Source of the DNA: Verrucomicrobiota bacterium
GTDB taxonomy: Bacteria > Verrucomicrobiota > Verrucomicrobiia > Chthoniobacterales > SZAS-18
NCBI GenBank assembly: GCA_019241085.1
Contig: JAFAXH010000144.1
Span: 1 to 64,000, forward strand
Length of the DNA: 64,000 nt
Reading direction: 5' to 3'
Shown here: positions 1 to 64,000 of the stretch, piece by piece
Numbering within the stretch: position 1 is the stretch's first letter
How the letters are laid out: each line of letters opens with the position of its first letter
Program-made: the position numbers and the translations under genes
Notes under the pieces: generated by a model
Told to the model about the DNA's origin: nothing
The model's database searches: none
Seen by the model: only the letters and a program-made list of their open reading frames with translations

Positions 1-60
1 ACCTTTTGCGCCGCTACAAACCGCCTTCAGGGCGCGCTACGAGCCAAGGCAAATAGTGAG

Positions 61-120
61 CGATCCTTCGACAAGCTCAGGATGACAACGAAAGGTCCCT
101 CGACTTCGCTCGGGATGACA
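61..120. repeat. Direct pair of CTTCG/GGATGACA repeat units
   Basis: Two similar 24-25 bp units (64-87 and 96-120) follow each other in the same orientation; each ends in GGATGACA. They belong to the same sequence family as the inverted pairs at 38299-38402 and 60525-60630. The element lies just downstream of the exonuclease gene stop, and nothing else is seen in bases 1-177. Confidence 0.7.
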
Positions 121-177
121 AAGAAGGAGACAACGGCAGCCAGAGGCAGCCGACACCTGAAAATTTCTTCCTTAATC

Positions 178-1122
178 TTAAAACGGAAACAACTCTTCCT
201 GCGCCTCGCTCGGCGACTGACCGGCTTCGTGCGCCTTGGCTTCGGCGCGGTATTCGGCGAGCAGACCACGGAACTCCAAATTTTCCAGTGCCGCGATGAC
301 CGCTGGATAGTCGGGCTGGATTGTGAGCGCTTCGACGGCTTGGGGCAACGGCAGATCGGTGTCGAGTCGCACCATTTCCCGATTTTGGAAAACCTGCGCG
401 CGCGCGTCGGCGAGCTTAGCGCGCGTTTTTTCGTTTTTCACCAAACCAGCCAAATCGGCAAAGAGCTGGTCGAGCGTGCCGCCCGCGAGCACGAGCGAGG
501 TCGCCGTCTTTGGGCCGATGCCGGGCACGCCGGGAATGCCGTCGCTGGCGTCGCCGGAGAGCGCCAGAATATCGAGAATGCGCGCCGGCTCGCTGACGCC
601 CCATTTTTCCCGAATCTGCGCGGGTCCAAGCAGCGCGTAGGTTTGCTCCGGGCTGGCGAGGTCGGCCTTGGCGTTGGAGTAAACGAGGATGTCGTCTTCG
701 ACGAGTGAGAGCAGGTCTTTGTCGTTCGTCGCCAAGATGGACTGGATGCCGCCGTGACGGTGCGCGGCGCAGGTGTAGGAAGCCATCAGATCGTCGGCTT
801 CGGTGTTGGGCAGCGAGACGTTGGCGATGCCCATTTTCGGCACGAGATCGCGGATGAGCGGGAGTTGCGGGCGCATGAGGTCGGGCATCTCGGCGCGGTG
901 CGCTTTGTAGGCTGGTTGAAGTTCCGTGCGGCGCGCGGGCAAGCCTTGATCCCACACGCAGGCGGCGAGGTCGGGCCGCAAATCCTTGAGCATCTTGCGC
1001 ACGGCTTTGGCGAAGCCGAAGATAGCGTTGGTCGGTTCGCCGCGGGAGTTGGACAACTCGCGGATCGCGTGAAACGAACGGTAGGCGTAATACGAGCCGT
1101 CGATGAGGAGCAGGCGCTTCAT
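178..1122 (-). CDS. Stand-alone 5'-3' exonuclease (DNA polymerase I N-terminal / FEN-like)
   Basis: The 314-residue protein matches the 5'-nuclease domain of DNA polymerase I but has no polymerase part. It begins MKRLLLIDGSYYAYRSFHAI, and the first Asp (D8) is a metal ligand in this family. Further acidic clusters are seen at NTEADDLMA and TNDKDLLSL, followed by LSGDASDGIPGVPGIGPKTA, the acidic site plus helix-hairpin-helix that binds DNA. Such enzymes remove RNA primers and flaps. The frame is open 177 bases further upstream, but the start at 1122 fits the family N-terminus and leaves 4 bp to the upstream methyltransferase gene stop. Whether it replaces or supplements a PolI exonuclease domain encoded elsewhere cannot be told here. 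Confidence 0.88.
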   Translation of the reverse strand: MKRLLLIDGSYYAYRSFHAIRELSNSRGEPTNAIFGFAKAVRKMLKDLRPDLAACVWDQGLPARRTELQPAYKAHRAEMPDLMRPQLPLIRDLVPKMGIANVSLPNTEADDLMASYTCAAHRHGGIQSILATNDKDLLSLVEDDILVYSNAKADLASPEQTYALLGPAQIREKWGVSEPARILDILALSGDASDGIPGVPGIGPKTATSLVLAGGTLDQLFADLAGLVKNEKTRAKLADARAQVFQNREMVRLDTDLPLPQAVEALTIQPDYPAVIAALENLEFRGLLAEYRAEAKAHEAGQSPSEAQEELFPF

Positions 1123-1126
1123 GGGG

Positions 1127-1738
1127 TCAACTTTTCTTCTGTAACACGCGCAGCAACTCGCGTCCTTCGCGACCGGGATAAGCGCGGGTCGGGCGGTGTG
1201 CTTCGATGAGTTGAAAATCGCGTGCGAAGAGCGCGTCGAGTTCATCAACCGAAACCCCGAAAGGCGGTCCGCCGCCGGGCGGCAACGGTTCGTTGGCATC
1301 CCACGGATTCAGATAAAAGATCGCCAGCAGCCGACCGCCCGGACGCAGCGCCGCACAGGCCGCCGTCGCGTAATCCGCCCGCCGCGCGGGATCGATGGCG
1401 CAGAAACAGGTGTGTTCAAAAACCCAATCGTAGCGGCCGTGCAACGGCTCCGGCAGCGCAAGAAAATCTCCGAGCAGATACGCTTCGTTGCCGGTCTTCG
1501 GAAAAGCGCGCGCCTGGCGCAAAGCTTCCGCCGAAAGGTCGAGGCCGACCACCCGCGCGGCTGGCTGGATTGCCACCAGGGCGCGCACGTCGTGGCCCAG
1601 ACCGCAGCCGGGCACGAGGATGTGGCCGGCCGGCAAATCCGCCGCGGCGCATTGCGCCAGCCATTCAAGCAACGGCGGCGCGGGCGCGCCTTTTTCCCAA
1701 GGCGTATCCCCGGCGGAGTAGCGCGCGTCCCAGTCCAT
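1127..1738 (-). CDS. TPMT-family SAM-dependent methyltransferase
   Basis: The protein is about 203 residues with a class I methyltransferase fold. The N-terminal signature (DWDARYSAGDTPWEKGAPAP) and the glycine-rich SAM loop (ILVPGCGLGHDVRAL) are those of the thiopurine methyltransferase (TPMT) domain family. Bacterial members methylate varied thiols, selenium, tellurium or halides, so the substrate is not predictable. The ATG at 1738 was chosen because it precedes the conserved DWDARY motif and leaves 11 bp to the stop of the next upstream gene; the frame is open to 1789. It is probably co-transcribed with its two minus-strand neighbours. Confidence 0.85.
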   Translation of the reverse strand: MDWDARYSAGDTPWEKGAPAPPLLEWLAQCAAADLPAGHILVPGCGLGHDVRALVAIQPAARVVGLDLSAEALRQARAFPKTGNEAYLLGDFLALPEPLHGRYDWVFEHTCFCAIDPARRADYATAACAALRPGGRLLAIFYLNPWDANEPLPPGGGPPFGVSVDELDALFARDFQLIEAHRPTRAYPGREGRELLRVLQKKS

Positions 1739-1749
1739 GCGTCTGCGGT

Positions 1750-2529
1750 TCAACGTCGCTGCCAGATGCTCGCTTGCGAGACGCTCCACTGAAATTTCCG
1801 CGCGTGTTCACGGATGAGGAACGGCAGGTCGCGCGTCTCGATCAAATCGAAATCCGGCGCCAGCGTCGCGCGCAACGAGTCGAGCGTTTGCACGCGCCGG
1901 CCGCTTGCATCCACAAATCCGCCGAGCCATTCCGATTTTGGCGTGTATTCCTCCAGCCAGGTATAAGGCGAGGCCAGGATGAGCCTTCCGCCGCCGGGCT
2001 GCACGAGCGCCGGCAAGGCAGCAAGAAATTTCCCCGGCGCGGGCAGCCGGTCGATGAGATTGATGGCCAGGACCATGTCGAATTGCCCGAGACGCGCCGC
2101 ATCCAGCTTGCAGGCGTCGCCGACTTCAAAGCGCACCCGGCGACGCGCGATTTCCCGCGGCACCGTCGCCACGAGCGGCGTGGTCAGCAGCCCCTCGTCC
2201 GTGCGCGTGTAGCCGATGCGACCCGTGGCGCGCAATTCCTCCGCGGCGGCGATGAAGTTGCGCGAAAAATCAATGCCGACAACCTCGGGAAATTGTCGCG
2301 CCAGCTCGAAGCTCGCGCGTCCGACCGCGCAGCCCACGTCGAGCGCGCGCCCGCTCGTGACCGCCAGCGTCGGCACGCACTCGCGCACGACGCGCGCGGG
2401 AAAACCGAGCGCCTCGCGCGGCGCATGGCTGCTGCCCGCAAAGGCCGGCAGGATTTCCTCCGCGCTGCCGTAATGGAAGAGCAGATACTCGCTGAGCAGC
2501 CGGGAAGTTTCGTATGGGTTTTGTTCCAC
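1750..2529 (-). CDS. Putative 4-mercaptohistidine N1-methyltransferase (OvoA C-terminal-like)
   Basis: This 259-residue protein begins with the NPYETSRLLSEYLLFHYG signature of the methyltransferase domain that forms the C-terminus of ovothiol synthase OvoA. SAM motif I is ALDVGCAVGRASFELA (about residues 62-77), and DMVLAINLIDRL is a plausible motif II/III strand. In the full ovothiol pathway a nonheme-iron sulfoxide synthase makes 5-thiohistidine before N-methylation; no such gene is in this window. It may therefore act with a synthase encoded elsewhere or on another thiol. It lies immediately upstream of a second small thiol-type methyltransferase gene, which suggests a shared role. Family assignment is fairly firm, substrate is not. 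Confidence 0.75.
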   Translation of the reverse strand: MEQNPYETSRLLSEYLLFHYGSAEEILPAFAGSSHAPREALGFPARVVRECVPTLAVTSGRALDVGCAVGRASFELARQFPEVVGIDFSRNFIAAAEELRATGRIGYTRTDEGLLTTPLVATVPREIARRRVRFEVGDACKLDAARLGQFDMVLAINLIDRLPAPGKFLAALPALVQPGGGRLILASPYTWLEEYTPKSEWLGGFVDASGRRVQTLDSLRATLAPDFDLIETRDLPFLIREHARKFQWSVSQASIWQRR

Positions 2530-2568
2530 CGTGAGAAGAATCGCTTGCTCTCGGCTCGTGCAGTTTTC

Positions 2569-2681
2569 GACAGCTTAATCCTAATCGTAATCTTCATCCT
2601 AGTCTCTGCCGCCGGAGGCAAGGGCCATGCGCCGCGAACGCAGAGGACTAGGATAAAGATTACGATTAGGATTAAGCTGTC
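2569..2681. repeat. Palindromic repeat with hexameric TAATCN arms, copy 1
   Basis: The 36-base arms 2569-2604 and 2646-2681 are reverse complements with a single mismatch, separated by a 41-base GC-rich loop containing CCGCCGGAGGCAAGG. Each arm is built from 6-base units of the type TAATCN. A second copy with a closely similar loop is at 46433-46535, so this is a dispersed element and not a local terminator. Confidence 0.9.
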
Positions 2682-2706
2682 GGTGATCGGAAAAAAAGAC
2701 GGCTTA

Positions 2707-3912
2707 TTACTTCTCAACCAACCCGAGCAGGTAGGCCGATGGAACGTAATCCTCGATCAAAACCTCCGTGCGTCCATCGCGTTCCCAGCGCACTTGGCGG
2801 ACTCGGATTTCCGGCGTCTTCGTCGGCGAAAACAGGATGTCGTCATGCGTGGCGTTTTTGCGGTCGAGAAATTTCGGCGGCGTGATGTGCCCGCCGAGAT
2901 GATCGCTCCGGCCAGTGGCGATGTGAAACGTGCCAAGGATTTTTTCATCCTGAATGTCTCGCCCGCTCACCGGCAGCCGCTGCGTGCCGAAACCGAGTTC
3001 GCCCAAGAAACCAGCCGCCGGATCGCCCAGAAGCTTGGCGCGATGCGGCGCGACGGTCGCCTCATTTCCCGCGAGCAAATCGACGCCGACGACGTAGCCG
3101 CCCTTGGCCGTGAGCAGCGAAATCGTGCCGTCTTCGTAACGATGCGGGAACTGGCCTTCCGCGCCGATGGGCACGTAATACACTTCGCCCGCCGGCAGGT
3201 TCGCCACGTCGGGGCCGCCGCGGCAAAGGCCGTGCGATTTCTGCGCCTCCTGACCGCCGAGCAATAAGCGCAGCGTGTAAGGCTGGCCGGCGTATGCGTA
3301 GTCGATCTCCACCGCGTCGGCGCGCGTGAGGCCGCGGCGCAACGCCTCGGCTTCGACGCTGACTTCCTCGTAGTCCACCGCGAGACCTGATTGCAGGATT
3401 GTGTCGTTTACGCCGTGCAAGGTCGCGCCGCGGAAGCCGTATTGCTTGGCAAATGCCGTCAGCGGAGCTGTGGCCGAGTAGGTCGAGATGCAGAGGATCA
3501 GATCATAGTTTGGATAAATATCCCGCGCCAGACTGCGTTCGTTGCCCGCGGCGTCGAAGGCCACGTCGGGGAGGTCGAGGTTCGAGCCGCCGGTGGCCTC
3601 AAAGGCAAACATCTCGCCGCCTTGCAGGTTGAGTTCGGCGAGCACGCGATTTTGCAACGCCTGATAAAAATCGCGGTAAGCGTGCGCTTGAATCGTCAGC
3701 TTCGGGTCGTTCAAAAACGCGAAGTCGCGCATGGCCCGCGGGTCCGGCAGATCGATGAGCACCGCGACGCGCTCGCCGGCACGCGGCTGGAACACCGTGC
3801 GCAAGAGCCGGGCGAGATCGAACGGTGGAAAGGTGCGCGAACCGTAGGCGGTTTGAAACGTCGCGCCTTCGGTCGAAGCGCGCGGGGCGGGCGGAACGGT
3901 GTTGGTTTGCAT
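2707..3912 (-). CDS. M29-like aminopeptidase family protein
   Basis: The 401-residue protein resembles the M29 (thermophilic, aminopeptidase T-like) metallopeptidases mainly in its C-terminal half. There, GELGFGTQ is followed by DEKILGTFHIATGR and HITPPKFLDRKNATHDDILF, where the family carries its Glu and His metal ligands. The N-terminal half has a Rossmann-like pattern (ERVAVLIDLPDPRAMRDFAF). No signal peptide is evident, so a cytoplasmic location is likely. The gene is followed by a palindromic repeat and then the two methyltransferase genes on the same strand. Peptidase activity is inferred from a distant resemblance and the exact metal site has not been aligned. Confidence 0.6.
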   Translation of the reverse strand: MQTNTVPPAPRASTEGATFQTAYGSRTFPPFDLARLLRTVFQPRAGERVAVLIDLPDPRAMRDFAFLNDPKLTIQAHAYRDFYQALQNRVLAELNLQGGEMFAFEATGGSNLDLPDVAFDAAGNERSLARDIYPNYDLILCISTYSATAPLTAFAKQYGFRGATLHGVNDTILQSGLAVDYEEVSVEAEALRRGLTRADAVEIDYAYAGQPYTLRLLLGGQEAQKSHGLCRGGPDVANLPAGEVYYVPIGAEGQFPHRYEDGTISLLTAKGGYVVGVDLLAGNEATVAPHRAKLLGDPAAGFLGELGFGTQRLPVSGRDIQDEKILGTFHIATGRSDHLGGHITPPKFLDRKNATHDDILFSPTKTPEIRVRQVRWERDGRTEVLIEDYVPSAYLLGLVEK

Positions 3913-4097
3913 TGGGTTTGGAGAATGGCGAACCGCGGACGCACCTGCCTCCTCGTTCGCCTGACAATATACGTCGCCAGAGCCGATTAGCGACGCCGCG
4001 CGGTTGGCGAGACATTACCCATGAAAGAGTGTGCGTGGTTGGCGGCGACGCAAATTTCGCTTCGTGCCGGGAGCTGGATTCTTTACCTTGCCGCGCC

Positions 4098-5600
4098 ATG
4101 AAGTCACTGCTGCCCGTCCTGCTGTCCTTCCTCCTGCTACTACCCTTTGCGAATTGTGGCCGGTGCGGCGATCTGGCGCCGTCGCCCGCTGAGCCGCCAA
4201 AATCGTGGATTGAACGCGACAACCTTCTGCCGGACCCAGTCGGGTTGCGCGCGCGGCTGGCCGACAAAGGCGTTGTCTTCAGCTTGCTCTACACCGCGGA
4301 AGAATTTGGCAATCCCGTCGGCGGCCGGCGGCAAGGGCAGGTGTATGACGGCCTCGTGGCGGCGGGCTGCGACGTGGATTTTGAAAAATTACTCGGCGGC
4401 GCATGGAAAGGGCTGCAATTCCACGTGCTCTCCTACTATCCGCACGGCGCGAGCGGCACGAACAAATACGTCGGCGACCTCGGCCGTTTTTCCAACATCG
4501 ACGCCTACGATTCCGTGCGGCTCTTCGAGCTGTGGCTGGACGGGACTTTTTTCAACGGCTGGTGCGCTTTGCGGCTCGGTCAGTTGGCGACCGATGCGGA
4601 GTTTGCCACCTCGGACGGCGGCGCGCTTTTCATCAATTCCGACTTCGGCGCGCTGCCGACCTTCGCGCTCAACTTGCCGGTGCCGACGTATCCCTACGCG
4701 GCGCCCGGCGTGCGCCTGCGCGTCAGCCCGCCGGGTGGGAAATTTTATTTTCAAGGCGCCGCCTACGATGGCAATCCGGACCCCGCCACGTTTGGTGATC
4801 CGACGCCCGGCTCGCAGCCGAGCACCACTTACAACCGCAACGGGATTCATTTTAATATCAACTCGCACGAGGGCGCGTTTCTCATTGGCCAGTTCGGCTA
4901 CCGTCTCAATCGCGAGCCGGACGCGAAAGGTTTGCCGGGCACCTATCGCGTCGGCGCGTTTTATCACACGGATACGTTCAGCGACGAACGGCTGGACAGC
5001 TTGGGCCGTTCACTGGCCGATCCGCGTTCAAGCGGTCTCGCCAGGGCGCGCGACGGCAACTACGGCGCGTATTTTTCGGCCGATCAAAACGTGTATGTCG
5101 CGCACGGCGCCGCGCCTTTCGCCGGACCCGACAGCACGGCCTCCGCGCCGGTCGGCAATGTCGCCGACAATCCCGGCGCGGGCGCTTCCTCGTCCGCCGC
5201 GGCGCCAGCCGCCCCGGCTGCACCGTCCGGATTTGCCGCGGCGGTTTTTCTCCGGGTCGGCGTGGCGCCGGAGGACCGTAACAACGCGCCCTGCACTTGC
5301 TGCGCCGGTTGCAACATCCGCGGCCTGCTGCCGTGCCGGCCAAAGGACGTGTTCGGCATTGCTTTTGCCTACGTCGGCATCAGCGACGCGCGCCGGCAAC
5401 TCGCGCGCGACCGCGAGCGTTTCACGGGCGTGCGCGAGGCGCTGCCGGATTATGAAAACGTCTTGGAAATTACTTACCAAGGCAACGTGACGCCGTGGAT
5501 GCAACTCCAGCCCGATTTGCAATACATCGCGCATCCCGGCGGCTCCGGCGCGTTCGGCAACGCCCTCGTGCTCGGCCTGCGCAGCGTCGTGACGTTTTAA
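4098..5600 (+). CDS. OprB-type carbohydrate-selective porin
   Basis: The 500-residue precursor starts with a typical signal peptide (MKSLLPVLLSFLLLLPFANC). It then shows the OprB pattern: an N-terminal ARLADKGVVFSLLYTAEEFGN strand region, an internal GAFLIGQFGYRLN, and a C-terminal VLGLRSVVTF ending in Phe as expected for an outer membrane barrel. A low-complexity Ala/Ser/Pro segment and a cysteine cluster (CTCCAGC) lie around residues 365-405, probably in a surface loop; the cysteine cluster is unusual for a porin. The ATG at 4098 was chosen over longer open frame because the signal peptide begins there. The gene is monocistronic and converges on the MerR gene. Confidence 0.88.
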   Translation: MKSLLPVLLSFLLLLPFANCGRCGDLAPSPAEPPKSWIERDNLLPDPVGLRARLADKGVVFSLLYTAEEFGNPVGGRRQGQVYDGLVAAGCDVDFEKLLGGAWKGLQFHVLSYYPHGASGTNKYVGDLGRFSNIDAYDSVRLFELWLDGTFFNGWCALRLGQLATDAEFATSDGGALFINSDFGALPTFALNLPVPTYPYAAPGVRLRVSPPGGKFYFQGAAYDGNPDPATFGDPTPGSQPSTTYNRNGIHFNINSHEGAFLIGQFGYRLNREPDAKGLPGTYRVGAFYHTDTFSDERLDSLGRSLADPRSSGLARARDGNYGAYFSADQNVYVAHGAAPFAGPDSTASAPVGNVADNPGAGASSSAAAPAAPAAPSGFAAAVFLRVGVAPEDRNNAPCTCCAGCNIRGLLPCRPKDVFGIAFAYVGISDARRQLARDRERFTGVREALPDYENVLEITYQGNVTPWMQLQPDLQYIAHPGGSGAFGNALVLGLRSVVTF

Positions 5601-5610
5601 GAAAAAATCG

Positions 5611-6291
5611 TTACGCCTGGAGCACCGCGGCGATGATCCGGCGTTTCTCCGAACTGATCTTTCGACCGCGTCGGGAAACGAGCAGGAAATCGTCGCTCAC
5701 CGTGCTGACCAGCCAGCGTTCCTGACCGTCCTCCAGATCGTCCGCGACCGCTGCCATCTCTGGTTCCGGCGCTGTGTCCGACAGCGACGGCGATGCTTCG
5801 CTTTGGCCGTTCGATTGGGCCGTTGAATCAGTCGCGGCAAAGGAAAGCGCGGCCGGTCGCTTCTTGCCCGGCGCGGCAGCAGGAACAGGGGCACTCGGCG
5901 CAGGCTCCGGCGGCAGACCCAACTCGCGGCGCTCCAGCGTTCGCAATTCCTCCGGTGAACGTCCGGCGACTTCCTGCTGAATGCGTTCCAGCGGCAAGCC
6001 GCGCGCCTGCAACAAGCGGATCACGCGGAGCTGCGCCGCGTGCTTTTCCGTGAACCCGCGCCGCGCCGCGCCTTCGTGCGGCAGACCGCTGCCCGGCGCA
6101 TCGAGCAGGCCGCGCACGCGGTAGTAGCGGATGTTGCGTTCGTTCAATTCCGACGACGCCTGGCCGTTCGCCGGCAGGACGCCGTGGTCCGCGCACCAGG
6201 CGTTGACGCTGTCGGCGAGTTCCTGGATGGAATAAATCGTCGCACGGGCAGGTGCGGCAGTGACAGTGGCGGCGGATTGGGATGACAACAT
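5611..6291 (-). CDS. MerR-family transcriptional regulator with long C-terminal extension
   Basis: The N-terminal part carries a MerR-type winged helix: TIYSIQELADSVNAWC, then RNIRYYRVRGLLDAP and RRGFTEKHAAQLRVIRLLQA, with the typical YYR and wing-2 patterns. The remaining roughly 110 residues are Pro/Ala-rich and acidic and end in SRRGRKISSEKRRIIAAVLQA, with no recognisable ligand cysteines or effector domain. The start at 6291 leaves about 30 residues before the helix-turn-helix; a start at 6345 is also open but would run into the divergent ABC gene. The gene is divergent from the ABC ATPase gene, with a perfect dyad between them, so control of that neighbour and of itself is likely. Confidence 0.8.
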   Translation of the reverse strand: MLSSQSAATVTAAPARATIYSIQELADSVNAWCADHGVLPANGQASSELNERNIRYYRVRGLLDAPGSGLPHEGAARRGFTEKHAAQLRVIRLLQARGLPLERIQQEVAGRSPEELRTLERRELGLPPEPAPSAPVPAAAPGKKRPAALSFAATDSTAQSNGQSEASPSLSDTAPEPEMAAVADDLEDGQERWLVSTVSDDFLLVSRRGRKISSEKRRIIAAVLQA

Positions 6292-6321
6292 AAATTTGGC
6301 AGAACACCCTTGTAACGCGCC

Positions 6322-6336
6322 GACAGTGTTACTGTC
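6322..6336. promoter_or_regulatory. Dyad operator/promoter in the MerR-ABC divergent region
   Basis: GACAGTGTTACTGTC is a perfect 6-bp inverted repeat with a 3-bp spacer in the 52-bp gap between the two divergent starts. On the minus strand it overlaps a TTGACA (6338-6333) followed after 18 bp by TACAAG, a plausible -35/-10 pair for the MerR gene. The long spacer and overlapping dyad are typical of MerR sites. Confidence 0.5.
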
Positions 6337-6343
6337 AAAGCTC

Positions 6344-7138
6344 ATGGAAATCCCGGCAATCGAAGTCAGCGGCTTGGAAAAAGTCTTTCGCAAACGCGCC
6401 GGCTGGCTGCGCGGCTGGCGGGTGGCCAGCGAGGAATGGGCGTTGCGCGGTGTCAGCTTCCGCGTCCGGCGCGGCGAGACCTACGGTTTGCTCGGCCCGA
6501 ATGGCTCGGGAAAATCGACGCTCATCCGCGTGCTCTCGACGCTCCTGCTGGCAGACGGCGGCAGCGTGCGCGTGCTCGGCCACGCGCTGCCGGCGGAGGA
6601 GCGCGCCGTGCGACGCGCCATTGGCCGGGTGAGCGTGGACGCGGCGTTTTACAAAAAACTCAGCGCGCGGGAAAACCTGCTCTACGCCGCGCAGCTCTAC
6701 GGACTCGCGCCAGCCCCGGCGGAAAAACGGGCGCGGGAAATCCTGGACCAACTGGGACTGGAGACGAAAAAATTCGATGAGCCGTTGGAAGAAATGAGCC
6801 GCGGTCAGCAGCAAAAAATCGCCATCACCCGCGCCATCCTGGTCGAGCCGCCGTTGCTGTTGCTCGACGAGCCGACGACCGGCCTCGATCCGCGCTCGAA
6901 ACGCGACGTGCAAGAATTTCTCGAAGCCTTTCGCGCGGAACGGGGAACGACCATTTTTCTCACCACGCACGACATGGCCGAGGCGGAACGGCTCTGCCCG
7001 CGCATCGGCTTCCTCACCGGCGGTCGGCTGGTTGCCGAAGGGACGGCGGCGGAATTGAAAGCGCAAGCCGGCCACGCGGCGACGCTCGACGACGCCTTCA
7101 TCGCGCTAAGCGGCGCGCGGCTGGAGTCGGATGACTGA
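6344..7138 (+). CDS. ABC transporter ATP-binding protein (ABC-2/drug type)
   Basis: The 264-residue ATPase has a complete nucleotide-binding set: Walker A GPNGSGKST, an ABC signature written EEMSRGQQQKIAI, Walker B LLLLDEPTTGLDP and the H-loop LTTHDMAEAERL. The overall pattern is that of ABC-2 type exporters (DrrA/NatA-like). No permease gene is adjacent: the next gene encodes an amidohydrolase. It must therefore pair with a membrane subunit encoded elsewhere. The ATG at 6344 directly precedes the conserved IEVSGLEKVFRK strand. Divergent from the MerR gene and likely under its control. Confidence 0.88.
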   Translation: MEIPAIEVSGLEKVFRKRAGWLRGWRVASEEWALRGVSFRVRRGETYGLLGPNGSGKSTLIRVLSTLLLADGGSVRVLGHALPAEERAVRRAIGRVSVDAAFYKKLSARENLLYAAQLYGLAPAPAEKRAREILDQLGLETKKFDEPLEEMSRGQQQKIAITRAILVEPPLLLLDEPTTGLDPRSKRDVQEFLEAFRAERGTTIFLTTHDMAEAERLCPRIGFLTGGRLVAEGTAAELKAQAGHAATLDDAFIALSGARLESDD

Positions 7139-7257
7139 GGCCACACGCTTGTCCTTTTTCGAGATGATCGGGAACAGCGAACATGGCAAAAGTTTAATGG
7201 GTCGCGCTGCCTCTCCTTTTGCTTGCCATCGCCAGACCTGTGACGGCAAAATCGGCC

Positions 7258-8574
7258 ATGCGAAAACCCTGCAATTTCCTGGCAACACGGCGCGCGGTGC
7301 GAGCCATCGTGGCGGGCGGAATTTTCCTGTGTTGCACTGTCTTGATCGAAGCGAAAACCATCGTGCAGTGCGGCACGCTCATCGACGGTGTCAGCGAGCA
7401 GCCGCGCAAGGAAGTGTCGGTTGTCATCGACAACGGCAAAATCGTGGACGTGGTGGCCGGCTTCGCCAACGCTGATGCGAGCGACACCATCATCGACCAG
7501 CGCAACGCAACCGTGTTGCCGGGCTTGATGGACATGCACACGCATTTGACCCAGGAGTTTTCGCCCACGGTTTACAGCGAGCAGCTTTTCATGAACCCCG
7601 CCGACTTCGCGTTGCGCGCGACGGTGTATGCCCGGCGCACACTGGAGGCGGGCTTCACAACGGTGCGCGATGTGGGCGACATCGACAACGTTTCCATCGC
7701 GCTGCGCAACGCGATCAACAAAGGCTTGGTCGTCGGACCGCGCATTTTCACCTCAGCGAAATCCATCGCCACCACTGGCGGCCACGCTGATCCGACGAAC
7801 GGCTGGGCGCTGCGTTTTCAAGGCGACCCCGGCCCGAAGGAAGGCGTCATCAACAGCCCGGACGACGCGCGCAAGGCGGTGCGGCAACGTTACAAGGACG
7901 GCGCGGATTTAATCAAAATCACCATCACCGGCGGCGTGCTCAGCCTCGCCGCCAACGGGCAGAATCCGCAATTCACCGAGGATGAAGTGCGCGCCATCGT
8001 GGAGACAGCGAAGGACTATGGTTTCATCGTCGCGGTTCACGCGCACGGCGCCGAAGGCATGAAGCGGGCGATCCGCGCCGGCGTCACCTCCATCGAGCAC
8101 GGCACCTATATGGACGACGAGGCGATGAACTTGATGAAAGAGCGCGGCACTTGGTATGTGCCGACGATCATCGCCGGCCGCTACACTGCGGACAAGGCGA
8201 AGGAGGCAGGCTTTTACCCTGAGATCGTCCGGCCCAAGGCGCTGGCCATCGGGCCGGTGATCCAGAGCACGTTTGCGAAGGCGTATCAAGCGGGGGTGAA
8301 GATCGCGTTCGGCACGGACGCCGGGGTTTATCCGCACGGACAAAACGCGCAGGAGTTCGTGTATATGCACGAGGGCGGGATGCCGCCGATGCAGTGCATC
8401 CAGGCCGCTACGATCCAGGCGGCGCGGCTGCTGAAAAAAGAAGCGGACCTGGGCAGCGTGGAGAAGGGCAAAGCCGCCGATCTCATCGCGGTGAAAGGCG
8501 ACCCGCTGGCCGACATCGCCGTGCTGAAGCAGGTGGCGTTTGTGATGAAGGCCGGTGTGGTTTACAAACAATAA
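7258..8574 (+). CDS. Secreted amidohydrolase-superfamily metallohydrolase
   Basis: The protein has an N-terminal export signal ([21 protein letters not shown]) whose Cys pair could also form a lipobox. It then has the amidohydrolase fold: the first metal motif DMHTH, a KITITGG strand where the bridging Lys is expected, [19 protein letters not shown] and the Asp ligand in [12 protein letters not shown]. The C-terminal [15 protein letters not shown] strand is typical of imidazolonepropionase-like and prolidase-like subtype III enzymes. At 438 residues it is full length. Substrate is probably a cyclic amide or an N-acyl or Xaa-Pro peptide, but this cannot be fixed from sequence. It appears to be transcribed alone. 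Confidence 0.85.
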
Positions 8575-8719
8575 ACGCCTTACTACGGTCCTGCCGCGTC
8601 TCACAGAATTTCCTTGCCAACGAGAGGCGCGCGCGGTTTAGAGAGCCGCGATTCGCCGGCCCTGCTTTTTGTCCGCCTCAATCGAACTTTTCGTCATTTA
8701 ATTTACCTAACTTTTTAGC

Positions 8720-10684
8720 ATGCCCGACCCCACGAGTTTGCAAGATGTCGATCAACTCCTTGATCCTTCATCATCATCAACACGCCCGGCGAGCGAGCCG
8801 AAGAGCCGTTCCGTCGCCGCGCCTTCTCCCGAGGAGCCGCCCGCCAAAAGTCGGGATGACGTTTGGCAACTGATCCGCAAATTCCTCATGGTCCTGGCGG
8901 TCCTGCCAGGGATCATCCTGGCGTTTGCCATCGGGATCTACGCCGTCAACCTGCCGTATCTGGATGAATGGCAGCTCGCGCCGTTTTTCATCAAGCTGGG
9001 TCAGGGGACGCTCACCTTCGGCGATCTGTTTGCGTTGCAAAATGAGTATCGGCAGCTTTTTCCCAATGCCATCATCGTCGGCCTCGGCTGGCTCACGCAC
9101 TGGGATACGCGCGTGGAGATGGCGTTGAGTCTGGTGCTGGCGGGATTTGTCGCGTGGGGCCTCTGGCGTCTGGGCCGGGGGACGTTGCCTTGGGTCACGA
9201 GGCACTGGCTGCTGGCGCCGGCGATGTTGATGGGGATGAATCTCCTGATTTTCTCGTTCACGCAGAACGAAAACTGGCTGTTCGGCGAGCAATTTGAATA
9301 CTACATGCCGATCGCCCTGCTGGTGGCCGGCTTGCTCATCGCGTGTTCCGGATTGAGCACCACGGTCAAGATCGTCCTCTGCATGGTGCTGTGCTCGGTG
9401 TCCACTTTTTCGATGCCCAACGGCACGGTGCTCTGGCTGCTGCTGTTCCCACGGAGGTCGCTGTATTTGACGGAAAAAAAAGTCGGTTTTCGCTGGGCGC
9501 TCGCCTGGGTCGCGCTCGTGGGTATCGAGATGGCGTGCTACCTGCACGGCTACCAAACGCCCAAGCATCATCCCAGCCCGTTGCTGGCGCTCTATCGGCC
9601 CGCGAGTGCGCTGACTTATTACTTCTCCTTTCTCAGTTCGCCCCTGTTGCCGGTTGGGCCAAAGGCAACCGCCTTCCTGCCGCTCACGCTGACTGTCGGC
9701 GCGGTCTTGGTGGCGCTGTTTGCCTTGGCAATCACCGTGCTCCTGCGACGCGCCAAACATGGTCGCCGGGAACTTTTGGCGCAGTCGGCGCCCTGGATCG
9801 CTCTGGGCGGTTATTCCATGCTCACCGCCGGCCAGATCATGATCGGGCGGGTCGGCTTTGGTCCGGTGCAATCGCTCTCTTCGCGTTACATCGCTTTTTC
9901 TCTTTATCTCACGCTGGCGCTGGTATGGCTTGGTCTGCTCGTCATCGACTCTTTCACGCCGCAACGCGCGGTCGCGGAGACCGAGCCTCCCCACGGAACT
10001 CGCCGCGCCATGCTCTGCCTCGGCGGCGGATTTGCGCTGCTGTTGCTCCTCGTGACCGGGGAGACGTTCCAGTCCTCCATCCAGGAGATGTATGCCAAGC
10101 GACGGAGCCTGCTTTACGAGAAGTCCTGCATCTGGGCAATCAATTACCTGGTCCCGAGCAAGATCGCCGAATTAACCACGCGCTGGGGCGTGCGCGATGT
10201 CCGGCAAATGGTGAATGCACTCGACCGTCTCGACCTGCTACGACCCAGGGTGCTCAAAGATCCAGACTTGATGAAGGTCGCAGCCGAGGGCGGCGTCCCG
10301 CAGTCGTCGAACGGCTACATCATCCTGACTGATACTACCTACGGCAATAAACAGGGCTACGGTTGGGCAATCTTGACCGACCAAGGCGAGCCGGCTCATG
10401 CCGTGGCGCTCACCTACCGGGACGATGGCGGCCATTTCCATGTGTTCGAGGTAGCGCGCGTGGATCAGCCGCGGCGCGACGTGGAGCAGAGGATGCACGA
10501 CCCGTATTTTTTATATTCCGGCTGGGGCGCCGGGATCAACGCCCGAGACATCCCGACGCAGCCTCTGCAAATCGACGCCTGGGCCATCGACATCAATGCC
10601 GGCCAGGTGTATCGGCTGGAAGATTATAACCGTTCGGACACGCCGGCCCAACAAACCGCGCCGCAGCCCAGTCCCACGCCGTAG
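8720..10684 (+). CDS. Large polytopic membrane protein of unknown function
   Basis: This 654-residue protein has a hydrophilic, Ser/Pro-rich N-terminus of about 50 residues and then roughly ten predicted membrane segments up to about residue 455. The first is LMVLAVLPGIILAFAIGIY and the last is MLCLGGGFALLLLLVTGETF. A soluble C-terminal domain of about 200 residues follows. The acidic pair in NLPYLDEWQ directly after the first membrane helix is where GT-C glycosyltransferases keep catalytic Asp/Glu, so a lipid-linked sugar transferase is possible but unproven. No conserved domain is recognised with confidence. It is convergent with the DNA glycosylase gene. Confidence 0.75.
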   Translation: MPDPTSLQDVDQLLDPSSSSTRPASEPKSRSVAAPSPEEPPAKSRDDVWQLIRKFLMVLAVLPGIILAFAIGIYAVNLPYLDEWQLAPFFIKLGQGTLTFGDLFALQNEYRQLFPNAIIVGLGWLTHWDTRVEMALSLVLAGFVAWGLWRLGRGTLPWVTRHWLLAPAMLMGMNLLIFSFTQNENWLFGEQFEYYMPIALLVAGLLIACSGLSTTVKIVLCMVLCSVSTFSMPNGTVLWLLLFPRRSLYLTEKKVGFRWALAWVALVGIEMACYLHGYQTPKHHPSPLLALYRPASALTYYFSFLSSPLLPVGPKATAFLPLTLTVGAVLVALFALAITVLLRRAKHGRRELLAQSAPWIALGGYSMLTAGQIMIGRVGFGPVQSLSSRYIAFSLYLTLALVWLGLLVIDSFTPQRAVAETEPPHGTRRAMLCLGGGFALLLLLVTGETFQSSIQEMYAKRRSLLYEKSCIWAINYLVPSKIAELTTRWGVRDVRQMVNALDRLDLLRPRVLKDPDLMKVAAEGGVPQSSNGYIILTDTTYGNKQGYGWAILTDQGEPAHAVALTYRDDGGHFHVFEVARVDQPRRDVEQRMHDPYFLYSGWGAGINARDIPTQPLQIDAWAIDINAGQVYRLEDYNRSDTPAQQTAPQPSPTP

Positions 10685-10696
10685 TCGCTCGTGCTG

Positions 10697-11356
10697 CTAA
10701 TCCAGCGCCCGCCAGAGATACCAGGCAGCGGTGCTGCGCCAGGGTCGCCAGCGTTCGCCGTAGGCGAGGAGTTCGCGCGGAGTCGGCAGTTCTTTTTTCT
10801 TATAAAGTAATTTGAAGCCGGCCCGCACGCCGTAATCCGTCGCCGGCAGCACGTCGGGCCGGGCGAGGTGAAACATGAGCAGCATCTCGACCGTCCATCG
10901 GCCGATGCCGCGCAGCGCGGTGAGCTGCGCGACGATCGCCTCGTCATCCATCGTGGCGATGACTTCGCGCGTCGGGATGACGCCGCTGAGCGCCGCCTCG
11001 GCCAAGCCGCGAATGGCAGCGAGTTTGGCGCGCGAAAGACCGGCGGCGCGCAACGGCTCGTCAGCCGTGGCGAGGAGGTCCGCGGGCGCGGGGAAAACGC
11101 TTTCCTCCGCCGCGCCGAGGCCGTAGATCGCTTTCACCCGGCCGAGAATGATGGCGGCAATTTTGCCGCTGAGCTGCTGGTAAATGACCGACCGCGCCAG
11201 CGCCGCGTAGGGCGAGCCTTGCATCAAGGCAGGCGCGCGTCCCGGCGGCAGCACCGCCAGCGCGCAAGGGCCGACCTTGGCGATCAGCCGGCCGAGCCGT
11301 TTGTCCACGCGGGCGAGATGCGCGAGGCGCGGATCGGCGGAGGCGGAGGAGTTCAT
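10697..11356 (-). CDS. DNA-3-methyladenine glycosylase II (HhH-GPD, AlkA-type)
   Basis: The 219-residue protein has the HhH-GPD base-excision fold: an N-terminal ALARSVIYQQLSGKIAA helix pair, a helix-hairpin-helix LTALRGIGRWTVEMLLMF, and the catalytic Asp in LPATDYGVRAGF. It lacks the N-terminal AlkA domain and so is of the compact Mag/AlkA type. Such enzymes remove 3-methyladenine and other alkylated purines from DNA. It is transcribed alone and followed by the convergent end of the membrane protein gene 12 bp away. Confidence 0.9.
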   Translation of the reverse strand: MNSSASADPRLAHLARVDKRLGRLIAKVGPCALAVLPPGRAPALMQGSPYAALARSVIYQQLSGKIAAIILGRVKAIYGLGAAEESVFPAPADLLATADEPLRAAGLSRAKLAAIRGLAEAALSGVIPTREVIATMDDEAIVAQLTALRGIGRWTVEMLLMFHLARPDVLPATDYGVRAGFKLLYKKKELPTPRELLAYGERWRPWRSTAAWYLWRALD

Positions 11357-11360
11357 CTGG

Positions 11361-11474
11361 ACGGATTTTTTAGACAGAATTCACAAAATTTTACAGAATT
11401 AGAAAGCTGGGAAACAAGCCGCACTTCCTTTCCGGTAATTCTGTTGAATTCTGTAATTCTGTCTGAAAAATCCG
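11361..11474. repeat. Palindromic repeat of the ACAGAATT family
   Basis: Arms of about 41 bases (11361-11401 and 11434-11474) are imperfect inverted repeats, with ACGGATTTTT at the left end and its complement at the right end. The arms are made of ACAGAATT-type units and are AT-rich against the local background. It lies between the starts of the glycosylase and phhA genes. Confidence 0.8.
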
Positions 11475-11603
11475 TCGCGCCCAAACGCAGAGACTCTTGC
11501 GCGCGGGCGGGGGATTTTACTTCGTGACAGGTCGGGCATACCGTTTTTTGCGCGCGGACGCCAGCCGCATCGGCTCGCAGTTCCCCACCGCATTCCCCCC
11601 AAC

Positions 11604-12416
11604 ATGAACGCCACCGCAGAAACTGATCCGAAAGCCGAAACCGCCACTTCCACCGACGATCCCCGTTGTGTCCCCATCGCGCTCGACGGGCCGATCCCCG
11701 AAGGCGACGAAATTCCCTATCCAAATTATTCGGTGGAAGAACATGACATCTGGAGAACGCTCTACGCCCGCCAGCGCAAGCTCCTGCCCGGCCGCGCCTG
11801 CCAGGAATACATCGACGGATTGGAACTACTGAAGCTGCCCGAGGACCGCGTGCCGGCGTTGCGCGACGTGAGCCGCGTGTTGGAAAAAGCCACCGGCTGG
11901 AAGCTCACCCGCTCGCCGGGGCTGCTGCACGAAAAGGACTTTTTCGAGCGGCTCGCGCGGCGCGTTTTTCCGGCCACCGATTACGTCCGGCCGCGGCACG
12001 AACTCGACTACACGCCGGCGCCCGATTTGTTTCACGACGTCTTCGGCCACACGCCGATGATCGTGCACGAATCGTTCGCCAATTTTTTCCAAAAAATCGG
12101 CCAGGCCGCCGCAAGCGAGAACGCGGTTGGCGACGTGCGCCTCGGCTTGGTGCGCATCTATTGGTTCACCGTCGAGTTCGGCCTCATCAACACGCCGCAA
12201 GGTCTGCGCATTTATGGCAATGGCATCACGTCGAGCTACGGCGAGGTGCAGCACAGCCTGACGGATGCGGTGGAAAAGCGGCCGTTCATTCCGGAAAAAG
12301 TCGCGCAACAGGAATACGACATCTGGCACATGCAGCCGGTGCTGTTTGTGATCGACTCCTTCGAGCAACTCGAACGCGGTTTCGAGCATTGGGCGAAAAG
12401 CCACCGTCTGCTGTGA
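11604..12416 (+). CDS. phhA: Phenylalanine-4-hydroxylase (pterin-dependent)
   Basis: The 270-residue monodomain enzyme converts phenylalanine to tyrosine using O2, Fe(II) and a tetrahydropterin. The iron ligands are visible as His144 and His149 in PDLFHDVFGHTP and Glu191 in YWFTVEFGL. Other conserved stretches are IPYPNY near the N-terminus and RIYGNGITSSYGEVQHSL. It has the bacterial length without the regulatory ACT domain of animal enzymes. It is convergent with an SDR gene and lies within 2.6 kb of folE2 and a PTPS-type synthase gene, suggesting that its pterin cofactor is made by its neighbours. Confidence 0.95.
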   Translation: MNATAETDPKAETATSTDDPRCVPIALDGPIPEGDEIPYPNYSVEEHDIWRTLYARQRKLLPGRACQEYIDGLELLKLPEDRVPALRDVSRVLEKATGWKLTRSPGLLHEKDFFERLARRVFPATDYVRPRHELDYTPAPDLFHDVFGHTPMIVHESFANFFQKIGQAAASENAVGDVRLGLVRIYWFTVEFGLINTPQGLRIYGNGITSSYGEVQHSLTDAVEKRPFIPEKVAQQEYDIWHMQPVLFVIDSFEQLERGFEHWAKSHRLL

Positions 12417-12457
12417 ACGTCTGGCGCGCGCAGTCGGGCGGCGCGTTCACCAAGGTC

Positions 12458-13183
12458 TCAAACGTCGCCGAGTTGCGGACGCAGCACGATCTCCTCGATG
12501 ACCGTGCGCCGGCTCAGCCGGTAGGCGTCGAAGAACGCGCGCGCCACGTCGGCCGCCGGCATCATCCGCGCGGCGAGCACGCCGCTGCCGGTCCAACTCG
12601 GCGACATCGTCGCACCGGGCAGGACGGCGGTCACGCGCACGCCGTGCGGTTTTAATTCCTCACGGAACGCACGCGCCAGTCCGAGCACGCCGTGCTTCGC
12701 CGCGACGTAGGCGCCGCCGGCGGGAAACGCGCGCATGCCGGCGACGGAGGCCATGATGAAAATATCGCCGCGCCGTCGGCGCACCATCGCCGGAGCGAAG
12801 GCGCGGGTGACGAGAAACACGCTGCGCAGATTGGCTGCGAGCACGGCGTCGAATTCATGCGCCGACATATCGAGCAACGGCGTCGGCACGAATTGACCGG
12901 CGTTGTTAATCAACACATCGACGCGCGAACGCACGTCGTGCGCCAAGGTTTCAACCGCTGCCGCGTCGCTCACGTCGCACGGGAAAAAGTCCACCTTCGC
13001 AGCGCCCAGTTGTCGGCAACGGTGCGCGACCCGCGTGAGCTTGGCCGCTTGCCGCGCCACGAGCGCCAGCCGGACGCCCGCGCCGAGTTCGCGCGCGAAG
13101 ACTGCCGCAATCGCAGCGCCGATGCCTTGCGACGCGCCGGTAACGAGCACCGTGACGAATGCGCGCGAGTTGTATTTAGCCAC
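12458..13183 (-). CDS. Short-chain dehydrogenase/reductase, candidate sepiapterin reductase
   Basis: The 241-residue classical SDR has the NAD(P)-binding TGASQGIGAAIA, the LINNAGQF motif, the catalytic Ser in FIMASVAG and the Tyr-Lys pair in GGAYVAAKHG. An Arg-rich loop follows the first glycine motif (LALVARQ), consistent with NADPH. The C-terminus reads VIEEIVLRPQLGDV. Because phhA, folE2 and a 6-pyruvoyltetrahydropterin synthase gene flank it, a role as the pterin side-chain reductase (sepiapterin reductase) is the best inference from context; sequence alone supports only a generic SDR. It is separated from folE2 by a palindromic repeat. Confidence 0.82.
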   Translation of the reverse strand: MAKYNSRAFVTVLVTGASQGIGAAIAAVFARELGAGVRLALVARQAAKLTRVAHRCRQLGAAKVDFFPCDVSDAAAVETLAHDVRSRVDVLINNAGQFVPTPLLDMSAHEFDAVLAANLRSVFLVTRAFAPAMVRRRRGDIFIMASVAGMRAFPAGGAYVAAKHGVLGLARAFREELKPHGVRVTAVLPGATMSPSWTGSGVLAARMMPAADVARAFFDAYRLSRRTVIEEIVLRPQLGDV

Positions 13184-13202
13184 GGCGGAAAATGGAATGA
13201 GG

Positions 13203-13375
13203 GAGTTGCCCGCGGAAGACGCGAAAGGACGCGAAAAGAAGAAGAAAATTTTTAGGTGCTATGCACTTAACGAAGGCTGCCTCTGGAAGACGGAGGCCAA
13301 TGCTGCCAGCACTTTCGTCCCAGGCCTTCATCCGAAAACCCCTTCCTGATTTTTCGCGTCCTTCGCGGGCAACTC
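13203..13375. repeat. Palindromic repeat of the GGACGCGAAA family
   Basis: A left arm (13203-13237) and a right arm (13351-13375) form an inverted repeat, GAGTTGCCCGCG against its complement, with an extra ten or so bases in the left arm. The core of about 113 bp has no gene. The element fills the gap between the SDR and folE2 genes and may affect their co-transcription. Confidence 0.75.
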
Positions 13376-13378
13376 CAC

Positions 13379-14464
13379 CTATCCGGCAAGCGCGCCAAAG
13401 TCGGTGAAGTCGCCGCGATAACCGCCGGCGACGCCTTTGCAAATCACGGCAACAGCGTCGTGCGAATGGAGCGATTCCAAGTGCGCGCAGGCAACCTGAA
13501 AATCGTGAATCCGCGCGTCGGCAACCAGTTCCCGGTGCAGCAAGCGCGCGGCGTCTTCGACAAATTTGACGTTCGCGCCATTCAGTTCGGCGAACGCCTG
13601 CTCGTCGCCGCGGCGCACCATCACCTGCGTCTCCGTGACGAGAGCGTTCTTGCAAATTGCTTGCAAATCTTCGAGGGCCAGTTTCGCGCCGGGCGAGACT
13701 TCCACCCAGAGCCGCGCGCGGCTGCGTTGCGAGTGCGGGATGGCATAGACGCCGCGCGTGTCGCGCGCATGTTCGGCCAGCTCGGCGGAGCAGGGGCAAG
13801 CTGAGGAATAGACGAAGTCGAACCGCAGCCAGCGCCGCAGCCGGTCGTCCGCGCTGCCGGCGCGGTCGCCGCTTTCGGGGTGGTGTTCCGCGCCGCTTAG
13901 TTCGGCTTCAAACGCGGCGTCGTAATATTGATAACCGGCCAGCCCGCTGCGCAGGCTCGGCTGGAGCATGGGATAGGCGAAATCGAGCCGCAGCCGCGCG
14001 CCGGTGCCGCCGATTTTTTCGCGAAAGCGCGCCAGAATTTTCGGCAACGTGTCGAGCGTGAACGGCTCGTCTTGAAACTCGTAAAACGTGCGGATGATGC
14101 GCGACATGTTGATCGCGCGCAGGTGCGCCGGCAGCGCGATGGTGCCGCTGACGCGCGCATCGAGCGTGACGGTTTTTTCCGCCGCCGGCGCGCGAGACTT
14201 TCTGCCGTTGCTGCCGCGGTGGTCCTCCGGCGATTGCGCCGACAGAAAACGCAGGGGCAAACGGAAGCCGGAGATGCCGACCTGCTGGAGCGCGGCCGGC
14301 GCATGGTGCAGCACGGCGTCGGCTTGACACATCAAGTCGGGCAGCGAGGCGTGATACTCCGGCGTGAGTTGAAATTCGGCGTCGTAATCGCGCCGCAACG
14401 GGTTGAGCGACGCGGCGGCATCGGCGTCGTCCACGGGCAAGCTGCTGGGAATCGAACGGGGCAT
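13379..14464 (-). CDS. folE2: GTP cyclohydrolase I type 2 (FolE2)
   Basis: The 361-residue protein matches the FolE2 (COG1469) family, which opens GTP to 7,8-dihydroneopterin triphosphate, the first step of folate and biopterin synthesis. Conserved stretches are QVGISGFRLPL near residue 61, RAINMSRIIR near 117, the active-site cysteine region YSSACPCSAELA (Cys223, Cys225) and IPHSQRSRARLWVEV. It is longer than average owing to inserts around residues 75-99 and 190-212. FolE2 enzymes accept metals other than zinc, and some bacteria use them under zinc limitation. The stop of the upstream PTPS-type gene is 17 bp away, so the two form an operon. Confidence 0.93.
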   Translation of the reverse strand: MPRSIPSSLPVDDADAAASLNPLRRDYDAEFQLTPEYHASLPDLMCQADAVLHHAPAALQQVGISGFRLPLRFLSAQSPEDHRGSNGRKSRAPAAEKTVTLDARVSGTIALPAHLRAINMSRIIRTFYEFQDEPFTLDTLPKILARFREKIGGTGARLRLDFAYPMLQPSLRSGLAGYQYYDAAFEAELSGAEHHPESGDRAGSADDRLRRWLRFDFVYSSACPCSAELAEHARDTRGVYAIPHSQRSRARLWVEVSPGAKLALEDLQAICKNALVTETQVMVRRGDEQAFAELNGANVKFVEDAARLLHRELVADARIHDFQVACAHLESLHSHDAVAVICKGVAGGYRGDFTDFGALAG

Positions 14465-14481
14465 GGAGAATTGTTTTTAAA

Positions 14482-14985
14482 TCAATCCCGGCCATCGCCG
14501 GGCGCGGCGTCCGGGCCGTGGTAATCGACGAAGTTACGCTCGGTTTCGTAGAGTCGCACGCGGTGCAATTTTCCCGCGGGCAGGCGTGGCGCAATTTCGT
14601 TCCAAAAGGCTATGACGAGGTTTTCCGTGGTCGGGATGATGCCGCGCAAAAAATCGACTTCGAGGTTGAGGTTGCGGTGATCGCAACGGGCGACAATCGC
14701 GTTTTCCAAGACGGATTTCAGCGCGCTGAGATCGACGACGTAGCCGGTCTGCGGGTCGGGCTGGCCGCGCACGGAGACTTCGAGCACGTAATTGTGGCCG
14801 TGCCAAAGCGGGTTGTTGCAAGGGCCATAGGTTTGCTGGTTCCACGCGGCGTCATGCGCGGGATTGTCGAGGCGGTGCGCGGCGTTGAAATGCACCCGGC
14901 GCGTGACCACGACGTTGCCAATCAAGCCGGCCGCGGCCTGCAAAGCGGATGCACGCGTGGGGGAGGGCGCAGACACCGGCGGCAA
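14482..14985 (-). CDS. 6-pyruvoyltetrahydropterin synthase (PTPS-type)
   Basis: The 167-residue protein belongs to the PTPS/QueD superfamily. Zinc ligands are His37 (HFNAAHRL) and His62/His64 (WHGHNYVLEV); the catalytic Cys is Cys56 in YGPCNNPLWHGHNY. The Cys-x5-His-Gly-His spacing and the CNNP context are those of true PTPS enzymes of tetrahydrobiopterin synthesis, whereas QueD enzymes of queuosine synthesis have Cys-x3-His-Gly-His. The DHRNLN and TTEN motifs are also conserved. The first 20 residues precede the conserved core, so the start may be somewhat internal. It is encoded directly upstream of folE2 and close to phhA. Confidence 0.9.
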   Translation of the reverse strand: MPPVSAPSPTRASALQAAAGLIGNVVVTRRVHFNAAHRLDNPAHDAAWNQQTYGPCNNPLWHGHNYVLEVSVRGQPDPQTGYVVDLSALKSVLENAIVARCDHRNLNLEVDFLRGIIPTTENLVIAFWNEIAPRLPAGKLHRVRLYETERNFVDYHGPDAAPGDGRD

Positions 14986-15013
14986 TATAGCGCGCTGGCC
15001 GGGAGGGTCAACG

Positions 15014-15085
15014 CAGGTGCGGGTAGGGACGTTTCGCCGAAGCCTCCCTGAACATTCGGATGGCTCGGCGACCCGTCCCTACCTG
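15014..15085. repeat. Palindromic repeat (GTAGGGACG family)
   Basis: CAGGTGCGGGTAGGGACG on the left and CGTCCCTACCTG on the right form an imperfect inverted repeat that also pairs CGCCGAAGCC with GGCTCGGCG. It lies upstream of the PTPS gene and could act as a terminator-like hairpin for the preceding hypothetical gene, but it has no clear T-tract. Confidence 0.65.
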
Positions 15086-15105
15086 TGACGCACTGATCGA
15101 CAGCT

Positions 15106-16128
15106 TCACAACCGCCACAGGCCGGCTTGGTTCGACTCCGTCGGCTTCTCCGGCCGCAAGCGGGCGAGCACGGTGGCGGCGCGTTCGGCGCCGGTCGGCG
15201 TGAGATCGAGCGCGAGCGTGGCCGGTTCCTGCCAGGGGATTTGCGGCTGTTGCGTGGCGCCGCAAAGGTAGAGAAACAAGCGGCCCAGTCCGTCGATGAG
15301 CACGGCACTCTCGGTCACGCGCACGGCGGGCGAAGCCTTGTCTGGCGTAACGTTGAACTCCGTGGCGTCGTTGTGAAAATCCGCGCCGATTTCCACGCCG
15401 CCGCGGCAACGGTGCAAGGGCAGCACGACGCGCGCATTTTCTCCCATCGGCATGGCGTAAAGCGCCGCGTCGAGCGACCAGCGGAAGGTCGTGCGCGCGT
15501 AGGCGGTGACGTGCGGATTGGCGTAGAACGCGAGCTGCGCTTCGAGCAACTCAAAGCGCGGCAGGTCGAGCAGCGGCGTGAGCAATTTGATCAGGTCGGT
15601 GCGCGTGGCCGAGCGCGGCGGCGGCAGCGGTGATGAAGTCGCCGTGAGATCGAGCCACGGCGTTTCGAGTCGAACCGCGGCGTTGCCGCTGCCGGCGCGA
15701 ATGACAAACGGCGCGCGGTCGGTCTCGATGTGCAGCGCGATGAGCGGGCGGTCGCTGCGGTCGCGGAGTTTGCGCTTTGAAGATGTCGATGGCGTCGTCG
15801 GCAACGTCATTTCCACCGGCACGACGCGCGGCATCAAGCCGTCGAACCACGAGCGCAATCCGGCGAGCCACGCATCGCAATCGCTTTTCTTCGCGCCGCC
15901 AGAACCGATGCCGATGAGCCAGAGCAGGTCGCGACCGCGGGCGGCGTTGGCGTGCGCCGCGAGCTGACGCGCCGCGACGCGGGCCGGTCCGGGCCAGCGA
16001 TGGAAGCACGCAGAGAAAACGTCTTCCGGCGCAGCGGAACAGTCCTGTTGTTTGTGCCCCAGCCGTTCGAGCAAGCGCAACGCGCGATATTCGATGTCTC
16101 GGAGTGATTCCTTGCTGCTCACGGCCAT
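15106..16128 (-). CDS. Hypothetical protein, 340 residues
   Basis: No family is recognised. The protein starts MAVSSKESLRDIEYRALRLL, has no signal peptide or membrane segment and appears soluble with mixed alpha/beta content. A Trp- and Gly-containing N-terminal section (RDLLWLIGIGSGGAKKSDC) is followed by a C-terminal half rich in beta-like strands (WSLDAALYAMPMGENARVVLPL). Codon use and GC match the neighbourhood, and the frame is uninterrupted, so it is very likely a real gene. It lies alone between a palindromic repeat and trpC on the minus strand. Confidence 0.7.
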   Translation of the reverse strand: MAVSSKESLRDIEYRALRLLERLGHKQQDCSAAPEDVFSACFHRWPGPARVAARQLAAHANAARGRDLLWLIGIGSGGAKKSDCDAWLAGLRSWFDGLMPRVVPVEMTLPTTPSTSSKRKLRDRSDRPLIALHIETDRAPFVIRAGSGNAAVRLETPWLDLTATSSPLPPPRSATRTDLIKLLTPLLDLPRFELLEAQLAFYANPHVTAYARTTFRWSLDAALYAMPMGENARVVLPLHRCRGGVEIGADFHNDATEFNVTPDKASPAVRVTESAVLIDGLGRLFLYLCGATQQPQIPWQEPATLALDLTPTGAERAATVLARLRPEKPTESNQAGLWRL

Positions 16129-16150
16129 GGAAAAAACAGCGTGCTTCTAC

Positions 16151-16185
16151 TTCCTTTCTTTGCGGCTTTGCGCCTTTGCGTGAGG
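16151..16185. repeat. Half-copy of the GCGGCTTTGCG repeat
   Basis: TTCTTTGCGGCTTTGCGCC resembles the right arm of the inverted repeat at 60411-60492. Only one arm is present here, between trpC and the 340-residue hypothetical gene. Confidence 0.5.
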
Positions 16186-16192
16186 ACTGCTT

Positions 16193-17011
16193 TTAATTTT
16201 CGCTGGAATCCACCAGCATCAACTCGGCGGCGAGCTGGGCAATCTCCTCCGGCCCGCGGCGCATCAAGGCTTCGCCGACCAAGATCGCGTCGGCGCCGGC
16301 GTCGCGCGCGCGGCGGCTGTCGGCGGCGGATCGGATGCCGCTTTCACTCACCAGCAGCACGCCGGCGGGGACTTGCTCGGCGAGCGTCTCGGTGGTGGCG
16401 AGATCGACCTCGAAGGTCGTCAGATTGCGATTGTTGATGCCGATGATTTCGGCGTCGGCCTCGAGCGCGCGATCCAGTTCGGCGAGCGTATGAACCTCCA
16501 CGAGCGCGTCGAGCTGGCAGGCGCGCGCGATGTCGAGCAGATGGTGCAGGGCGGCGTCGTCGAGCGCGGCGACGATGAGCAAAATCGCGTCCGCGCCCGC
16601 CGCGCCGGCTTCAAAAATCTGCACTTCGTCGAGCACGAAATCCTTGCGCAAAACCGGCAGCCCGATGGCCGCCCGCACGGCGCGCAGGTGGTCGAGATGT
16701 CCTTGAAAAAATTGCTCGTCGGTGAGCACCGAAACGGCGTGCGCGCCGGCGGCCTCGTAACCGCGCGCAATCGCGACCGGATCGAATTCCCCGGCGATGA
16801 TGCCGGCCGAGGGCGACGCTTTTTTCACCTCGGCAATCAGGCGCAGGCTCGCGCCGTCGTCGCCGAAGCGGTCGAGCGCGCGGGCGAAGCTGCGGCCATC
16901 GTTGCGCGCCAGCGCGGCGCGGCGGAGCGCGGCGCGGGCTGGTTCCAGCGCGGCAATTTCCTGGCGCTTGACGGCGAGAATCGGCGAGAGGCGGTCGTGG
17001 TTGTTCGACAT
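16193..17011 (-). CDS. trpC: Indole-3-glycerol phosphate synthase
   Basis: The 272-residue TIM-barrel enzyme closes the indole ring in tryptophan synthesis. Family motifs are LIAEVKKASPSAG (with the catalytic Lys), SVLTDEQFFQGHLDHL, LPVLRKDFVLDEVQI, DALVEVHTLAEL, IIGINNRNLTTF and LLVSESGIRSAAD. The start at 17011 matches the family N-terminus; the frame remains open upstream inside the next gene, which is an artefact of base composition. No other trp genes are nearby, so tryptophan synthesis is dispersed in this genome. The PH-domain protein gene ends 26 bp upstream and may be co-transcribed. Confidence 0.95.
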   Translation of the reverse strand: MSNNHDRLSPILAVKRQEIAALEPARAALRRAALARNDGRSFARALDRFGDDGASLRLIAEVKKASPSAGIIAGEFDPVAIARGYEAAGAHAVSVLTDEQFFQGHLDHLRAVRAAIGLPVLRKDFVLDEVQIFEAGAAGADAILLIVAALDDAALHHLLDIARACQLDALVEVHTLAELDRALEADAEIIGINNRNLTTFEVDLATTETLAEQVPAGVLLVSESGIRSAADSRRARDAGADAILVGEALMRRGPEEIAQLAAELMLVDSSEN

Positions 17012-17037
17012 CGGGCGGCGAAGAAGAATGTGATCCG

Positions 17038-17520
17038 CTAGCTTTGCAGCTTGCGCACGAGGTCGCGCACGCGGTCCGTTCCGCTGATGTGGTAGAAGAT
17101 CACGTCGGCTTCGTCGGTGGCGGCGGAGGAAAATTCCACTTTGCCGATGCCCAACAGCCCGGCGAATCCCTCCTTCGACACGTTCATGCTGCGGATGTCC
17201 TGGATGCGGATTTCCTGCGTGTCTTTGACCCAGCGGCCGTATTCCATGATGACGCGATGGTTGGTCACCCAGTAGCGACGCTTGGCGCGCTGCCAGGCGA
17301 TGGCAACGATCACCAGCAGCAGGAGCAGGAGTGGCAGGGTAAAAATCCAGGGCAGCAAAGCGGGCGGCAGATTGTTGCGAAACAAATAAAGCAGAGTCCC
17401 GAGCGCGCCTGCCACGACGATGCCGACGAGCCATTGACCCAGAAAATACCAGTGCGAGACGCGACCCGACCAGAGCACTTGCTCCGGGGCGTGAGAGGAT
17501 GGTGCGGTGGCAGTGTCCAT
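17038..17520 (-). CDS. Membrane protein with bacterial PH domain (bPH2/YdbS-like)
   Basis: The 160-residue protein has two membrane segments at about residues 26-47 (FLGQWLVGIVVAGALGTLLY) and 55-75 (LLPWIFTLPLLLLLLVIVAI). A short bacterial PH domain with the usual RRYWVTNHRVIMEYG and QEIRIQDIRSMNVSKEG strands follows. These proteins are membrane-anchored adaptors of unknown biochemical role. The gene lies between the histidine kinase gene and trpC on the same strand, with 18 bp to the kinase gene stop, so it is probably in the GTPase-kinase transcription unit. Confidence 0.85.
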   Translation of the reverse strand: MDTATAPSSHAPEQVLWSGRVSHWYFLGQWLVGIVVAGALGTLLYLFRNNLPPALLPWIFTLPLLLLLLVIVAIAWQRAKRRYWVTNHRVIMEYGRWVKDTQEIRIQDIRSMNVSKEGFAGLLGIGKVEFSSAATDEADVIFYHISGTDRVRDLVRKLQS

Positions 17521-17538
17521 GCAGGAAGTCGCCGCAGC

Positions 17539-18651
17539 TCAGCGCACGCGTTTCAGCCGGAGCCAGAAGCTCGTCCCGCCGCCGGGGCGAGGTTCGTGGC
17601 CGATGCTGCCGCCCCATTGTTCCGTGGTAATCCGGCAAAAAAACAGTCCCAGACCCGCTTTGCCGCCGGAGCAATTGCCGCGCACGAATTTCTGGAAAAT
17701 CTGCGGCGCCACGTCGGGCGACACGCCGGGGCCTTCGTCCTCCACCGCGATCCGCACGAAATCTTCTTCCGCCTGAAATGAGACGCCGATGCTGCCCAGG
17801 CGGGGCGAAAAGCGCATCGCATTCTGCAAGAGATTATAAAAGATGCGCTCCAGCCGGCTTTTTTCCGCGATCACCCGCAGGGAGGCGACGCCGGGCGGAA
17901 GGCGGACCTCTCCGCGGATGTCGTGCATCGCCAGCGAGGGCTGGAGCGTCGCCAGCACTTCGCGGCCGCAGGCGATCGCGTCGGGCGCTTGCGCGGGGTC
18001 AGGCAGGGTCTTGTCGGCGGGACCAAATTCCTCCCGAAACGTGTCGAGCAAATTGTTGATGAGGTTGGCCTGTCGTTTCGCAGCCGCCAGACCCAGATCG
18101 ACCAGTTGTTTTCCCCGGCGGGAAAGGTTTTCTTGTTTGGCGATTTCGAGCGCGCCCATCATGCCTGTGAGCGGTCCCGACATGTCGTGGATAATGCAGT
18201 GCAACAGGATGTCCTTTTTGCTGATTTCGGAAAATAGACGCTCGTGTGCCAGCGACAGCTCGCGACCTTTTTGGAAGACCTTGTGCAGACGGTCGAAGCC
18301 GGTCGTGAGCCGCCGGATGAAGAGAAAATTCGAGTTGCCCCGGCGGTAGGCCACCGCTTCGAAGTTCATGTCAGCACCGTCGGGCGCGGTCTCGGTCCAG
18401 AAACCCGACACCATCTTGCCGTCCACGCCGCGCGCCCAAAATTCCTCGGCATCCTCCAGAAAATATTCCAGGAACGGAAAAATCGTCGCCGGTCGCAGTC
18501 GGCCGCCTTCGGGAGAAAATCCCGCCGGCGCGAAGGCCGCAAACCAGTCGGGGAAAAGCCCCGCCGCGGTGAAGTCGGCCGCACTCAGCCGCTCCAGCAC
18601 GAGGATGCTGCAGGCAGCCATCAATTCATCGTAGGGCGGACGTTTGCTCAT
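17539..18651 (-). CDS. Soluble sensor histidine kinase
   Basis: The 370-residue kinase has no membrane segment. Its N-terminal 140 residues form an uncharacterised, PAS-like sensor region (FPFLEYFLEDAEEFWARG, MNFEAVAYRR). A dimerisation helix follows with the H-box IIHDMSGPLTGMMGAL (phospho-acceptor His155) and then the catalytic domain with N-box RIFYNLLQNAMRFSPR, G1 VEDEGPGV and G2 GKAGLGLFFCRI. The ATG at 18651 overlaps the stop of the upstream Ras-like GTPase gene by 4 bp, which implies translational coupling. No response regulator gene is adjacent. The GTPase is the likely input or partner. Confidence 0.9.
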   Translation of the reverse strand: MSKRPPYDELMAACSILVLERLSAADFTAAGLFPDWFAAFAPAGFSPEGGRLRPATIFPFLEYFLEDAEEFWARGVDGKMVSGFWTETAPDGADMNFEAVAYRRGNSNFLFIRRLTTGFDRLHKVFQKGRELSLAHERLFSEISKKDILLHCIIHDMSGPLTGMMGALEIAKQENLSRRGKQLVDLGLAAAKRQANLINNLLDTFREEFGPADKTLPDPAQAPDAIACGREVLATLQPSLAMHDIRGEVRLPPGVASLRVIAEKSRLERIFYNLLQNAMRFSPRLGSIGVSFQAEEDFVRIAVEDEGPGVSPDVAPQIFQKFVRGNCSGGKAGLGLFFCRITTEQWGGSIGHEPRPGGGTSFWLRLKRVR

Positions 18652-19148
18652 GAGTGGTTCAGCATGGCTTCGGTGAGAATCTTGAACGCAGCTTCCACGG
18701 CGTCGCCGCTTTTCGCGCTCGTGTGAAACACCTTCCAGCCGAGCGCGGTCAGGCTTTGCAACTCCGTATCGGTCAACTCCCACTCGGCGGCAAGGTCGGC
18801 TTTGTTGATGAGCGCCAGAAAGGGCACGGAGCCGACTTTTTTTTCGGCGCGCTGCTGGATGTTCAGCGCGCGATCAAACGACGAGCGCCGGGTTCCATCG
18901 ATGACCAGCAGATAGCCGGACGCCCCGCGCAGGTAGGCGATATCGACGGCGCCAAATTCGTCCTCGCCAGCGAGATCCCAGATCGTGAGATTCACGGCCC
19001 GGTCTCCCATCGACAAGGTTTTCTTGTCAATCTTCACGCCGATCGTGGTGTGGTATTTTTCCGTGAAAACACTTTTCACGAAGCGCGCCACCAGGCTGGT
19101 CTTGCCGACCGCGTGACCTCCAAGCAGACAGATTTTTTTTTGAATCAT
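18648..19148 (-). CDS. Ras/Rab-like small GTPase
   Basis: The 166-residue protein is a complete small GTPase of the bacterial Ras-like group. G1 is GGHAVGKTSL (residues 10-19), G2 has Thr35 in TTIGVKI, G3 is DLAGEDEF (58-65), G4 is NKAD (115-118) and G5 is SAK (144-146). Glu62 takes the position of the Ras catalytic Gln. There is no C-terminal lipidation motif. Start at 19148 gives the usual few residues before the first beta strand; the frame is open further upstream. It overlaps the histidine kinase gene, and no Roadblock (MglB-like) activator is encoded nearby, which makes the pairing uncommon. Confidence 0.9.
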   Translation of the reverse strand: MIQKKICLLGGHAVGKTSLVARFVKSVFTEKYHTTIGVKIDKKTLSMGDRAVNLTIWDLAGEDEFGAVDIAYLRGASGYLLVIDGTRRSSFDRALNIQQRAEKKVGSVPFLALINKADLAAEWELTDTELQSLTALGWKVFHTSAKSGDAVEAAFKILTEAMLNHS

Positions 19149-19664
19149 GACAACAGCTTTGTTCCAGGAGCCGGCCGGGTTGAGCAGCAGGCGCGACGAT
19201 TCGCACCCATTTTCTGCAACCAAGCTCGCGGAAACCGGGAGACGCGCCTTTAGCAAAATTTCCGCGGCTCGCAATGGCGCTTCACCCGGCCTTGCAAGCA
19301 GCTAGCAAATAAATGTGTCTTGCAACAGTTCTTTCGTGGGATAGGCGACAGGATTTTAGGTGCGCGAGCACCCAGAGCAGATCGGGCGAGCCTTAAAATC
19401 TGAGGCTCCATTCAATAGACGCTGGCGGCGGAATTCCTTCAGAACAAGCCAGCAATTGATCCAATCCGTTGGGTCGAGCTTGCGACGGCGAAAATCCCTT
19501 GCCCTGATTTTCAAACCGCGCATAGTAACGCCCGTTCGCCCGGTGGTGGTAAAGCGAAGCCAAGGCGTGCCCTGACTTTCTCGAAACTGCTGGACGTATC
19601 TTGACGCGCCGCTGTGCGCGTTTCAGATTTGCCGGATCAAGGGAGAAAATTCAGCGCGGTTTTC
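19149..19664. other. Gene-poor region upstream of tRNA-Gly
   Basis: About 515 bp without a convincing gene; the open frames here lack support. It contains a weak inverted pair (GATTTTAGG near 19353 and CCTTAAAATC near 19391). A possible tRNA promoter is present: TTGACG at 19601-19606, a 17-bp spacer and CAGATT at 19624-19629, about 36 bp before the tRNA. Confidence 0.5.
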
Positions 19665-19736
19665 GCGGGTGTAGCTCAGTGGTAGAGCATCTCGTTGCCA
19701 ACGAGAATGTCGAGGGTTCGAGTCCCTTCACCCGCT
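19665..19736 (+). tRNA. tRNA-Gly (anticodon GCC)
   Basis: The 72-base gene folds into a standard cloverleaf. The acceptor stem is GCGGGTG with CACCCGC, the D arm GCTC-AGTGGTA-GAGC, the anticodon arm TCTCG-TTGCCAA-CGAGA (anticodon GCC), and the T arm GAGGG-TTCGAGT-CCCTT. CCA is not encoded. Confidence 0.97.
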
Positions 19737-19813
19737 CGCTCGCTTTCCTGCCTGCGCGCGTCTCGTGCGGGCCGGTTTTTCCCTCGAAGCAGCGGGAAAA
19801 ATCCCAAGCGCAT

Positions 19814-22171
19814 TCAGAACGTCAGCCGCAGGCCGCCGAGGAGGCTGCGGCCGGGCAGGGGCAGCACGTCTTTGAGAAAGCTTTGGTGGTTGCGCGCTTG
19901 CTCGTCGAGTAGGTTACTGCCGCGGAGAAATACCTCTGCCGTGACCGGCGAGGATGATGCCGTGAGGCCGAATGGTGGGAGTTGCAATTGGTAGCTGGCG
20001 GTGGCGTTGAGAAAGGTGTAACCCGGCATCGCGGTCTCGAAGGGCGCGATGCGGTATTGATGATTCACTCGCACGCCTTCGATTTTGGCGCTGAAATTTC
20101 CGCTGACGTAGCCCAGGCCCGCGCCAAAGCGTAACGGCGTGATCCGAGGCAGGCTCTCACCAGTGTCACGATCCTCGGCGTGGACATAGTCGGCTTTGAG
20201 TTCCAGATAAAGATCGCGCGGATTGCGGATCATTTCGCTGTCCTGGCGGGCGACGACGGCCTTCACGCTTTTCGAGTCCGGCGGCGCGATGGGGCGCGAG
20301 ACGCTGGCGGGCAGGAGGTGAAAATCCACGAGCGCCTCGCCGCCGTAGAAGTCGGCGTTCTTTGCGGTGTAGCGAAAGACTTGCAACTCGTCGATCACAT
20401 CGTCCGTTGGCGTGAAGTCGATGAAATCGTAGAAGCGATTGTAAAATCCCGAGAGCGCGCCAGTGACAAAGCCCGCCCGCCGTCGAATGGAAACATCAAG
20501 ACCGAGCTGCTTTTCCTGGCCGAGATTCGGATCTCCGATGAGGTATTGGAACGTCGCATCGTGCGGGCCGCGCGCGAAGAGTTCCTCGGCCGTGGGCGCG
20601 CGTTCGGCGTAGGAGAGCGTCAGCGCCAGCGCGGTGTCTTTGGCAAATTCATAGACCACGCCGGCGGCGGCCGAGAGCGGGAGGAACGCGCGCTGGCCGC
20701 GGTCACCCGGCTGGAGGCTCGTCCGCAGCGGATCGGTCGAGTCGATGGAAACATGGCAGTATTCCACGCGTCCACCTAACTGCACGCGCAGCGATGGCCG
20801 GAACGCGCTGGCGTCGCCGCCCGCGACGGCGCCTTTGCCGTCCGTGCCCGTGGGACGCGGCGGCGCGGAAAGGTCGCCGTCGCCACCGAGCAGTTTGATT
20901 TCTTCAAAAAAGAATCCAGCCGGCTGCACGGTGTCACTCGGTTGGAGAAAGGCGTCGGCGCCGAGCACGCTGAGGTGCTTGTAAAAAACCTGCGCGCCGA
21001 CGGAGCCTTCCAACGCGCCCAGAGGTTGCTGCACGAGTTCGAGGCGCGAGTCGAGGCCGTTGGTTTTGAACGTCGAGCCGACCTCGTTGCCGTCGATCTC
21101 CAGGTGTTTGTAATCGGTGTAGCTGAGCTTGAAGTTCGCCACGCGGAACAGCGGCCAGGGATCGACGAGCGACGCGCGGAACTCGCCGCGGCGCTTGGTG
21201 ACATCGAGCCGCACGGGCACGGGCGCCGCCGCCGTGCCCTGGTCCGCCGGCGCGACGACCGCGCCCGGATCGACCGGCACGCCGTAAACGCTCAGGAATT
21301 GATTGAAGCTCGCGCCGACGTAGCCCTTGTCCGAAACGTAGGAAAGTCCCGCGCCGAAGTCTTTGGTTTGCACGTAAGTATTCGGCACGTAGCCCACCGT
21401 GTCGCCGCCGAAACCGTTGTCGCGCGCCCGCGCTTCGGGCGAAAGATCGCGCCGCGAGCGCTCGCTCAGCGCATGGTCGGGAATTTTTAAATCATTGGTA
21501 AAAAACCGCGTGCCATCGACGTGCAAAACCCAGTGATTTGTCAGCGCGAGGTCCAACGTAAATGCGCCGCTGCGCTCCAAATCCACGCTGCCCATGCGCC
21601 CGACGAGTTCCCCGCCAAAGCGACCGTTGGCCGGCAGCGCCGTCGGAATGCGGTTGTCGATCACGTTGACCACGCCGCCAATCGCGCCGGAGCCGTAGAG
21701 CACCGTGGCCGCGCCGCGCACGACTTCGACCGAGGTGACGATGAGCGGCGCGACGCTCGGCGCGTGATCGGGCGAGAGGTTTGAGACATCGAAGACTTCC
21801 GTGCCGTTGTTGAGCACGCGCACGCGGTTGTCCTGCTGGCCGCGGATGATGGGCCGGCTGGCGCCCGCGGTGAAGCCGCTGCTGGCGATGCCCGGCTCGC
21901 CGTCGAGCGTGTCGCCGAGCGTGACGGCGCGCTTTTCACGCAAGTCGAGGCCGCTCAGGTCGCTGACCGGTTGCGCCAGATCGAAGGCGCCGCGGTCGAG
22001 CGGGCTGCCGGTGACGACGACGCGATCCGGCGACGCCGCGGGGCTGGCAGCGGCGGACGCTGGAGGCGGGTTGGAATTGTCGGTTTCTTGGGCGCGCAAC
22101 GCGCCGGGCAGGGCGCAGGCGGCGAGCGTGAGCAGCCACGGAGCTGGGCGGCGGGAGACGGGGAATTTCAT
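19814..22171 (-). CDS. TonB-dependent outer membrane receptor, likely zinc uptake
   Basis: The 785-residue precursor has a signal peptide (APWLLTLAACALPGALRAQ) and a plug domain with RVVVTGSPLDRG, RPIIRGQQDNRVRVLNNG and VEVVRGAATVLYGSGAIGG. A long beta-barrel ending in LLGGLRLTF follows. These are hallmarks of TonB-dependent receptors. The substrate is inferred from regulation: the region upstream of its start carries four copies of the same palindrome that is found in front of znuA and zur, so it is probably the outer membrane zinc receptor (ZnuD-like role). The start at 22171 places the signal peptide correctly; an upstream in-frame ATG at 22231 lies inside the operators. Confidence 0.9.
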   Translation of the reverse strand: MKFPVSRRPAPWLLTLAACALPGALRAQETDNSNPPPASAAASPAASPDRVVVTGSPLDRGAFDLAQPVSDLSGLDLREKRAVTLGDTLDGEPGIASSGFTAGASRPIIRGQQDNRVRVLNNGTEVFDVSNLSPDHAPSVAPLIVTSVEVVRGAATVLYGSGAIGGVVNVIDNRIPTALPANGRFGGELVGRMGSVDLERSGAFTLDLALTNHWVLHVDGTRFFTNDLKIPDHALSERSRRDLSPEARARDNGFGGDTVGYVPNTYVQTKDFGAGLSYVSDKGYVGASFNQFLSVYGVPVDPGAVVAPADQGTAAAPVPVRLDVTKRRGEFRASLVDPWPLFRVANFKLSYTDYKHLEIDGNEVGSTFKTNGLDSRLELVQQPLGALEGSVGAQVFYKHLSVLGADAFLQPSDTVQPAGFFFEEIKLLGGDGDLSAPPRPTGTDGKGAVAGGDASAFRPSLRVQLGGRVEYCHVSIDSTDPLRTSLQPGDRGQRAFLPLSAAAGVVYEFAKDTALALTLSYAERAPTAEELFARGPHDATFQYLIGDPNLGQEKQLGLDVSIRRRAGFVTGALSGFYNRFYDFIDFTPTDDVIDELQVFRYTAKNADFYGGEALVDFHLLPASVSRPIAPPDSKSVKAVVARQDSEMIRNPRDLYLELKADYVHAEDRDTGESLPRITPLRFGAGLGYVSGNFSAKIEGVRVNHQYRIAPFETAMPGYTFLNATASYQLQLPPFGLTASSSPVTAEVFLRGSNLLDEQARNHQSFLKDVLPLPGRSLLGGLRLTF

Positions 22172-22192
22172 GGGCGGGCGGCGGTTGGATTG

Positions 22193-22231
22193 ATGCAAGT
22201 AATTTGCATTTGAATTGCAAGTTATTTGCAT
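22193..22231. promoter_or_regulatory. Two tandem Zur-type operators before the TonB receptor gene
   Basis: ATGCAAGTAATTTGCAT (22193-22209) and TTGCAAGTTATTTGCAT (22215-22231) are near-perfect 17-bp palindromes with starts 22 bp apart, about two helical turns, allowing side-by-side dimers. The same sequence recurs in front of znuA/zur. Assignment to Zur is inferred from the genes controlled. Confidence 0.8.
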
Positions 22232-22245
22232 TTTTAGTAGTGTTA

Positions 22246-22262
22246 ATGCAAGTTATTTTCAA
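22246..22262. promoter_or_regulatory. Zur-type operator (weaker)
   Basis: ATGCAAGTTATTTTCAA matches the palindrome with one arm degenerate. It is the third site between the divergent TonB receptor and HMA genes. Confidence 0.6.
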
Positions 22263-22294
22263 TAAGAAAATTTCCGTCCGGCCCAAGGCATTGC

Positions 22295-22311
22295 TTGCAA
22301 GTTACTTGCAA
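22295..22311. promoter_or_regulatory. Zur-type operator (perfect arms)
   Basis: TTGCAAGTTACTTGCAA has perfect 8-bp arms around a central base. It lies about 105 bp upstream of the HMA protein gene and could control that gene in the plus direction. Confidence 0.75.
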
Positions 22312-22416
22312 TAGCCGGACCGCCCCTCGCGGGCCGCGGCGTTTTTTTCCGGTGCAAATCGGGCGGCTTATGTCACAATCCCGCGCTGCGCCGTTCCCGG
22401 TTTGGCCATTTGACCC

Positions 22417-22719
22417 ATGCGAAATCAATTCGCCCGCCTGCTGCCGCTGCTGTTGTTTCTCCTAGCCGCCGCGCCGTGCTCGCACGCCGGCGGAGACAAG
22501 GGGACGCAGGCGGTTTTCCGGCTGGAGCCGGAGATTGATTGCCCGGCTTGCGAAGACCGCATTCACGAACTGCTGGCCCGCACGCGCGGCGTGCAAAAGG
22601 TGGACATCGACGTGATCGCCAACCGCATCGTCGTGCGTTTCGACGCTGGCCAATGCACCGCCGGCGCGTTGATCGGCCGCATCGCCGCCACGGGCTACCA
22701 GGCGAAGCAAATCAAGTAG
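22417..22719 (+). CDS. Exported heavy-metal-associated (HMA) domain protein
   Basis: The 100-residue precursor has a signal peptide (LLPLLLFLLAAAPCSHAGG) and a single HMA domain with the metal-binding loop DCPACEDRIHELL (CxxC) followed by VQKVDIDVIANRIVVRFD. It resembles periplasmic MerP or copper-chaperone folds. It is divergent from the TonB receptor gene across a region with four Zur-type palindromes and convergent with znuB. A role as a periplasmic zinc carrier between receptor and ZnuA is a reasonable inference, since HMA proteins more commonly handle Cu, Hg or Cd. Confidence 0.85.
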   Translation: MRNQFARLLPLLLFLLAAAPCSHAGGDKGTQAVFRLEPEIDCPACEDRIHELLARTRGVQKVDIDVIANRIVVRFDAGQCTAGALIGRIAATGYQAKQIK

Positions 22720-22728
22720 CAGCGGACC

Positions 22729-23658
22729 TCAATCCCCGGTCGATTGCGGCGCGAGGGGAGCGTCCGCGCGGGTCTTCTTTTCCCAGCGCGCCAGCGACTC
22801 GCCGTGCAGATGGCGCGGGCGCAGGTAGCGCGCGAGCACGCCGTAGCGCGGGCCGCAAATCAGCGCCGCAAGGAAGCCCGCGCCGAGCACCAGAACGATG
22901 GCCGGCCCGCTCGGAATGTTCGTCCAATACGAGAGCAGCAATCCAATCGACGCGCCCGCCGCGCCGAGCACGCCGCCGCCCCACATCATCAGCGAATACG
23001 AATCGCTCAGCAGATAAATCGTCGCCGCCGGCAGCACGAGCAGCCCGATGGAAAGCACGACGCCAACGGCCTGCAGGCTGGCGATCATCGCCAGAATCAT
23101 GAGCGTGATGAGCAGATAATTCAGCCGCGCCACCGGCACGCCGACGCTCATCGCCACACTTGGCTCGAAGAGCGCCAGCAACAACGGCCGCTGCTGGCTG
23201 ACGAGGCAGACGCTGGCCAGAAAGCCGACGAGGTAAATGATCCAGAGATCGGTGTTGGAAATGCCGAGGATGTTGCCGAAAAGGAAATGGTTCAAATCCA
23301 CCGGCACGCGCGCGTATTTCAGCAGGATGACGCCCAGCGCAAACGACACCGTGTAGAGCGCGCCGATGGCCGTTTCATCCTTCAGGCGCGAGGTGCGCGC
23401 CACAAGCTGCCCGCCCACGCCGACGAGCAGCGCGGCGATCACCGCGCCGCTGAATAAGCCGAGCGGCGCGAGGCCGAAAAAAATCGCACCGACCGCGAGT
23501 CCCGGCAGCAGCGAGTGCGACAACGCGTCGGCTAAGAGCGCCAGGCGCCGCAACACGATGAAGGCGCTGAGAAAGCCATTCGTGAAGCCGACGAGCACGC
23601 AGCCGAGCAGGGCGCGTTGCATGAATTCGTAGTGCAGCGGTTCGGTGAGCCAAAGCAT
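22729..23658 (-). CDS. znuB: Zinc/manganese ABC transporter permease (ABC-3 family)
   Basis: The 309-residue protein is a polytopic permease of the ZnuB/MntB family with about eight hydrophobic segments. It contains the conserved stretches LLADALSHSLLPGLAVG, HFLFGNILGIS, SLQAVGVVLSIGLLVLPAATIYLL and GAAGASIGLLLSYW. The hydrophilic C-terminal tail of about 40 residues has two His (RPRHLHGES). It is encoded in the same direction as znuC and znuA but separated from znuC by a 156-bp palindromic repeat. Confidence 0.93.
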   Translation of the reverse strand: MLWLTEPLHYEFMQRALLGCVLVGFTNGFLSAFIVLRRLALLADALSHSLLPGLAVGAIFFGLAPLGLFSGAVIAALLVGVGGQLVARTSRLKDETAIGALYTVSFALGVILLKYARVPVDLNHFLFGNILGISNTDLWIIYLVGFLASVCLVSQQRPLLLALFEPSVAMSVGVPVARLNYLLITLMILAMIASLQAVGVVLSIGLLVLPAATIYLLSDSYSLMMWGGGVLGAAGASIGLLLSYWTNIPSGPAIVLVLGAGFLAALICGPRYGVLARYLRPRHLHGESLARWEKKTRADAPLAPQSTGD

Positions 23659-23666
23659 AAATGGAG

Positions 23667-23822
23667 AAAAGCTCTAAGCCCCAAGCTCGAAGTTCTAAAC
23701 AAGATCAAAGTTCCAAACTTTAAGTTCAAAATTCGAGCACGAGGTTGTCGCCAATTTCGGTTTTTTTGAGCTTTTGGTTTGAAGCTTGTTTAGAGCTTCG
23801 AGCTTGGGGCTTAGAACTTTTT
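23667..23822. repeat. Palindromic repeat (AAGCTCGAAG family) between znuC and znuB
   Basis: The left arm 23667-23702 and right arm 23786-23822 form a long imperfect inverted repeat built from CCCCAAGCTCGAAG and its complement. It occupies nearly the whole gap between the two transporter genes and is AT-richer than its surroundings. Confidence 0.85.
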
Positions 23823-23824
23823 TT

Positions 23825-24604
23825 CTAGCCGGTGAAAACATGCGTGGAAAAAGTTTCCGCAATCCGCTCGGGCGTGAAGACTTCGGCAACGTCGCCAAAG
23901 GCCACCAATTCGCCGTTGAGAAAGATGACTTGATCGAACAAGTCGGGCACCGTTTTCAAATCGTGATGGCTGACGATGACGAGCTTGCCCTCCTCCGCGC
24001 TGAGCCGGCGCAGCAACTCGCCGAGATGCGTCTGCGCGTTGCGATCCAGGCCGGTGAACGGTTCGTCCAAAAGATAAATGTGCGCGTGCTGCGCCCACGC
24101 GCGGGCGAGAAACGCGCGCTGCTGCTGGCCGCCGCTCAACGCGCTGATCTGCCGGTCGGCGAGGTCTTGCAAGTGTGTCGCAGCCAGCGCTTCCTGCACG
24201 ATGCGGCGATCCTCCCGTTTGAAGCGGCCCCAGTTGCCGAGCGCTGGAAACCGGCCCATTTCCACCAATCCGCGCACAGTCAAAGGGAAGTCCCAATCCA
24301 CCACGCTGCGCTGCGGCAGATAGGCAATGCAACGCTCGCTGCCGCCGCGGCGCGACGGCTCTTGATGGCGGTGCGTGTGGTGCCGCGCGTGCGTGTGCTC
24401 GTGGCCCTCGAAGACGACCGTGCCGGTTTCAAACGGCAGCAGGCCGGCGAGCGATTTGAGAAAGGTCGTCTTGCCGGCGCCGTTGGGACCGAGCAGCGCG
24501 ACGCATTTGCCGCAGCGCAATTCGAGATCGATGTGATGCAGCGCCGGCACGCGCTGGTAGCTGACGGTGAGGTCTTTGATGGATAGTCGGTGGGACGACG
24601 ACAT
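23825..24604 (-). CDS. znuC: Zinc ABC transporter ATP-binding protein with His-rich loop
   Basis: The 259-residue ATPase has Walker A GPNGAGKTT (residues 39-47), the Q-loop AYLPQRSVVDWDFPLTV, the signature ALSGGQQQRAFLARA, Walker B IYLLDEPFTGLD and the H-loop VSHHDL, all typical of ZnuC/MntB-type proteins. Residues 68-80 contain seven His in thirteen positions (GHEHTHARHHTHRHQ), located between Walker A and the Q-loop. This loop is not needed for ATPase folding and could sense or bind zinc in the cytoplasm. The gene follows znuA and a small membrane-anchored protein gene. Confidence 0.94.
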   Translation of the reverse strand: MSSSHRLSIKDLTVSYQRVPALHHIDLELRCGKCVALLGPNGAGKTTFLKSLAGLLPFETGTVVFEGHEHTHARHHTHRHQEPSRRGGSERCIAYLPQRSVVDWDFPLTVRGLVEMGRFPALGNWGRFKREDRRIVQEALAATHLQDLADRQISALSGGQQQRAFLARAWAQHAHIYLLDEPFTGLDRNAQTHLGELLRRLSAEEGKLVIVSHHDLKTVPDLFDQVIFLNGELVAFGDVAEVFTPERIAETFSTHVFTG

Positions 24605-24640
24605 GGGAGAAATTTTTTGGCGGCGGCAATTTTCTTTCGG

Positions 24641-25108
24641 CTACGGCGACGGCGATTCGCCGGGCGAGGCGGGCACGGTCAAAATTTCGGCCATCGCGCC
24701 GCGCGCCCAGAAAGTTTTCTCAACCGTCTGGCCGGTCGGGAAACTCACGCGAATCCGCGCCGCCGTTTGCTCCGCGTCGTCCGGCCAATGCGCCTCGAAT
24801 GTGAGGTCCACGCCTTCTTTCGGCAAGTGCGCGTGCCATGTCGCGCGCGCGGTGGTTTCACCGCTGACATCGCCGCTCTGCAAAATTGTCTGGCCGGGTT
24901 CCTTGAGTTGAAAACTGGTCGGCGGCGGTCCGGCGAAGGTGACTTCGACTTCGAGAGAAATGGTCGTCGGCGCGGGCGTGGATTCCGCGGCAACGGGCGT
25001 TGCCGCCGCGGCGATGGGCGCGGGATGGGTCAGACGCCAGACCGGCACGCTCAGGGCCGCGAAAATGAGCACGACGAACAAGAGCCGCAACCAGGGTTGA
25101 CCGCGCAT
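24641..25108 (-). CDS. Membrane-anchored hypothetical protein in the znu operon
   Basis: This 155-residue protein has one N-terminal membrane segment (LRLLFVVLIFAALSVPVW), a Pro/Ala/Thr linker and a periplasmic beta-rich domain (ISLEVEVTFAGPPPTSFQLK, ARIRVSFPTGQTVEKTFWA). No family is recognised. Its place between znuA and znuC, with 42 and 36 bp gaps, implies a role in zinc import or the periplasmic side of the transporter. It has no His- or Cys-rich metal site, so a structural or assembly role is as likely as metal binding. Confidence 0.75.
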   Translation of the reverse strand: MRGQPWLRLLFVVLIFAALSVPVWRLTHPAPIAAAATPVAAESTPAPTTISLEVEVTFAGPPPTSFQLKEPGQTILQSGDVSGETTARATWHAHLPKEGVDLTFEAHWPDDAEQTAARIRVSFPTGQTVEKTFWARGAMAEILTVPASPGESPSP

Positions 25109-25150
25109 GAGTCGAACAAGAGAATCCGCCGCGCAGCCCGTGTCCAGCGG

Positions 25151-26050
25151 CTACTTCAAGGCGTTCACAATCGTCGTCACGTTGTGGCGCATCATCGCCT
25201 CATACGTCGCCGCGTCGCTGTCCGGCGCGCCGAGGCCGTCGGCGTAAAGTTCGCCGCCGACTTTCGCGCCGGTTTCCTGCGTGATGGCGGCGACGACTTT
25301 TGGATTTTCAATGTTCTCGAAGAAGACGGCTTTCACGCCTTGCTTTTTGATGGTCTCGATGAGTTCGGCCACGTCTTTGGAAGACGGTTGCGCTTCGGTG
25401 CTGACGCCTTCGATTGGATAAATGCGAAAGCCGTAGTCGCGGGCAAAATATTGGAAGGCATCGTGGCTCGTCACGAGCTTGCGTTTTTCGCGCGGCAGCT
25501 CGGCGACTTTGAGTTTGATTTCCTTGTCCAACGCATCGAGCCGCGCACTGTAAGCCGTAGCGGCGGCGGCGAACGCAGCTCCGTCCGCCGGGTCCGCTTT
25601 GCCGAACGCATCGCGCACGACGCCGACGGCTTTTTTCACGTTGGCGATGGAATGCCACCAGTGCGGATCCTCGACGGTTTTCTTGTCCTCTTTGAGCCGC
25701 AGCGAAGGGCCGACGCCGCTGCCCACGTCAACGAATTTTCCGCTGCCGCCGCCCGAGCTTTGTTCCAGCCGGGAAAGATAGCCTTCCAATCCTTTGCCGG
25801 AAACGAGCACGACATCCGCGCCGGCCACCTGCTGCACGTCGCCGGGACTGGGTTGAAATTCGTGCGGGTCCACGCCGGCCTTGACCAGTTCGATCACCTG
25901 CACCTTGTCGCCGCCGACGTTGCGCGCGAGATCGCTCAGCACGGTGGAAAGCGACACGACTTTCAACGGCGCGTTCGCCGCCGCGTGCGCCAGGGTCGTC
26001 GCCCAGGCAAGCGCCAGCACACAACCGGCGAGGATGGAGAATCGTTTCAT
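25151..26050 (-). CDS. znuA: Zinc ABC transporter substrate-binding protein
   Basis: The 299-residue precursor has a signal peptide (AGCVLALAWATTLAHAA) and the cluster A-I metal-binding fold. Metal ligands are visible in DPHEFQPSP, DPHWWHS, TSHDAFQYF and the acidic GELYADGLG near the C-terminus; three His plus one acidic residue fits zinc or manganese binding. A charged loop between the first two motifs is short (KEDKKTVED), without the His-rich tract of many ZnuA proteins; the His-rich segment here is in ZnuC instead. It is divergent from zur, with operators between. Confidence 0.94.
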   Translation of the reverse strand: MKRFSILAGCVLALAWATTLAHAAANAPLKVVSLSTVLSDLARNVGGDKVQVIELVKAGVDPHEFQPSPGDVQQVAGADVVLVSGKGLEGYLSRLEQSSGGGSGKFVDVGSGVGPSLRLKEDKKTVEDPHWWHSIANVKKAVGVVRDAFGKADPADGAAFAAAATAYSARLDALDKEIKLKVAELPREKRKLVTSHDAFQYFARDYGFRIYPIEGVSTEAQPSSKDVAELIETIKKQGVKAVFFENIENPKVVAAITQETGAKVGGELYADGLGAPDSDAATYEAMMRHNVTTIVNALK

Positions 26051-26082
26051 CGGTGAGCGGAGCATAAGGGACGGACGAATTG

Positions 26083-26149
26083 TTGCAAGTAGTTTGCGTT
26101 TTTCAATGAAAATTCTTGCAAGTAATTTGCAAGAGCAAGCAATTTGCAA
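26083..26149. promoter_or_regulatory. Zur-type operators between znuA and zur
   Basis: TTGCAAGTAGTTTGCGT (26083-26099) and TTGCAAGTAATTTGCAA (26116-26132) match the palindromes upstream of the TonB receptor gene; GAGCAAGCAATTTGCAA (26133-26149) is a weaker third site directly abutting the second. All sit in the 187-bp divergent region, so they can control both znuA and zur. Confidence 0.8.
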
Positions 26150-26237
26150 AAAAAAATCTGCGTCTGCGCCGGCGGCGAATTTCTCAAACGCACAAACCCT
26201 TTTGCAATTCCGGGCGGCGGCTGTTAGGCTACGAGCC

Positions 26238-26708
26238 ATGTCGCGAACGCACGCGCACGGCGCTTCCACCCTCCCGACGCTTTCCGCCGACACGATCCTC
26301 GACTTGTTGCGCGGGCAGGGGATGCGGATCACGCGCGGCCGGGTGGCGATCATCTCGGCCTTGCTCGCCGCCAAAGCGCCGCTGTCGCTGGAGGAAATCC
26401 GCGTCGCCGCCGGCAAGCGCGCGCGGCAGGAGCCGCTGGATTTCGCGACGGTCTATCGCGTGATGGAGACGCTGGAAGAGTTGAAGATTGTGCAAAAAAT
26501 TCACTTGGGCCGCGCGCGCAGCCATTATGAATTGGTCGATCCGCACGCGCACCACGATCACCTCGTCTGCACGGATTGCGGCAAGGTGGAAATGCTCGAT
26601 GAACCGTGCCCCGTGGAACCGCTCGAACGCAAGTTGCGCCGGCACTACGGCTACGCGGAGGTGAAGCATTCGCTCGAATTTTTTGGCCGCTGCCCGGATT
26701 GCCAGTGA
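26238..26708 (+). CDS. zur: Fur-family zinc uptake regulator
   Basis: The 156-residue protein has the Fur winged helix (MRITRGRVAIISALLAAKAP, FATVYRVMETLEELKIV) and a metal-binding dimerisation domain. The latter has HAHHDH (residues 103-108), CTDC (111-114) and CPDC (152-155), the two CxxC pairs forming the structural zinc site. Assignment to Zur instead of Fur rests on its divergent position to znuA and the repeated TTGCAAGT-type palindromes. It would repress uptake genes when zinc is sufficient. Confidence 0.9.
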   Translation: MSRTHAHGASTLPTLSADTILDLLRGQGMRITRGRVAIISALLAAKAPLSLEEIRVAAGKRARQEPLDFATVYRVMETLEELKIVQKIHLGRARSHYELVDPHAHHDHLVCTDCGKVEMLDEPCPVEPLERKLRRHYGYAEVKHSLEFFGRCPDCQ

Positions 26709-26754
26709 GGGGCGGCGGCGAACAAGCGCATTCAGCATTCGCGCTGGCTTGGCT

Positions 26755-27606
26755 TCAGAGATTTTCGCCAAAGGCGAGGAGCGGCCGATACCCGCGCAGG
26801 ATGCTCTGCAAGGCTGCGACGGCCGCGGCGGACTGCGCCTGGGCGGGCGCCTTCTGCGGGGTTTCAAAGATGATCTCGAAGGGCGCCGGCGAGGGCGAGG
26901 GATCCGCTGGGTTGGACAGGACTCCCTCCGGGCAGCGGGTAATGACTCCGTCGCGTGCCGGGAATCCGTCGATCATTTCGCCTTGCGCCAGTGGCAGAAA
27001 CTGGGACGCCGCCTCGAGCGCGGGCCGGGCGAGCGCCTCGGTTAGCGTCGCGCCGCGCACGTAGGCGTAGCAGCCGTCGCAGGTATCGTCGGCGTGCAGA
27101 GCGATGAGGCCGTGGAAACCGTGCATGCCGAGTTCGCGTTCCAAAAGCTGGACCTCCGGCTGCGCGGAGCCACGCCAGAATTCGCGGTTCAAATCGAGAC
27201 CGGCGCGCGAGTGTCGCGTGCGGTCTTCATAACCGCTGGGATTGCAAACGGGATAGGCGTAAAGCTCGTAGCCTTGTGCGGGCGCGGGATCATCGGCGAG
27301 CGTCAATAGGAAGTCGCGCAGGGCGAGGGCGGTTTCCCGTTCATCCCCGTGAATGGACGCAAACAGCCCGAGCCGAATCGTATCGCCCCCGCCGGGCGCG
27401 CCGCGAAAGACAAAGCGCGGCAGTTGGTAGCGGCAGGGGCCGTGGTGGAATTCGCCAATCGGCGAATAGCGCAGTGCCGAGCCGGGAAGGCGGCCACACT
27501 TAGCCAGCAGCGGGGCAAGCAGTGACTCGATCAGGTTCGCGACGGGGGGGTGCTGCACAACCGACAAAAATTGCCCATCACAATGCCAATTTTCCACTCC
27601 AACCAT
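26755..27606 (-). CDS. M14-family metallocarboxypeptidase-like protein
   Basis: The 283-residue protein has the zinc site of the M14/AstE-AspA superfamily: HGDE in LFASIHGDERETAL (His and Glu ligands), the Arg/Asn motif in AGLDLNREFW and the third ligand His in LIALHADDTC. Substrates of this superfamily include peptide C-termini and N-acyl amino acids. No signal peptide is evident. The annotated ATG at 27606 lies upstream of the conserved region, and internal starts are possible. It is convergent with zur, and its proximity to the zinc regulon is probably incidental. Confidence 0.82.
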   Translation of the reverse strand: MVGVENWHCDGQFLSVVQHPPVANLIESLLAPLLAKCGRLPGSALRYSPIGEFHHGPCRYQLPRFVFRGAPGGGDTIRLGLFASIHGDERETALALRDFLLTLADDPAPAQGYELYAYPVCNPSGYEDRTRHSRAGLDLNREFWRGSAQPEVQLLERELGMHGFHGLIALHADDTCDGCYAYVRGATLTEALARPALEAASQFLPLAQGEMIDGFPARDGVITRCPEGVLSNPADPSPSPAPFEIIFETPQKAPAQAQSAAAVAALQSILRGYRPLLAFGENL

Positions 27607-27673
27607 CGCACGACAAAACGCGGCCGGCTTTCACCACACCCCACTGCCAGCGGCAGCCGACCACATGGCGCTT

Positions 27674-27907
27674 TTAGCCCAGGCGATAAACGATCCGCGC
27701 CTTGTCGGTATCGTAAGGTGACATTTCCAATTTCACGCGGTCACCGGCGGTGAGACGGATGAAGCGCTTGCGCATCCGGCCCGAAATGTGGGCCAAGACC
27801 AGGTGGCCGTTGGGCAGTTCGACGCGAAACATCGTGCCCGCGAGCACGGCGACGATCTTGCCTTCGAGTTCAATGATCTTTTCCGCTTTTTTTTGATCTA
27901 TGCGCAT
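27674..27907 (-). CDS. infA: Translation initiation factor IF-1
   Basis: The 77-residue S1/OB-fold protein has the family core [41 protein letters not shown] and [12 protein letters not shown], ending KARIVYRLG. The start at 27907 gives seven residues more than the usual IF-1 N-terminus. A single essential gene; it follows the RRM gene terminator on the same strand and is separately transcribed. Confidence 0.93.
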
Positions 27908-27934
27908 GAGCAATCGGGAGGTGGGGAACAGAAA

Positions 27935-27965
27935 CGCCCTGCTGCTTTTCTTGAGCAACAGGGCG
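27935..27965 (-). terminator. Rho-independent-type terminator of the RRM gene
   Basis: A 12-bp stem (CGCCCTGTTGCT with AGCAGCAGGGCG, one wobble pair) and a 7-base loop are followed on the minus strand by TTTCTGTT. It lies 44 bp after the RRM protein gene stop and before infA. The plus-strand side also has TCCTTTT, so it may work in both directions. Confidence 0.7.
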
Positions 27966-28008
27966 TCCTTTTAACGTTTGAAATGAGAGATAATTTTTCT
28001 GAAATCTC

Positions 28009-28386
28009 TTAGCGGCGACTATAACCGCCGCGCTGGCCGCCGCTGTCGCGACCGCCACCGCCGCCGTAAGAACGCTGGCCACCACCGTAGGAGCGCTGGC
28101 CGCCACCACCGCCACCGCCGTAGCCGCCGCCACGTTCTTCACGCGGACGGGCTTCATTGACGGTCAGGGCACGGCCTTCGACTTCCTTGCCGTGGAACTG
28201 TTGGATGGCCTTTTGGGCGTCGGCCGCTTCGACCATGGTGACGAAGCCGAAGCCGCGCGATTTCGCGGTCATGCGGTCTTGCATGATGATGGCTTCCTGC
28301 ACCGGACCGACGGTGGCAAAGAGGTCTTGGAGATCGGTCTCAGTCGTGTTGAAAGAGAGGTTGCCGACGTAGAGTTTAGCTGACAT
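28009..28386 (-). CDS. Glycine-rich RRM RNA-binding protein
   Basis: The 125-residue protein has one RRM: RNP2 is KLYVGNLSF near the N-terminus and RNP1 is KSRGFGFVTMV. A Gly/Arg/Ser/Tyr tail (GGGYGGGGGGGQRSYGGG...) of about 40 residues ends in RGGYSRR. Such proteins in cyanobacteria and PVC bacteria act as cold-induced RNA chaperones. The leader upstream is about 240 bp without a gene and contains the small hairpin TTGAGGCTTCCTCAA at 28471-28485, which might take part in temperature control. A strong terminator follows the gene. Confidence 0.93.
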   Translation of the reverse strand: MSAKLYVGNLSFNTTETDLQDLFATVGPVQEAIIMQDRMTAKSRGFGFVTMVEAADAQKAIQQFHGKEVEGRALTVNEARPREERGGGYGGGGGGGQRSYGGGQRSYGGGGGRDSGGQRGGYSRR

Positions 28387-28628
28387 TAGGATTGTTACTT
28401 TCTGTATTGCACAGAGCTGAAGAGGATCTCGCGGGACTGTGTTTCCGGTCTTCGGATTTCAAACTGTCCCTTGAGGCTTCCTCAACTGACAATCCACCAG
28501 CAACCTTGAAGGTCTTGTTTCTCTCGGCCTGTGAAACCAATATCGACGCCGGCGCGCAAATCGCAAGCGACATCTCGCTGGCCGCGCAGAGAGCGCGGGG
28601 CGGCTGTGATTGCTTTCACAGGCCAGTC

Positions 28629-29618
28629 TTATACATAGCTGTCGTCGCCCCCGCCGCCGCTGTCGCCCCCGCCTGAATCGGAGAAGGCATCGTCCGCGCC
28701 GGAGTTATCGAAGCCCATGTCCTGCACGTCGGAGTCGGTGAGGTTGCCGCCAGAATCATCGTTGCCGGCGTAATTTTCCTCGACCGGCTCGCTCGATTGC
28801 ATCAACGCGTCGCCGTGTTCTTCGGTGGTTTCTTCTCGGCCGGCGTCTAAGCGGTCGCCCACCTCTCCAGCCGCATCGCCCTGGCTGCCATAGTAGTTGT
28901 TGATGGTCTCGTTGCGTTCGACGACCTCCCCAGGATGACCGAAGCCGCCCAAAAAGCCGCCTCCGCCGGAGTGCCCGCCGCCGAACCCACCGAAACCGCC
29001 TCCGCCCGTCAAACCGGAAAACGGACCGCCGCCGTGGCCGAGCAGATTTTCAATGCCTTGAAACAATAACGCGCCGCCCGCGACGCCAGCCGCCGTGGTC
29101 AACGCGCCGCGCATAAAACCGCCGCCGCCACTCCCGCCGCCTGCGGACGCTGGCGGCGGCGCATACTGAGGCTGAGTCCCGCCGCCTCCCTGACCGGGCA
29201 ACGGCGGTGGCGCGTCTCGATACGTGGCCGGCGGTGCGCCGCTGGGCGAGGGCGGCGGTGTCGCGGACGGCCGTGGGACGGGTGGAGGCGTCGCCGAGCT
29301 GCGTCCGAGCAATCCGGATAGAAAACTGCCGCCACCGCCGCTGCCAGAGGCGCCACTGCTGCCGCCACCGCCAGCAGCAGCAGCAGCGCGCGCATTTGCC
29401 TCGGCGACCTGACGTTCCAAATCCGCGATGCGGCTCTGCGCGCCTTTCAACGCGTTCTCCTGCACGAGCGCCGTTTGCACGAGCAGATACGGCGCGCTCG
29501 GCTGCTCAACGACGCGGCGGCGGATGAGTTCGTCGGCTTCCTGATCCTTGCCCGGCGCGTCGGCGGAGCGCAGGCGGTCGAACAAACCGGTGATGAGGTC
29601 GCGTTCTTCGGGTATCAT
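28629..29618 (-). CDS. DUF2076 family protein
   Basis: The 329-residue protein begins MIPEERDLITGLFDRLRSA, the diagnostic start of DUF2076. Its N-terminal helical region (to about residue 75) includes LIRRRVVEQPSAPYLLVQTALVQ and a coiled-coil segment ALKGAQSRIADLERQVAEAN. The rest is Gly/Ser/Pro-rich low complexity with a possible short hydrophobic stretch (RGALTTAAGVAGGALLFQGI) and an acidic C-terminus rich in Asp and Gly. The function of the family is unknown; it has been described as periplasmic. The gene is monocistronic and divergent from the DUF1800 gene. Confidence 0.85.
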   Translation of the reverse strand: MIPEERDLITGLFDRLRSADAPGKDQEADELIRRRVVEQPSAPYLLVQTALVQENALKGAQSRIADLERQVAEANARAAAAAGGGGSSGASGSGGGGSFLSGLLGRSSATPPPVPRPSATPPPSPSGAPPATYRDAPPPLPGQGGGGTQPQYAPPPASAGGGSGGGGFMRGALTTAAGVAGGALLFQGIENLLGHGGGPFSGLTGGGGFGGFGGGHSGGGGFLGGFGHPGEVVERNETINNYYGSQGDAAGEVGDRLDAGREETTEEHGDALMQSSEPVEENYAGNDDSGGNLTDSDVQDMGFDNSGADDAFSDSGGGDSGGGGDDSYV

Positions 29619-29963
29619 GGCAAAAATCTCGTTGGGGTTTGGCGGCGTGCAACAAAGGAAATCGACACGCTCGCAAACGGAAAATCGGTTTGCCCCCTCG
29701 CCTTGGTTGTGAACCCGGAAATTGCGCTCTCAAAAAGCGCATCCGCGGTTCTGGCTGGTATGTCTTAAGCTGCATTTTGCCCAGCCTCAGAAGCGTGGGC
29801 GCCCGCGGGCGCGGTCTCGCGGGCAGTTCCCGGCAAAATGATTTTTCCTCGGGTCAATCTCGGAAACCGCCCGCGCCAAATAAACGAAACTTTTCTCCAC
29901 GCCCAGGGTTTTCAAACAACCCACCTCGCCGCGCGCTTCTTCCCAAGGTTTCGCCCCCATCCT
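29619..29963. other. Divergent promoter region without a gene
   Basis: About 345 bp between the DUF2076 and DUF1800 starts. It contains GC-rich inverted segments around 29809-29834 (GGGCGCCCGCGGGCGC) but no convincing ORF, RNA or promoter pair that can be named. Confidence 0.4.
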
Positions 29964-32900
29964 ATGAGCCAATCCCGACTCCATTTTTCCTGTCTCGCAG
30001 GGCGGACCGCTTGCGTTTTCGGCCTGCTCTGGCTGCTGATGATTCTCACGTGCGATCCGCAGGCTCGCGCCATGATCGACCTGAATGGCAATGGGATGAG
30101 CGACATCTGGGAGATGCGGTTTCACGCGCAGGGCCTGGACCCGAACGGCAATGCCGACAACGACGGCGTCGCCGACCTCATCTGGCAAAACGTCAAAACG
30201 AGCGATAACTCCGTCTGGCTCATGGCCGCCGGCGCCTACAGCAGTGGCGTGGCGCTCCCGCAAGTCCCCGTTGAATGGAGGATCGTCGGGATCGGTGACT
30301 TCGACGGCGACGGCCAAAACGACATTCTCTGGCAGGATATGAATACGGGCGTCGTCGCCATTTGGCTGATGAAAAATGGCGCCTACAGCAGCGGCGTGGT
30401 TGTGGGGCAGGTGCCGACCGACTGGCACATTGTCGGCGTGGCGGATTTCAACGGGGACAATCAGCCCGACATTCTCTGGCAGAACACCACTACCGGGGAG
30501 TGCTCGATCTGGCTCATGAATCACACTGCCTACGGCAGCGGGGTGAGCTTGGGCACCGTGCTGCCGACCACCTGGCAGATCGTCGGCGCGGGCGATTTCA
30601 ACGGTGACAAAAAACCCGACATCGTCTGGCAAAACACGCAGACCGGCGAACGCTCCATCTGGTTGATGAACGGCACGGCCTTCGCCAGCGGCGTCTCGTT
30701 GCCGCAGGTCTCGACCGATTGGAACATCGCTGCGGTCGGCGATGTGAATGGCGACGGCCAGCCAGATTTGATCTGGCAAAACACGACCACCGGACAGCGA
30801 TCCGTTTGGATCATGAACGGCGTCAATTATGCCCGCGGCATCGACCTCGGCGTCGTTTCGACCGACTGGCAGATTCGCACCGCGGGAGACTTCAATAACG
30901 ACGGCCTGACGAACTTGCAGGAAAGCCGCGCCGGCACTGATCCCTTCGATCCGCGCAGCACCTTGCGGATCACGCAGATTGACTACGGCACCGGCACCGT
31001 GACCCTGCACTGGCCGTCGGTCGCCGGCAAGCAATACCAGCTTTACGCCAGCACCGATCCGACGCAGAACGGCGGCGGCTGGACGCCGCTCGGCGGTCCG
31101 GTGGCCGGCACGGGCAAACCGATGGCGGCAACCTTCAGCGTCACCGTGGCGCAACGCTTTTTCCGCATCGACGTGTCCGACCTCGATTCCGACGGCGACG
31201 GCGTGAGCGATTGGGAGGAAATCCAACTCGGGCTGAATCCTTACTCCGCCTACAGCGACGGCGTGACGCCCGACTATCAACGCGTCGTGGCCGCGCTCCA
31301 GGCCACGACCAACACGATCACCGTCACTGCGACCGACTCGTTCGGGTCCGCAGCGAGCGGCGACGCCGGCGTTTTCACCATCACTCGCACCGGCCGGCTC
31401 GACGCCTTGACGATCAACTACTCGCTCGGCGGCACGGCGACGCCCGGCACGGATTACACCGCGCCCTCGGGCACGGTCACGCTCCCGCTCGGCGCGGCGA
31501 GCGCCACGGTGCGCATCACGCCGCTCGCCAACAGCGCGATGACCACACCGCGCACGGTGATTTTGAATGTCAGCGCCGGCGCCTCTTATACCGTCGGCAC
31601 GCCGGCGAGCGCGACGGTGAGCCTCGCGCCGCGGCCAACTTCCGGCCAGGTGTTGCAGGAAATCTGGACCGGCTTGGCCTACGGCGAGGTTTCGCTTATC
31701 CCGGTGACTGCGTCGCCGGTCAGCTCGCGTCTGCTCACGACGCTGGAAAATCCGAAGACCGCGCCGCTGGGCAATAATTACGGCACGCGCATCCGCGGCT
31801 ATCTCAACGCGCCAACGACCGGCAACTACACTTTTTGGATCGCCAGCGACGACCAGAGCGAGTTGTGGATTTCCACTGACCGGGATCCGGCCAATCTCGT
31901 CAAGCGCGCCTATGTCTTGACCTATACCGGTTCGCGCCAATGGACCAAGGAAGCCAATCAGCAGTCGAAGCTCATCGCGCTCACCGCGGGCAAGAAGTAT
32001 TACTTCGAAGTGCTCCAGGCCAATGGCAGTGGCGGGGAAAATCTCGCCGTCGGCTGGTTGAAACCGGGAGAGTCCGGCACGGCGCCTTCGGAGATCGTCG
32101 GCGCGACCGCGGGCACGCTCGACCCCTACATCCCGGCGGTGATGGTGCCCGATCCTTCGACGCTTTATTTCTCCAACCTGCTCCCCGTGTCGGGCGGACC
32201 CAGCGCAGCATCTGGCACCGCGACATTGCGCCTCAGCCCGGACGGCACCTTCGCCGTGGTGACGGTGCATACCTCCAACCTCGCCAAGCCGCTCACCACG
32301 CTCACGATCAATGGTCCCGCGGACTCTGGCCAATCGGCCGGAGTGCTCGTCGATCTTCTCGCCGCCACGCCGCAGAGCGACGGCTCGTATCTCTGGAATT
32401 TCACCACGGCTAATGGCCAATCGCCGGCAGCCATCGCGCAAGCCATCCAAGCCGGGCGCACCTACGTCAGCGTCGCCAACGCGAACTACCCGAGCGGCGC
32501 GTTGCGCGGCCAGCTTGCCCTGCGCTCCGCCACCGGCAGCTTCACGCCGCCCGCGGACCCGCCGCCGCTGCCGCCGGGTCTGCCGACGGCGGCGGACGCC
32601 GCGCGGTTCCTGACGCAGGCGACCTTTGGCCCGAACGCCGCGCTCCAGGCGCAGGTGCAGCGCAATGGGTTCAATGCGTTTCTCGATGCGCAGTTCAACC
32701 TGCCGCTGACGCTGAGCACGCCCGGCACCGACGCCGCCATCGCGGCCGCCGGCGGCACGACCTCGAACTCACAATTTTTCAACGTCTGGTGGAAAAACGC
32801 CATCAACGCGCCCGACCAGTTGCGCCAGCGCGTCGCCTTCGCGCTGACCGAGATCATGGTGATTTCGCAAAACAGCAATGGCTTGACCAACACTCCCATC

Positions 32901-34103
32901 GCGCTGTCGAGCTACTACGACCTGCTCGTGCGCGATGCGTTCGGGAACTTCCGCCAACTGCTCGAGGACGTGACGCTCAATCCAACAATGGGCAACTACC
33001 TCGACATGGAGCACAACGACAAGGAGGACCCGACGAAAGGCACGGCGCCCAATGAAAACTATGCTCGCGAGGTGATGCAGCTTTTCACCATCGGATTGAA
33101 CAAGCTGAATCCCGACGGCACGTTGCAACTCGACAGCAACAATCAGCCGATCCTGTCCTACGATCAGGACGTGGTCGAAGGCTACGCGCACGTTTTTACC
33201 GGCTGGTATTACGCCAGCGCCACGCCGAGCTGGAACTACACGCCGGCGGATTATCGCGCGCCGATGATCGCGTTCCCGGAGCACCACGACGGCAGCGCGA
33301 AAGAGTTGCTCGACAACGTGGTGCTGTCTGCCGGGCAGAGTCAGGCGCAAGATTTGAAGGACGCGCTCGACGTGCTCTTCAATCACCCGAACGTCGGGCC
33401 GTTCATCGCGCAACGGCTCATCCAGCGGCTTGTGACGAGCAATCCCAGCCCGGCCTACGTCTATCGCGTGGCGAAGGTTTTTGCCGACAACGGCCAGGGC
33501 GTGCGCGGCGACATGGCGGCGGTCGTGAAGGCGATCCTGCTGGATTACGAAGCGCGCACGACGACGAAATTGACCGATCCGAATTTCGGCAAGGAACGCG
33601 AGCCGATCGTGCGATTGACCAATCTGTATCGCGCGTTCAACGCCAGTTCCACGAGCGGCAACATTGTGCTCGGCGACCAGACGAGCAACCTGGGTGAGTC
33701 GATCTTCGATTCGCCCACGGTCTTTAACTTCTTCACGCCGGAATTCGCGCAGCCCGGTCCGATTGCGCAAGCCGGGCTCGTGTCGCCGGAGTTTCAGATC
33801 ACCACGGACACCACGGTGATTACTTCGGCCAACAAGATGCTCAGCGCCGTTTTCCAGACACCTTCCTCGTCGAACCCCGACGCGCTCGTGCTCGACCTCT
33901 CCGGCTTGCAAGCGCTGGCGGGCGATCCCGGCGGACTGGTCGATTCGCTCAACACCCTGTTGATGGGCGGTGAAATGTCGCAGGCGACGCGCAACCGCGT
34001 GGTCAGCGCGGTGACCGCCATCTCGGCAACCAACCCGCTGGGTCGCTCGCAAACCGCGGTTTACCTGCTCAGCACTTCGCCGGAGTTCGTCATTCAAAAA
34101 TAG
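29964..34103 (+). CDS. Giant secreted multidomain DUF1800 protein
   Basis: This 1379-residue precursor has a signal peptide (ACVFGLLWLLMILTCDPQARA). Five FG-GAP/VCBS-like repeats (about residues 66-313) follow, each with a DFNGD-type calcium loop, ILWQNTTTG and SIWLMNG. A calcium-binding DSDGDGVSDWEE segment near 408 comes next, then a Calx-beta domain (about 460-553, SLGGTATPGTDYTAPSG), a PA14-like domain (about 560-726, GYLNAPTTGNYTFWIASDDQ) and a CHRD domain (about 730-853, NYPSGALRGQL). The C-terminal DUF1800 domain (about 876-1379) begins AARFLTQATFGPNAAL and contains NENYAREVMQLFTIG. DUF1800 and DUF1501 genes are commonly adjacent in Planctomycetes and Verrucomicrobia; their function is not established. 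Confidence 0.92.
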   Translation: MSQSRLHFSCLAGRTACVFGLLWLLMILTCDPQARAMIDLNGNGMSDIWEMRFHAQGLDPNGNADNDGVADLIWQNVKTSDNSVWLMAAGAYSSGVALPQVPVEWRIVGIGDFDGDGQNDILWQDMNTGVVAIWLMKNGAYSSGVVVGQVPTDWHIVGVADFNGDNQPDILWQNTTTGECSIWLMNHTAYGSGVSLGTVLPTTWQIVGAGDFNGDKKPDIVWQNTQTGERSIWLMNGTAFASGVSLPQVSTDWNIAAVGDVNGDGQPDLIWQNTTTGQRSVWIMNGVNYARGIDLGVVSTDWQIRTAGDFNNDGLTNLQESRAGTDPFDPRSTLRITQIDYGTGTVTLHWPSVAGKQYQLYASTDPTQNGGGWTPLGGPVAGTGKPMAATFSVTVAQRFFRIDVSDLDSDGDGVSDWEEIQLGLNPYSAYSDGVTPDYQRVVAALQATTNTITVTATDSFGSAASGDAGVFTITRTGRLDALTINYSLGGTATPGTDYTAPSGTVTLPLGAASATVRITPLANSAMTTPRTVILNVSAGASYTVGTPASATVSLAPRPTSGQVLQEIWTGLAYGEVSLIPVTASPVSSRLLTTLENPKTAPLGNNYGTRIRGYLNAPTTGNYTFWIASDDQSELWISTDRDPANLVKRAYVLTYTGSRQWTKEANQQSKLIALTAGKKYYFEVLQANGSGGENLAVGWLKPGESGTAPSEIVGATAGTLDPYIPAVMVPDPSTLYFSNLLPVSGGPSAASGTATLRLSPDGTFAVVTVHTSNLAKPLTTLTINGPADSGQSAGVLVDLLAATPQSDGSYLWNFTTANGQSPAAIAQAIQAGRTYVSVANANYPSGALRGQLALRSATGSFTPPADPPPLPPGLPTAADAARFLTQATFGPNAALQAQVQRNGFNAFLDAQFNLPLTLSTPGTDAAIAAAGGTTSNSQFFNVWWKNAINAPDQLRQRVAFALTEIMVISQNSNGLTNTPIALSSYYDLLVRDAFGNFRQLLEDVTLNPTMGNYLDMEHNDKEDPTKGTAPNENYAREVMQLFTIGLNKLNPDGTLQLDSNNQPILSYDQDVVEGYAHVFTGWYYASATPSWNYTPADYRAPMIAFPEHHDGSAKELLDNVVLSAGQSQAQDLKDALDVLFNHPNVGPFIAQRLIQRLVTSNPSPAYVYRVAKVFADNGQGVRGDMAAVVKAILLDYEARTTTKLTDPNFGKEREPIVRLTNLYRAFNASSTSGNIVLGDQTSNLGESIFDSPTVFNFFTPEFAQPGPIAQAGLVSPEFQITTDTTVITSANKMLSAVFQTPSSSNPDALVLDLSGLQALAGDPGGLVDSLNTLLMGGEMSQATRNRVVSAVTAISATNPLGRSQTAVYLLSTSPEFVIQK

Positions 34104-34123
34104 CCGCCCACCGCCCATCTCCC

Positions 34124-35572
34124 ATGAACTCTGTCTCCCGCCGCTCCTTCATCCGCCAGTCCGCCTGCGCCGCGGTGGGCACTGCGTCCATCGCCTCGAC
34201 CGTTTGGAATTTGCGCGCCATCAACAACGCTGCCGCGCAGGCGCTGCCTTACGTGTCCTCCTCCACGGATCCGAACGCGAGCGAGACGCGTGCTCTGGTC
34301 TGTCTGTTCCTTTACGGCGGCAACGACGCGAACAATTTCATCGTCCCGCGCGACGCCACGAACTACGCCGCCTACGCCGCGGCGCGCGGCCCTTTGGCGC
34401 TGGCGCAAAGCTCCCTGTTGCCCATCACCACCGCGCGACCCGATCCGCAGGGCCGGCTCTTCGGCTTGCACCCGAACGTGCCGGAGTTGCAGGCGCTTTT
34501 TAACGCCAACGCCGATCCGACACTCGACCACAAGCTCGCCATCGTCGCCAACGTCGGCACGCTGCTTTATCCGACGACGAAATCCCAATACCTGGCCGGC
34601 TCCATCCCGTTGCCGCCGCAGCTTTTTTCCCACGCCGACCAGCAGATCGAGTGGCAAACGTCCATCCCTGATCAACCCGCGCGCTCCGGCTGGGGCGGGC
34701 GGCTGGCCGACCTGCTCACGTCGTTCAACCAAGCCAACGCGATCTCGATGTCCATCTCGCTCGCCGGCGCGAACACGTTCCAGATTGGCAATCAGGTTTT
34801 TCAATATCAGGTCGGCACCGATGGCTCCATCGGCTTGAACGGCACGATGGGAAATGACAACTCGATCCGTTATCAAGCGCTTCAGGATTTGCTGAACCTG
34901 CCGCACCAAAATCTCTTCGAGGCCGAGTTTGCCAAGATCACCAATCGCGCCATTGCCAACAACGCGATCCTGGCCAGCGCGCTGGCGAACGTGACGATCA
35001 ACACCGTGTTTCCTTCCAGATCCACGCTGGCCAGTGAGCTGCTGATGATCGCCAAGCTCATCGCCGCACGCCAAACGCTCGGTCAGCGCCGGCAGATTTT
35101 CTTCTGCTCGGTTGGCGGCTACGACACGCACGCCGACGAGTTGAATTCCCACACCGCGCTGCTCGCCGAATTGAGCGCGAGCATGAGCGCATTTTACAAA
35201 GCCACCGTCGAGCTGGGCATTCAGGATCGCGTCACGCTTTTCACCGCCTCGGACTTCGGCCGCACGTATCAGTCGAACGGCGCCGGCTCGGATCACGCCT
35301 GGGGCAGCCACGCGCTCGTGCTCGGCGGCTCGGTCAAGGGCGGCGACATCTACGGCACGTTCCCGAACCTGACGCTCAACGGTCCCGACGACATTGGCGA
35401 AGGCCGCTGGGTGCCGACGACTTCGGTCGATGAATATTCCGGCACGCTTGCGCGTTGGTATGGCGGCAGCGGGCTGGACCTGAGTTCCGTGTTGCCGAAC
35501 CTCGGACGGTTTCAGCATCCCGATCTCGGCTTCATGAATCCGTTGGCCGCGCCCGCGCCGCCGCCGTCGTAG
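34124..35572 (+). CDS. DUF1501 family protein, Tat-exported
   Basis: The 482-residue protein has a twin-arginine signal (SRRSFIRQSACAAVG) and the DUF1501 core: ALVCLFLYGGNDANNFIVPRD near the N-terminus, FFCSVGGYDTHADEL and TLFTASDFGRTYQSNGAGSDHAWG. It is related to the sulfatase/alkaline phosphatase-like fold and carries clustered Asp/His that could bind metal. It starts 20 bp after the DUF1800 gene, so the two are co-transcribed, one Sec- and one Tat-exported. They are thought to work together at the cell surface or in the periplasm, but no activity is known. Confidence 0.92.
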   Translation: MNSVSRRSFIRQSACAAVGTASIASTVWNLRAINNAAAQALPYVSSSTDPNASETRALVCLFLYGGNDANNFIVPRDATNYAAYAAARGPLALAQSSLLPITTARPDPQGRLFGLHPNVPELQALFNANADPTLDHKLAIVANVGTLLYPTTKSQYLAGSIPLPPQLFSHADQQIEWQTSIPDQPARSGWGGRLADLLTSFNQANAISMSISLAGANTFQIGNQVFQYQVGTDGSIGLNGTMGNDNSIRYQALQDLLNLPHQNLFEAEFAKITNRAIANNAILASALANVTINTVFPSRSTLASELLMIAKLIAARQTLGQRRQIFFCSVGGYDTHADELNSHTALLAELSASMSAFYKATVELGIQDRVTLFTASDFGRTYQSNGAGSDHAWGSHALVLGGSVKGGDIYGTFPNLTLNGPDDIGEGRWVPTTSVDEYSGTLARWYGGSGLDLSSVLPNLGRFQHPDLGFMNPLAAPAPPPS

Positions 35573-35608
35573 CACGCGGGGGGCGAAAGCGAACTTCGAC
35601 GACGCGCC

Positions 35609-36220
35609 ATGCAACGTGCATCGACTTTCTACTTCGTCGCTGCTGCGGTGATCGCCGCGGTGGCGGTCTTTTGCCTCTGGCCGCGACCAACGCCCGACGC
35701 TGCTGACCGCTTGGTAGTTCATAGCGATCCCGTGCCAACGCCCGCGGCTCCTTCCGCGCCACTCGTCGCCACCAGCGCGACGACGCCGGATGTTGTCGTT
35801 GAAACAGCATCACCCGCGGCATTGGCCACGCCCACGGCACTGGCTGAGCCGCCGCTCAACGCGCCTCCTGCATTGCCGCCACCCGCGCCGCGTTTCGCCA
35901 CGGCGAACCCTGCCCAGCAACAGGCTGGCGCCAATGATCCCGCGCTGCTCGCCGTGCGCGGCAGCCTCCGCGATTATCGCGCCGCGCTCGGGCAGAACCC
36001 GGTCGGCACGAATGCGGAAATCACGAAAGCATTGCTCGGCAACAATCCGCGCGGCGCGCAATTTCTCGGCGCCGATGCCAAGGTCAACGATCAGGGCGAG
36101 TTGCTCGATCGTTGGGAGCATCCGTATTATTTTCACCAAATCTCGGGCACCGACATGGAGGTGCGCTCCGCCGGTCCTGACGGCGTGATGTGGACTCCAG
36201 ACGATCTGGTCGCGCGCTGA
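35609..36220 (+). CDS. Membrane-anchored protein with pseudopilin-like C-terminus
   Basis: The 203-residue protein has one N-terminal membrane segment (YFVAAAVIAAVAVFCLWPR), a Pro/Ala/Thr linker of about 75 residues and a C-terminal domain. The end of that domain (LLDRWEHPYYFHQISGTDMEVRSAGPDG, then TPDDL) resembles the calcium-site C-terminus of GspG-type pseudopilins. It lacks the N-terminal methylation motif and is therefore not a pilin. It follows the DUF1501 gene by 36 bp and is probably in the same operon, suggesting a third surface component. Confidence 0.78.
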   Translation: MQRASTFYFVAAAVIAAVAVFCLWPRPTPDAADRLVVHSDPVPTPAAPSAPLVATSATTPDVVVETASPAALATPTALAEPPLNAPPALPPPAPRFATANPAQQQAGANDPALLAVRGSLRDYRAALGQNPVGTNAEITKALLGNNPRGAQFLGADAKVNDQGELLDRWEHPYYFHQISGTDMEVRSAGPDGVMWTPDDLVAR

Positions 36221-36230
36221 GGATTTTTTT

Positions 36231-38264
36231 TCAATCCAGCGCGATGGGCGCGGCGAGGCATTCCGGCGGGATGCCGAACGCATCGACCAGCGCGACAGCT
36301 TCCTGCCGCACCTCGGCGCAAAGCGCATCGACGAGCGCGGTGATGGCACGCGATTTCGCCGGCGCGAAGACGCCGTTTTCCAAAAACCACGCGCGATTTT
36401 TTTCCAAGTGCGCGAGCGCAAAAAGGTCGCACAACCGCTTGAGCGCCGGCCGCAGCGAGCGATCCGGGCAGACGCGCACGGTGTGAATGAATTGTTCCAG
36501 AATGATGCGCTCGGTCCACGCAAAGGCGAGTTGCAGCAGCTCGTTTTGCAGCGCGGTAAACGCGGCATACGCCTCCGCACCGCGTCCGATGCGAGCGCGC
36601 AATTCGCCGCCGAGCGCGGCGAGCAAGGTCTCCTCGCGATGATGAAACCAGCCGAGTTGCACTGCGGGATCGCGCAGGTGCGACTCGCTCGTTTTGTGCG
36701 TCAACAGCGGATTGCGCGCGGCGAGCGCCTTGGCTTTCTGGCTGACAAGAAATGCGGCGAACTGTGCCGCGCCTTTGCCCTTGAACGAATCCTTGAAATC
36801 GGTGAGCAGATTCTTCGCGACGAGCTGCATGAGAATCGTGTTGTCGCCCTCGAACGTCGTGAACACATCACTGTCGCCCTTGAGCGCGGCGAAGCGATTG
36901 ACCGCCAGAAATCCCTCGCCGCCGCACGCCTCGCGCCCGGTCTGAAGCGTGTGCGTCATGTTCCAGGTCGAGAACGCTTTCAGCCCCGCGGCCATCGTCT
37001 CGACGCGGCGATAATCACCGGTGGCCAGCGTGAGATTGAGCTTCGTCAAATGTTTGAACGCGAAGTCGAGCGCGTAAGCGTTCGCGAGCAGCGGCATCAG
37101 CCGGCGCTGGTGTGCGGGATAATCGAGCAGCAACGTTTCCGTCTTCGTGCCCGGCGGGCCAAATTGCCGCCGGCGCGCGCCGTAGCGGATCGCAATGGCG
37201 AGGCCGCTCTTGGCCGCGCTGTTGCCGCTCGCACCGACGGAGATGCGCCCGCCGACGAGCGTGCCGATGGTGGTGAAAAAACGCGCCGCCGGATTTTTGA
37301 TCTGGCTGGAATACGTGCCATCCGCAGCGACCTGCGCGAAGCGGTCGAGCAATTCCGCGCGCGGCACGCGGACGTGATCGAACCAGATGCGGCCGTTATC
37401 GACGCCGTTGAGGCCGAGCTTCTGGCTGTTGTCTTCGATGCGAATGCCCGGCAGCGGCTCGCCGTCGTCGCCGCGGATCGGCACGACAAACGCATGGACG
37501 CCGTGGCGTTCGCCGCGCGTTTCGAGCTGCGCGAAGACGGTCGCGATGCGCCCGTGCACGGCGGCGTTGCCGATGTAATTTTTTCCGGAAAAAAACGTCG
37601 GGCTGTGCAAGTCGAACTCGCCAGTTTTCGGATCGTAAACGGCGACCGTTTCCAAATCCTTCACGTTCGAGCCGTGGCCGATTTCAGTCATCGCGAAGCA
37701 GCCCGGCAGATCGAGCGTCGCGGTCGCGGGCAGATATTTTTCGTGGTGCCGCGCTGTGCCCAAGCGCAGGATGCTGCCGCCCCAAAGTCCGAACTGGACG
37801 CCGAATTTGATGACGAGCGAAATGTCGTGAAAGCCAAGAATTTCAAACGCCGCCATGAACTTGCCGATGTCTTCCTCACCGCCGGCAAACCGCGGCATGA
37901 ACAACGCGCCGATGCCTTGCCGCGCGAGTTCCTTCGCCCAGCCGAACACTTTGTCGCGCAACCCCGGCGTGTCCGTGCCGGCGTAATAACGGAACGCCGG
38001 CTGCGCAAGGAGCAGCCGCATCCGCGCCTTGATCTCCGGCTGATCGCCGTCGAGCAGCTTTTGCATCGCCGCCGGATCGAAGCTGGCGGGCTGCTTGACG
38101 ATGGGCGGATAGCCACGCCGCGTCCAAGGCTCTTCGATGGGTCCGCGGCCCAGTCGCGTGCCGGTGCCGGCAGGGCCGGCATTCGTCGCGGGTGCGGGCG
38201 GCGTTTCGCCCGGCGCGAGCGGCCGGGCGACGGGATCAGCGGAAGTTTCGAATGCAGGGGGCAT
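36231..38264 (-). CDS. Acyl-CoA oxidase/dehydrogenase family flavoprotein
   Basis: The 677-residue length and architecture follow the acyl-CoA oxidase family, not the 380-residue acyl-CoA dehydrogenases. Seen are CFAMTEIGHGSNVKDLET and FFSGKNYIGNAAVHG (FAD and substrate region), RISVGASGNSAAKSGLAIAI, and REACGGEGFLAVNRF followed by VFTTFEGDNTILMQLVAKNL. The last motif contains the region of the catalytic Glu. A C-terminal helical domain completes the protein. It introduces the first double bond in beta-oxidation, passing electrons to O2 if a true oxidase. It is the most distal gene on the minus strand of the fatty-acid locus. Confidence 0.88.
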   Translation of the reverse strand: MPPAFETSADPVARPLAPGETPPAPATNAGPAGTGTRLGRGPIEEPWTRRGYPPIVKQPASFDPAAMQKLLDGDQPEIKARMRLLLAQPAFRYYAGTDTPGLRDKVFGWAKELARQGIGALFMPRFAGGEEDIGKFMAAFEILGFHDISLVIKFGVQFGLWGGSILRLGTARHHEKYLPATATLDLPGCFAMTEIGHGSNVKDLETVAVYDPKTGEFDLHSPTFFSGKNYIGNAAVHGRIATVFAQLETRGERHGVHAFVVPIRGDDGEPLPGIRIEDNSQKLGLNGVDNGRIWFDHVRVPRAELLDRFAQVAADGTYSSQIKNPAARFFTTIGTLVGGRISVGASGNSAAKSGLAIAIRYGARRRQFGPPGTKTETLLLDYPAHQRRLMPLLANAYALDFAFKHLTKLNLTLATGDYRRVETMAAGLKAFSTWNMTHTLQTGREACGGEGFLAVNRFAALKGDSDVFTTFEGDNTILMQLVAKNLLTDFKDSFKGKGAAQFAAFLVSQKAKALAARNPLLTHKTSESHLRDPAVQLGWFHHREETLLAALGGELRARIGRGAEAYAAFTALQNELLQLAFAWTERIILEQFIHTVRVCPDRSLRPALKRLCDLFALAHLEKNRAWFLENGVFAPAKSRAITALVDALCAEVRQEAVALVDAFGIPPECLAAPIALD

Positions 38265-38298
38265 TGCGGCTCAAAGCATCGCACAGACCTCCTGTCTT

Positions 38299-38402
38299 TG
38301 TCATCCTGAGCGAAGTCGAAGGATCTTTCGCTGCATAGTTGAAGACTTCATTTACGCGCTGCGCTCCGCCGCGAAAGATCCTTCGCTGCCGCTCAGGATG
38401 AC
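38299..38402. repeat. Inverted repeat of the GAGCGAAGTCGAAGGATC family
   Basis: Outward TGTCATCCTGAGCGAAGTCG on the left and CCGCTCAGGATGACA on the right flank a core of about 38 bp. It is the same family as 61-120 and 60525-60630 and lies between the fadB and acyl-CoA oxidase genes, where it could interrupt or terminate the operon. Confidence 0.85.
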
Positions 38403-38420
38403 AACTATGGAATACGTAGC

Positions 38421-40610
38421 TTAAGCCTGCATCGACTCTTTCTTTACCGCCGCCTTTGCTTCCGCATAAAATGTCCCGCCGCGTTGCGCGAGGTCTCGGA
38501 TCAAATCGCACGGCTCGAAGTGCTTGCCCACCTGCCGTCCGAGCTGTTCAAGCCGCGCGCCAATTTCCGGCAGCCCGCGCGCATCGGCGTAACGCAGCGG
38601 TCCGCCGCGGAACGGCGCCCAGCCGGTGCCCATAATCATGCCGAAATCGACATCCTCCGGCGCCTCGACGACGTGCTCTTCCAGCGTGCGCGCCGCTTCG
38701 TTGACCATGATGAGCACGAGCCGGTCGCGGATGAGCGCTTCGTCGGTGTTAACGGGATTTTGGTTCGCTTGAAACGCGCCAAGTTCCGGGTTCAAAGGCG
38801 AACGCGCGTCATCGCCTTTGCCCTTGCCGTTTGCGCCGTAAGCATAAAAGCCCGTGCCCGATTTTTTGCCGAGCCAGCCTTTGGCCATCATGCGCTCCAA
38901 AATGTCATTCATCGGCACCGGCTTCGGCAGCCGTTGCTCGAGGTCTTTGGCGACGTGTTGCGCCACGTCGAGGCCGACTTCGTCCGCCAGCCGCAACGGT
39001 CCCATCGGCATGCCGAAATCGAGCATCAATTTGTCGATGCGCGCCGGATCGTGGCCTTCCTGAAACAGCCGCACCGCCTCAGCCATGTAGGGCAGCAAAA
39101 TGCGGTTAACGAGAAACCCTGGGCTGTCCCGCACGAGCACCGGCAGCTTGCCGATGGCTTTGACAAAACCGAGCGCCAGCCCGACCGCCGCCGCGCTCGA
39201 ACGCGGGCCGCGCACGATCTCGACGAGCTGCATCCGATGCACCGGATTGAAAAAATGAATGCCGACCACGCGCTCCGGCTTTTGCAAGTCGCTTGCAATT
39301 TCGTCGATCGAAAGCGCCGACGTGTTCGTGGCCAGCACCGTGTCCGGCCCGCCGGCAGATTCGAGGCCGGCGAAAATTTTCTTTTTCAAATCGAGCTTTT
39401 CGACCGCCGCTTCGATGACCAAATCAACGTGGCGCAACGGCACGTCGGCCGCCACCGGCACCACGCGGTCGAGCGCGGCGGTCGCCTCGGTTTTCGTGAA
39501 CACGCGCCGCTTCGTCGCGTCGCGCACGATCTTCGCAACCGTCTGCATCCCGCGCGCCAGCGGCTCGGAGCCGATGTCTTTCAGCAACACGCGCACCCCG
39601 CGCGCGGCGAGCCATTGCGCGATGCCCGCGCCCATGACGCCCGCGCCGACCACGGCGGCATTTTTCACCGGACGCGGCTTGCTCTCGGCGCCGCTTGCGA
39701 GGTCGGCGGGCAGCTTCAATTTTTTCGCGCGTTCTTGCAGTAAAAACACGCGCATCAAGTTGCGACTGGCGTCCGTGCTGGCGAGTTCGATGAACGCCGT
39801 TTTTTCGTTGTGCAACGATTCTTCGTGCGAGCAACTCAGGCCGCGCACAGCGACTTCGAGCGCCTTCAGCGGCGCGGGATAATTGCCGTGCGTTTTGGCC
39901 AGGGTTTGCGCGCGCGCCTTGCGCGCGACGATCCCGGCCAGCAGCGGGTTGTTCAGCAAAAACACCGGCGGCGCGAGACGCTTGCGGCCGAGAGCGATTT
40001 TCTTTTCCGCCGCGTGCGGCAAGCCTTCGCGGAAAACCACGTCGTCGATCCAGCCGAGCTTTTGCGCCTGCTTCGCCGCGTATTGCTTGCCGGTCAAAAT
40101 CGCGCCGAGCGCCGCCGGCAAGCCGATGAGCCGCGGCAGCCGCGTCGAGCCGCCCCAAGCCGGCAGGATGCCGAGCAGCACCTCGGGCAGCCCGATCTTG
40201 GTCGAAGCGTCGTTTGACGCCACGCGCCAGTCGCACGCCAGCGCCAGCTCGCAACCGCCGCCAAGGCAGACGCCGTGGATCGCCGCGACGCTCGGGATCG
40301 GCAGCCACGCGATGCGCTCGAACGTGCGCTGCCCCTGGTCGATGAGGCGGCCCAAAATGTCGGGCGTGATCTCGCCCTGAGTGAAACCGATGAGGTCGGC
40401 GCCAGCGAGAAAAATTTTCGGTTTGGCCGTGGCGAAGACGACGCCCTTGCACGCGCCGCGGCCTTCGCCTTCGAGCCAGTCGAGGTGCGCGTTGAGTTCG
40501 GCAAAAGTCGCCGCGTCAAAGATGTTTGCCGCCGAGTCCGGCTTGTCGAAGGTCAAAGTGCAGATGCCGTTTTCATTGATTTCGCGGCGGAGGTTTTTGA
40601 AGTCGTTCAT
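38421..40610 (-). CDS. fadB: FadB/FadJ-like enoyl-CoA hydratase / 3-hydroxyacyl-CoA dehydrogenase
   Basis: The 729-residue bifunctional enzyme has an N-terminal crotonase domain with catalytic Glu121 (LGGGCELALACD) and Glu143 (GLPEVLLGILP). A Rossmann dehydrogenase domain starting AAVVGAGVMGAGIAQWLA (about residue 318) follows, with the His motif GIHFFNPVHRMQLVEIV, then duplicated C-terminal helical domains (GFLVNRILLPYMAEA). It hydrates trans-2-enoyl-CoA and oxidises L-3-hydroxyacyl-CoA. Whether it is FadB- or FadJ-like cannot be settled here. The thiolase gene is upstream on the same strand, separated by a gene of unknown function. Confidence 0.94.
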   Translation of the reverse strand: MNDFKNLRREINENGICTLTFDKPDSAANIFDAATFAELNAHLDWLEGEGRGACKGVVFATAKPKIFLAGADLIGFTQGEITPDILGRLIDQGQRTFERIAWLPIPSVAAIHGVCLGGGCELALACDWRVASNDASTKIGLPEVLLGILPAWGGSTRLPRLIGLPAALGAILTGKQYAAKQAQKLGWIDDVVFREGLPHAAEKKIALGRKRLAPPVFLLNNPLLAGIVARKARAQTLAKTHGNYPAPLKALEVAVRGLSCSHEESLHNEKTAFIELASTDASRNLMRVFLLQERAKKLKLPADLASGAESKPRPVKNAAVVGAGVMGAGIAQWLAARGVRVLLKDIGSEPLARGMQTVAKIVRDATKRRVFTKTEATAALDRVVPVAADVPLRHVDLVIEAAVEKLDLKKKIFAGLESAGGPDTVLATNTSALSIDEIASDLQKPERVVGIHFFNPVHRMQLVEIVRGPRSSAAAVGLALGFVKAIGKLPVLVRDSPGFLVNRILLPYMAEAVRLFQEGHDPARIDKLMLDFGMPMGPLRLADEVGLDVAQHVAKDLEQRLPKPVPMNDILERMMAKGWLGKKSGTGFYAYGANGKGKGDDARSPLNPELGAFQANQNPVNTDEALIRDRLVLIMVNEAARTLEEHVVEAPEDVDFGMIMGTGWAPFRGGPLRYADARGLPEIGARLEQLGRQVGKHFEPCDLIRDLAQRGGTFYAEAKAAVKKESMQA

Positions 40611-40645
40611 GAATGGAATATCAGTTTAAGCTACCAGCTATCGCG

Positions 40646-41158
40646 TCACGAAGTCGCTGCGACATGAGGACACCGTCGCAGAGCATTAATTAAAAGCTGA
40701 TAGGCATCACGCTCTACCACTGCTTTACCAAGCTCATCCAAGCTCACGAATTTGCCGCTTTGGGAATTAAGCTCGGCAACAGGCTCTACTATGCTGCTGC
40801 GACTAAGAACGAAATTCTCTTCCCGAGCGACCGCATAGCTGAGTTGCGCCCGGATTGGCCGCGTTGACGTGAGACGAGCTAGCTTCATCTCTAAACACAC
40901 GACAGGTTCTTGTGAGTTATCGAGATGCTTCTCGTTGATTAGAAACCAGTCTTTTTGTTTGCTTTGGAATCTGTTGATAAAGTCCAGAAAGGCAGGCACG
41001 ATCATCATGCGCGCGTGCTCTCGAAATGCCGCAACAAGATCGGATCGCTGAGTAAAACCAGCTTCGTAGGCTTCAAGGCATTCACTCGCCTGCTTGCGAA
41101 GTAGTCTGATCTCGGCAGCCAGCTTGTTTTCACATTCTTCAAGCATATTCCGATTCAT
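40646..41158 (-). CDS. Hypothetical protein inserted between fadA-like and fadB-like genes
   Basis: The 170-residue protein begins MNRNMLEECENKLAAEIRLL, is largely helical with no membrane segment or signal, and shows no recognisable family. Its DNA is visibly AT-richer than the fad genes on both sides and its codons are less GC-biased. The start is only 3 bp after the thiolase gene stop and the stop is 35 bp before the fadB start, so it is transcribed with the operon. It looks like a later acquisition. Function unknown. Confidence 0.7.
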   Translation of the reverse strand: MNRNMLEECENKLAAEIRLLRKQASECLEAYEAGFTQRSDLVAAFREHARMMIVPAFLDFINRFQSKQKDWFLINEKHLDNSQEPVVCLEMKLARLTSTRPIRAQLSYAVAREENFVLSRSSIVEPVAELNSQSGKFVSLDELGKAVVERDAYQLLINALRRCPHVAATS

Positions 41159-41161
41159 TGC

Positions 41162-42457
41162 TCACACCCGCTCGAGCCACAGCGCGCCGCCCTGGCCGCC
41201 GCCGACGCAGAGGCTCACGAGGGCGCGTTTTTGATTGCGCCGCGCGAGTTCCTTCAACGCCGTGAGCACGAGCCGCGTGCCGCTGACGCCGACCGGATGG
41301 CCGAGCGCAATCGCGCCGCCGTTGACGTTGAGAACCTCATCGGGAATCTCGCCGAGCGCAGTGTCGCGGCCGAGCTTTTGCCGGCAATAATCGGCGTCCA
41401 TTGCCGCGCGCTGGCAGCCGATGACTTGCGCGGCGAAGGCTTCGTTGATCTCGATCAAATCGGCGTCTTTCAAGCCAAGTCCGTAACGCTGTTCCGCGCG
41501 ATGGATCGCGTGGACCGGGCCGAGGCCCATGCGCGACGGATCGCAGCCGGCGTATTGATAACCGACGAGCCGGCCGAGTGGAGTGAGGCCGCTGGCCTTC
41601 AGCGCTTTTTCGTTCATCACCAAGAGCGCGGCGGCGCCGTCGGTGATCTGCGAGGCGTTGCCGGCGGTGACGCTGCCGCTGACTTTTTCAAAGACCGGTT
41701 TGAGCTTCGCCAACGCCTCCATCGTCTGGCCCTTGCGCGGGCCGTTGTCGCTGTCGAGATACGCCTGGCCGTCGCGCGGTTTGGAAAAATAAACGGGCGT
41801 GATTTCCTGCGCCAGACGGTCGCGCGCGGCGACGGCTTTTTGGTGCGAGCGCAGCGAAAATTCGTCCTGCTCCTCGCGCGTGATTTTGAAATCGCGCGCC
41901 ACGTTTTCCGCCGTCTGGCCCATGTTCAAGCCGCTCGCCGGATCGCTCAAGCCGAGCTGCAAGCCGATGCGAGGCGTGAAGTCTTCCGGGCGAAAAGTGC
42001 TCAGGATGCCGAGCTTTTGGGCGACGGTTTTCGCGCGCGCGAGCTGGCCGAATTTTTTCGCCGCTTTTTCCGAATAGAGCAGGGGAATGAGCGACATGTT
42101 TTCCGTGCCGCCGACGACAAACACGTCGCCGCGTCCGACCATGATTTTTTCCGCCGCCTGCGTCACGCTTTCAAAACCGCTGGCGCAATTGCGGTGCACG
42201 GTGATGGCCGTGACGGTGTCGGGAATGCCGGCGCGCAACGCGATGACGCGCCCGATGTTTGCCGCGTCCGCCGGCTGGCCAACGCAGCCGAAGATGACTT
42301 CCTCGACGGTCGCCGGGTCGAGGCCGGTTTTGGCGAGGAGTTCGCTCGTGGCGACGCGGCCGAGTTCGACGGCGTCGGTCTCGGCGAAGGCGGTGCCCAT
42401 TTTTGCGAAAGGCGTGCGGATGCCATCGACGATGTAGATTGGTTCGTTGGGGTTCAT
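41162..42457 (-). CDS. Acetyl-CoA acyltransferase (thiolase)
   Basis: The 431-residue thiolase has the nucleophilic Cys in [12 protein letters not shown], the catalytic His in [17 protein letters not shown] and the second Cys in [27 protein letters not shown] opens the N-terminal domain and [14 protein letters not shown] is also conserved. It is slightly longer than the FadA type and resembles FadI-type thiolases. It cleaves 3-ketoacyl-CoA in the last beta-oxidation step. The start at 42457 fits the family; the open frame continues upstream to 42505 without homology. Confidence 0.95.
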
Positions 42458-42534
42458 AATAGGATAAGCTTGCCGGTTCAGCAGGTGAGTGAAATGTCGC
42501 GGCAAACTCCCGCGCTGTCATGCCGGTGTTGGGA

Positions 42535-44082
42535 TCAAACGGGCGTCGCGGCGCTGGATTCCGCGCCGTTGTTGCAGGCAGCAGCGGCCGCGGCGTCGGG
42601 CTGGCCGGAGAGCGCGCGGTGATCGACGACTTTTTCCTCTTTCATCGCGACGCCAACTTTTTGCAGGGTGCGAATCTCCTCGGCGCTGTGAAATTCAATC
42701 GCGTTGGGCGCGATCTCGAACGTGCGGGCAAATTGCGCGCGGATGCACGCGGCGACCGTTTCCTCGGAGGCATCGGCCGCGCGCGCGGCGTGGACGACGA
42801 GTTCGTCCATCTGGTTGGGATCGTTGTTTTTTTTGCGCAACTCGACCTGCCACGAGCCGAGGCCGCGCACGTCGTCGAGCAGCAGTTCGAGTTCGTTGAA
42901 GTCGATGATCGTGCCTTTGATTTTTTGGAAACGCAGCGAACGCTTGTCGCTGACGCGCGAAATTTTTCCCGTCAACCGCGGCATCGTCCGGCCGCAGCAG
43001 GGACACGGCGCGTAGCTGAGACCGTGCTCGCTGAGGTCGCCCGTGCGGTAGCGCAGGACGACCGTGCCGCGGGCCAAGAGCGGCGTCCAGACGATCTCGC
43101 CGCCGACGCCGTCGGGCTGCACTTGGCCAGTCTCGGGGTCGATGATTTCAAAGATGCCAAAATCGGGAAACGTGTGGAAACCGGGCGACGGCGCGTCGAT
43201 GGCGTGCGGGCATTCCGCCCAGGCCATCTTGGCCTCGGTGAAGCCGTAGGTGGCGACGATCATCGGCGCGGGCGAGCCGAGTTTTTCGCAATACTCGTGC
43301 AGCTTGCGGCGCGTGCCTTCGGCGACTTTTTCGCCGCCGAGAAAAATGACGCGCACGCCTTCGAGCCGTGTGCCTTCGTCGGCGGCTTGCTGGAGCACAT
43401 GATAAATGAAAGTCGGCATCCCAGCGATGACCGTCGGCTTGAGCCGCTTCATCAAACGAAGGTTGCCGTCGGTGCCCAGGCACTTGCCGCCGCCAGTGCC
43501 GACGCAGAAAATGTTTTTCGCCCGCGCCGCTTCGTAAAACATCCAATACGCGAGGTGCGGCGCATACGGGAAAAGATTCGCCATGCGTTCGTCTGCGCCG
43601 ACATCGAGCATCTCGACAATGCGCGCGGCGGCGCGGCCCATCAGGTCGATGTCGCGTTGCGTGTAAAGAAACGCCACCGGCTCAGCCGAGCGGCCGGTCG
43701 TGCTCGTCATGAAAGTCGGCCGCCATTCGCGCCCGAGCGCGTCTTGCGTGCGCGCACGGCCGCGGGTCAGCGCGCGCAGGATCGTCGCGGGCCGTCGCGC
43801 GAGCACGCGCGGGTCGGGGATCAAGGCGAAATCGCGCGCGCGCTGCGGATTTTCCGGCGTCGGCAGCAGGTCAGTTTTGGAAACAAACGGCAGCTTGGCC
43901 AGATCGTCCACGGAACGGAAGTCATCCGCCTTCAGCCCGCGCTCGCGGAAGACCGCGGCGTAGTGTTTGGAAAACGGCAGCACGCAATCGCGCAGATAAC
44001 GGTGCAGCGCGCGGCCCTGGTAGGCGAGCAGAGTGGCGCGGTCGAGCGAGTTCCAGCGCTTGAGCAGCGGCGGAGGAATCAT
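42535..44082 (-). CDS. AMP-forming acyl-CoA ligase, phenylacetate-CoA ligase-like
   Basis: The 515-residue protein belongs to the PaaK-type adenylate-forming group: a Thr/Ser/Gly-rich ATP loop (PTFMTSTTGRSAEPVAFLYT), VIAGMPTFIYHVLQQA, ATYGFTEAKMAWAE, and the adenylate-binding VLRYRTGDLSEHGLSYAPCP. It would activate a fatty or aromatic acid as CoA thioester. The four-Cys arrangement in APCPCCGRTM is often seen in this group. The C-terminal tail is Ala-rich. It is divergent from fadL and upstream of thiolase, so fatty acid activation is the likely role. Start at 44082 was chosen because the open frame upstream has no family match. Confidence 0.86.
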   Translation of the reverse strand: MIPPPLLKRWNSLDRATLLAYQGRALHRYLRDCVLPFSKHYAAVFRERGLKADDFRSVDDLAKLPFVSKTDLLPTPENPQRARDFALIPDPRVLARRPATILRALTRGRARTQDALGREWRPTFMTSTTGRSAEPVAFLYTQRDIDLMGRAAARIVEMLDVGADERMANLFPYAPHLAYWMFYEAARAKNIFCVGTGGGKCLGTDGNLRLMKRLKPTVIAGMPTFIYHVLQQAADEGTRLEGVRVIFLGGEKVAEGTRRKLHEYCEKLGSPAPMIVATYGFTEAKMAWAECPHAIDAPSPGFHTFPDFGIFEIIDPETGQVQPDGVGGEIVWTPLLARGTVVLRYRTGDLSEHGLSYAPCPCCGRTMPRLTGKISRVSDKRSLRFQKIKGTIIDFNELELLLDDVRGLGSWQVELRKKNNDPNQMDELVVHAARAADASEETVAACIRAQFARTFEIAPNAIEFHSAEEIRTLQKVGVAMKEEKVVDHRALSGQPDAAAAAACNNGAESSAATPV

Positions 44083-44309
44083 GGAATGAGCGGGTAGGGA
44101 GACCGGCGACCTCGCGCCCGGCACGGGGGGAAGCCGACGCAAAAATCGCGTGTGAAAAGTCGCCGTCGCGCGGGGGTCCAGCACTGTGTCGCCGGGGCAG
44201 GTTTCGCGCAAGCGAGATTCTCTGACGGAAAAAGCTTCCGCTTTTCGCCGCAACGCTTTAAGCCATGAGTGTCCCGACCCCCACTTCACCCATCGCCCCA
44301 TCCCCGACC

Positions 44310-45860
44310 ATGCCAAAATCCCGCCTTTTCCGCCGCCTTTCCCACCGCCGCGCGTCGCTGTTTTGCGCAGCAACCACCGTCCTGCTCGCCGGGCTGGCGA
44401 CGACGCCGACAAGTCGCGCCGGGAGTTTTCAGATCAATGAACAAAGCGTCAGCGGCATGGGCACCGCCTACGCCGGCGCGGCTGCCTCGGCGGCGGACGC
44501 CTCGACGCTCTTCTTCAACCCCGCCGGCATGGCCTTGCTGAAGGACGCGGAAACCCAGACGGCGCTCAATTACGTCCATCCCCGCGCGGAGTTTGACAAT
44601 CAAGGATCGAACTACGGCAACGCCTTCCCGATCCGCGGCAGCGATGGCGGCGGCGGCGGCCGTGGCGCGCTCGTGCCCAACTCGTTTTACACCCTGCCCG
44701 TCGCGCTCTTGTTTCCGTCCCAGCGCGAGCGCGGGTCGGCGCTGAACAACGATTATTTCAGCGACCTTTCCGTTGGCATCGCGTTGACCGCGCCGTTTGG
44801 ACTGGTGACAGATTACGATCCCAATTTCGTCGGCCGCTATTTCTCCACCCGCTCGAAGCTCATCACTTCCGACATCGGGCCGTCGATTGCCTTCAAGCTT
44901 TTTAACCGCTTCTCGTTCGGCGCCGGTTTGGACGTGCAATACGCCGCGGCGCGGCTCACGCAGAGCGTGGATTACGGCCTCGCCGGCTTTGCGGCAGGTC
45001 TCGCGCCGCTCGGCTTCACGCCCGGCTCGCGCGACGGCCAGACGGAGCTATACGGCAACGATTGGAGCGTCGGCTGGAACGTCGGCGGCATCGTGGAATA
45101 CCTCCGCAAAGGCGAGCACCTCGGCTTTCTCGACGACGGCCGCATCGGTGTCTCCTACCGCTCGGGCATCACGCACACGCTCGACGGCGACGTGACCTTC
45201 AGCCACACGCCCGCGCCGTTTGCCAACACAGCGCCGTTCGTCAACCAATCCGCCAGCGCCGTGCTCAAGCTGCCGGAAGTCTATCACTTCAGCTTGTATC
45301 AGGGCTTCGCCAAACGCTTCGCCATCCTCGGCGACGTGACGTGGACGCGCTGGAGCCGGTTGCAGGAAATTCCGATCACGTATTCCAATCCCGTTTCGCA
45401 GGCGACGTTCATCACCGATCCGTTCTTAAACAATCCCGGCTTGCGGCTGAATTACCGCGACACCTTCCGCTACGCCGGCGGCTTCACCTACCAGCCGTGC
45501 GAACGGGTGCTCCTGCGCATCGGCGCGGCGTATGACGAGACGCCGATCCAGTCGAAAACCACCCGCAGCACGCGCATCCCCGACGGCGACCGCGTCTTCC
45601 TCGCCACGGGCTTCCGCTACGAGCTGCCGTTCCGCATTCCGCTGCCGTATTTCCGCAACTTCGACCTCGACCTCGACGCAGCCTACGCGCACCTCTTCCT
45701 GCCGAACAAGCCGCAGGTGGACATCACCGACACGCAATTTCACAATGTGCGTGGGGAATACAACGCGCACGTCGATATTGTCAGCGCCTCGCTGACCTTC
45801 CGCTTCGGCCTCCAGACGCCCGCGCGGAATGAGTCGAAGGACAAGGTCATCGCGAAATAA
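44310..45860 (+). CDS. fadL: FadL/OmpP1-type outer membrane long-chain fatty acid transporter
   Basis: The precursor has an Arg-rich signal peptide (AATTVLLAGLATTPTSRA) and then the FadL hatch sequence GSFQINEQSVSGMGTAYAGA and ASTLFFNPAGMALL. A beta-barrel follows with SFGAGLDVQYAAARLTQSVD, GVSYRSGITHTLDGDVTF and the C-terminal VDIVSASLTFRFG. About 516 residues. The ATG at 44310 gives the cleaner signal peptide; an in-frame ATG at 44265 is possible. It faces the acyl-CoA ligase gene across a 227-bp divergent region, making import and activation a paired step. Confidence 0.9.
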   Translation: MPKSRLFRRLSHRRASLFCAATTVLLAGLATTPTSRAGSFQINEQSVSGMGTAYAGAAASAADASTLFFNPAGMALLKDAETQTALNYVHPRAEFDNQGSNYGNAFPIRGSDGGGGGRGALVPNSFYTLPVALLFPSQRERGSALNNDYFSDLSVGIALTAPFGLVTDYDPNFVGRYFSTRSKLITSDIGPSIAFKLFNRFSFGAGLDVQYAAARLTQSVDYGLAGFAAGLAPLGFTPGSRDGQTELYGNDWSVGWNVGGIVEYLRKGEHLGFLDDGRIGVSYRSGITHTLDGDVTFSHTPAPFANTAPFVNQSASAVLKLPEVYHFSLYQGFAKRFAILGDVTWTRWSRLQEIPITYSNPVSQATFITDPFLNNPGLRLNYRDTFRYAGGFTYQPCERVLLRIGAAYDETPIQSKTTRSTRIPDGDRVFLATGFRYELPFRIPLPYFRNFDLDLDAAYAHLFLPNKPQVDITDTQFHNVRGEYNAHVDIVSASLTFRFGLQTPARNESKDKVIAK

Positions 45861-45931
45861 ACCAACGTGGCCCGCCGCGCGCGTTGCGCGGACTTGCCGC
45901 ACGCGCAGGCAGAGGCGATGCGTGCGGCGTC

Positions 45932-46408
45932 ATGCCGGAATCCTGGAAGACGCGCCTGCTGCGCTGGAAGTTTAACTTTTATCCCGCCTATCGCCGCAGC
46001 GGCGCGCGCGTGACCTACATCGACGCTTCGTTGCTCGAAGTCCGCATCCGGCTCCCGTTGAACCGGGCGACGCGCAACCTCAACGGCACCATTTACGGCG
46101 GCAGCATCTACGCCGCCGTCGATCCGCTGCACGCCATCATGCTCGTCACCCGACTCGGCTCCGGCTACCAGGTTTGGACGAAGGAAGCGCGCGTGCAATT
46201 CAAGCGCCAGGGCCGCACCGAACTCACCGCGACTGCCGCGCTGCGCGAGGAGGAACTCCACGCCGTTCGCGCCGAGATCGACGCCGCTGGCAAGGCCGAG
46301 CGCACCTATCCGATCGACCTGCGCGACCGTGAAGGCCACGTCTGCGCATCGTGCGAAATCCTCGTGCATTTCCGCAAACGCGAGGGCGAGGAAACCAGGG
46401 TGTTGTAA
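45932..46408 (+). CDS. DUF4442 hot-dog fold protein (thioesterase-like)
   Basis: The 158-residue protein shows the DUF4442 pattern: WKFNFYPAYRRSGARVTYID, RNLNGTIYGGSIYAAVDPLHAIML, and VWTKEARVQFKRQGRTELTA, a hot-dog fold related to acyl-CoA thioesterases. The catalytic residue cannot be assigned with confidence. It lies 71 bp after fadL on the same strand and fits a fatty acyl-CoA or acyl-carrier role. The start at 45932 was chosen because the 16 extra residues open upstream are Arg/Gly-rich filler. Confidence 0.8.
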   Translation: MPESWKTRLLRWKFNFYPAYRRSGARVTYIDASLLEVRIRLPLNRATRNLNGTIYGGSIYAAVDPLHAIMLVTRLGSGYQVWTKEARVQFKRQGRTELTATAALREEELHAVRAEIDAAGKAERTYPIDLRDREGHVCASCEILVHFRKREGEETRVL

Positions 46409-46432
46409 AGGCACCTAATTATTCTCTCCGAC

Positions 46433-46535
46433 GGCTTAATCGTAATCTTAATCCTAGTCTCCGCCGCCGGAGGCAAGGACGGCACGCCGCGAGCGCAGAA
46501 GGACTAAGATTAAGATTACGATTAAGACTAAGCTG
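46433..46535. repeat. Palindromic repeat with hexameric TAATCN arms, copy 2
   Basis: Arms of TAATCN hexamers (left 46433-46459, right 46502-46534) pair as reverse complements, with the right arm one hexamer longer. The loop contains CCGCCGGAGGCAAGG as in copy 1 at 2569-2681. The right end is 6 bp before the ATG of the SDR gene, so that gene's leader must contain this hairpin. Confidence 0.88.
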
Positions 46536-46540
46536 CTGAA

Positions 46541-47365
46541 ATGAAAGACCGCACCGTCCTCATCACCGGCGCCAGCCGCGGCATCGGCCGGGCCATCGCG
46601 TTGCGGCTCGCGCGCGAAGGCGCCAACATCGTCGTCGCCGCAAAAAGCGACCGTGTTCATCCCAAGCTGGGCGGCTCCATTCACGAAACCGCCGCGGCCG
46701 TCGAAGCCGCAGGCGGACGGGCGCTCGCGGTCGTGCTCGACGTGCGCAACGAAGCGCAAGTCGCGGCGGCAATCGCGGCAGCAGTCGCGCACTTTGGCGG
46801 ACTCGATGCGGTGATCAATAACGCCGGCGCGATCAATCTCACCAACGTCGAAAACACGCCCGTCCGGCGCTACGATCTCATGCAGTCGGTCAACGCCCGC
46901 GCCGTTTTCGTCTGCGCGCAAGCCGCGCTGCCGCACTTGAAAAAAGCCGCCGGCCGCGCGCACGTGCTCAGCCTCTGTCCGCCGCTGAATTTGCACGGCC
47001 CGTGGCTGCGCGAGCAGGCGCCCTACACGTTGTCAAAAATGGGCATGACCCTCCTTTCCCTCGGCATGGCCGCGGAGTTCGCGCCGCTCGGCATCGCGGT
47101 CAACTGCCTCTGGCCGCGCACGCTCATCGCCACGGCGGCCGTGGAATTTGCGATCCCCGGCGGCAAGGCGCTCTTCGCTCGCAGCCGCCGGCCGGAGATC
47201 GTCGCCGACGCGGCATTCGAGATTCTGCGCACGCCGGCGACTGAACTGACCGGCCAGTGTTTGCTCGACGAAGATTTCCTGCGCAGCCGCGGCGTCACGG
47301 ATTTCGCGCCCTACGCCTACGACCCGGCGGCAGGCCAGGCGCTGCTGCCCGATTTCTTTGTGTAA
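46541..47365 (+). CDS. SDR oxidoreductase, HSDL2-like
   Basis: The 274-residue classical SDR has TGASRGIGRAIALRLA, VINNAGAINLTNVEN and PYTLSKMGMTLLSLGMA (Tyr-x3-Lys). In place of the usual catalytic Ser motif it reads VLSLCPPLNLHG, as in HSDL2 (hydroxysteroid dehydrogenase-like 2), a protein linked to lipid metabolism in animals. Placement after the fatty-acid genes agrees with a lipid role. No ribosome binding site is obvious, since the palindromic repeat ends 6 bp before the start codon. Confidence 0.86.
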   Translation: MKDRTVLITGASRGIGRAIALRLAREGANIVVAAKSDRVHPKLGGSIHETAAAVEAAGGRALAVVLDVRNEAQVAAAIAAAVAHFGGLDAVINNAGAINLTNVENTPVRRYDLMQSVNARAVFVCAQAALPHLKKAAGRAHVLSLCPPLNLHGPWLREQAPYTLSKMGMTLLSLGMAAEFAPLGIAVNCLWPRTLIATAAVEFAIPGGKALFARSRRPEIVADAAFEILRTPATELTGQCLLDEDFLRSRGVTDFAPYAYDPAAGQALLPDFFV

Positions 47366-47486
47366 AATCCGGTTGCCGGAAAAAAGCTCGCGCTGGCACC
47401 GTGGCAGGCAAGGCCAGCGCGCGGCTGGCAATCGAAATCATGGCGCGGCGGCGGCGCTCGAACTGCCGTTTTCCCAACGAGATACC

Positions 47487-47687
47487 ATGTCCGACTTGTT
47501 CGAGTTTTTGTTTGACCTCCTCTGCTCGCTGGGAAGCTGGCGCTTCAGCGTGTGCCTGCTCGCGGGCATCGTGCTCTTTGGCTTAACCCTGCACTGGATT
47601 CCCATCGGCGCGCTGCGGTGGATCGTCGGCGGCGGGCTTTTGCTGTCGAGCATGGTCGCCGGCGCCTGCTGGGAAAGCGGCAAGTAA
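47487..47687 (+). CDS. Small hydrophobic membrane protein, 66 residues
   Basis: The product is almost entirely hydrophobic, with two predicted membrane helices (SVCLLAGIVLFGLTLHWI and ALRWIVGGGLLLSSMVAGA) separated by a short turn. No family is recognised. The gene lies 37 bp upstream of gntK on the same strand and could be the first gene of the gluconate operon or simply a small neighbour. Confidence 0.6.
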   Translation: MSDLFEFLFDLLCSLGSWRFSVCLLAGIVLFGLTLHWIPIGALRWIVGGGLLLSSMVAGACWESGK

Positions 47688-47724
47688 CCTGGCAAGAGCA
47701 AGGTTTTCTCCCTCCATCCAAACC

Positions 47725-48279
47725 ATGTTCCCCCACCAATCCATCATCCTCATGGGCGTCTCCGGCGCCGGCAAGACGCAGGTCGGCCTGGCGCTGGGCA
47801 AAGCCCTCGGCATCCCGTTTCTGGACGCCGACGATTTTCATCCCGCGAGCAATCGGGAAAAAATGCACGCCGGCATTCCGTTGACCGACGCCGACCGCCA
47901 GCCGTGGCTGGAGCATTTGAACAAGGAACTGGCCGGGCGCCAGACGCGCGGCGAGCCGGCGGTGCTGGCCTGCTCGGCGTTGCGCAAGGCGTATCGCGAC
48001 ACGCTGCGGCTGGGGTTGCCGGACCTAGTCTTCGTGCATCTGCGCGTCGATCCGGCGACCATCGAACAACGCGTCAGCAGCCGGCCCGGCCACTTCTTCC
48101 CGGCCAAGCTGGTGGAGAGCCAGTTCGCCACGCTCGAACTGCCGCAGCACGCGCTCGAGATCGACGCCACGCAATCCATCGAGAAGACCGTCGAGCAGGT
48201 CGTGGCTTATTTGAAAGAAAAGGCGGGCGCGGCGGCGGTCGCCAACTCTCCAACCGCGACCGGCAGCTCGGCGCAATAA
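47725..48279 (+). CDS. gntK: Gluconokinase
   Basis: The 184-residue kinase has the P-loop ILMGVSGAGKTQVG and the gluconate-kinase motifs FLDADDFHPASNREKM, GIPLTDADRQPWLEHL, LACSALRKAYRDTLR and RPGHFFPAKLVESQF. It phosphorylates D-gluconate to 6-phosphogluconate. The last 15-20 residues are Ala/Ser/Thr-rich and beyond the usual family end. It starts an operon with gntP and 6-phosphogluconate dehydrogenase genes, which together import gluconate, phosphorylate it and feed it into the pentose phosphate pathway. Confidence 0.95.
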   Translation: MFPHQSIILMGVSGAGKTQVGLALGKALGIPFLDADDFHPASNREKMHAGIPLTDADRQPWLEHLNKELAGRQTRGEPAVLACSALRKAYRDTLRLGLPDLVFVHLRVDPATIEQRVSSRPGHFFPAKLVESQFATLELPQHALEIDATQSIEKTVEQVVAYLKEKAGAAAVANSPTATGSSAQ

Positions 48280-48312
48280 CCATCAACCCCTTCGGTTACC
48301 TCCCTCCACGAT

Positions 48313-49680
48313 ATGACTCCTGAAAGTCTGCACATGCTCTGGGCGGCGATCTCCATCGTCATCCTGGTGCTGCTCGTATCCCTCCTCGGTCTGCATCCGT
48401 TTCTGGCGTTGCTGACCGTCTCGCTCATGCTGGGCCTGAGCTGTGGACTGCCTTTTGGCGATACGGTCGCCGCTTTTCAAACCGGGTTTGGCGACACGAT
48501 GAAAAGCGTCGGCATCATCATCGGCCTCGGCACCATGCTCGGCACGCTCCTCGTGCGGTCGGGCGGGGCGGATGCGCTGGCCAACGCGCTCGCCCGCGCC
48601 GGCAAAAAGGAAACCGTCGGCTACCGCGTCTTTTTCGCTTCGCTCATCATCGGACTGCCATTGTTCTTCGAGGTCGGCTTCGTCCTGCTCGTGCCCATCG
48701 CCTACGCGCTGGCGCGCGAAATGAAAATTTCCATCATCCGCGTCGGCCTGCCCATGCTCGCCGGCTTGTCCGTCGCGCACGGCCTCGTGCCGCCGCACCC
48801 GGCGCCGACCTTGGCCGTCGGCAGTCTCCACGCGGAAATGGGCAAGACCATCATGCTCGCCATCATTCTTGGCATTCCCATCGGCTTCATCTCCGGCCCA
48901 TTCTTTGCCAACATCGCGGCACGCTGGGTGCCGCTCCCGCCGCCCGACGCGTTCACCGCGCAGGAAGCCGAGCACGCCAGCGCCCAGGCGCCCAGCGCGG
49001 CCCGCCGGCCTTCGCTGGCGGCGGTGCTTTTTTGCGTGCTGCTGCCCGTGGTGCTGATGATGGCGAAATCGGTGGTGGATACGAACATCGCGGACAAGAC
49101 CGCGACGATCCGCGTCGTCTTCGATTTTCTGGGCGATCCGATGATGGCGCTTTTTTGGGCCGTCCTCGCCGGGCTGCTCTTTCTGGGCATTGGCTCAGGC
49201 GCGACATTTTCTAAATCAAACCAAATCGCCAGCACGGGACTCGGCGACATCGCGGCCATCCTGCTCATCGTCGGCGCGGGCGGCGGCTTTAAGGAAATGC
49301 TCAAAGCAACCAAAGTCGCCGACACCATGGGGCACTGGGCGCTGGGCGCGCACTTCTCGCCGCTCATCATCGGCTGGCTGGCCGCGGTTCTCGTGCGCCT
49401 AGCCACTGGCTCGGCCACCGTGGCAACCATCACCGCGGTCGGCTTGATGGCGCCCATCACCGCGGCGGACCCGACCGTTAGCAAAGAGCTGATGGTGCTC
49501 GCCATCGGCTGCGGTTCTGTGTTTCTCTCCCACGTCAACGACGCCGGCTTCTGGCTGGTGAAAGAATATTTCCGCATGACCGTGCCGCAGACCTTCAAAA
49601 CCTGGAGCCTCATGGAAACCCTCGTCGCCGTCGTCGGCCTCGGCTTCATCCTCCTCGCCAGCCTCGTGGTTCACGGCTGA
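48313..49680 (+). CDS. gntP: Gluconate:H+ symporter GntP
   Basis: The 455-residue permease has about twelve membrane segments and the GntP family motifs [63 protein letters not shown] and [15 protein letters not shown]. It lies 33 bp after gntK. The uptake of gluconate or a related sugar acid is the expected role. Confidence 0.95.
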
Positions 49681-49745
49681 GAAAAACGCTTTCCCTTCAC
49701 CAAGACAAGACCTGGCCAAACTTCAACCAACCTACCTCTCCACTT

Positions 49746-50756
49746 ATGCAACTCGGAATGATCGGCCTCGGCCGCATGGGCGGCAACATGACCCGCCGCC
49801 TGCTCAAAAACGGACATCAACTCGTCGTGCACGACCGCAACGCCAGCAACGTCTCCGCCCTCACCGGCGAAGGCGCGCTCGGCGCCGATTCGCTTGAATC
49901 CCTCGTCCAGCAGCTCCAAGCCCCGCGCGCCGTCTGGATCATGGTCCCCGCCGGCCCGCCGACCGAAGACACCGTCGTCGCCTTGTCCAAACTCCTGCAA
50001 GCCGGTGACACGATCATCGACGGCGGCAATTCCTTCTACAAAGACGACGTGCGCCGCGCCGAGATGCTCGCGCCGCACGGCATCCACTACCTCGATTGCG
50101 GCACCAGCGGCGGCATCTGGGGCGAGCAACGCGGCTACTGCCTCATGGTCGGCGGCGCGACCGAAGCCTTCACGCGATTGGAGCCGATCTTTGCCACCCT
50201 CGCACCCGGCGGCAGCGGCATCCCGCCCGTGCCCGGACGTGAGACAATGGAGGGCTTAACCAAAACCGCCGAACTCGGCTACCTCCATTGCGGCCCGAGC
50301 GGCGCGGGGCATTACGTGAAGATGGTTCACAACGGCATCGAATACGGCTTGATGCAAGCCTACGCCGAAGGCTTCGACATCATGCGCGGCGCCAGCAGCG
50401 AGAACCTGCCCAAAGGCTTGAGCTACAACCTCAACCTCGCCGACATCGCCGAGCTGTGGCGGCGCGGCAGCGTCGTCTCCTCGTGGCTGCTCGACCTCAC
50501 CGCCAACGCCCTCTCCACCGACGGCAAGCTAAGCGGTTACACGGGTTTCGTGGAAGACTCCGGCGAAGGCCGCTGGACCATCCAAGCCGCGCTCGAAGAA
50601 GGCGTCGGCGCCGAAGTCTTGGCGACCGCCTTGTTCACCCGCTTCCGCTCGCGGCAGGAACATACCTTCGCCGAAAAGATGCTCAGCGCCATGCGCAAAG
50701 GCTTCGGCGGCCACATTGAGCAACCGACGGAGCAAAAGGTGAAACAAGGCTTGTAA
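49746..50756 (+). CDS. gnd: 6-phosphogluconate dehydrogenase, decarboxylating (short form)
   Basis: The 336-residue enzyme belongs to the short GntZ/YqeC-type of 6-phosphogluconate dehydrogenases, often NAD-dependent, rather than the 470-residue form. It has the Rossmann [32 protein letters not shown], the substrate motif [21 protein letters not shown] and the catalytic Lys in [22 protein letters not shown]. It oxidatively decarboxylates 6-phosphogluconate to ribulose 5-phosphate. It is the third gene of the gluconate operon. Confidence 0.93.
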
Positions 50757-50792
50757 TGGAAACCCGCAGCGCGCCCAAGCACTTCGTCAGAG

Positions 50793-51059
50793 TTACTTTC
50801 GGCGTCCGGCAATAATCCGGTCATACTCGCTGTGATGACCGATCCAGAACCAAACGACATCGGTGCCGTCCTCCACGGCGGCAGCGCGATAATGGATGCC
50901 GATACGAACTGACCACATCCGGCCCACCTTCTTGAAGTGCAGCGATGGATGCCTCGGATCGGCTTTGAGCAAGAGGTAGTTCTCGTCCGCGAGCCGTTGG
51001 ATGGCTTCGGGAAGCTGGGCGTAGAACTGCCAGAACTTCGGATTCGCGCGGTGCCTCAC
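50793..51059 (-). CDS. RelE/ParE-like toxin-family protein
   Basis: The 88-residue protein has the compact RelE/HigB fold pattern: MRHRANPKFWQFYAQLPEAI, KKVGRMWSVRIGIHYRAAAV, and VVWFWIGHHSEYDRIIAG, where the basic and aromatic C-terminal residues match the active region. Its start codon overlaps the stop of the upstream 66-residue ORF by 4 bp, as in toxin-antitoxin pairs. Target and activity (mRNA cleavage at the ribosome) are inferred from family only. Confidence 0.8.
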   Translation of the reverse strand: MRHRANPKFWQFYAQLPEAIQRLADENYLLLKADPRHPSLHFKKVGRMWSVRIGIHYRAAAVEDGTDVVWFWIGHHSEYDRIIAGRRK

Positions 51060-51256
51060 AAATCCGTGCAGCGCCCCTCCCGCAAATCACGGATAGCCTC
51101 GTCGGCGAGAGCGTCCAGGTGCCCGGCCGCGACATCGGCCTCGAACTGCTTGTCCCACGCCGCGGCGTCAAACTCGGAGAACCAGGTGCGAAAGGCGGAA
51201 AGCTCCTGCCGTGAAAGCTTGCTGACCGCCGCCTCGATTTCGTCCACAGTGCTCAT
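51056..51256 (-). CDS. Small acidic partner of the RelE-like protein (candidate antitoxin)
   Basis: The 66-residue protein is acidic and helical (STVDEIEAAVSKLSRQELSA, AAWDKQFEADVAAGHLDALA, DEAIRDLREG). The DALADEAIRDLREG C-terminal helix is typical of proteins encoded next to RelE/ParE toxins. It lacks an obvious DNA-binding domain. It overlaps the toxin-like gene by 4 bp. It is upstream of the toxin gene, the usual antitoxin position. Confidence 0.75.
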   Translation of the reverse strand: MSTVDEIEAAVSKLSRQELSAFRTWFSEFDAAAWDKQFEADVAAGHLDALADEAIRDLREGRCTDL

Positions 51257-51376
51257 CGTGGGAGAATAAACCGCCGAAACTTCCGGGCAAGCGCGGAAGC
51301 GCCAGCTTAGACGACGTTTGAGCCAACATGATCAAGGTCGAAGAACACGCAAAAAACACCAAGCCTTACCGCCCTG

Positions 51377-52492
51377 CTACCTCCGCGCGTGACCATTGTT
51401 GAGTCCGCCGTTGAGGCGGGCGTTGGCTTCGTCGGCGAGGGCGGTTTTCCATTCGGGCGTCACTGCGGGTGAACGGCTTTCCCAGCCGGTTTTCAACGTG
51501 TCGCCTTCCGCGTGCGACGATGCTGGTTGCGGCAGGAGGTGGTCGTTCACGAAGGCCAGCACGCGCGCGGTGAGATTCGGCGCGAGCGCGTTCGCGGCGA
51601 CGGCCATGCGCGCGGGCAAGGTGAGGATCACCGACGGCTGGCCGCGGCGGGCGGCTTCGACGATGCGGCGGGCGGCTTTGTCGGCGCCCATCGCTTGCAC
51701 GGGGAAGTTCATGCCGAGCGAGAACCAATCGAATTCCTCCGCGTGCCGGCCTTTGAATGTCGCGTTGAGGTGCGAGCCGGTGCGCAGCACGCCGGGCGAG
51801 ACGGTCGTCACGCGCACCCCTTCGTGCGCCAACTCGGCGCGGAGGGCGTCGGAGAGGCCGACGAGCGCGTGCTTGCTGGCGTTATACGGCGCGAGGTGTG
51901 GGAAGGAGACGAGGCCGCCGAACGACGCGATGTTAACGATGCGCGCCTCGCCGCGCTCGCGTCCGCGCAGGTGCGGCAGCGCGGCGCGCACGAGCCGCAG
52001 GGGCGTCCAGAAGTGCAACTGCATGGCGTGCTCGAAGTCGGCTTCCTGCATGTGTTCGAGTGGACCGACCTGGATCGCGCCGGCGTTGTTCACCAGCACG
52101 TCCAGACCGCCGAAAACTTCGACTGCCAGCGCGACGGTGCGGCGGATTTCGGCCGGGTCGGTCAAGTCTGCGACGATGGTGAAAACGTCGCCGCCGCGTG
52201 CCTGCAATTCGCTCTGCGCGCGGCGCAACTCCGCAGGGTCGCGCGCCACGAGCGCCACGCGCGCGCCCGCGGCGCAGAAGCGTCGCGCCAGCGCCAGTCC
52301 GAGTCCGCGCGAGCCGCCGGTGATGAGCACCGCCTTGCCCGCAAAATCGCAGCCCGAGACGCGCCGCGCCAGCCGCGTGAGCGCCCAGCCGGCGAGCGCG
52401 GCGGCGCCAAGCGCGGCGAGGGTGCGTTGGGATTTGTTCAAGGGGCAGGCGCGGTCGGCGGTGGGTGGGAAGGGCGATTTCATGGGACGCAT
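51377..52492 (-). CDS. SDR-family oxidoreductase with N-terminal membrane segment
   Basis: The 371-residue protein starts with a hydrophobic region (TLAALGAAALAGWALTRLAR), then the SDR core: VLITGGSRGLGLALARRF, VLVNNAGAIQVGP, the catalytic Ser in VNIASFGGL and APYNASKHALVGL (Tyr-x3-Lys). A C-terminal extension of about 100 residues follows. This resembles membrane-anchored SDRs of unknown substrate, often acting on lipids. It appears to be transcribed alone; a hairpin lies just upstream of its start. Confidence 0.85.
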   Translation of the reverse strand: MRPMKSPFPPTADRACPLNKSQRTLAALGAAALAGWALTRLARRVSGCDFAGKAVLITGGSRGLGLALARRFCAAGARVALVARDPAELRRAQSELQARGGDVFTIVADLTDPAEIRRTVALAVEVFGGLDVLVNNAGAIQVGPLEHMQEADFEHAMQLHFWTPLRLVRAALPHLRGRERGEARIVNIASFGGLVSFPHLAPYNASKHALVGLSDALRAELAHEGVRVTTVSPGVLRTGSHLNATFKGRHAEEFDWFSLGMNFPVQAMGADKAARRIVEAARRGQPSVILTLPARMAVAANALAPNLTARVLAFVNDHLLPQPASSHAEGDTLKTGWESRSPAVTPEWKTALADEANARLNGGLNNGHARR

Positions 52493-52517
52493 GGGAGCAA
52501 GAGGTTGGTATTAAAAA

Positions 52518-52552
52518 GAAATCGCGCCGCCCGCGTGGCGCGCGCTGATTTC
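52518..52552. terminator. GC-rich hairpin upstream of the SDR gene
   Basis: GAAATCGCGCC and its partner within GGCGCGCGCTGATTTC form a stem with a GC-rich loop. On the minus strand the hairpin is followed by TTTCTTTTTAA and ends 25 bp upstream of the SDR start, so it could be a leader attenuator or a terminator for transcripts coming from the right. Confidence 0.4.
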
Positions 52553-52683
52553 TTCCACGGGCGGTTTGGCAAAACGTTGCTTCCCGGCACAACCTCCGCA
52601 CCCGGTCCGCTGCGAATCAGCTAGCGAACTGCGTTACCAGCCACAGCCTCGTTATTCCGCCCATCCCGGCCTAAATTCCATCC

Positions 52684-53040
52684 ATGCAACTTCCTCTGGA
52701 AATCACCTACCGCGGCGTCCACAAGAGCGACGAACTCGAAGCGCTCGTCCATGCCAAGGCAGCGCACCTCGACAAGTTTTGCGACCACATCTCGCGCTGC
52801 GATGTCATCATCGAACAGCCCAATCATGCCCAGCAATCCGGCAGCCCGTTCCGCGTGCGCATCGACGTGACCGTGCCGCCCGGCCACGAACTCGTTGCCG
52901 ATGAGCGCCCGACCGAGCACGAGATGCACGAGCCGCTGACGAAGCTGGTGAATGATGCGTTCAAGAGCATGGAGCGGCAGCTTAAAGAACTCGTCCAACG
53001 CCAGCGCCGCGACGTGAAGCATCACGAGAACGAGCGGTGA
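52684..53040 (+). CDS. hpf: Ribosome hibernation promoting factor (HPF/RaiA)
   Basis: The 118-residue protein has the HPF/YfiA beta-alpha-beta-beta-beta-alpha pattern: PLEITYRGVHKSDELEALVH, CDVIIEQPNHAQQSGSPFRV, RIDVTVPPGHELVAD, then LVNDAFKSMERQLKELVQRQ. It is of the short form, lacking the C-terminal dimerisation domain of long HPF. It binds the 30S decoding region in stationary phase. The integron-like cassette begins about 70 bp after its stop. Confidence 0.88.
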   Translation: MQLPLEITYRGVHKSDELEALVHAKAAHLDKFCDHISRCDVIIEQPNHAQQSGSPFRVRIDVTVPPGHELVADERPTEHEMHEPLTKLVNDAFKSMERQLKELVQRQRRDVKHHENER

Positions 53041-53111
53041 GATAGAGTTTGGTTTTTTATGCGAACGGAAGCCGCTTCTTCGGTGGCAATCCCGTTTCGC
53101 CGAATTCAAAG

Positions 53112-53491
53112 TTAGGCGTATCCCATGTCGCATAGTAAAACCACGAAAAGGGGGCGCTCGCATTACGTCGAGCGCTGGAATCCACAAGCGAAGCGGTTCG
53201 TCTTGTCGTGCGCGCTATGTGGACACACCGGTTTTAGCCCGAGCATCCTCGAAGAAGGCTTTGCTTGCACGCTGGCGAGGCGAGCAATCATGGAGGAGCT
53301 ACAGTCCGTGCTCAAGCCGCTGGAGCTTGATGCGTTCGGCCGTTGCGTCGTTTGCTCCGCAGCGGCGAAATCGTAATGTGCGTCTCCACCGTAACGCCTA
53401 ACCCGGCGCTGCAGCGAACAGGCTCTGCGATTGGCGTCATTTTTGTATTCGAGCTTTACTTTCGCAGAGCCTGTCGCTGAGCTTTGAGTCG
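53112..53491 (+). mobile_element. Integron-type gene cassette
   Basis: The 380-bp unit begins at the TTAGGC of a GTTAGGC core (53111-53117), carries one ORF starting 13 bp later in the plus direction, and ends in a complete attC-like site whose R' box is GTTAGGT. This is the standard architecture of a mobile gene cassette. No integrase gene is present in the window, so it would be a cassette without an integron platform. Confidence 0.75.
53125..53376 (+). CDS. Small cassette-borne protein with two CxxC pairs
   Basis: The 83-residue protein begins MSHSKTTKRGRSHYVERW and carries CALCGHTG near residue 29 and CVVC near residue 76, a spacing that suggests a zinc-binding fold. No known family is recognised. 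The ORF starts 13 bp after a GTTAGGC core and stops 19 bp before the attC-like site, the tight packing expected in integron cassettes. The DNA is less GC-rich than the neighbouring chromosomal genes. Confidence 0.7.
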   Translation: MSHSKTTKRGRSHYVERWNPQAKRFVLSCALCGHTGFSPSILEEGFACTLARRAIMEELQSVLKPLELDAFGRCVVCSAAAKS

Positions 53492-53497
53492 TTAGGT
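53396..53497. other. attC-like recombination site
   Basis: The 102-bp site has R'' GCCTAAC (53396-53402) and R' GTTAGGT (53491-53497), matching RYYYAAC and GTTRRRY. Inside are long imperfect complementary arms (GCGAACAGGCTCTGCGA against TCGCAGAGCCTGTCGC) with one or two unpaired bases, which is where attC sites carry extrahelical bases. The terminal loop of about 30 bases is AT-rich. Identified by structure only. Confidence 0.8.
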
Positions 53498-53530
53498 AAC
53501 AGCAGCCGTTCACACCCCAAAAGAACCTAT

Positions 53531-53830
53531 ATGGGCAAGATGCGCTGCCGTTGCGGCTTTGTGTTCAACACCACACCACAGCCAGAACCGGACATGTGGA
53601 TCGCCATCAAGGACACTGAACATGAAGCGTTCTTGGAAGCAGAGATCGAGGCGGATCGCTTGTCAAAAAACTACCAAGAGCACCAAGAACGCGTCGGTGA
53701 GTTGGACCGGCGGGCTTTTGCCTTGCGGACCTCGCTCTATAACTGCCCGGAGTGTAGCCGAATCTATTGGTTCCGTGGTCCAGACGGTAACATGGAGGTT
53801 TTTGCTCCCGAGCCTTCGCCGGATTTATCA
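53531..53830 (+). pseudogene. Second cassette-like gene, 3' end lost
   Basis: The reading frame starts 40 bp after the attC-like R' box with MGKMRCRCGFVFNTTPQPEP and continues through a helical section (EADRLSKNYQEHQERVGELD) to LYNCPECSRIYWFRGPDGN. This is a small protein with CxC and CxxC zinc-type motifs. After about residue 98 the composition changes, and the frame stays open by chance until 54175 inside the osmC gene. No second attC-like site is seen, so the 3' end of this cassette seems to have been deleted and fused to chromosomal DNA. Function unknown. Confidence 0.6.
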
Positions 53831-53960
53831 TGTCGCGTTGCGCGTCCGACACGCGCACTTGCCTACGCGGCTGCCGATTCCAAAGCACGAGCGTCGCCAG
53901 CCGACACGGACGGCGGCCATTTCACATTCACCAACGAACCGAAAAAACCCCATCCATCTT

Positions 53961-54395
53961 ATGCTACACAAAGCTTCCGCCCAATGGCAGGGCGGCCTCA
54001 AGGACGGCAAAGGCGTGCTCTCGACCGAGAGCGGCGCGCTGGCGCAAAATCCGTATTCCTTTCGCACGCGTTTCGAGGAGCACGGCTCCAAGGCGGGCAC
54101 GAATCCGGAGGAACTCATCGCCGCCGCGCACGCCGGCTGTTTTTCCATGGCCTTGAGCGCCGAGCTGGGCAATGACGGCATGACGGCCGAACGCATCTCG
54201 ACCACCGCGACGGTCGAGCTGCACTTCATCGACGGCAAGCCGACGGTGACGAAATCGCACTTGCACCTGCGGGCAAAAATCCCCGGCGCGGACCGCGAGA
54301 AATTCCTGGCCGCCGCGCACCGCGCCGAAACGGGCTGTCCGATTTCCCGGTTGCTGAAGGCGGAGATCACGCTGGATGCCGACCTGGAAAGCTGA
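53961..54395 (+). CDS. OsmC-family peroxiredoxin
   Basis: The 144-residue protein has both active-site cysteines of the OsmC/Ohr superfamily: PEELIAAAHAGCFSMALSAE and AETGCPISRLL, with the N-terminal KASAQWQGGLKDGKG strand. Such proteins reduce organic hydroperoxides. The start at 53961 matches the family; the frame is open upstream but that part is not conserved. It overlaps the MFS transporter gene by 20 bp, so the two are co-expressed. Confidence 0.92.
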   Translation: MLHKASAQWQGGLKDGKGVLSTESGALAQNPYSFRTRFEEHGSKAGTNPEELIAAAHAGCFSMALSAELGNDGMTAERISTTATVELHFIDGKPTVTKSHLHLRAKIPGADREKFLAAAHRAETGCPISRLLKAEITLDADLES

Positions 54396-55701
54396 CGACG
54401 CAGGCGCCGCGGAGCTGACCACCACGGCCACGGTTGCGGCGGTCGGCGGCAGCGGTGGCGCGGATTTGCGGCGGCGGCTGTGCGTCGCGCTGGCCGGGGG
54501 CACGGCGTTTCTCGGCGTGTATGTCACGCAGCCGCTCCTGCCGGCGTTGCGCACGCAATTCGGCGTGGGCGAGGCGGCCGTGGCGGCGACGATTTCGGCG
54601 CTCACCTTTGCCATTGCGCTCGCGGCGCCCGTGGTCGGTCCGCTGGGCGATTTCCTCGCGGGGCGCAAGCGGCTGATCGTCAGCGCGGTTTTTGTTCTCG
54701 CGATCCTCAACTTCCTCGCGGCCCGCTCGCATTCGCTCAGCGAGTTGCTCAGTTGGCGCTTCGCGCAAGGTCTCGCGGTGCCCGCGGTGCTCGCTTCGAC
54801 GCTGGCTTACATCGCCGAGGAATTTCCCGCGGCGGTGAATGGCCGCGCGATGGGCGCCTACATCGGCGGCAACGTGCTCGGAGGTTTTCTCGGCCGGTTT
54901 ATGGCCGGGCTGGTGGCGGGAGATGAACACGACTGGCAGCGCGCGTTTCTGCTGATGGGCGCGCTCTCGGTCGCCGGCGGCGCGACAATCTGGGCGGTCC
55001 TGCCGCCATCCTCGTCGCGAGGGTTGCGGTCGATGACTGGGGTGGGAAAAGGAGGGGCCGGCGTTTTCCACGGAATGGCCGGCAGCCTCCGGGCGCTGCC
55101 GCAGCACGCGCGCAACCCGACGCTGCTGGCCACCTACGCGGTCGGCGCGAGCGTGCTGTTTTCACTCACGGCGACGTTCACGTTTGCCACGTTTTATTTT
55201 CACGACCGCTTTGGGCTGAGCGCCGCGCAGATCGGCGCTATTTTTTTCGTGTATCTCGCGGGAGTCGTGGCGACGCCGCTCTCGGGCCGCTTTATCGATC
55301 GGCACGGTCATCGCCGCACCGTGCTCGCGTCGCTGCTCTGCTCGGCGGTCGGCTTGGCGCTGACCTTGGTGGCAGGGGCGTCGATCTTGGTTTTTATCGC
55401 CGGCCTGGCGTTGACGGCGGTGGGCGCCTTCATCTCGCAAGCGGCGTCGCAAGGCTTCGTCGGGCAGATCGCGCGTGAAGGTCGGGGCGCCGCGGCCGGG
55501 CTGTATTTGTCCGCGTATTATCTCGGCGGCGGACTCGGCGCGCTGTTGCCGGCGCCCGCGTGGCATCGCGCCGGCTGGCCCGGCGTGGTCGCACTGGTGC
55601 TCGCCGTGCTGCTGGCCGCGGCGGCGTGCGCATTTTTCGGTTGGAAACCGCGCGAGCGCGCCAGCCAACCGACGGTGCCCGGCAGCGGCGATTGCATCTA
55701 G
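54376..55701 (+). CDS. MFS transporter (YnfM-like, DHA1-type exporter)
   Basis: The 441-residue protein has twelve predicted membrane segments. The first is near VALAGGTAFLGVYVTQPLLP; GPLGDFLAGRKRLI is the MFS motif A between helices 2 and 3, and SGRFIDRHGHRRTV the matching motif in the second half. The pattern is of bacterial drug or sugar exporters of the YnfM/AraJ kind. A Ser/Gly-rich cytoplasmic loop of about 30 residues separates the halves. It overlaps osmC by 20 bp, which suggests export of a toxic compound together with peroxide defence. Confidence 0.9.
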   Translation: MPTWKADDAGAAELTTTATVAAVGGSGGADLRRRLCVALAGGTAFLGVYVTQPLLPALRTQFGVGEAAVAATISALTFAIALAAPVVGPLGDFLAGRKRLIVSAVFVLAILNFLAARSHSLSELLSWRFAQGLAVPAVLASTLAYIAEEFPAAVNGRAMGAYIGGNVLGGFLGRFMAGLVAGDEHDWQRAFLLMGALSVAGGATIWAVLPPSSSRGLRSMTGVGKGGAGVFHGMAGSLRALPQHARNPTLLATYAVGASVLFSLTATFTFATFYFHDRFGLSAAQIGAIFFVYLAGVVATPLSGRFIDRHGHRRTVLASLLCSAVGLALTLVAGASILVFIAGLALTAVGAFISQAASQGFVGQIAREGRGAAAGLYLSAYYLGGGLGALLPAPAWHRAGWPGVVALVLAVLLAAAACAFFGWKPRERASQPTVPGSGDCI

Positions 55702-55715
55702 GTTTTTCAACGCTC

Positions 55716-55800
55716 TGCCGGCGGCGGGACTCGAACCCGCACGGAGCTTGCGCCCCCAGGGATTTTAAGTCCCATGCGTCTGCCATTTCGCCACGCCGGC
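55716..55800 (-). tRNA. tRNA-Leu (anticodon UAA)
   Basis: The 85-base gene has acceptor GCCGGCG, an anticodon arm GGGACTTAAAATCCC with anticodon TAA, a long variable arm typical of class II tRNAs and a T arm GCGGGTTCGAGTCCCGC. CCA is not encoded. Its 3' end faces the MFS gene (55701), not the TIR locus. Confidence 0.96.
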
Positions 55801-55985
55801 ATTTGCTGTTTCTGCCCGATGGAGAGTTGGTGTCAAGAATGCCGCTGAGCTTGTCACGCGAAAACCAAGTGCGCCAGAGCCGTGCAGCGGAAAGCCGCAA
55901 AAATTGCTACAGCCACGAAGCATGATTGAGCCATGAGCGCATCTTTTCCCTTGCCCGCAGGTGTCTGCTGCGATAAGCCGGGATC

Positions 55986-56900
55986 GTGCCCGTCTTCGTC
56001 AGCTACAACAGCCTCCACGCGGAGTTTGTCCATCGCGATCTTGTCCCGGTGCTGCGTGCCGCTGGCGTTGACGAGGTGCTGATCGACAAAGAGCGCTTCA
56101 CCGCAGGTCGGCCGCTGATTGGACAAATGGACGCCGTGCAAGATCGCGCCAAGACCTCGCTGCTGGTGCTGACGCCCGGTTATCTCGCCAGCGATTATTG
56201 TTTGCACGAAATGCGCCGGGCGGTGGCGAAAGACCCGACGTTCGCCGAGGGAGGCGTCCTGCCCGTCGTCGTAGAAACGTGCATGCTGCCGCCTGAATTG
56301 CAGCCGTTCGGCAGCCTCCTGCGGGTGCATCTCACCGACCGGACCGACCCGACGGCATGGGCGAGCATCCTGAAGGCTTTGGCAGCCGATGGGTTGGGCG
56401 TGGACGCGCCGCGTTGGCTGGCGAAGCGCGCGGAATGTGAAAAGCTACTCCAGCAGGGATTGCCGGTGAATCTTTTTGTGCGCAACGATGGGGCAAACTG
56501 GAAGGTGCTGCTGGATTCCTTGGAAAAGGACTGCCGACTGCGGCTGCCCACGGTGGACCTCGAGGACGGCTGCACCGCGTCGCGCGAGGGGTTGATCCGG
56601 GAAATTCTCGATAAACTCAAGGTGCCGGCAATGGTGCCGAAGAAGCCGAATGACCTCGCGGTGCTCTCGCGGCAACTACGCCAGGGTGGGCCGCATCTTT
56701 TGGTCTTCCGGCATTTCCATTACGCCCGCGACCGGTTTCGTTTCTACGAGCGCGATTTCTTCCGCACACTACGGAACCTGATGGACCAGCAGCCGCGGGC
56801 GCTGGTGCCGCTCTTCCAGTCGCGCGAGCCGCTGGCTTCGTTGGTGAACGATTTGCTGCCCAACGATTCAAAGCTGCGAGCGCAGCTCGTGGAGTTGTGA
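55986..56900 (+). CDS. TIR-domain protein with degenerate STAND-like C-terminus
   Basis: Starting with GTG, the 304-residue protein has an N-terminal TIR domain (residues 2-135): MPVFVSYNSLHAEFVHRDLV, IDKERFTAG, TSLLVLTPGYLASDYCLHEM. Glu75 sits where NAD-cleaving TIR enzymes have their catalytic Glu. Residues 158-304 resemble a small STAND/AAA fold in outline (NLFVRNDGANWKVLLDSL, LPTVDLEDG, then HLLVFRHFHYARDRFRFYER and PLFQSREPLASLVND). However, the P-loop Lys and Walker B acidic residues are absent. It is followed 13 bp later by a membrane ATPase gene, so a two-gene operon is likely. Role inferred: TIR effector or signal generator in defence. Confidence 0.85.
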   Translation: MPVFVSYNSLHAEFVHRDLVPVLRAAGVDEVLIDKERFTAGRPLIGQMDAVQDRAKTSLLVLTPGYLASDYCLHEMRRAVAKDPTFAEGGVLPVVVETCMLPPELQPFGSLLRVHLTDRTDPTAWASILKALAADGLGVDAPRWLAKRAECEKLLQQGLPVNLFVRNDGANWKVLLDSLEKDCRLRLPTVDLEDGCTASREGLIREILDKLKVPAMVPKKPNDLAVLSRQLRQGGPHLLVFRHFHYARDRFRFYERDFFRTLRNLMDQQPRALVPLFQSREPLASLVNDLLPNDSKLRAQLVEL

Positions 56901-56913
56901 TTTTCGCGCGCGG

Positions 56914-59205
56914 ATGAAATCGCTGCCTCGCCCAGAGCGTCTCGGCCTGTGCTGGCGGGACCATCGCGCGGTCTGGGGGTGGGTGAAGGTGCAGTATCGA
57001 GACCCTGGGTTTTTCGAGGGCGCGACGAGGCCGCTGAGTCGGTGGCAGGCGTTGAAAACAATCGCCGTGTTTTATAGCCACATCGGCCCTTGGTGGTTGC
57101 TCCTCGGCTGGGCTGTTTCGTTCCTGCTGAGGATCTCGCTGCATCCGAGTGGAGACATCCATTCTGCTGCTCTCGGAGCGTTTGCATCTACCGCGGTTGG
57201 TCTCGCGGGTGGTCTCGCGGCTGGTCTCGCGGCTGGTCTCGCGGCTGGTCTCGCGGGTGGTCTCGCGGTTGGTCTCGCGTTTGGTCTCGCGGTTGGTCTC
57301 GCGTTTGGTCTCGCGGGTGGTCTCGCGGTTGGTCTCGCGGCTGGTCTCGCGGTTGGTCTCGCTGCTGGTCTCGCTGCTGGTCTCGCGGGTGGTCTCGCGG
57401 GTGGTCTCGCGTTTGGTCTCGCGGTTGGTCTCGCGGTTGGTCTCGCGGGTGGTCTCGCGGTTGGTCTCGCGGCTGGTTTCGCGGTTGGTCTCGCTGCTGG
57501 TCTCGCGGATGGTCTCGCGGTTTGCAGTGGCTACATCATCACGAACTGGCGTCTTTACCAATTTCCCTCGCACTCGGGTTTCCTGTGGACACGACCCAAG
57601 CGCGGAAATTGGCGCCGGCATCCGGTTTTCAAAAACCGCTTCTGCCCCACGCCTTTTCCGAGGCTGGAGAAATGGCTGGTCGATTGCTGGGAGCAGGAGC
57701 CGCGCGAATTGAGCCGGCAGCTTGACCGACTCATCGCACGCAGCCAATACCAGCGCCCAAGAGCGCTCCGGGCGAAAACCGCCATCCTGGCGCGGGAAAC
57801 CAAAACGCTACCCTCGCTCGCCAACCTGGGTCGTCATTTGGAATCTTTGCCGACGGGCGAAATAGGCTACCTCAAGGAAACGAGCGAACTGCGCGCCAAA
57901 GCCGAGCGGATCGCTGAGTGGCAACGCCAAGCCGACGCTGCACCCTCGGCGTTGATCCGACATGATCGGCTGGAGCAGGCGCTCGAAGCGATGGCTGGCT
58001 TCCGCGGTTATGTCAGCGGGTGCGCGGAGCCGCTGGCTTCGGAATTTCTGCGCGCCGCGGAGAGTTGGGAGGCCAATCTCCGGCGTCAGATCGACGCCCT
58101 CCCGCGCGAGGTGCCCGATTTTTTCAATCCCAATCTCGCCGTCCGCGCGGGAATGGAGGCTTTTGTCCGCCGTGACGACCTCCTGGCCGATCTCCAGCAG
58201 CGTTTGCGCAACCCGGCGGGCGGCTCGGGGCTGCTGCTCTACGCGCGGCGTCGCATGGGCAAATCGACGATTTTGCAAAACCTCGAACGACTGCTGCCGC
58301 GGGAACTGGCGGCGGTGTATGTGTCCATGCAAAATGCGGAGGCGGCCACGTCTGAGGCGCACTTTTCGGCGTGGCTGGGCGAAAAGCTGGCCAGCCTTTT
58401 TCCCAAAGCTGATCTTACGCCCATCCCTGCGGACCTTGCCGCCTTGGCTAGGACGTTGCGCCGATTGCAGGAATATCTCGATAATTCAGACTGCCGCGTG
58501 CTCATCGCAATCGATGAATTCGAGGTGATCGACGAGCGCATCGGCGAGGGGATGATGAGCGAGCGACTGCTGGGCATGGTGCGCGATTGCATCCAGACGC
58601 ATCGGCAAATCCGCTGGTTGTTCAGCGGAGTGCATCATGTCTCGGAACTGCCCAACGCTCGCTGGAGTTCGTATTTAACCGCCTTCCAGCAAATCGAGGT
58701 GCGGCCTTTCAGCGCGGCAGAGACGCATCAACTCCTCACCGAGCCGCTGAAGTTTGCCAACGCCTTCGGAGACCGGACGCCACCGCAGGCTGACTTTTTC
58801 GTGAAGAACGAGTTCTGGGCACCGGGAATGATCGAGCGCATCCAGCACGAATCGCAGGGCTGGCCGGCCTTGGTGCAGGGTATCGCCAAGGAAGTCGTCG
58901 CCGCTTGCAACCGACGCAAGGTGCTCCAAGCAAACGACGCTTTGCTGGACGAAGCGCTCGACGCCGTGCTCACGAGTGTGGACGGCACGCTTCAGGAATT
59001 GCTGCTCCAGCAGGCGCGGCAGGAACCCGAAAAGAGCGCGAGCCTTTTCATCCGGGCCTTCCGCACCACTGAGGAACAGTCGCCGCCGGCAGAGGATGCG
59101 GTGCGGCAGCTTCTCCAGCGGCACGAACTGGTGGTGCCGACGGCATCTGGCGCTTGGCGGCTGCGTGTGCCGCTAATGCAGCGCTGGCTGGAGAAAAAAG
59201 GCTGA
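56914..59205 (+). CDS. Membrane-anchored STAND/archaeal-type ATPase with (xGLA)27 repeat segment
   Basis: The 763-residue protein has a short cytosolic N-terminus and a hydrophobic segment HIGPWWLLLGWAVSFLLRIS. A 108-residue tract of 27 uninterrupted xGLA tetrapeptides follows (residues 95-202), then a soluble region with coiled-coil character (about 250-400). An ATPase domain ends the protein: LLYARRRMGKSTILQNLERL (P-loop Lys450), Walker B VLIAIDEFEVID (Asp534, Glu535) and IRWLFSGVHHVSEL. The C-terminal part resembles the winged regions of ATPase_2/STAND proteins. The repeat has GxxxG spacing throughout and could span the membrane several times. No known domain covers the N-terminal half. 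Best guess: effector or sensor paired with the TIR protein. Confidence 0.82.
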   Translation: MKSLPRPERLGLCWRDHRAVWGWVKVQYRDPGFFEGATRPLSRWQALKTIAVFYSHIGPWWLLLGWAVSFLLRISLHPSGDIHSAALGAFASTAVGLAGGLAAGLAAGLAAGLAGGLAVGLAFGLAVGLAFGLAGGLAVGLAAGLAVGLAAGLAAGLAGGLAGGLAFGLAVGLAVGLAGGLAVGLAAGFAVGLAAGLADGLAVCSGYIITNWRLYQFPSHSGFLWTRPKRGNWRRHPVFKNRFCPTPFPRLEKWLVDCWEQEPRELSRQLDRLIARSQYQRPRALRAKTAILARETKTLPSLANLGRHLESLPTGEIGYLKETSELRAKAERIAEWQRQADAAPSALIRHDRLEQALEAMAGFRGYVSGCAEPLASEFLRAAESWEANLRRQIDALPREVPDFFNPNLAVRAGMEAFVRRDDLLADLQQRLRNPAGGSGLLLYARRRMGKSTILQNLERLLPRELAAVYVSMQNAEAATSEAHFSAWLGEKLASLFPKADLTPIPADLAALARTLRRLQEYLDNSDCRVLIAIDEFEVIDERIGEGMMSERLLGMVRDCIQTHRQIRWLFSGVHHVSELPNARWSSYLTAFQQIEVRPFSAAETHQLLTEPLKFANAFGDRTPPQADFFVKNEFWAPGMIERIQHESQGWPALVQGIAKEVVAACNRRKVLQANDALLDEALDAVLTSVDGTLQELLLQQARQEPEKSASLFIRAFRTTEEQSPPAEDAVRQLLQRHELVVPTASGAWRLRVPLMQRWLEKKG
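57196..57519 (+). repeat. 27-copy, 12-bp in-frame minisatellite (xGLA)
   Basis: Twenty-seven consecutive 12-bp units of the form GxTGGTCTCGCG/GGTCTCGCGGNT encode xGLA, where x is Gly, Ala, Val or Phe (Asp once). Unit length is a multiple of three, so copy-number change keeps the frame. Base variation is confined mainly to the two codon positions that specify x and to one GCG/GCT exchange. Confidence 0.95.
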
Positions 59206-59218
59206 GTGCACGCACGCA

Positions 59219-60394
59219 TCAGACTCGCAGTGCGGCGAGGATCACGTCCGCGGCATTGGCGGCGGCGGTGCTGGTGCGGGGAAGGTCATCGCCGCTCAAA
59301 ATTTGGACGACGGCGCGCAGCTCGGCGGCTTGTTTGGTGCGCGCGTTGTCGGTGTCGTCGAGCAAGCGTTTGACCTCGGCGGCGAGCGCAACGGGCTGAG
59401 CGTTGGCTTGCAAAAACTCACGCGCGATTTCTTTGCCGGCGAGCAGATTAATCATGCCCAGAAACGGCACGCGCACGACGGCGCGGCCGACCCACCAAGT
59501 CAGCGACGCGACGCGATAGACGATGGCCAGCGGCAGCCCGAAAAACGCCGCCTCGACGGTGGCCGTGCCGGAGGCGACGAGACCGACGGCGGCAGTTTGC
59601 ATCAAACGCCGCGACGCGCCGGGCGGCAGGATGGCGCACTCCGCGTCGGTCCAAGCGGGAGCGAGGCTCGCGCGGATGGCGCGCAACTCCTCCACGCGCT
59701 CAGGCGTCGCTGCGGGCGTGGCGAAACGGAGGTGCGGACGTTCGCGGCGCAACACGCGCGCGGTTTCGAGCAAGACGGGGAAAATCTTGCGCACCTCGCG
59801 TCCGCGGCTGCCGGGAAAGAGGCCGATCAAATCCGCTTCGCGCACGCTGCCGGCAGGCAGCCGCTCGGCTTCCAGTTGTTCGAGCAAAGGATGGCCGGCG
59901 AAGATCGTGCGCAGGCCGGATTTTTCGTAGAGCGTTTTTTCAAACGGAAAAATGCAGATCATCAAATCGAGCAGCCGCGCCATGAGCGGGATGCGTCCGC
60001 GATGCCAGGCCCAGACCTGCGGGCTGATGTAGTAAATGAGCTTGCCGCGGTAGCCGGCGCGGCGCAGAGCCTTGGCCAGACGCAGGTTGAAACCCGGATA
60101 GTCGATGAGCACGACGGCGGCGGGTTTTTGGGAAAAAATTTCGTCGAGCACGCGGCGGAATTGCGCGCGGAACCAGCCGTAATTTTTCAGCACTTCCCAC
60201 AAGCCGACGACGGCTGCTTGGTCGGTCCAGTTTTCGAGCAAATCGCCAGCGATGGCGCGCATCTGCGCTCCGCCGCGTCCGGCGAAAACCAGCTTCTCGG
60301 GCGCGCTTTCGCGCAACGCGTGCAGGAGCGCGGCGCCGTGCGTGTCGCCGCTCAATTCGCCAGCGAGGAAGTAGAGCGTCGTGGGCGGATTCAA
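59219..60394 (-). CDS. lpxB: Lipid-A-disaccharide synthase
   Basis: The 391-residue glycosyltransferase shows the LpxB pattern: LYFLAGELSGDTHGAALLHAL, AAVVLIDYPGFNLRLAKAL, IYYISPQVWAWHRGRIPLMA, FPFEKTLYE, FAGHPLLEQL and LFPGSRGREVRKIFPVLLE. It joins UDP-2,3-diacylglucosamine and 2,3-diacylglucosamine-1-phosphate in lipid A synthesis at the inner membrane. The TTG at 60394 was chosen since a GAGG sequence lies 10 bp upstream and NPPTTLYFLAGE is the conserved start; the frame is open to 60424. Same strand as the oxidoreductase and lpxI genes. Confidence 0.93.
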   Translation of the reverse strand: MNPPTTLYFLAGELSGDTHGAALLHALRESAPEKLVFAGRGGAQMRAIAGDLLENWTDQAAVVGLWEVLKNYGWFRAQFRRVLDEIFSQKPAAVVLIDYPGFNLRLAKALRRAGYRGKLIYYISPQVWAWHRGRIPLMARLLDLMICIFPFEKTLYEKSGLRTIFAGHPLLEQLEAERLPAGSVREADLIGLFPGSRGREVRKIFPVLLETARVLRRERPHLRFATPAATPERVEELRAIRASLAPAWTDAECAILPPGASRRLMQTAAVGLVASGTATVEAAFFGLPLAIVYRVASLTWWVGRAVVRVPFLGMINLLAGKEIAREFLQANAQPVALAAEVKRLLDDTDNARTKQAAELRAVVQILSGDDLPRTSTAAANAADVILAALRV

Positions 60395-60410
60395 GCGGAA
60401 ACGATCCTCA

Positions 60411-60492
60411 CGCAAAGACGCCAAGACGCAAAAGGGCTGAGAAAAAATTTGTAAATCTTATGCCTTTCTTCGCGGCTTTGCGTCTTGGCGGG
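60411..60492. repeat. Palindromic repeat (GCCAAGACGCAAA family)
   Basis: GCCAAGACGCAAA and TTTGCGTCTTGGC pair perfectly, with further imperfect pairing outward (60411-60436 and 60463-60492). It lies directly upstream of lpxB and overlaps the possible longer 5' frame of that gene. Confidence 0.85.
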
Positions 60493-60524
60493 AAACTTGG
60501 AGCTTTTGACCAAACCGCACGCAT

Positions 60525-60630
60525 TGTCATCCTGAGCGAAGTCGAAGGATCTTTCGTGGCAAAGCGGAGAGAGATTTTCCACGTCTGACGCTTGGCACCG
60601 AAAGATCCTTCGACTTCGCTCAGGATGACA
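60525..60630. repeat. Inverted repeat of the GAGCGAAGTCGAAGGATC family (perfect arms)
   Basis: Arms of 32 bp (60525-60556 and 60599-60630) are perfect reverse complements with the TGTCATCCTGAGCGAAGTCG end. The family is also at 61-120 and 38299-38402. It lies in the leader between the oxidoreductase and lpxB genes. Confidence 0.92.
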
Positions 60631-60667
60631 GCAGAGGGAGTGTGGTGCGCGGCTTTGCAACAAGCTC

Positions 60668-61618
60668 TTATTGGCTGTTGACCGCCGCGATGCGTTCGGT
60701 GATTTCAATGGCCAATTCGAGCGCGGCGGCGGCTTGCGGGCCGGTGACTTTGGGCTGCGCGCCGGGGCCGCTGCGGATGCATTCGATGAAGGAAGCCAAC
60801 TCGCGTTTGAGCGGTTCGTCTTTTTCAATTTCCACGGCTTCGCGCGTGATCGCGCCGGCGGCGCGGCGGTAGATTTCGCCGGTCTGCGCGCCGTAATCGA
60901 GCGACAAATATGCGTCTTCCTGAAAGACGCGAATCTTGCGCATTTTCTCCGGCGAAATGCGGCTGGCGGTGATGTTCGCCACGCAGCCGTCGGCGAAGCG
61001 CAGGCGCGCGTTGGCGATGTCTTCGCCGCGCGAGAGCACGGGCACGCCGACGGCATCGACGCTCGCGATTTTCGAGCGGACGAGGTGCAGGATGATTTCC
61101 AAATCGTGAATCATCAAATCGAGCACGACGCCGATGTCGGTGGATCGGTTTGGGTAAGGCGAAAGCCGGTGGGCTTCGATGAATTTCGGCCGCGTGAGCA
61201 GCGTCTCCAGCGCGCCGAAGGCCGGGTTGAACCGCTCGATGTGGCCGACTTGCAAGACGCAGCCGCGCGCCTGCGCCAGCGCGGAGAGTGCGCGGGCGTC
61301 GGCGGTGGTTTCGGTAATCGGTTTTTCGACGAGCAGGTGCCTGCCGCGTTCGAGCAAAAATTGCGCGAGCGGGAAATGGGTCGGCGTCGGCGTGGCGACC
61401 GTGGCGGCGTCGATGCCGGCGGCGAAATCTTCGAGCGAATCGGCCACGCGCGCGCCGAGCGGGGCGGCGACGGCTTCCGCGGCGGCGCGGTCGGTGTCGA
61501 AGATCAAGGCCAGCCGCGCGCCGGCGTCGCCGAGTTCGGAATAAACCCGCGCGTGGCTACGTCCGATGTGGCCGACGCCGAGGACGCCGATGTTAAGAGG
61601 AGTGGAGGTTGCGCTCAC
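60668..61618 (-). CDS. Gfo/Idh/MocA-family oxidoreductase, GnnA-like by context
   Basis: The 316-residue protein has the dinucleotide-binding GVLGVGHIGRSHARVYSELG, the family EKP motif in HLLVEKPITET and a GHIERFNPAF sugar-site region; DLMIHDLEIILHL carries the conserved His. The gene is between lpxI and lpxB. In some bacteria a protein of this type (GnnA) oxidises the 3-OH of UDP-GlcNAc, so that GnnB can put in an amine for amide-linked lipid A acyl chains; that activity is inferred from location and no GnnB homologue is in the window. Other Gfo/Idh/MocA substrates are possible. Confidence 0.85.
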   Translation of the reverse strand: MSATSTPLNIGVLGVGHIGRSHARVYSELGDAGARLALIFDTDRAAAEAVAAPLGARVADSLEDFAAGIDAATVATPTPTHFPLAQFLLERGRHLLVEKPITETTADARALSALAQARGCVLQVGHIERFNPAFGALETLLTRPKFIEAHRLSPYPNRSTDIGVVLDLMIHDLEIILHLVRSKIASVDAVGVPVLSRGEDIANARLRFADGCVANITASRISPEKMRKIRVFQEDAYLSLDYGAQTGEIYRRAAGAITREAVEIEKDEPLKRELASFIECIRSGPGAQPKVTGPQAAAALELAIEITERIAAVNSQ

Positions 61619-61634
61619 GGTAAAAATTTTTTTA

Positions 61635-62462
61635 TCACGGCTCGGCGCGAACGCCCACGAGCGAGATGCGGTGTTGCTCGGCGAGCGCGGTCAGCGTTTC
61701 TTTTTCTAACAACAACGTGCGGCCGGCTTCGACGGCGATGACGGCCAGGCGCGCTTCAGCGGCGGTGGCGAGGGTGCGCGCGCCGATGACCGGCACGTCG
61801 AAGCGGAAATCCTGTTTGGGTTTGGAAACTTTCGCCAGGATCGCGCCGCCTTTCGGCCCGGCCAGGGTGCCGCCGCGGCGGATGGCGGCGTCGGTGCCTT
61901 CGAAGGCTTCGACGGCGAGGACGGTGCCGTTTTTCACCAGCACGGATTGGCCGATGTCGAGCGCGCTGGTCTGCCGGGCGACGCGCAGGGCGAGGTCCAC
62001 GTCGAGCCGCGCGCGCTTGCCCAAGTCTGGTCCGGCGATGGGACCGGCGGGGGCGAGCAGGTGTTCGAGAAAAGTCGTCGCCGGCAGCAGGGTGACGCCG
62101 ACGCGGGCGAGTTCGTCGGCGATGGCGCCGAAGAGCGATTCGGCGTTGCGCTCGCGCAGGCGGCTGAGCAGCAGGAGCGCTGGCAAATCGGGACGGAGGT
62201 CGAAGAGATTTTTTGGCGCGATCTGTCCGGCCATGATGGCGCGGGGGATTTCTTTTTTCTTAAAAAAACCGAGCAGCCGCCCGAGCTGGCCGACGCGCAG
62301 CCAGGAAACCTCGTCCACGGCGTTTTCCAAAGCCGGGTCGGTCTCGTCGGTGAACGCCACGGCGACGAGGCGCGCGACGCCGGCGGCGCGGGCGGCGCGC
62401 GCGAGAGTGAGCGGATAAACGCCGTTGCCCGCGATGATGCCGAGGGGGAGTTGGGACGACAC
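61635..62462 (-). CDS. lpxI: UDP-2,3-diacylglucosamine hydrolase LpxI (DUF1009)
   Basis: The 275-residue protein shows the LpxI features LGIIAGNGVYPLTLARAARA at the N-terminus, VGQLGRLLGFFKKKEIPRAIMAGQI, DIGQSVLVKNGTVLAVEAFEGTDAAIRRGG and the C-terminal GRTLLLEKETLTALAE. It cleaves UMP from UDP-2,3-diacylglucosamine, giving the substrate for LpxB, and is the alternative to LpxH in many bacteria. It is 16 bp upstream of the Gfo/Idh/MocA gene, with lpxB following. Confidence 0.93.
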   Translation of the reverse strand: MSSQLPLGIIAGNGVYPLTLARAARAAGVARLVAVAFTDETDPALENAVDEVSWLRVGQLGRLLGFFKKKEIPRAIMAGQIAPKNLFDLRPDLPALLLLSRLRERNAESLFGAIADELARVGVTLLPATTFLEHLLAPAGPIAGPDLGKRARLDVDLALRVARQTSALDIGQSVLVKNGTVLAVEAFEGTDAAIRRGGTLAGPKGGAILAKVSKPKQDFRFDVPVIGARTLATAAEARLAVIAVEAGRTLLLEKETLTALAEQHRISLVGVRAEP

Positions 62463-62516
62463 AGCGGGCGAAGGAAGAAAATGGCGGGGAGGGAAAATTT
62501 TTTCCGCGCCGTTCGT

Positions 62517-63452
62517 TTATTTCGCGTGGTGTTCGAGCGGGAGGCCGGCGGCGGCGAGCCGGTGGCGCAACTCGGTGCGTTTGCCCTCGCAGGCGACGAC
62601 GAAGCAGGAGCCGTCGAGCAGGCGCACGGCGGCGGACCAATTTTTCGGATCGCCGGAGAGGAATTTCCAGCGATCAGGCGGGTCGATGCTGACGCCGCGG
62701 CCCTCGGGGCGAAAGCAGAAGAAATAAAGATTGCCGGGCAGCGGCTCGCCGTCGCCGCCGGCGGCCTCGTTTTTCGCCACCGCCGGGCGGACGATCACCT
62801 CAACGGCCGGCTCGCCGCGATGCTCGATCATGCGGTAAGCCAGCGCAGTGCCGCCGGCCAATTCCGGCGGGACGCGGTAACGGTCAAAGTTGTAGCGCAT
62901 CATGAGCAGATCGCCCAGTTTGCCGCATTCAATCCCGACGCTGGACACGCCCTGAATGGCGAGCCAGCCGCGGCCTTGCGGGAGCGGTTCGGGCGTCGTG
63001 CCTGGCTTGGGCCGGGGCGTGCTGTCGGCCTTCGGCGGAGCGGGCCAGGCGTAGTCGATGAGCTGGGTGACATTTTCGTCGCCGGCGAAGCCGTTGTAGT
63101 GCGCGACGACCATCCAGGCGCCCCAGGCGATGAGGAAATTCCCCGCCAAAAGCGCGGCCAGAAACGCGGGATGCCGGAACAGTTGCCGCCAGGAAAATTG
63201 CCGCCGCCGCGCGCCGATCCAGTGCGCCTCGGCGCGTTGGGCGAGACCGGCCGGCAGCGGCACGGCATCGACGAGCGCGGCGACGCGGTTGTCCCAATCG
63301 GCCTGGAGTTCAAAGTCGCGGCGCAACTCCGGGTCGGCTTCCACGCGCTGGAGCGCGGTGCGCAGCAGCTTGTCGCCCTCGTCGCCGCCGTCGGGACGAC
63401 AGCAGGCGAGCAGGGCGCGGGTTTTGTCGTCGGAGAGGCGGGCGTCGGGCAT
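62517..63452 (-). CDS. Single-pass membrane protein, candidate anti-sigma factor
   Basis: The 311-residue protein has an acidic, soluble N-terminus of about 95 residues (KTRALLACCRPDGGDEGDKL, RTALQRVEADPELRRDFELQ), one membrane segment (FLAALLAGNFLIAWGAWMVVA, about 97-117) and an extracytoplasmic domain. The topology and its position 59 bp after an ECF sigma gene are those of an anti-sigma factor, although no zinc-binding HxxxCxxC motif is present. It is followed by lpxI on the same strand, 54 bp away. The start at 63452 was chosen because the longer frame is low-complexity. Confidence 0.7.
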   Translation of the reverse strand: MPDARLSDDKTRALLACCRPDGGDEGDKLLRTALQRVEADPELRRDFELQADWDNRVAALVDAVPLPAGLAQRAEAHWIGARRRQFSWRQLFRHPAFLAALLAGNFLIAWGAWMVVAHYNGFAGDENVTQLIDYAWPAPPKADSTPRPKPGTTPEPLPQGRGWLAIQGVSSVGIECGKLGDLLMMRYNFDRYRVPPELAGGTALAYRMIEHRGEPAVEVIVRPAVAKNEAAGGDGEPLPGNLYFFCFRPEGRGVSIDPPDRWKFLSGDPKNWSAAVRLLDGSCFVVACEGKRTELRHRLAAAGLPLEHHAK

Positions 63453-63511
63453 GTGCGGTGGAGTGGGCAACGAGCGACGCGCGGGGCAGCGGCAACTGGG
63501 TCCTTCGAGTT

Positions 63512-64000
63512 TCAGCAGGAAGTCAGGTCGGCGCCGTTCAACAGCCCGGCCATGGCGGGATGACCGCGCAACAAAGTGCGACCGCGGGTCAGCATCGCGG
63601 CCAGTTCGGTCTGGCGAACGCCGAGCACCTCGGCCAGCTCGACCGAGGGAAAAAGGAAGAGGTAAAACAGCGCCAGGGCGCAACGCTCGGGTTCCGGCAA
63701 CGGCGCAAACGCGGCGGCAATTTGCCCGGTGCCATTCTCATCGCCGTCGTCCGAGTCTTCCCCGGCGTCGTCGAGGGCGGCCGGCGGCGATGGCGCGGCG
63801 GGTTTGGAGCCGTTCTTTGCGACCGTCTGACGGCGGCAATGATTGCGCGCTTCGGCGAAGAGCCAGCGGGCGGCGCGGCGGGGACAGCGGAACTCGCTGA
63901 ATCGGCTGGCGGCCTGTTCGATGGTGAGGTCAAACACGCGCGCCGCAGCGCCGCCGTCGCCTGTGACCAGAAAGGCGAAGCGGTAGAGCGGAGCCAGGTA
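63512..64000 (-). CDS. ECF RNA polymerase sigma factor (partial, 5' end beyond window)
   Basis: The frame runs into the window edge at 64000; what is seen starts YLAPLYRFAFLVTGDGGAAA, the region 2 start of ECF sigma factors. It continues to region 4 (EPERCALALFYLFLFPSVEL, AEVLGVRQTELAAMLTRGRTLLRG), the helix-turn-helix that reads the -35 element. An acidic Asp/Glu-rich linker (DDAGEDSDDGDENG) connects the two. The 163 residues seen are most of the protein. It is followed by the putative anti-sigma gene. Confidence 0.85.
   Translation of the reverse strand, partial: YLAPLYRFAFLVTGDGGAAARVFDLTIEQAASRFSEFRCPRRAARWLFAEARNHCRRQTVAKNGSKPAAPSPPAALDDAGEDSDDGDENGTGQIAAAFAPLPEPERCALALFYLFLFPSVELAEVLGVRQTELAAMLTRGRTLLRGHPAMAGLLNGADLTSC

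Follow-up and report, generated by a model that had tools for sequence, protein, structure and literature searches.

An integron gene cassette preceded by a repeated attI-like sequence in the chromosome of a Verrucomicrobiota bacterium

The 64,000-nucleotide stretch of DNA analyzed here (the window; contig JAFAXH010000144.1 of assembly GCA_019241085.1) carries an integron gene cassette between two host genes. Its most probable explanation, to which we assign a probability of about 0.72, is that the integron integrase IntI assembled a mini-array of two cassettes here, at an attI-like site behind an S30AE gene, the site being one of at least 12 dispersed over the chromosome. The integrase would have been supplied in trans by an integron at another place in the genome, the first cassette would have entered by recombination of attC with the attI-like site between the G and the TT of GTTAGGC, and the second cassette would be an older insertion that has since lost its attC. 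The cassettes would be co-transcribed with the host gene that precedes them, or else transcribed from the attI-like sequence itself, termed the head in the following. We observed the attC site, the cassette layout, the repeated heads, an intI remnant, IntI proteins of sister genomes above the curated cut-off and a co-directional placement behind host genes; that IntI used the heads as attI is what we infer. One part of the finding is ordinary, namely a true cassette in an integron-bearing lineage from which the local integrase was lost. The unusual part is that, in several genomes, cassettes at many places in the chromosome are preceded by repeated attI-like heads.

The preliminary description of positions 53111 to 53497 listed a GTTAGGC core, an ORF with its stop, 19 bp and a 102-bp imperfect palindrome with GCCTAAC and GTTAGGT at its ends. 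Direct reading of the sequence agreed with the whole of this layout, with the core at 53111-53117, a gap of 19 nt between stop and attC and the palindrome at 53396-53497; the ORF was placed 13 bp past the core, while its ATG lies 7 nt past it. The GTTAGGC 7-mer alone has six matches in the window where 3.9 are expected and is not significant, whereas the whole attC site is. Its bottom strand folds far better than shuffled sequences (z = -4.27). When the site was compared to its own genome by BLAST, 15 matches spread over many contigs were found, the closest other site having 87% identity over 102 bp (E = 4e-30). An alignment of 14 sites has a conserved left arm, GCTGCAGCGAACA, and a conserved right arm, TGTCGCTGAGCTT, with two left-arm bases outside the helix. 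Bases left out of the helix are typical of attC sites. The stem contains 22 compensatory cells compared to 5.9 ± 2.0 in shuffles, and a shift of the pairing partner by one column abolishes the pairing.

A covariance model was made from the 14 aligned genomic sites, the window site included, and found 29 attC sites in the genome, of which those 14 match by construction; the window site was accepted and ranked second. Homologous attC sites were thus present at 28 other places in the genome, and each of six genomes of the family has between 5 and 37. The ORF is followed by an attC with R'', L'', L' and R' boxes and a folding bottom strand. Because homology, folding and covariation agree, the attC is judged to be genuine and positions 53112-53491 to be a real integron cassette with a full attC, as originally proposed. 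Its cut points between G and TT are presumed from established integron biology.

Coordinates of the features at the cassette locus (positions of the window)
Feature	Position	Strand	Basis
S30AE / ribosome hibernation factor family host gene, directly upstream	52684..53040	+	Pfam PF02482, E = 3.6e-12
Type B attI-like head, ending in inverted core-like boxes	53053..53117	+	Common to ten other cassette starts
Gene cassette 1, TTAGGC through the G in the R' box of attC	53112..53491	+	Sequence; presumed G/TT cut points
Cassette 1 ORF, 83 aa, two CxxC pairs	53125..53376	+	Homologues in two Oscillospiraceae MAGs
attC of cassette 1	53396..53497	+	Folding, homology, covariance model, covariation
Coding remnant of putative second cassette, attC missing	53531..53941	+	ORF list; cassette status inferred from position
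OsmC-like host gene, downstream	53961..54395	+	Proteins 50-61% identical encoded elsewhere in the order

The 83-aa cassette protein matched no Pfam family, and a search of plasmids, IMG/VR contigs and 388 genomes of the phylum recovered only the ORF itself. In GTDB two homologues with 55-62% identity were found, both in Oscillospiraceae MAGs (L107 and L108), and no attC was seen around the gene in either. The relatives belong to the gut Firmicutes and share the N-terminus MSHSKTTK(K/R)G and two CxxC pairs. These homologues and the two invariant CxxC pairs show that the ORF represents a real gene family captured as a cassette, and the protein is probably a small zinc-binding protein; its structure model has a pLDDT of 75. 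Other first cassettes in the genome encode TIR, Bro-N and YefM/YoeB proteins together with many unknowns, which is the usual cassette mix. The first cassette behind the head on contig C128 (L135, 1573-2584) encodes a 336-aa SIR2-type-like protein without a Pfam match at 0.01; with the TIR cassette of contig C119 it hints at NAD-related defence cargo.

The interval originally reported was too short on both sides, as the head upstream and the attC-less cassette remnant downstream belong to the unit. From its position, the ORF starting at 53531 looks like a cassette minus its attC. Its frame continues into the OsmC region, to 54175; the attC covariance model had no match at the remnant, and no relatives of the ORF were found in 195 genomes of the phylum and in plasmids. 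The name OsmC for the downstream gene is our own reading. The S30AE-OsmC neighbourhood expected before insertion was sought in 20 OsmC loci and found in none of them. Further away in the window, a RelE/ParE-like toxin is paired with a small antitoxin-like ORF on the minus strand (50793-51256), and on the plus strand (55986-59205) there is a TIR-like ORF (55986-56900), and the protein of 763 aa encoded next (56914-59205) combines a long membrane-type GLAxGLA repeat with a half that is ATPase-like; these two are possibly a defence pair.

For comparison, we listed the sequence that precedes the initial core at each cassette or array of the genome. Eight cassette starts, that of the window among them, were found to have about 65 bp in common (type B head), ending ...GTTTCGCCGAATTCAAAGTTAGGC and with a mean column identity of 77%; some are alike further, to about 120 bp upstream. 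The GTTAGGC at the 5' end, taken to be a plain cassette core, ends this repeated attI-like element. A profile built from the seven remaining heads, stripped of the core, matched 53055-53109 (E = 5.7e-14), and this was its only good match within the window. The model of all eight copies had three more matches in the genome (contigs C115, C128 and C120; E from 1.7e-6 to 0.0024), and in sister genome G003 it had one, on C580 at E = 3.9e-4. Nothing in the head model requires a cassette or an attC downstream, and yet in all four cases a cassette-like stretch comes immediately after the head, together with an attC or what remains of one.

Type B heads therefore occur at 11 loci of the genome, the window and ten others. 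At the loci examined the head is always first in the array, and the flanks further upstream are unrelated at most of them; the heads on C127 and C161 have a common upstream flank, and a segmental duplication may account for this pair instead. Heads lacking a cassette were not seen in this genome, which counts against dispersed capture since pre-existing sites should sometimes be empty. Across the compared loci no common downstream element was seen, as a transposon would have, and the unit was rejected as a transposon on this ground. As a DNA hairpin the window head does not fold significantly (z = -0.7 and 0.3), although folding is strong for the head at C580 of G003, with z about -7. The genome also contains many dispersed self-complementary repeats of about 130-150 bp, REP/MITE-like and unrelated to the heads among the matches listed, on at least C107, C12, C19, C23, C77 and C120 and at about 60525-60630 of the window. 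The ends of contigs C153 and C35 (L146, L147) have an identical sequence of 144-146 bp in common, inverted at both ends of C35, which suggests assembly or element ends.

The heads end in inverted core-like boxes 5-6 nt apart. In the window these are GCCGAAT (53099-53105) and, after the spacer TCAAA, GTTAGGC, a simple site that ends in GTTRRRY directly before the first cassette. A position adjoining intI, which the window head does not have, was found for two other heads, one on C119 (type A) and one on C229 of G003. The C119 site between the intI remnant and the first cassette, GCTAATAACATAGTTAGGC, has a layout similar to that of the window head, and further copies of this type A head, at 76-77% identity over about 120 bp, stand in front of cassettes on contigs C130 and C118 (E = 1.8e-18 and 6e-18, respectively). 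On C229 of G003, an intact intI is separated from the first cassette by TTTCGTCTAATAAATAGTTAGGC, and the same 23 bases also head the intI-less G003 arrays C297 and C226; a model of the other G003 heads had the C229 attI as its top match, at E = 0.03 only.

In genome G001 a head some 137 bp long occurs at C59, C226, C351, C19 and C87, with more model matches at C116, C292 and C175, and genome G002 has its own head type at nine array starts. The G002 heads (C166, C62, C119, C100) contain an inverted repeat at a fixed distance from the core, with arms that covary (TTATGC/GCATAA, TTATCC/GGATAA, TTATAC/GTATAA). A joint model of G001 and G003 heads did not recover the window head, showing that the head families have diverged. 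Heads are more alike within genomes than between them, which points to copying inside each lineage. Taken by sequence the heads look like attI, and the type B head of the window is tied to proven attI only indirectly and not strongly, by its layout and by the G003 C580 head.

The absence of an integrase from the window extends to its whole contig. The unit was called an orphan, and this is correct locally; genome-wide it is not, with 29 attC sites and an integrase remnant on C119, the only locus where an intI, although truncated, adjoins an array. TIGR02249 identified two XerC/D-like proteins and one short fragment in the genome. The fragment, from C119, covers the first third of IntI and stops before the catalytic half, and it appears to be frame-shifted near the N-terminus. 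Because it lies between a parB-like gene and a cassette (TIR gene and attC), the C119 locus represents the wreck of a complete integron. IntI above the curated TIGR02249 cut-off was found in four of seven genomes of the family, G003 among them, and integrons are on record in Verrucomicrobiota (PMC8618304); a cassette in this background, initially regarded as unexpected, is thus not surprising. The genome is a draft MAG of 170 contigs with 87% completeness, of Verrucomicrobiota type by its gene content, and an intact intI may be missing from it. As the genome keeps only the truncated intI on C119, cassette capture here is probably inactive now and the window unit frozen, unless sequence absent from the assembly holds an intact intI.

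All 10 type B loci that could be scored in this genome have an upstream gene co-directional with the cassettes, as do 5 of 5 loci in G001 and 8 of 9 in G003. These counts rest on a GC3 heuristic, which gave no clear count for G002; for the window, where it had picked a longer gene further up, the upstream gene was assigned from its Pfam match. The start of the window head is 13 bp past the S30AE stop. Expression of the cassettes by read-through from the upstream host gene, or selection for read-through, would explain this placement.

In G001, heads occur in tandem with a period of 135-137 bp: three at C226, two at C59, two at C116 and one and a half at C351. Each repeat spans from a TTAGGC-like core to the next core and is, by its sequence, shaped like an ORF-less cassette ending in an attI-like site. 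Recombination between two attI sites is established for IntI (PMC8946536; PMC10127599), and a unit between two attI1 sites was excised at 100% (PMC12901181). As IntI recombines pairs of attI, IntI-driven movement would be a reasonable account of how heads spread. A more tentative proposal, which we hold to be possible and would not favour, is that the heads of this family are mobile ORF-less units and that IntI moves attI-bounded circles, of which the G001 tandem copies would be the trace, into intergenic sites behind host genes, where each seeds a mini-array. In mostly openly accessible literature we found no paper on several or tandem attI sites per genome.

Several other explanations of the window locus were weighed. 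IntI is established to insert cassettes off target (Loot et al. 2024, as cited in PMC12444791), and a circular cassette put at an ordinary attG site, which has only a short core, would give a plain integrase-less cassette. About half of the array starts in the genome (e.g., C42, C110 and C146) are without a clear head and would suit this. However, it predicts a fully random 5' flank and nothing in common beyond the short core, whereas at the window 65 bp before the core are conserved, in register at 11 loci with mostly unrelated upstream flanks; off-target insertion is therefore improbable here. An equally improbable history would leave the window as the remnant of a complete integron from which intI was deleted. 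Such decay is seen at C119, where truncated intI lies beside attI and a cassette, but all other heads of this genome, including those of the window, C130 and C118, lack an intI relic, the window head begins 13 bp behind the S30AE stop, and a dozen separate integrons with similar attI would be needed in one genome.

Instead of being a docking site, the head could also be an ORF-less cassette that bears a promoter, has an unusual recombination site and was inserted as other cassettes are. The core-to-core tandem heads of G001 would fit, and gene-less promoter cassettes are known in Vibrionaceae according to the accessible part of PMC11014356. This is rather unlikely, since at the loci examined the heads are invariably first in the array and the same head type adjoins intI, in the attI position, on C119 and in G003. 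Least credible of all is that draft assembly split one large array. The MAG is indeed fragmented and many attC lie close to contig ends, yet the window unit lies in the interior of a 70-kb contig, with host-type genes on both sides, the C130, C128, C115, C120 and C110 loci are internal to contigs of 43-108 kb, and three other genomes have the same pattern.

Capture at dispersed attI-like sites, which we prefer, resembles several known systems. CALINs and single attC sites without integrase, in IntegronFinder terms, are likewise chromosomal cassettes without a neighbouring intI (PMC9024848; PMC8618304), but their definition has no head and the units here begin with one. Insertions at attG sites also place cassettes at many chromosomal positions away from the integron; as cited in PMC12444791 (Loot et al. 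2024), these sites have only a short consensus in common, in contrast to heads of 65 to 137 bp. Xanthomonas CALINs form arrays at several fixed loci besides the integron, often with a decayed intI, and for their seven loci the accessible part of PMC12444791 does not report a common attI-like head such as that present here. In class 1 and 2 integrons attI-bounded or delta-attI cassettes have attI travelling with cassettes, and IntI1 excises units bounded by two attI (PMC12901181), although there the attI piece is 3' of the ORF in one mobile array, and here the heads are upstream at scattered chromosomal loci.

In the standard integron model there is one integrase, one attI and one promoter, and the position in a single array sets expression. 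If the present reading is true, cassettes could be captured and expressed at many addresses, through a dozen or more attI-like heads that each follow a co-directional host gene, and if the heads are mobile, one integrase would serve many attI and cassettes would be expressed from many host operons and not from one Pc promoter. Sites of attI outside class 1 integrons are poorly described (PMC9024848), so that such heads would be easily overlooked. The reading would also account for some of the cassettes without integrase that are at present classed as products of decay or as off-target insertions.
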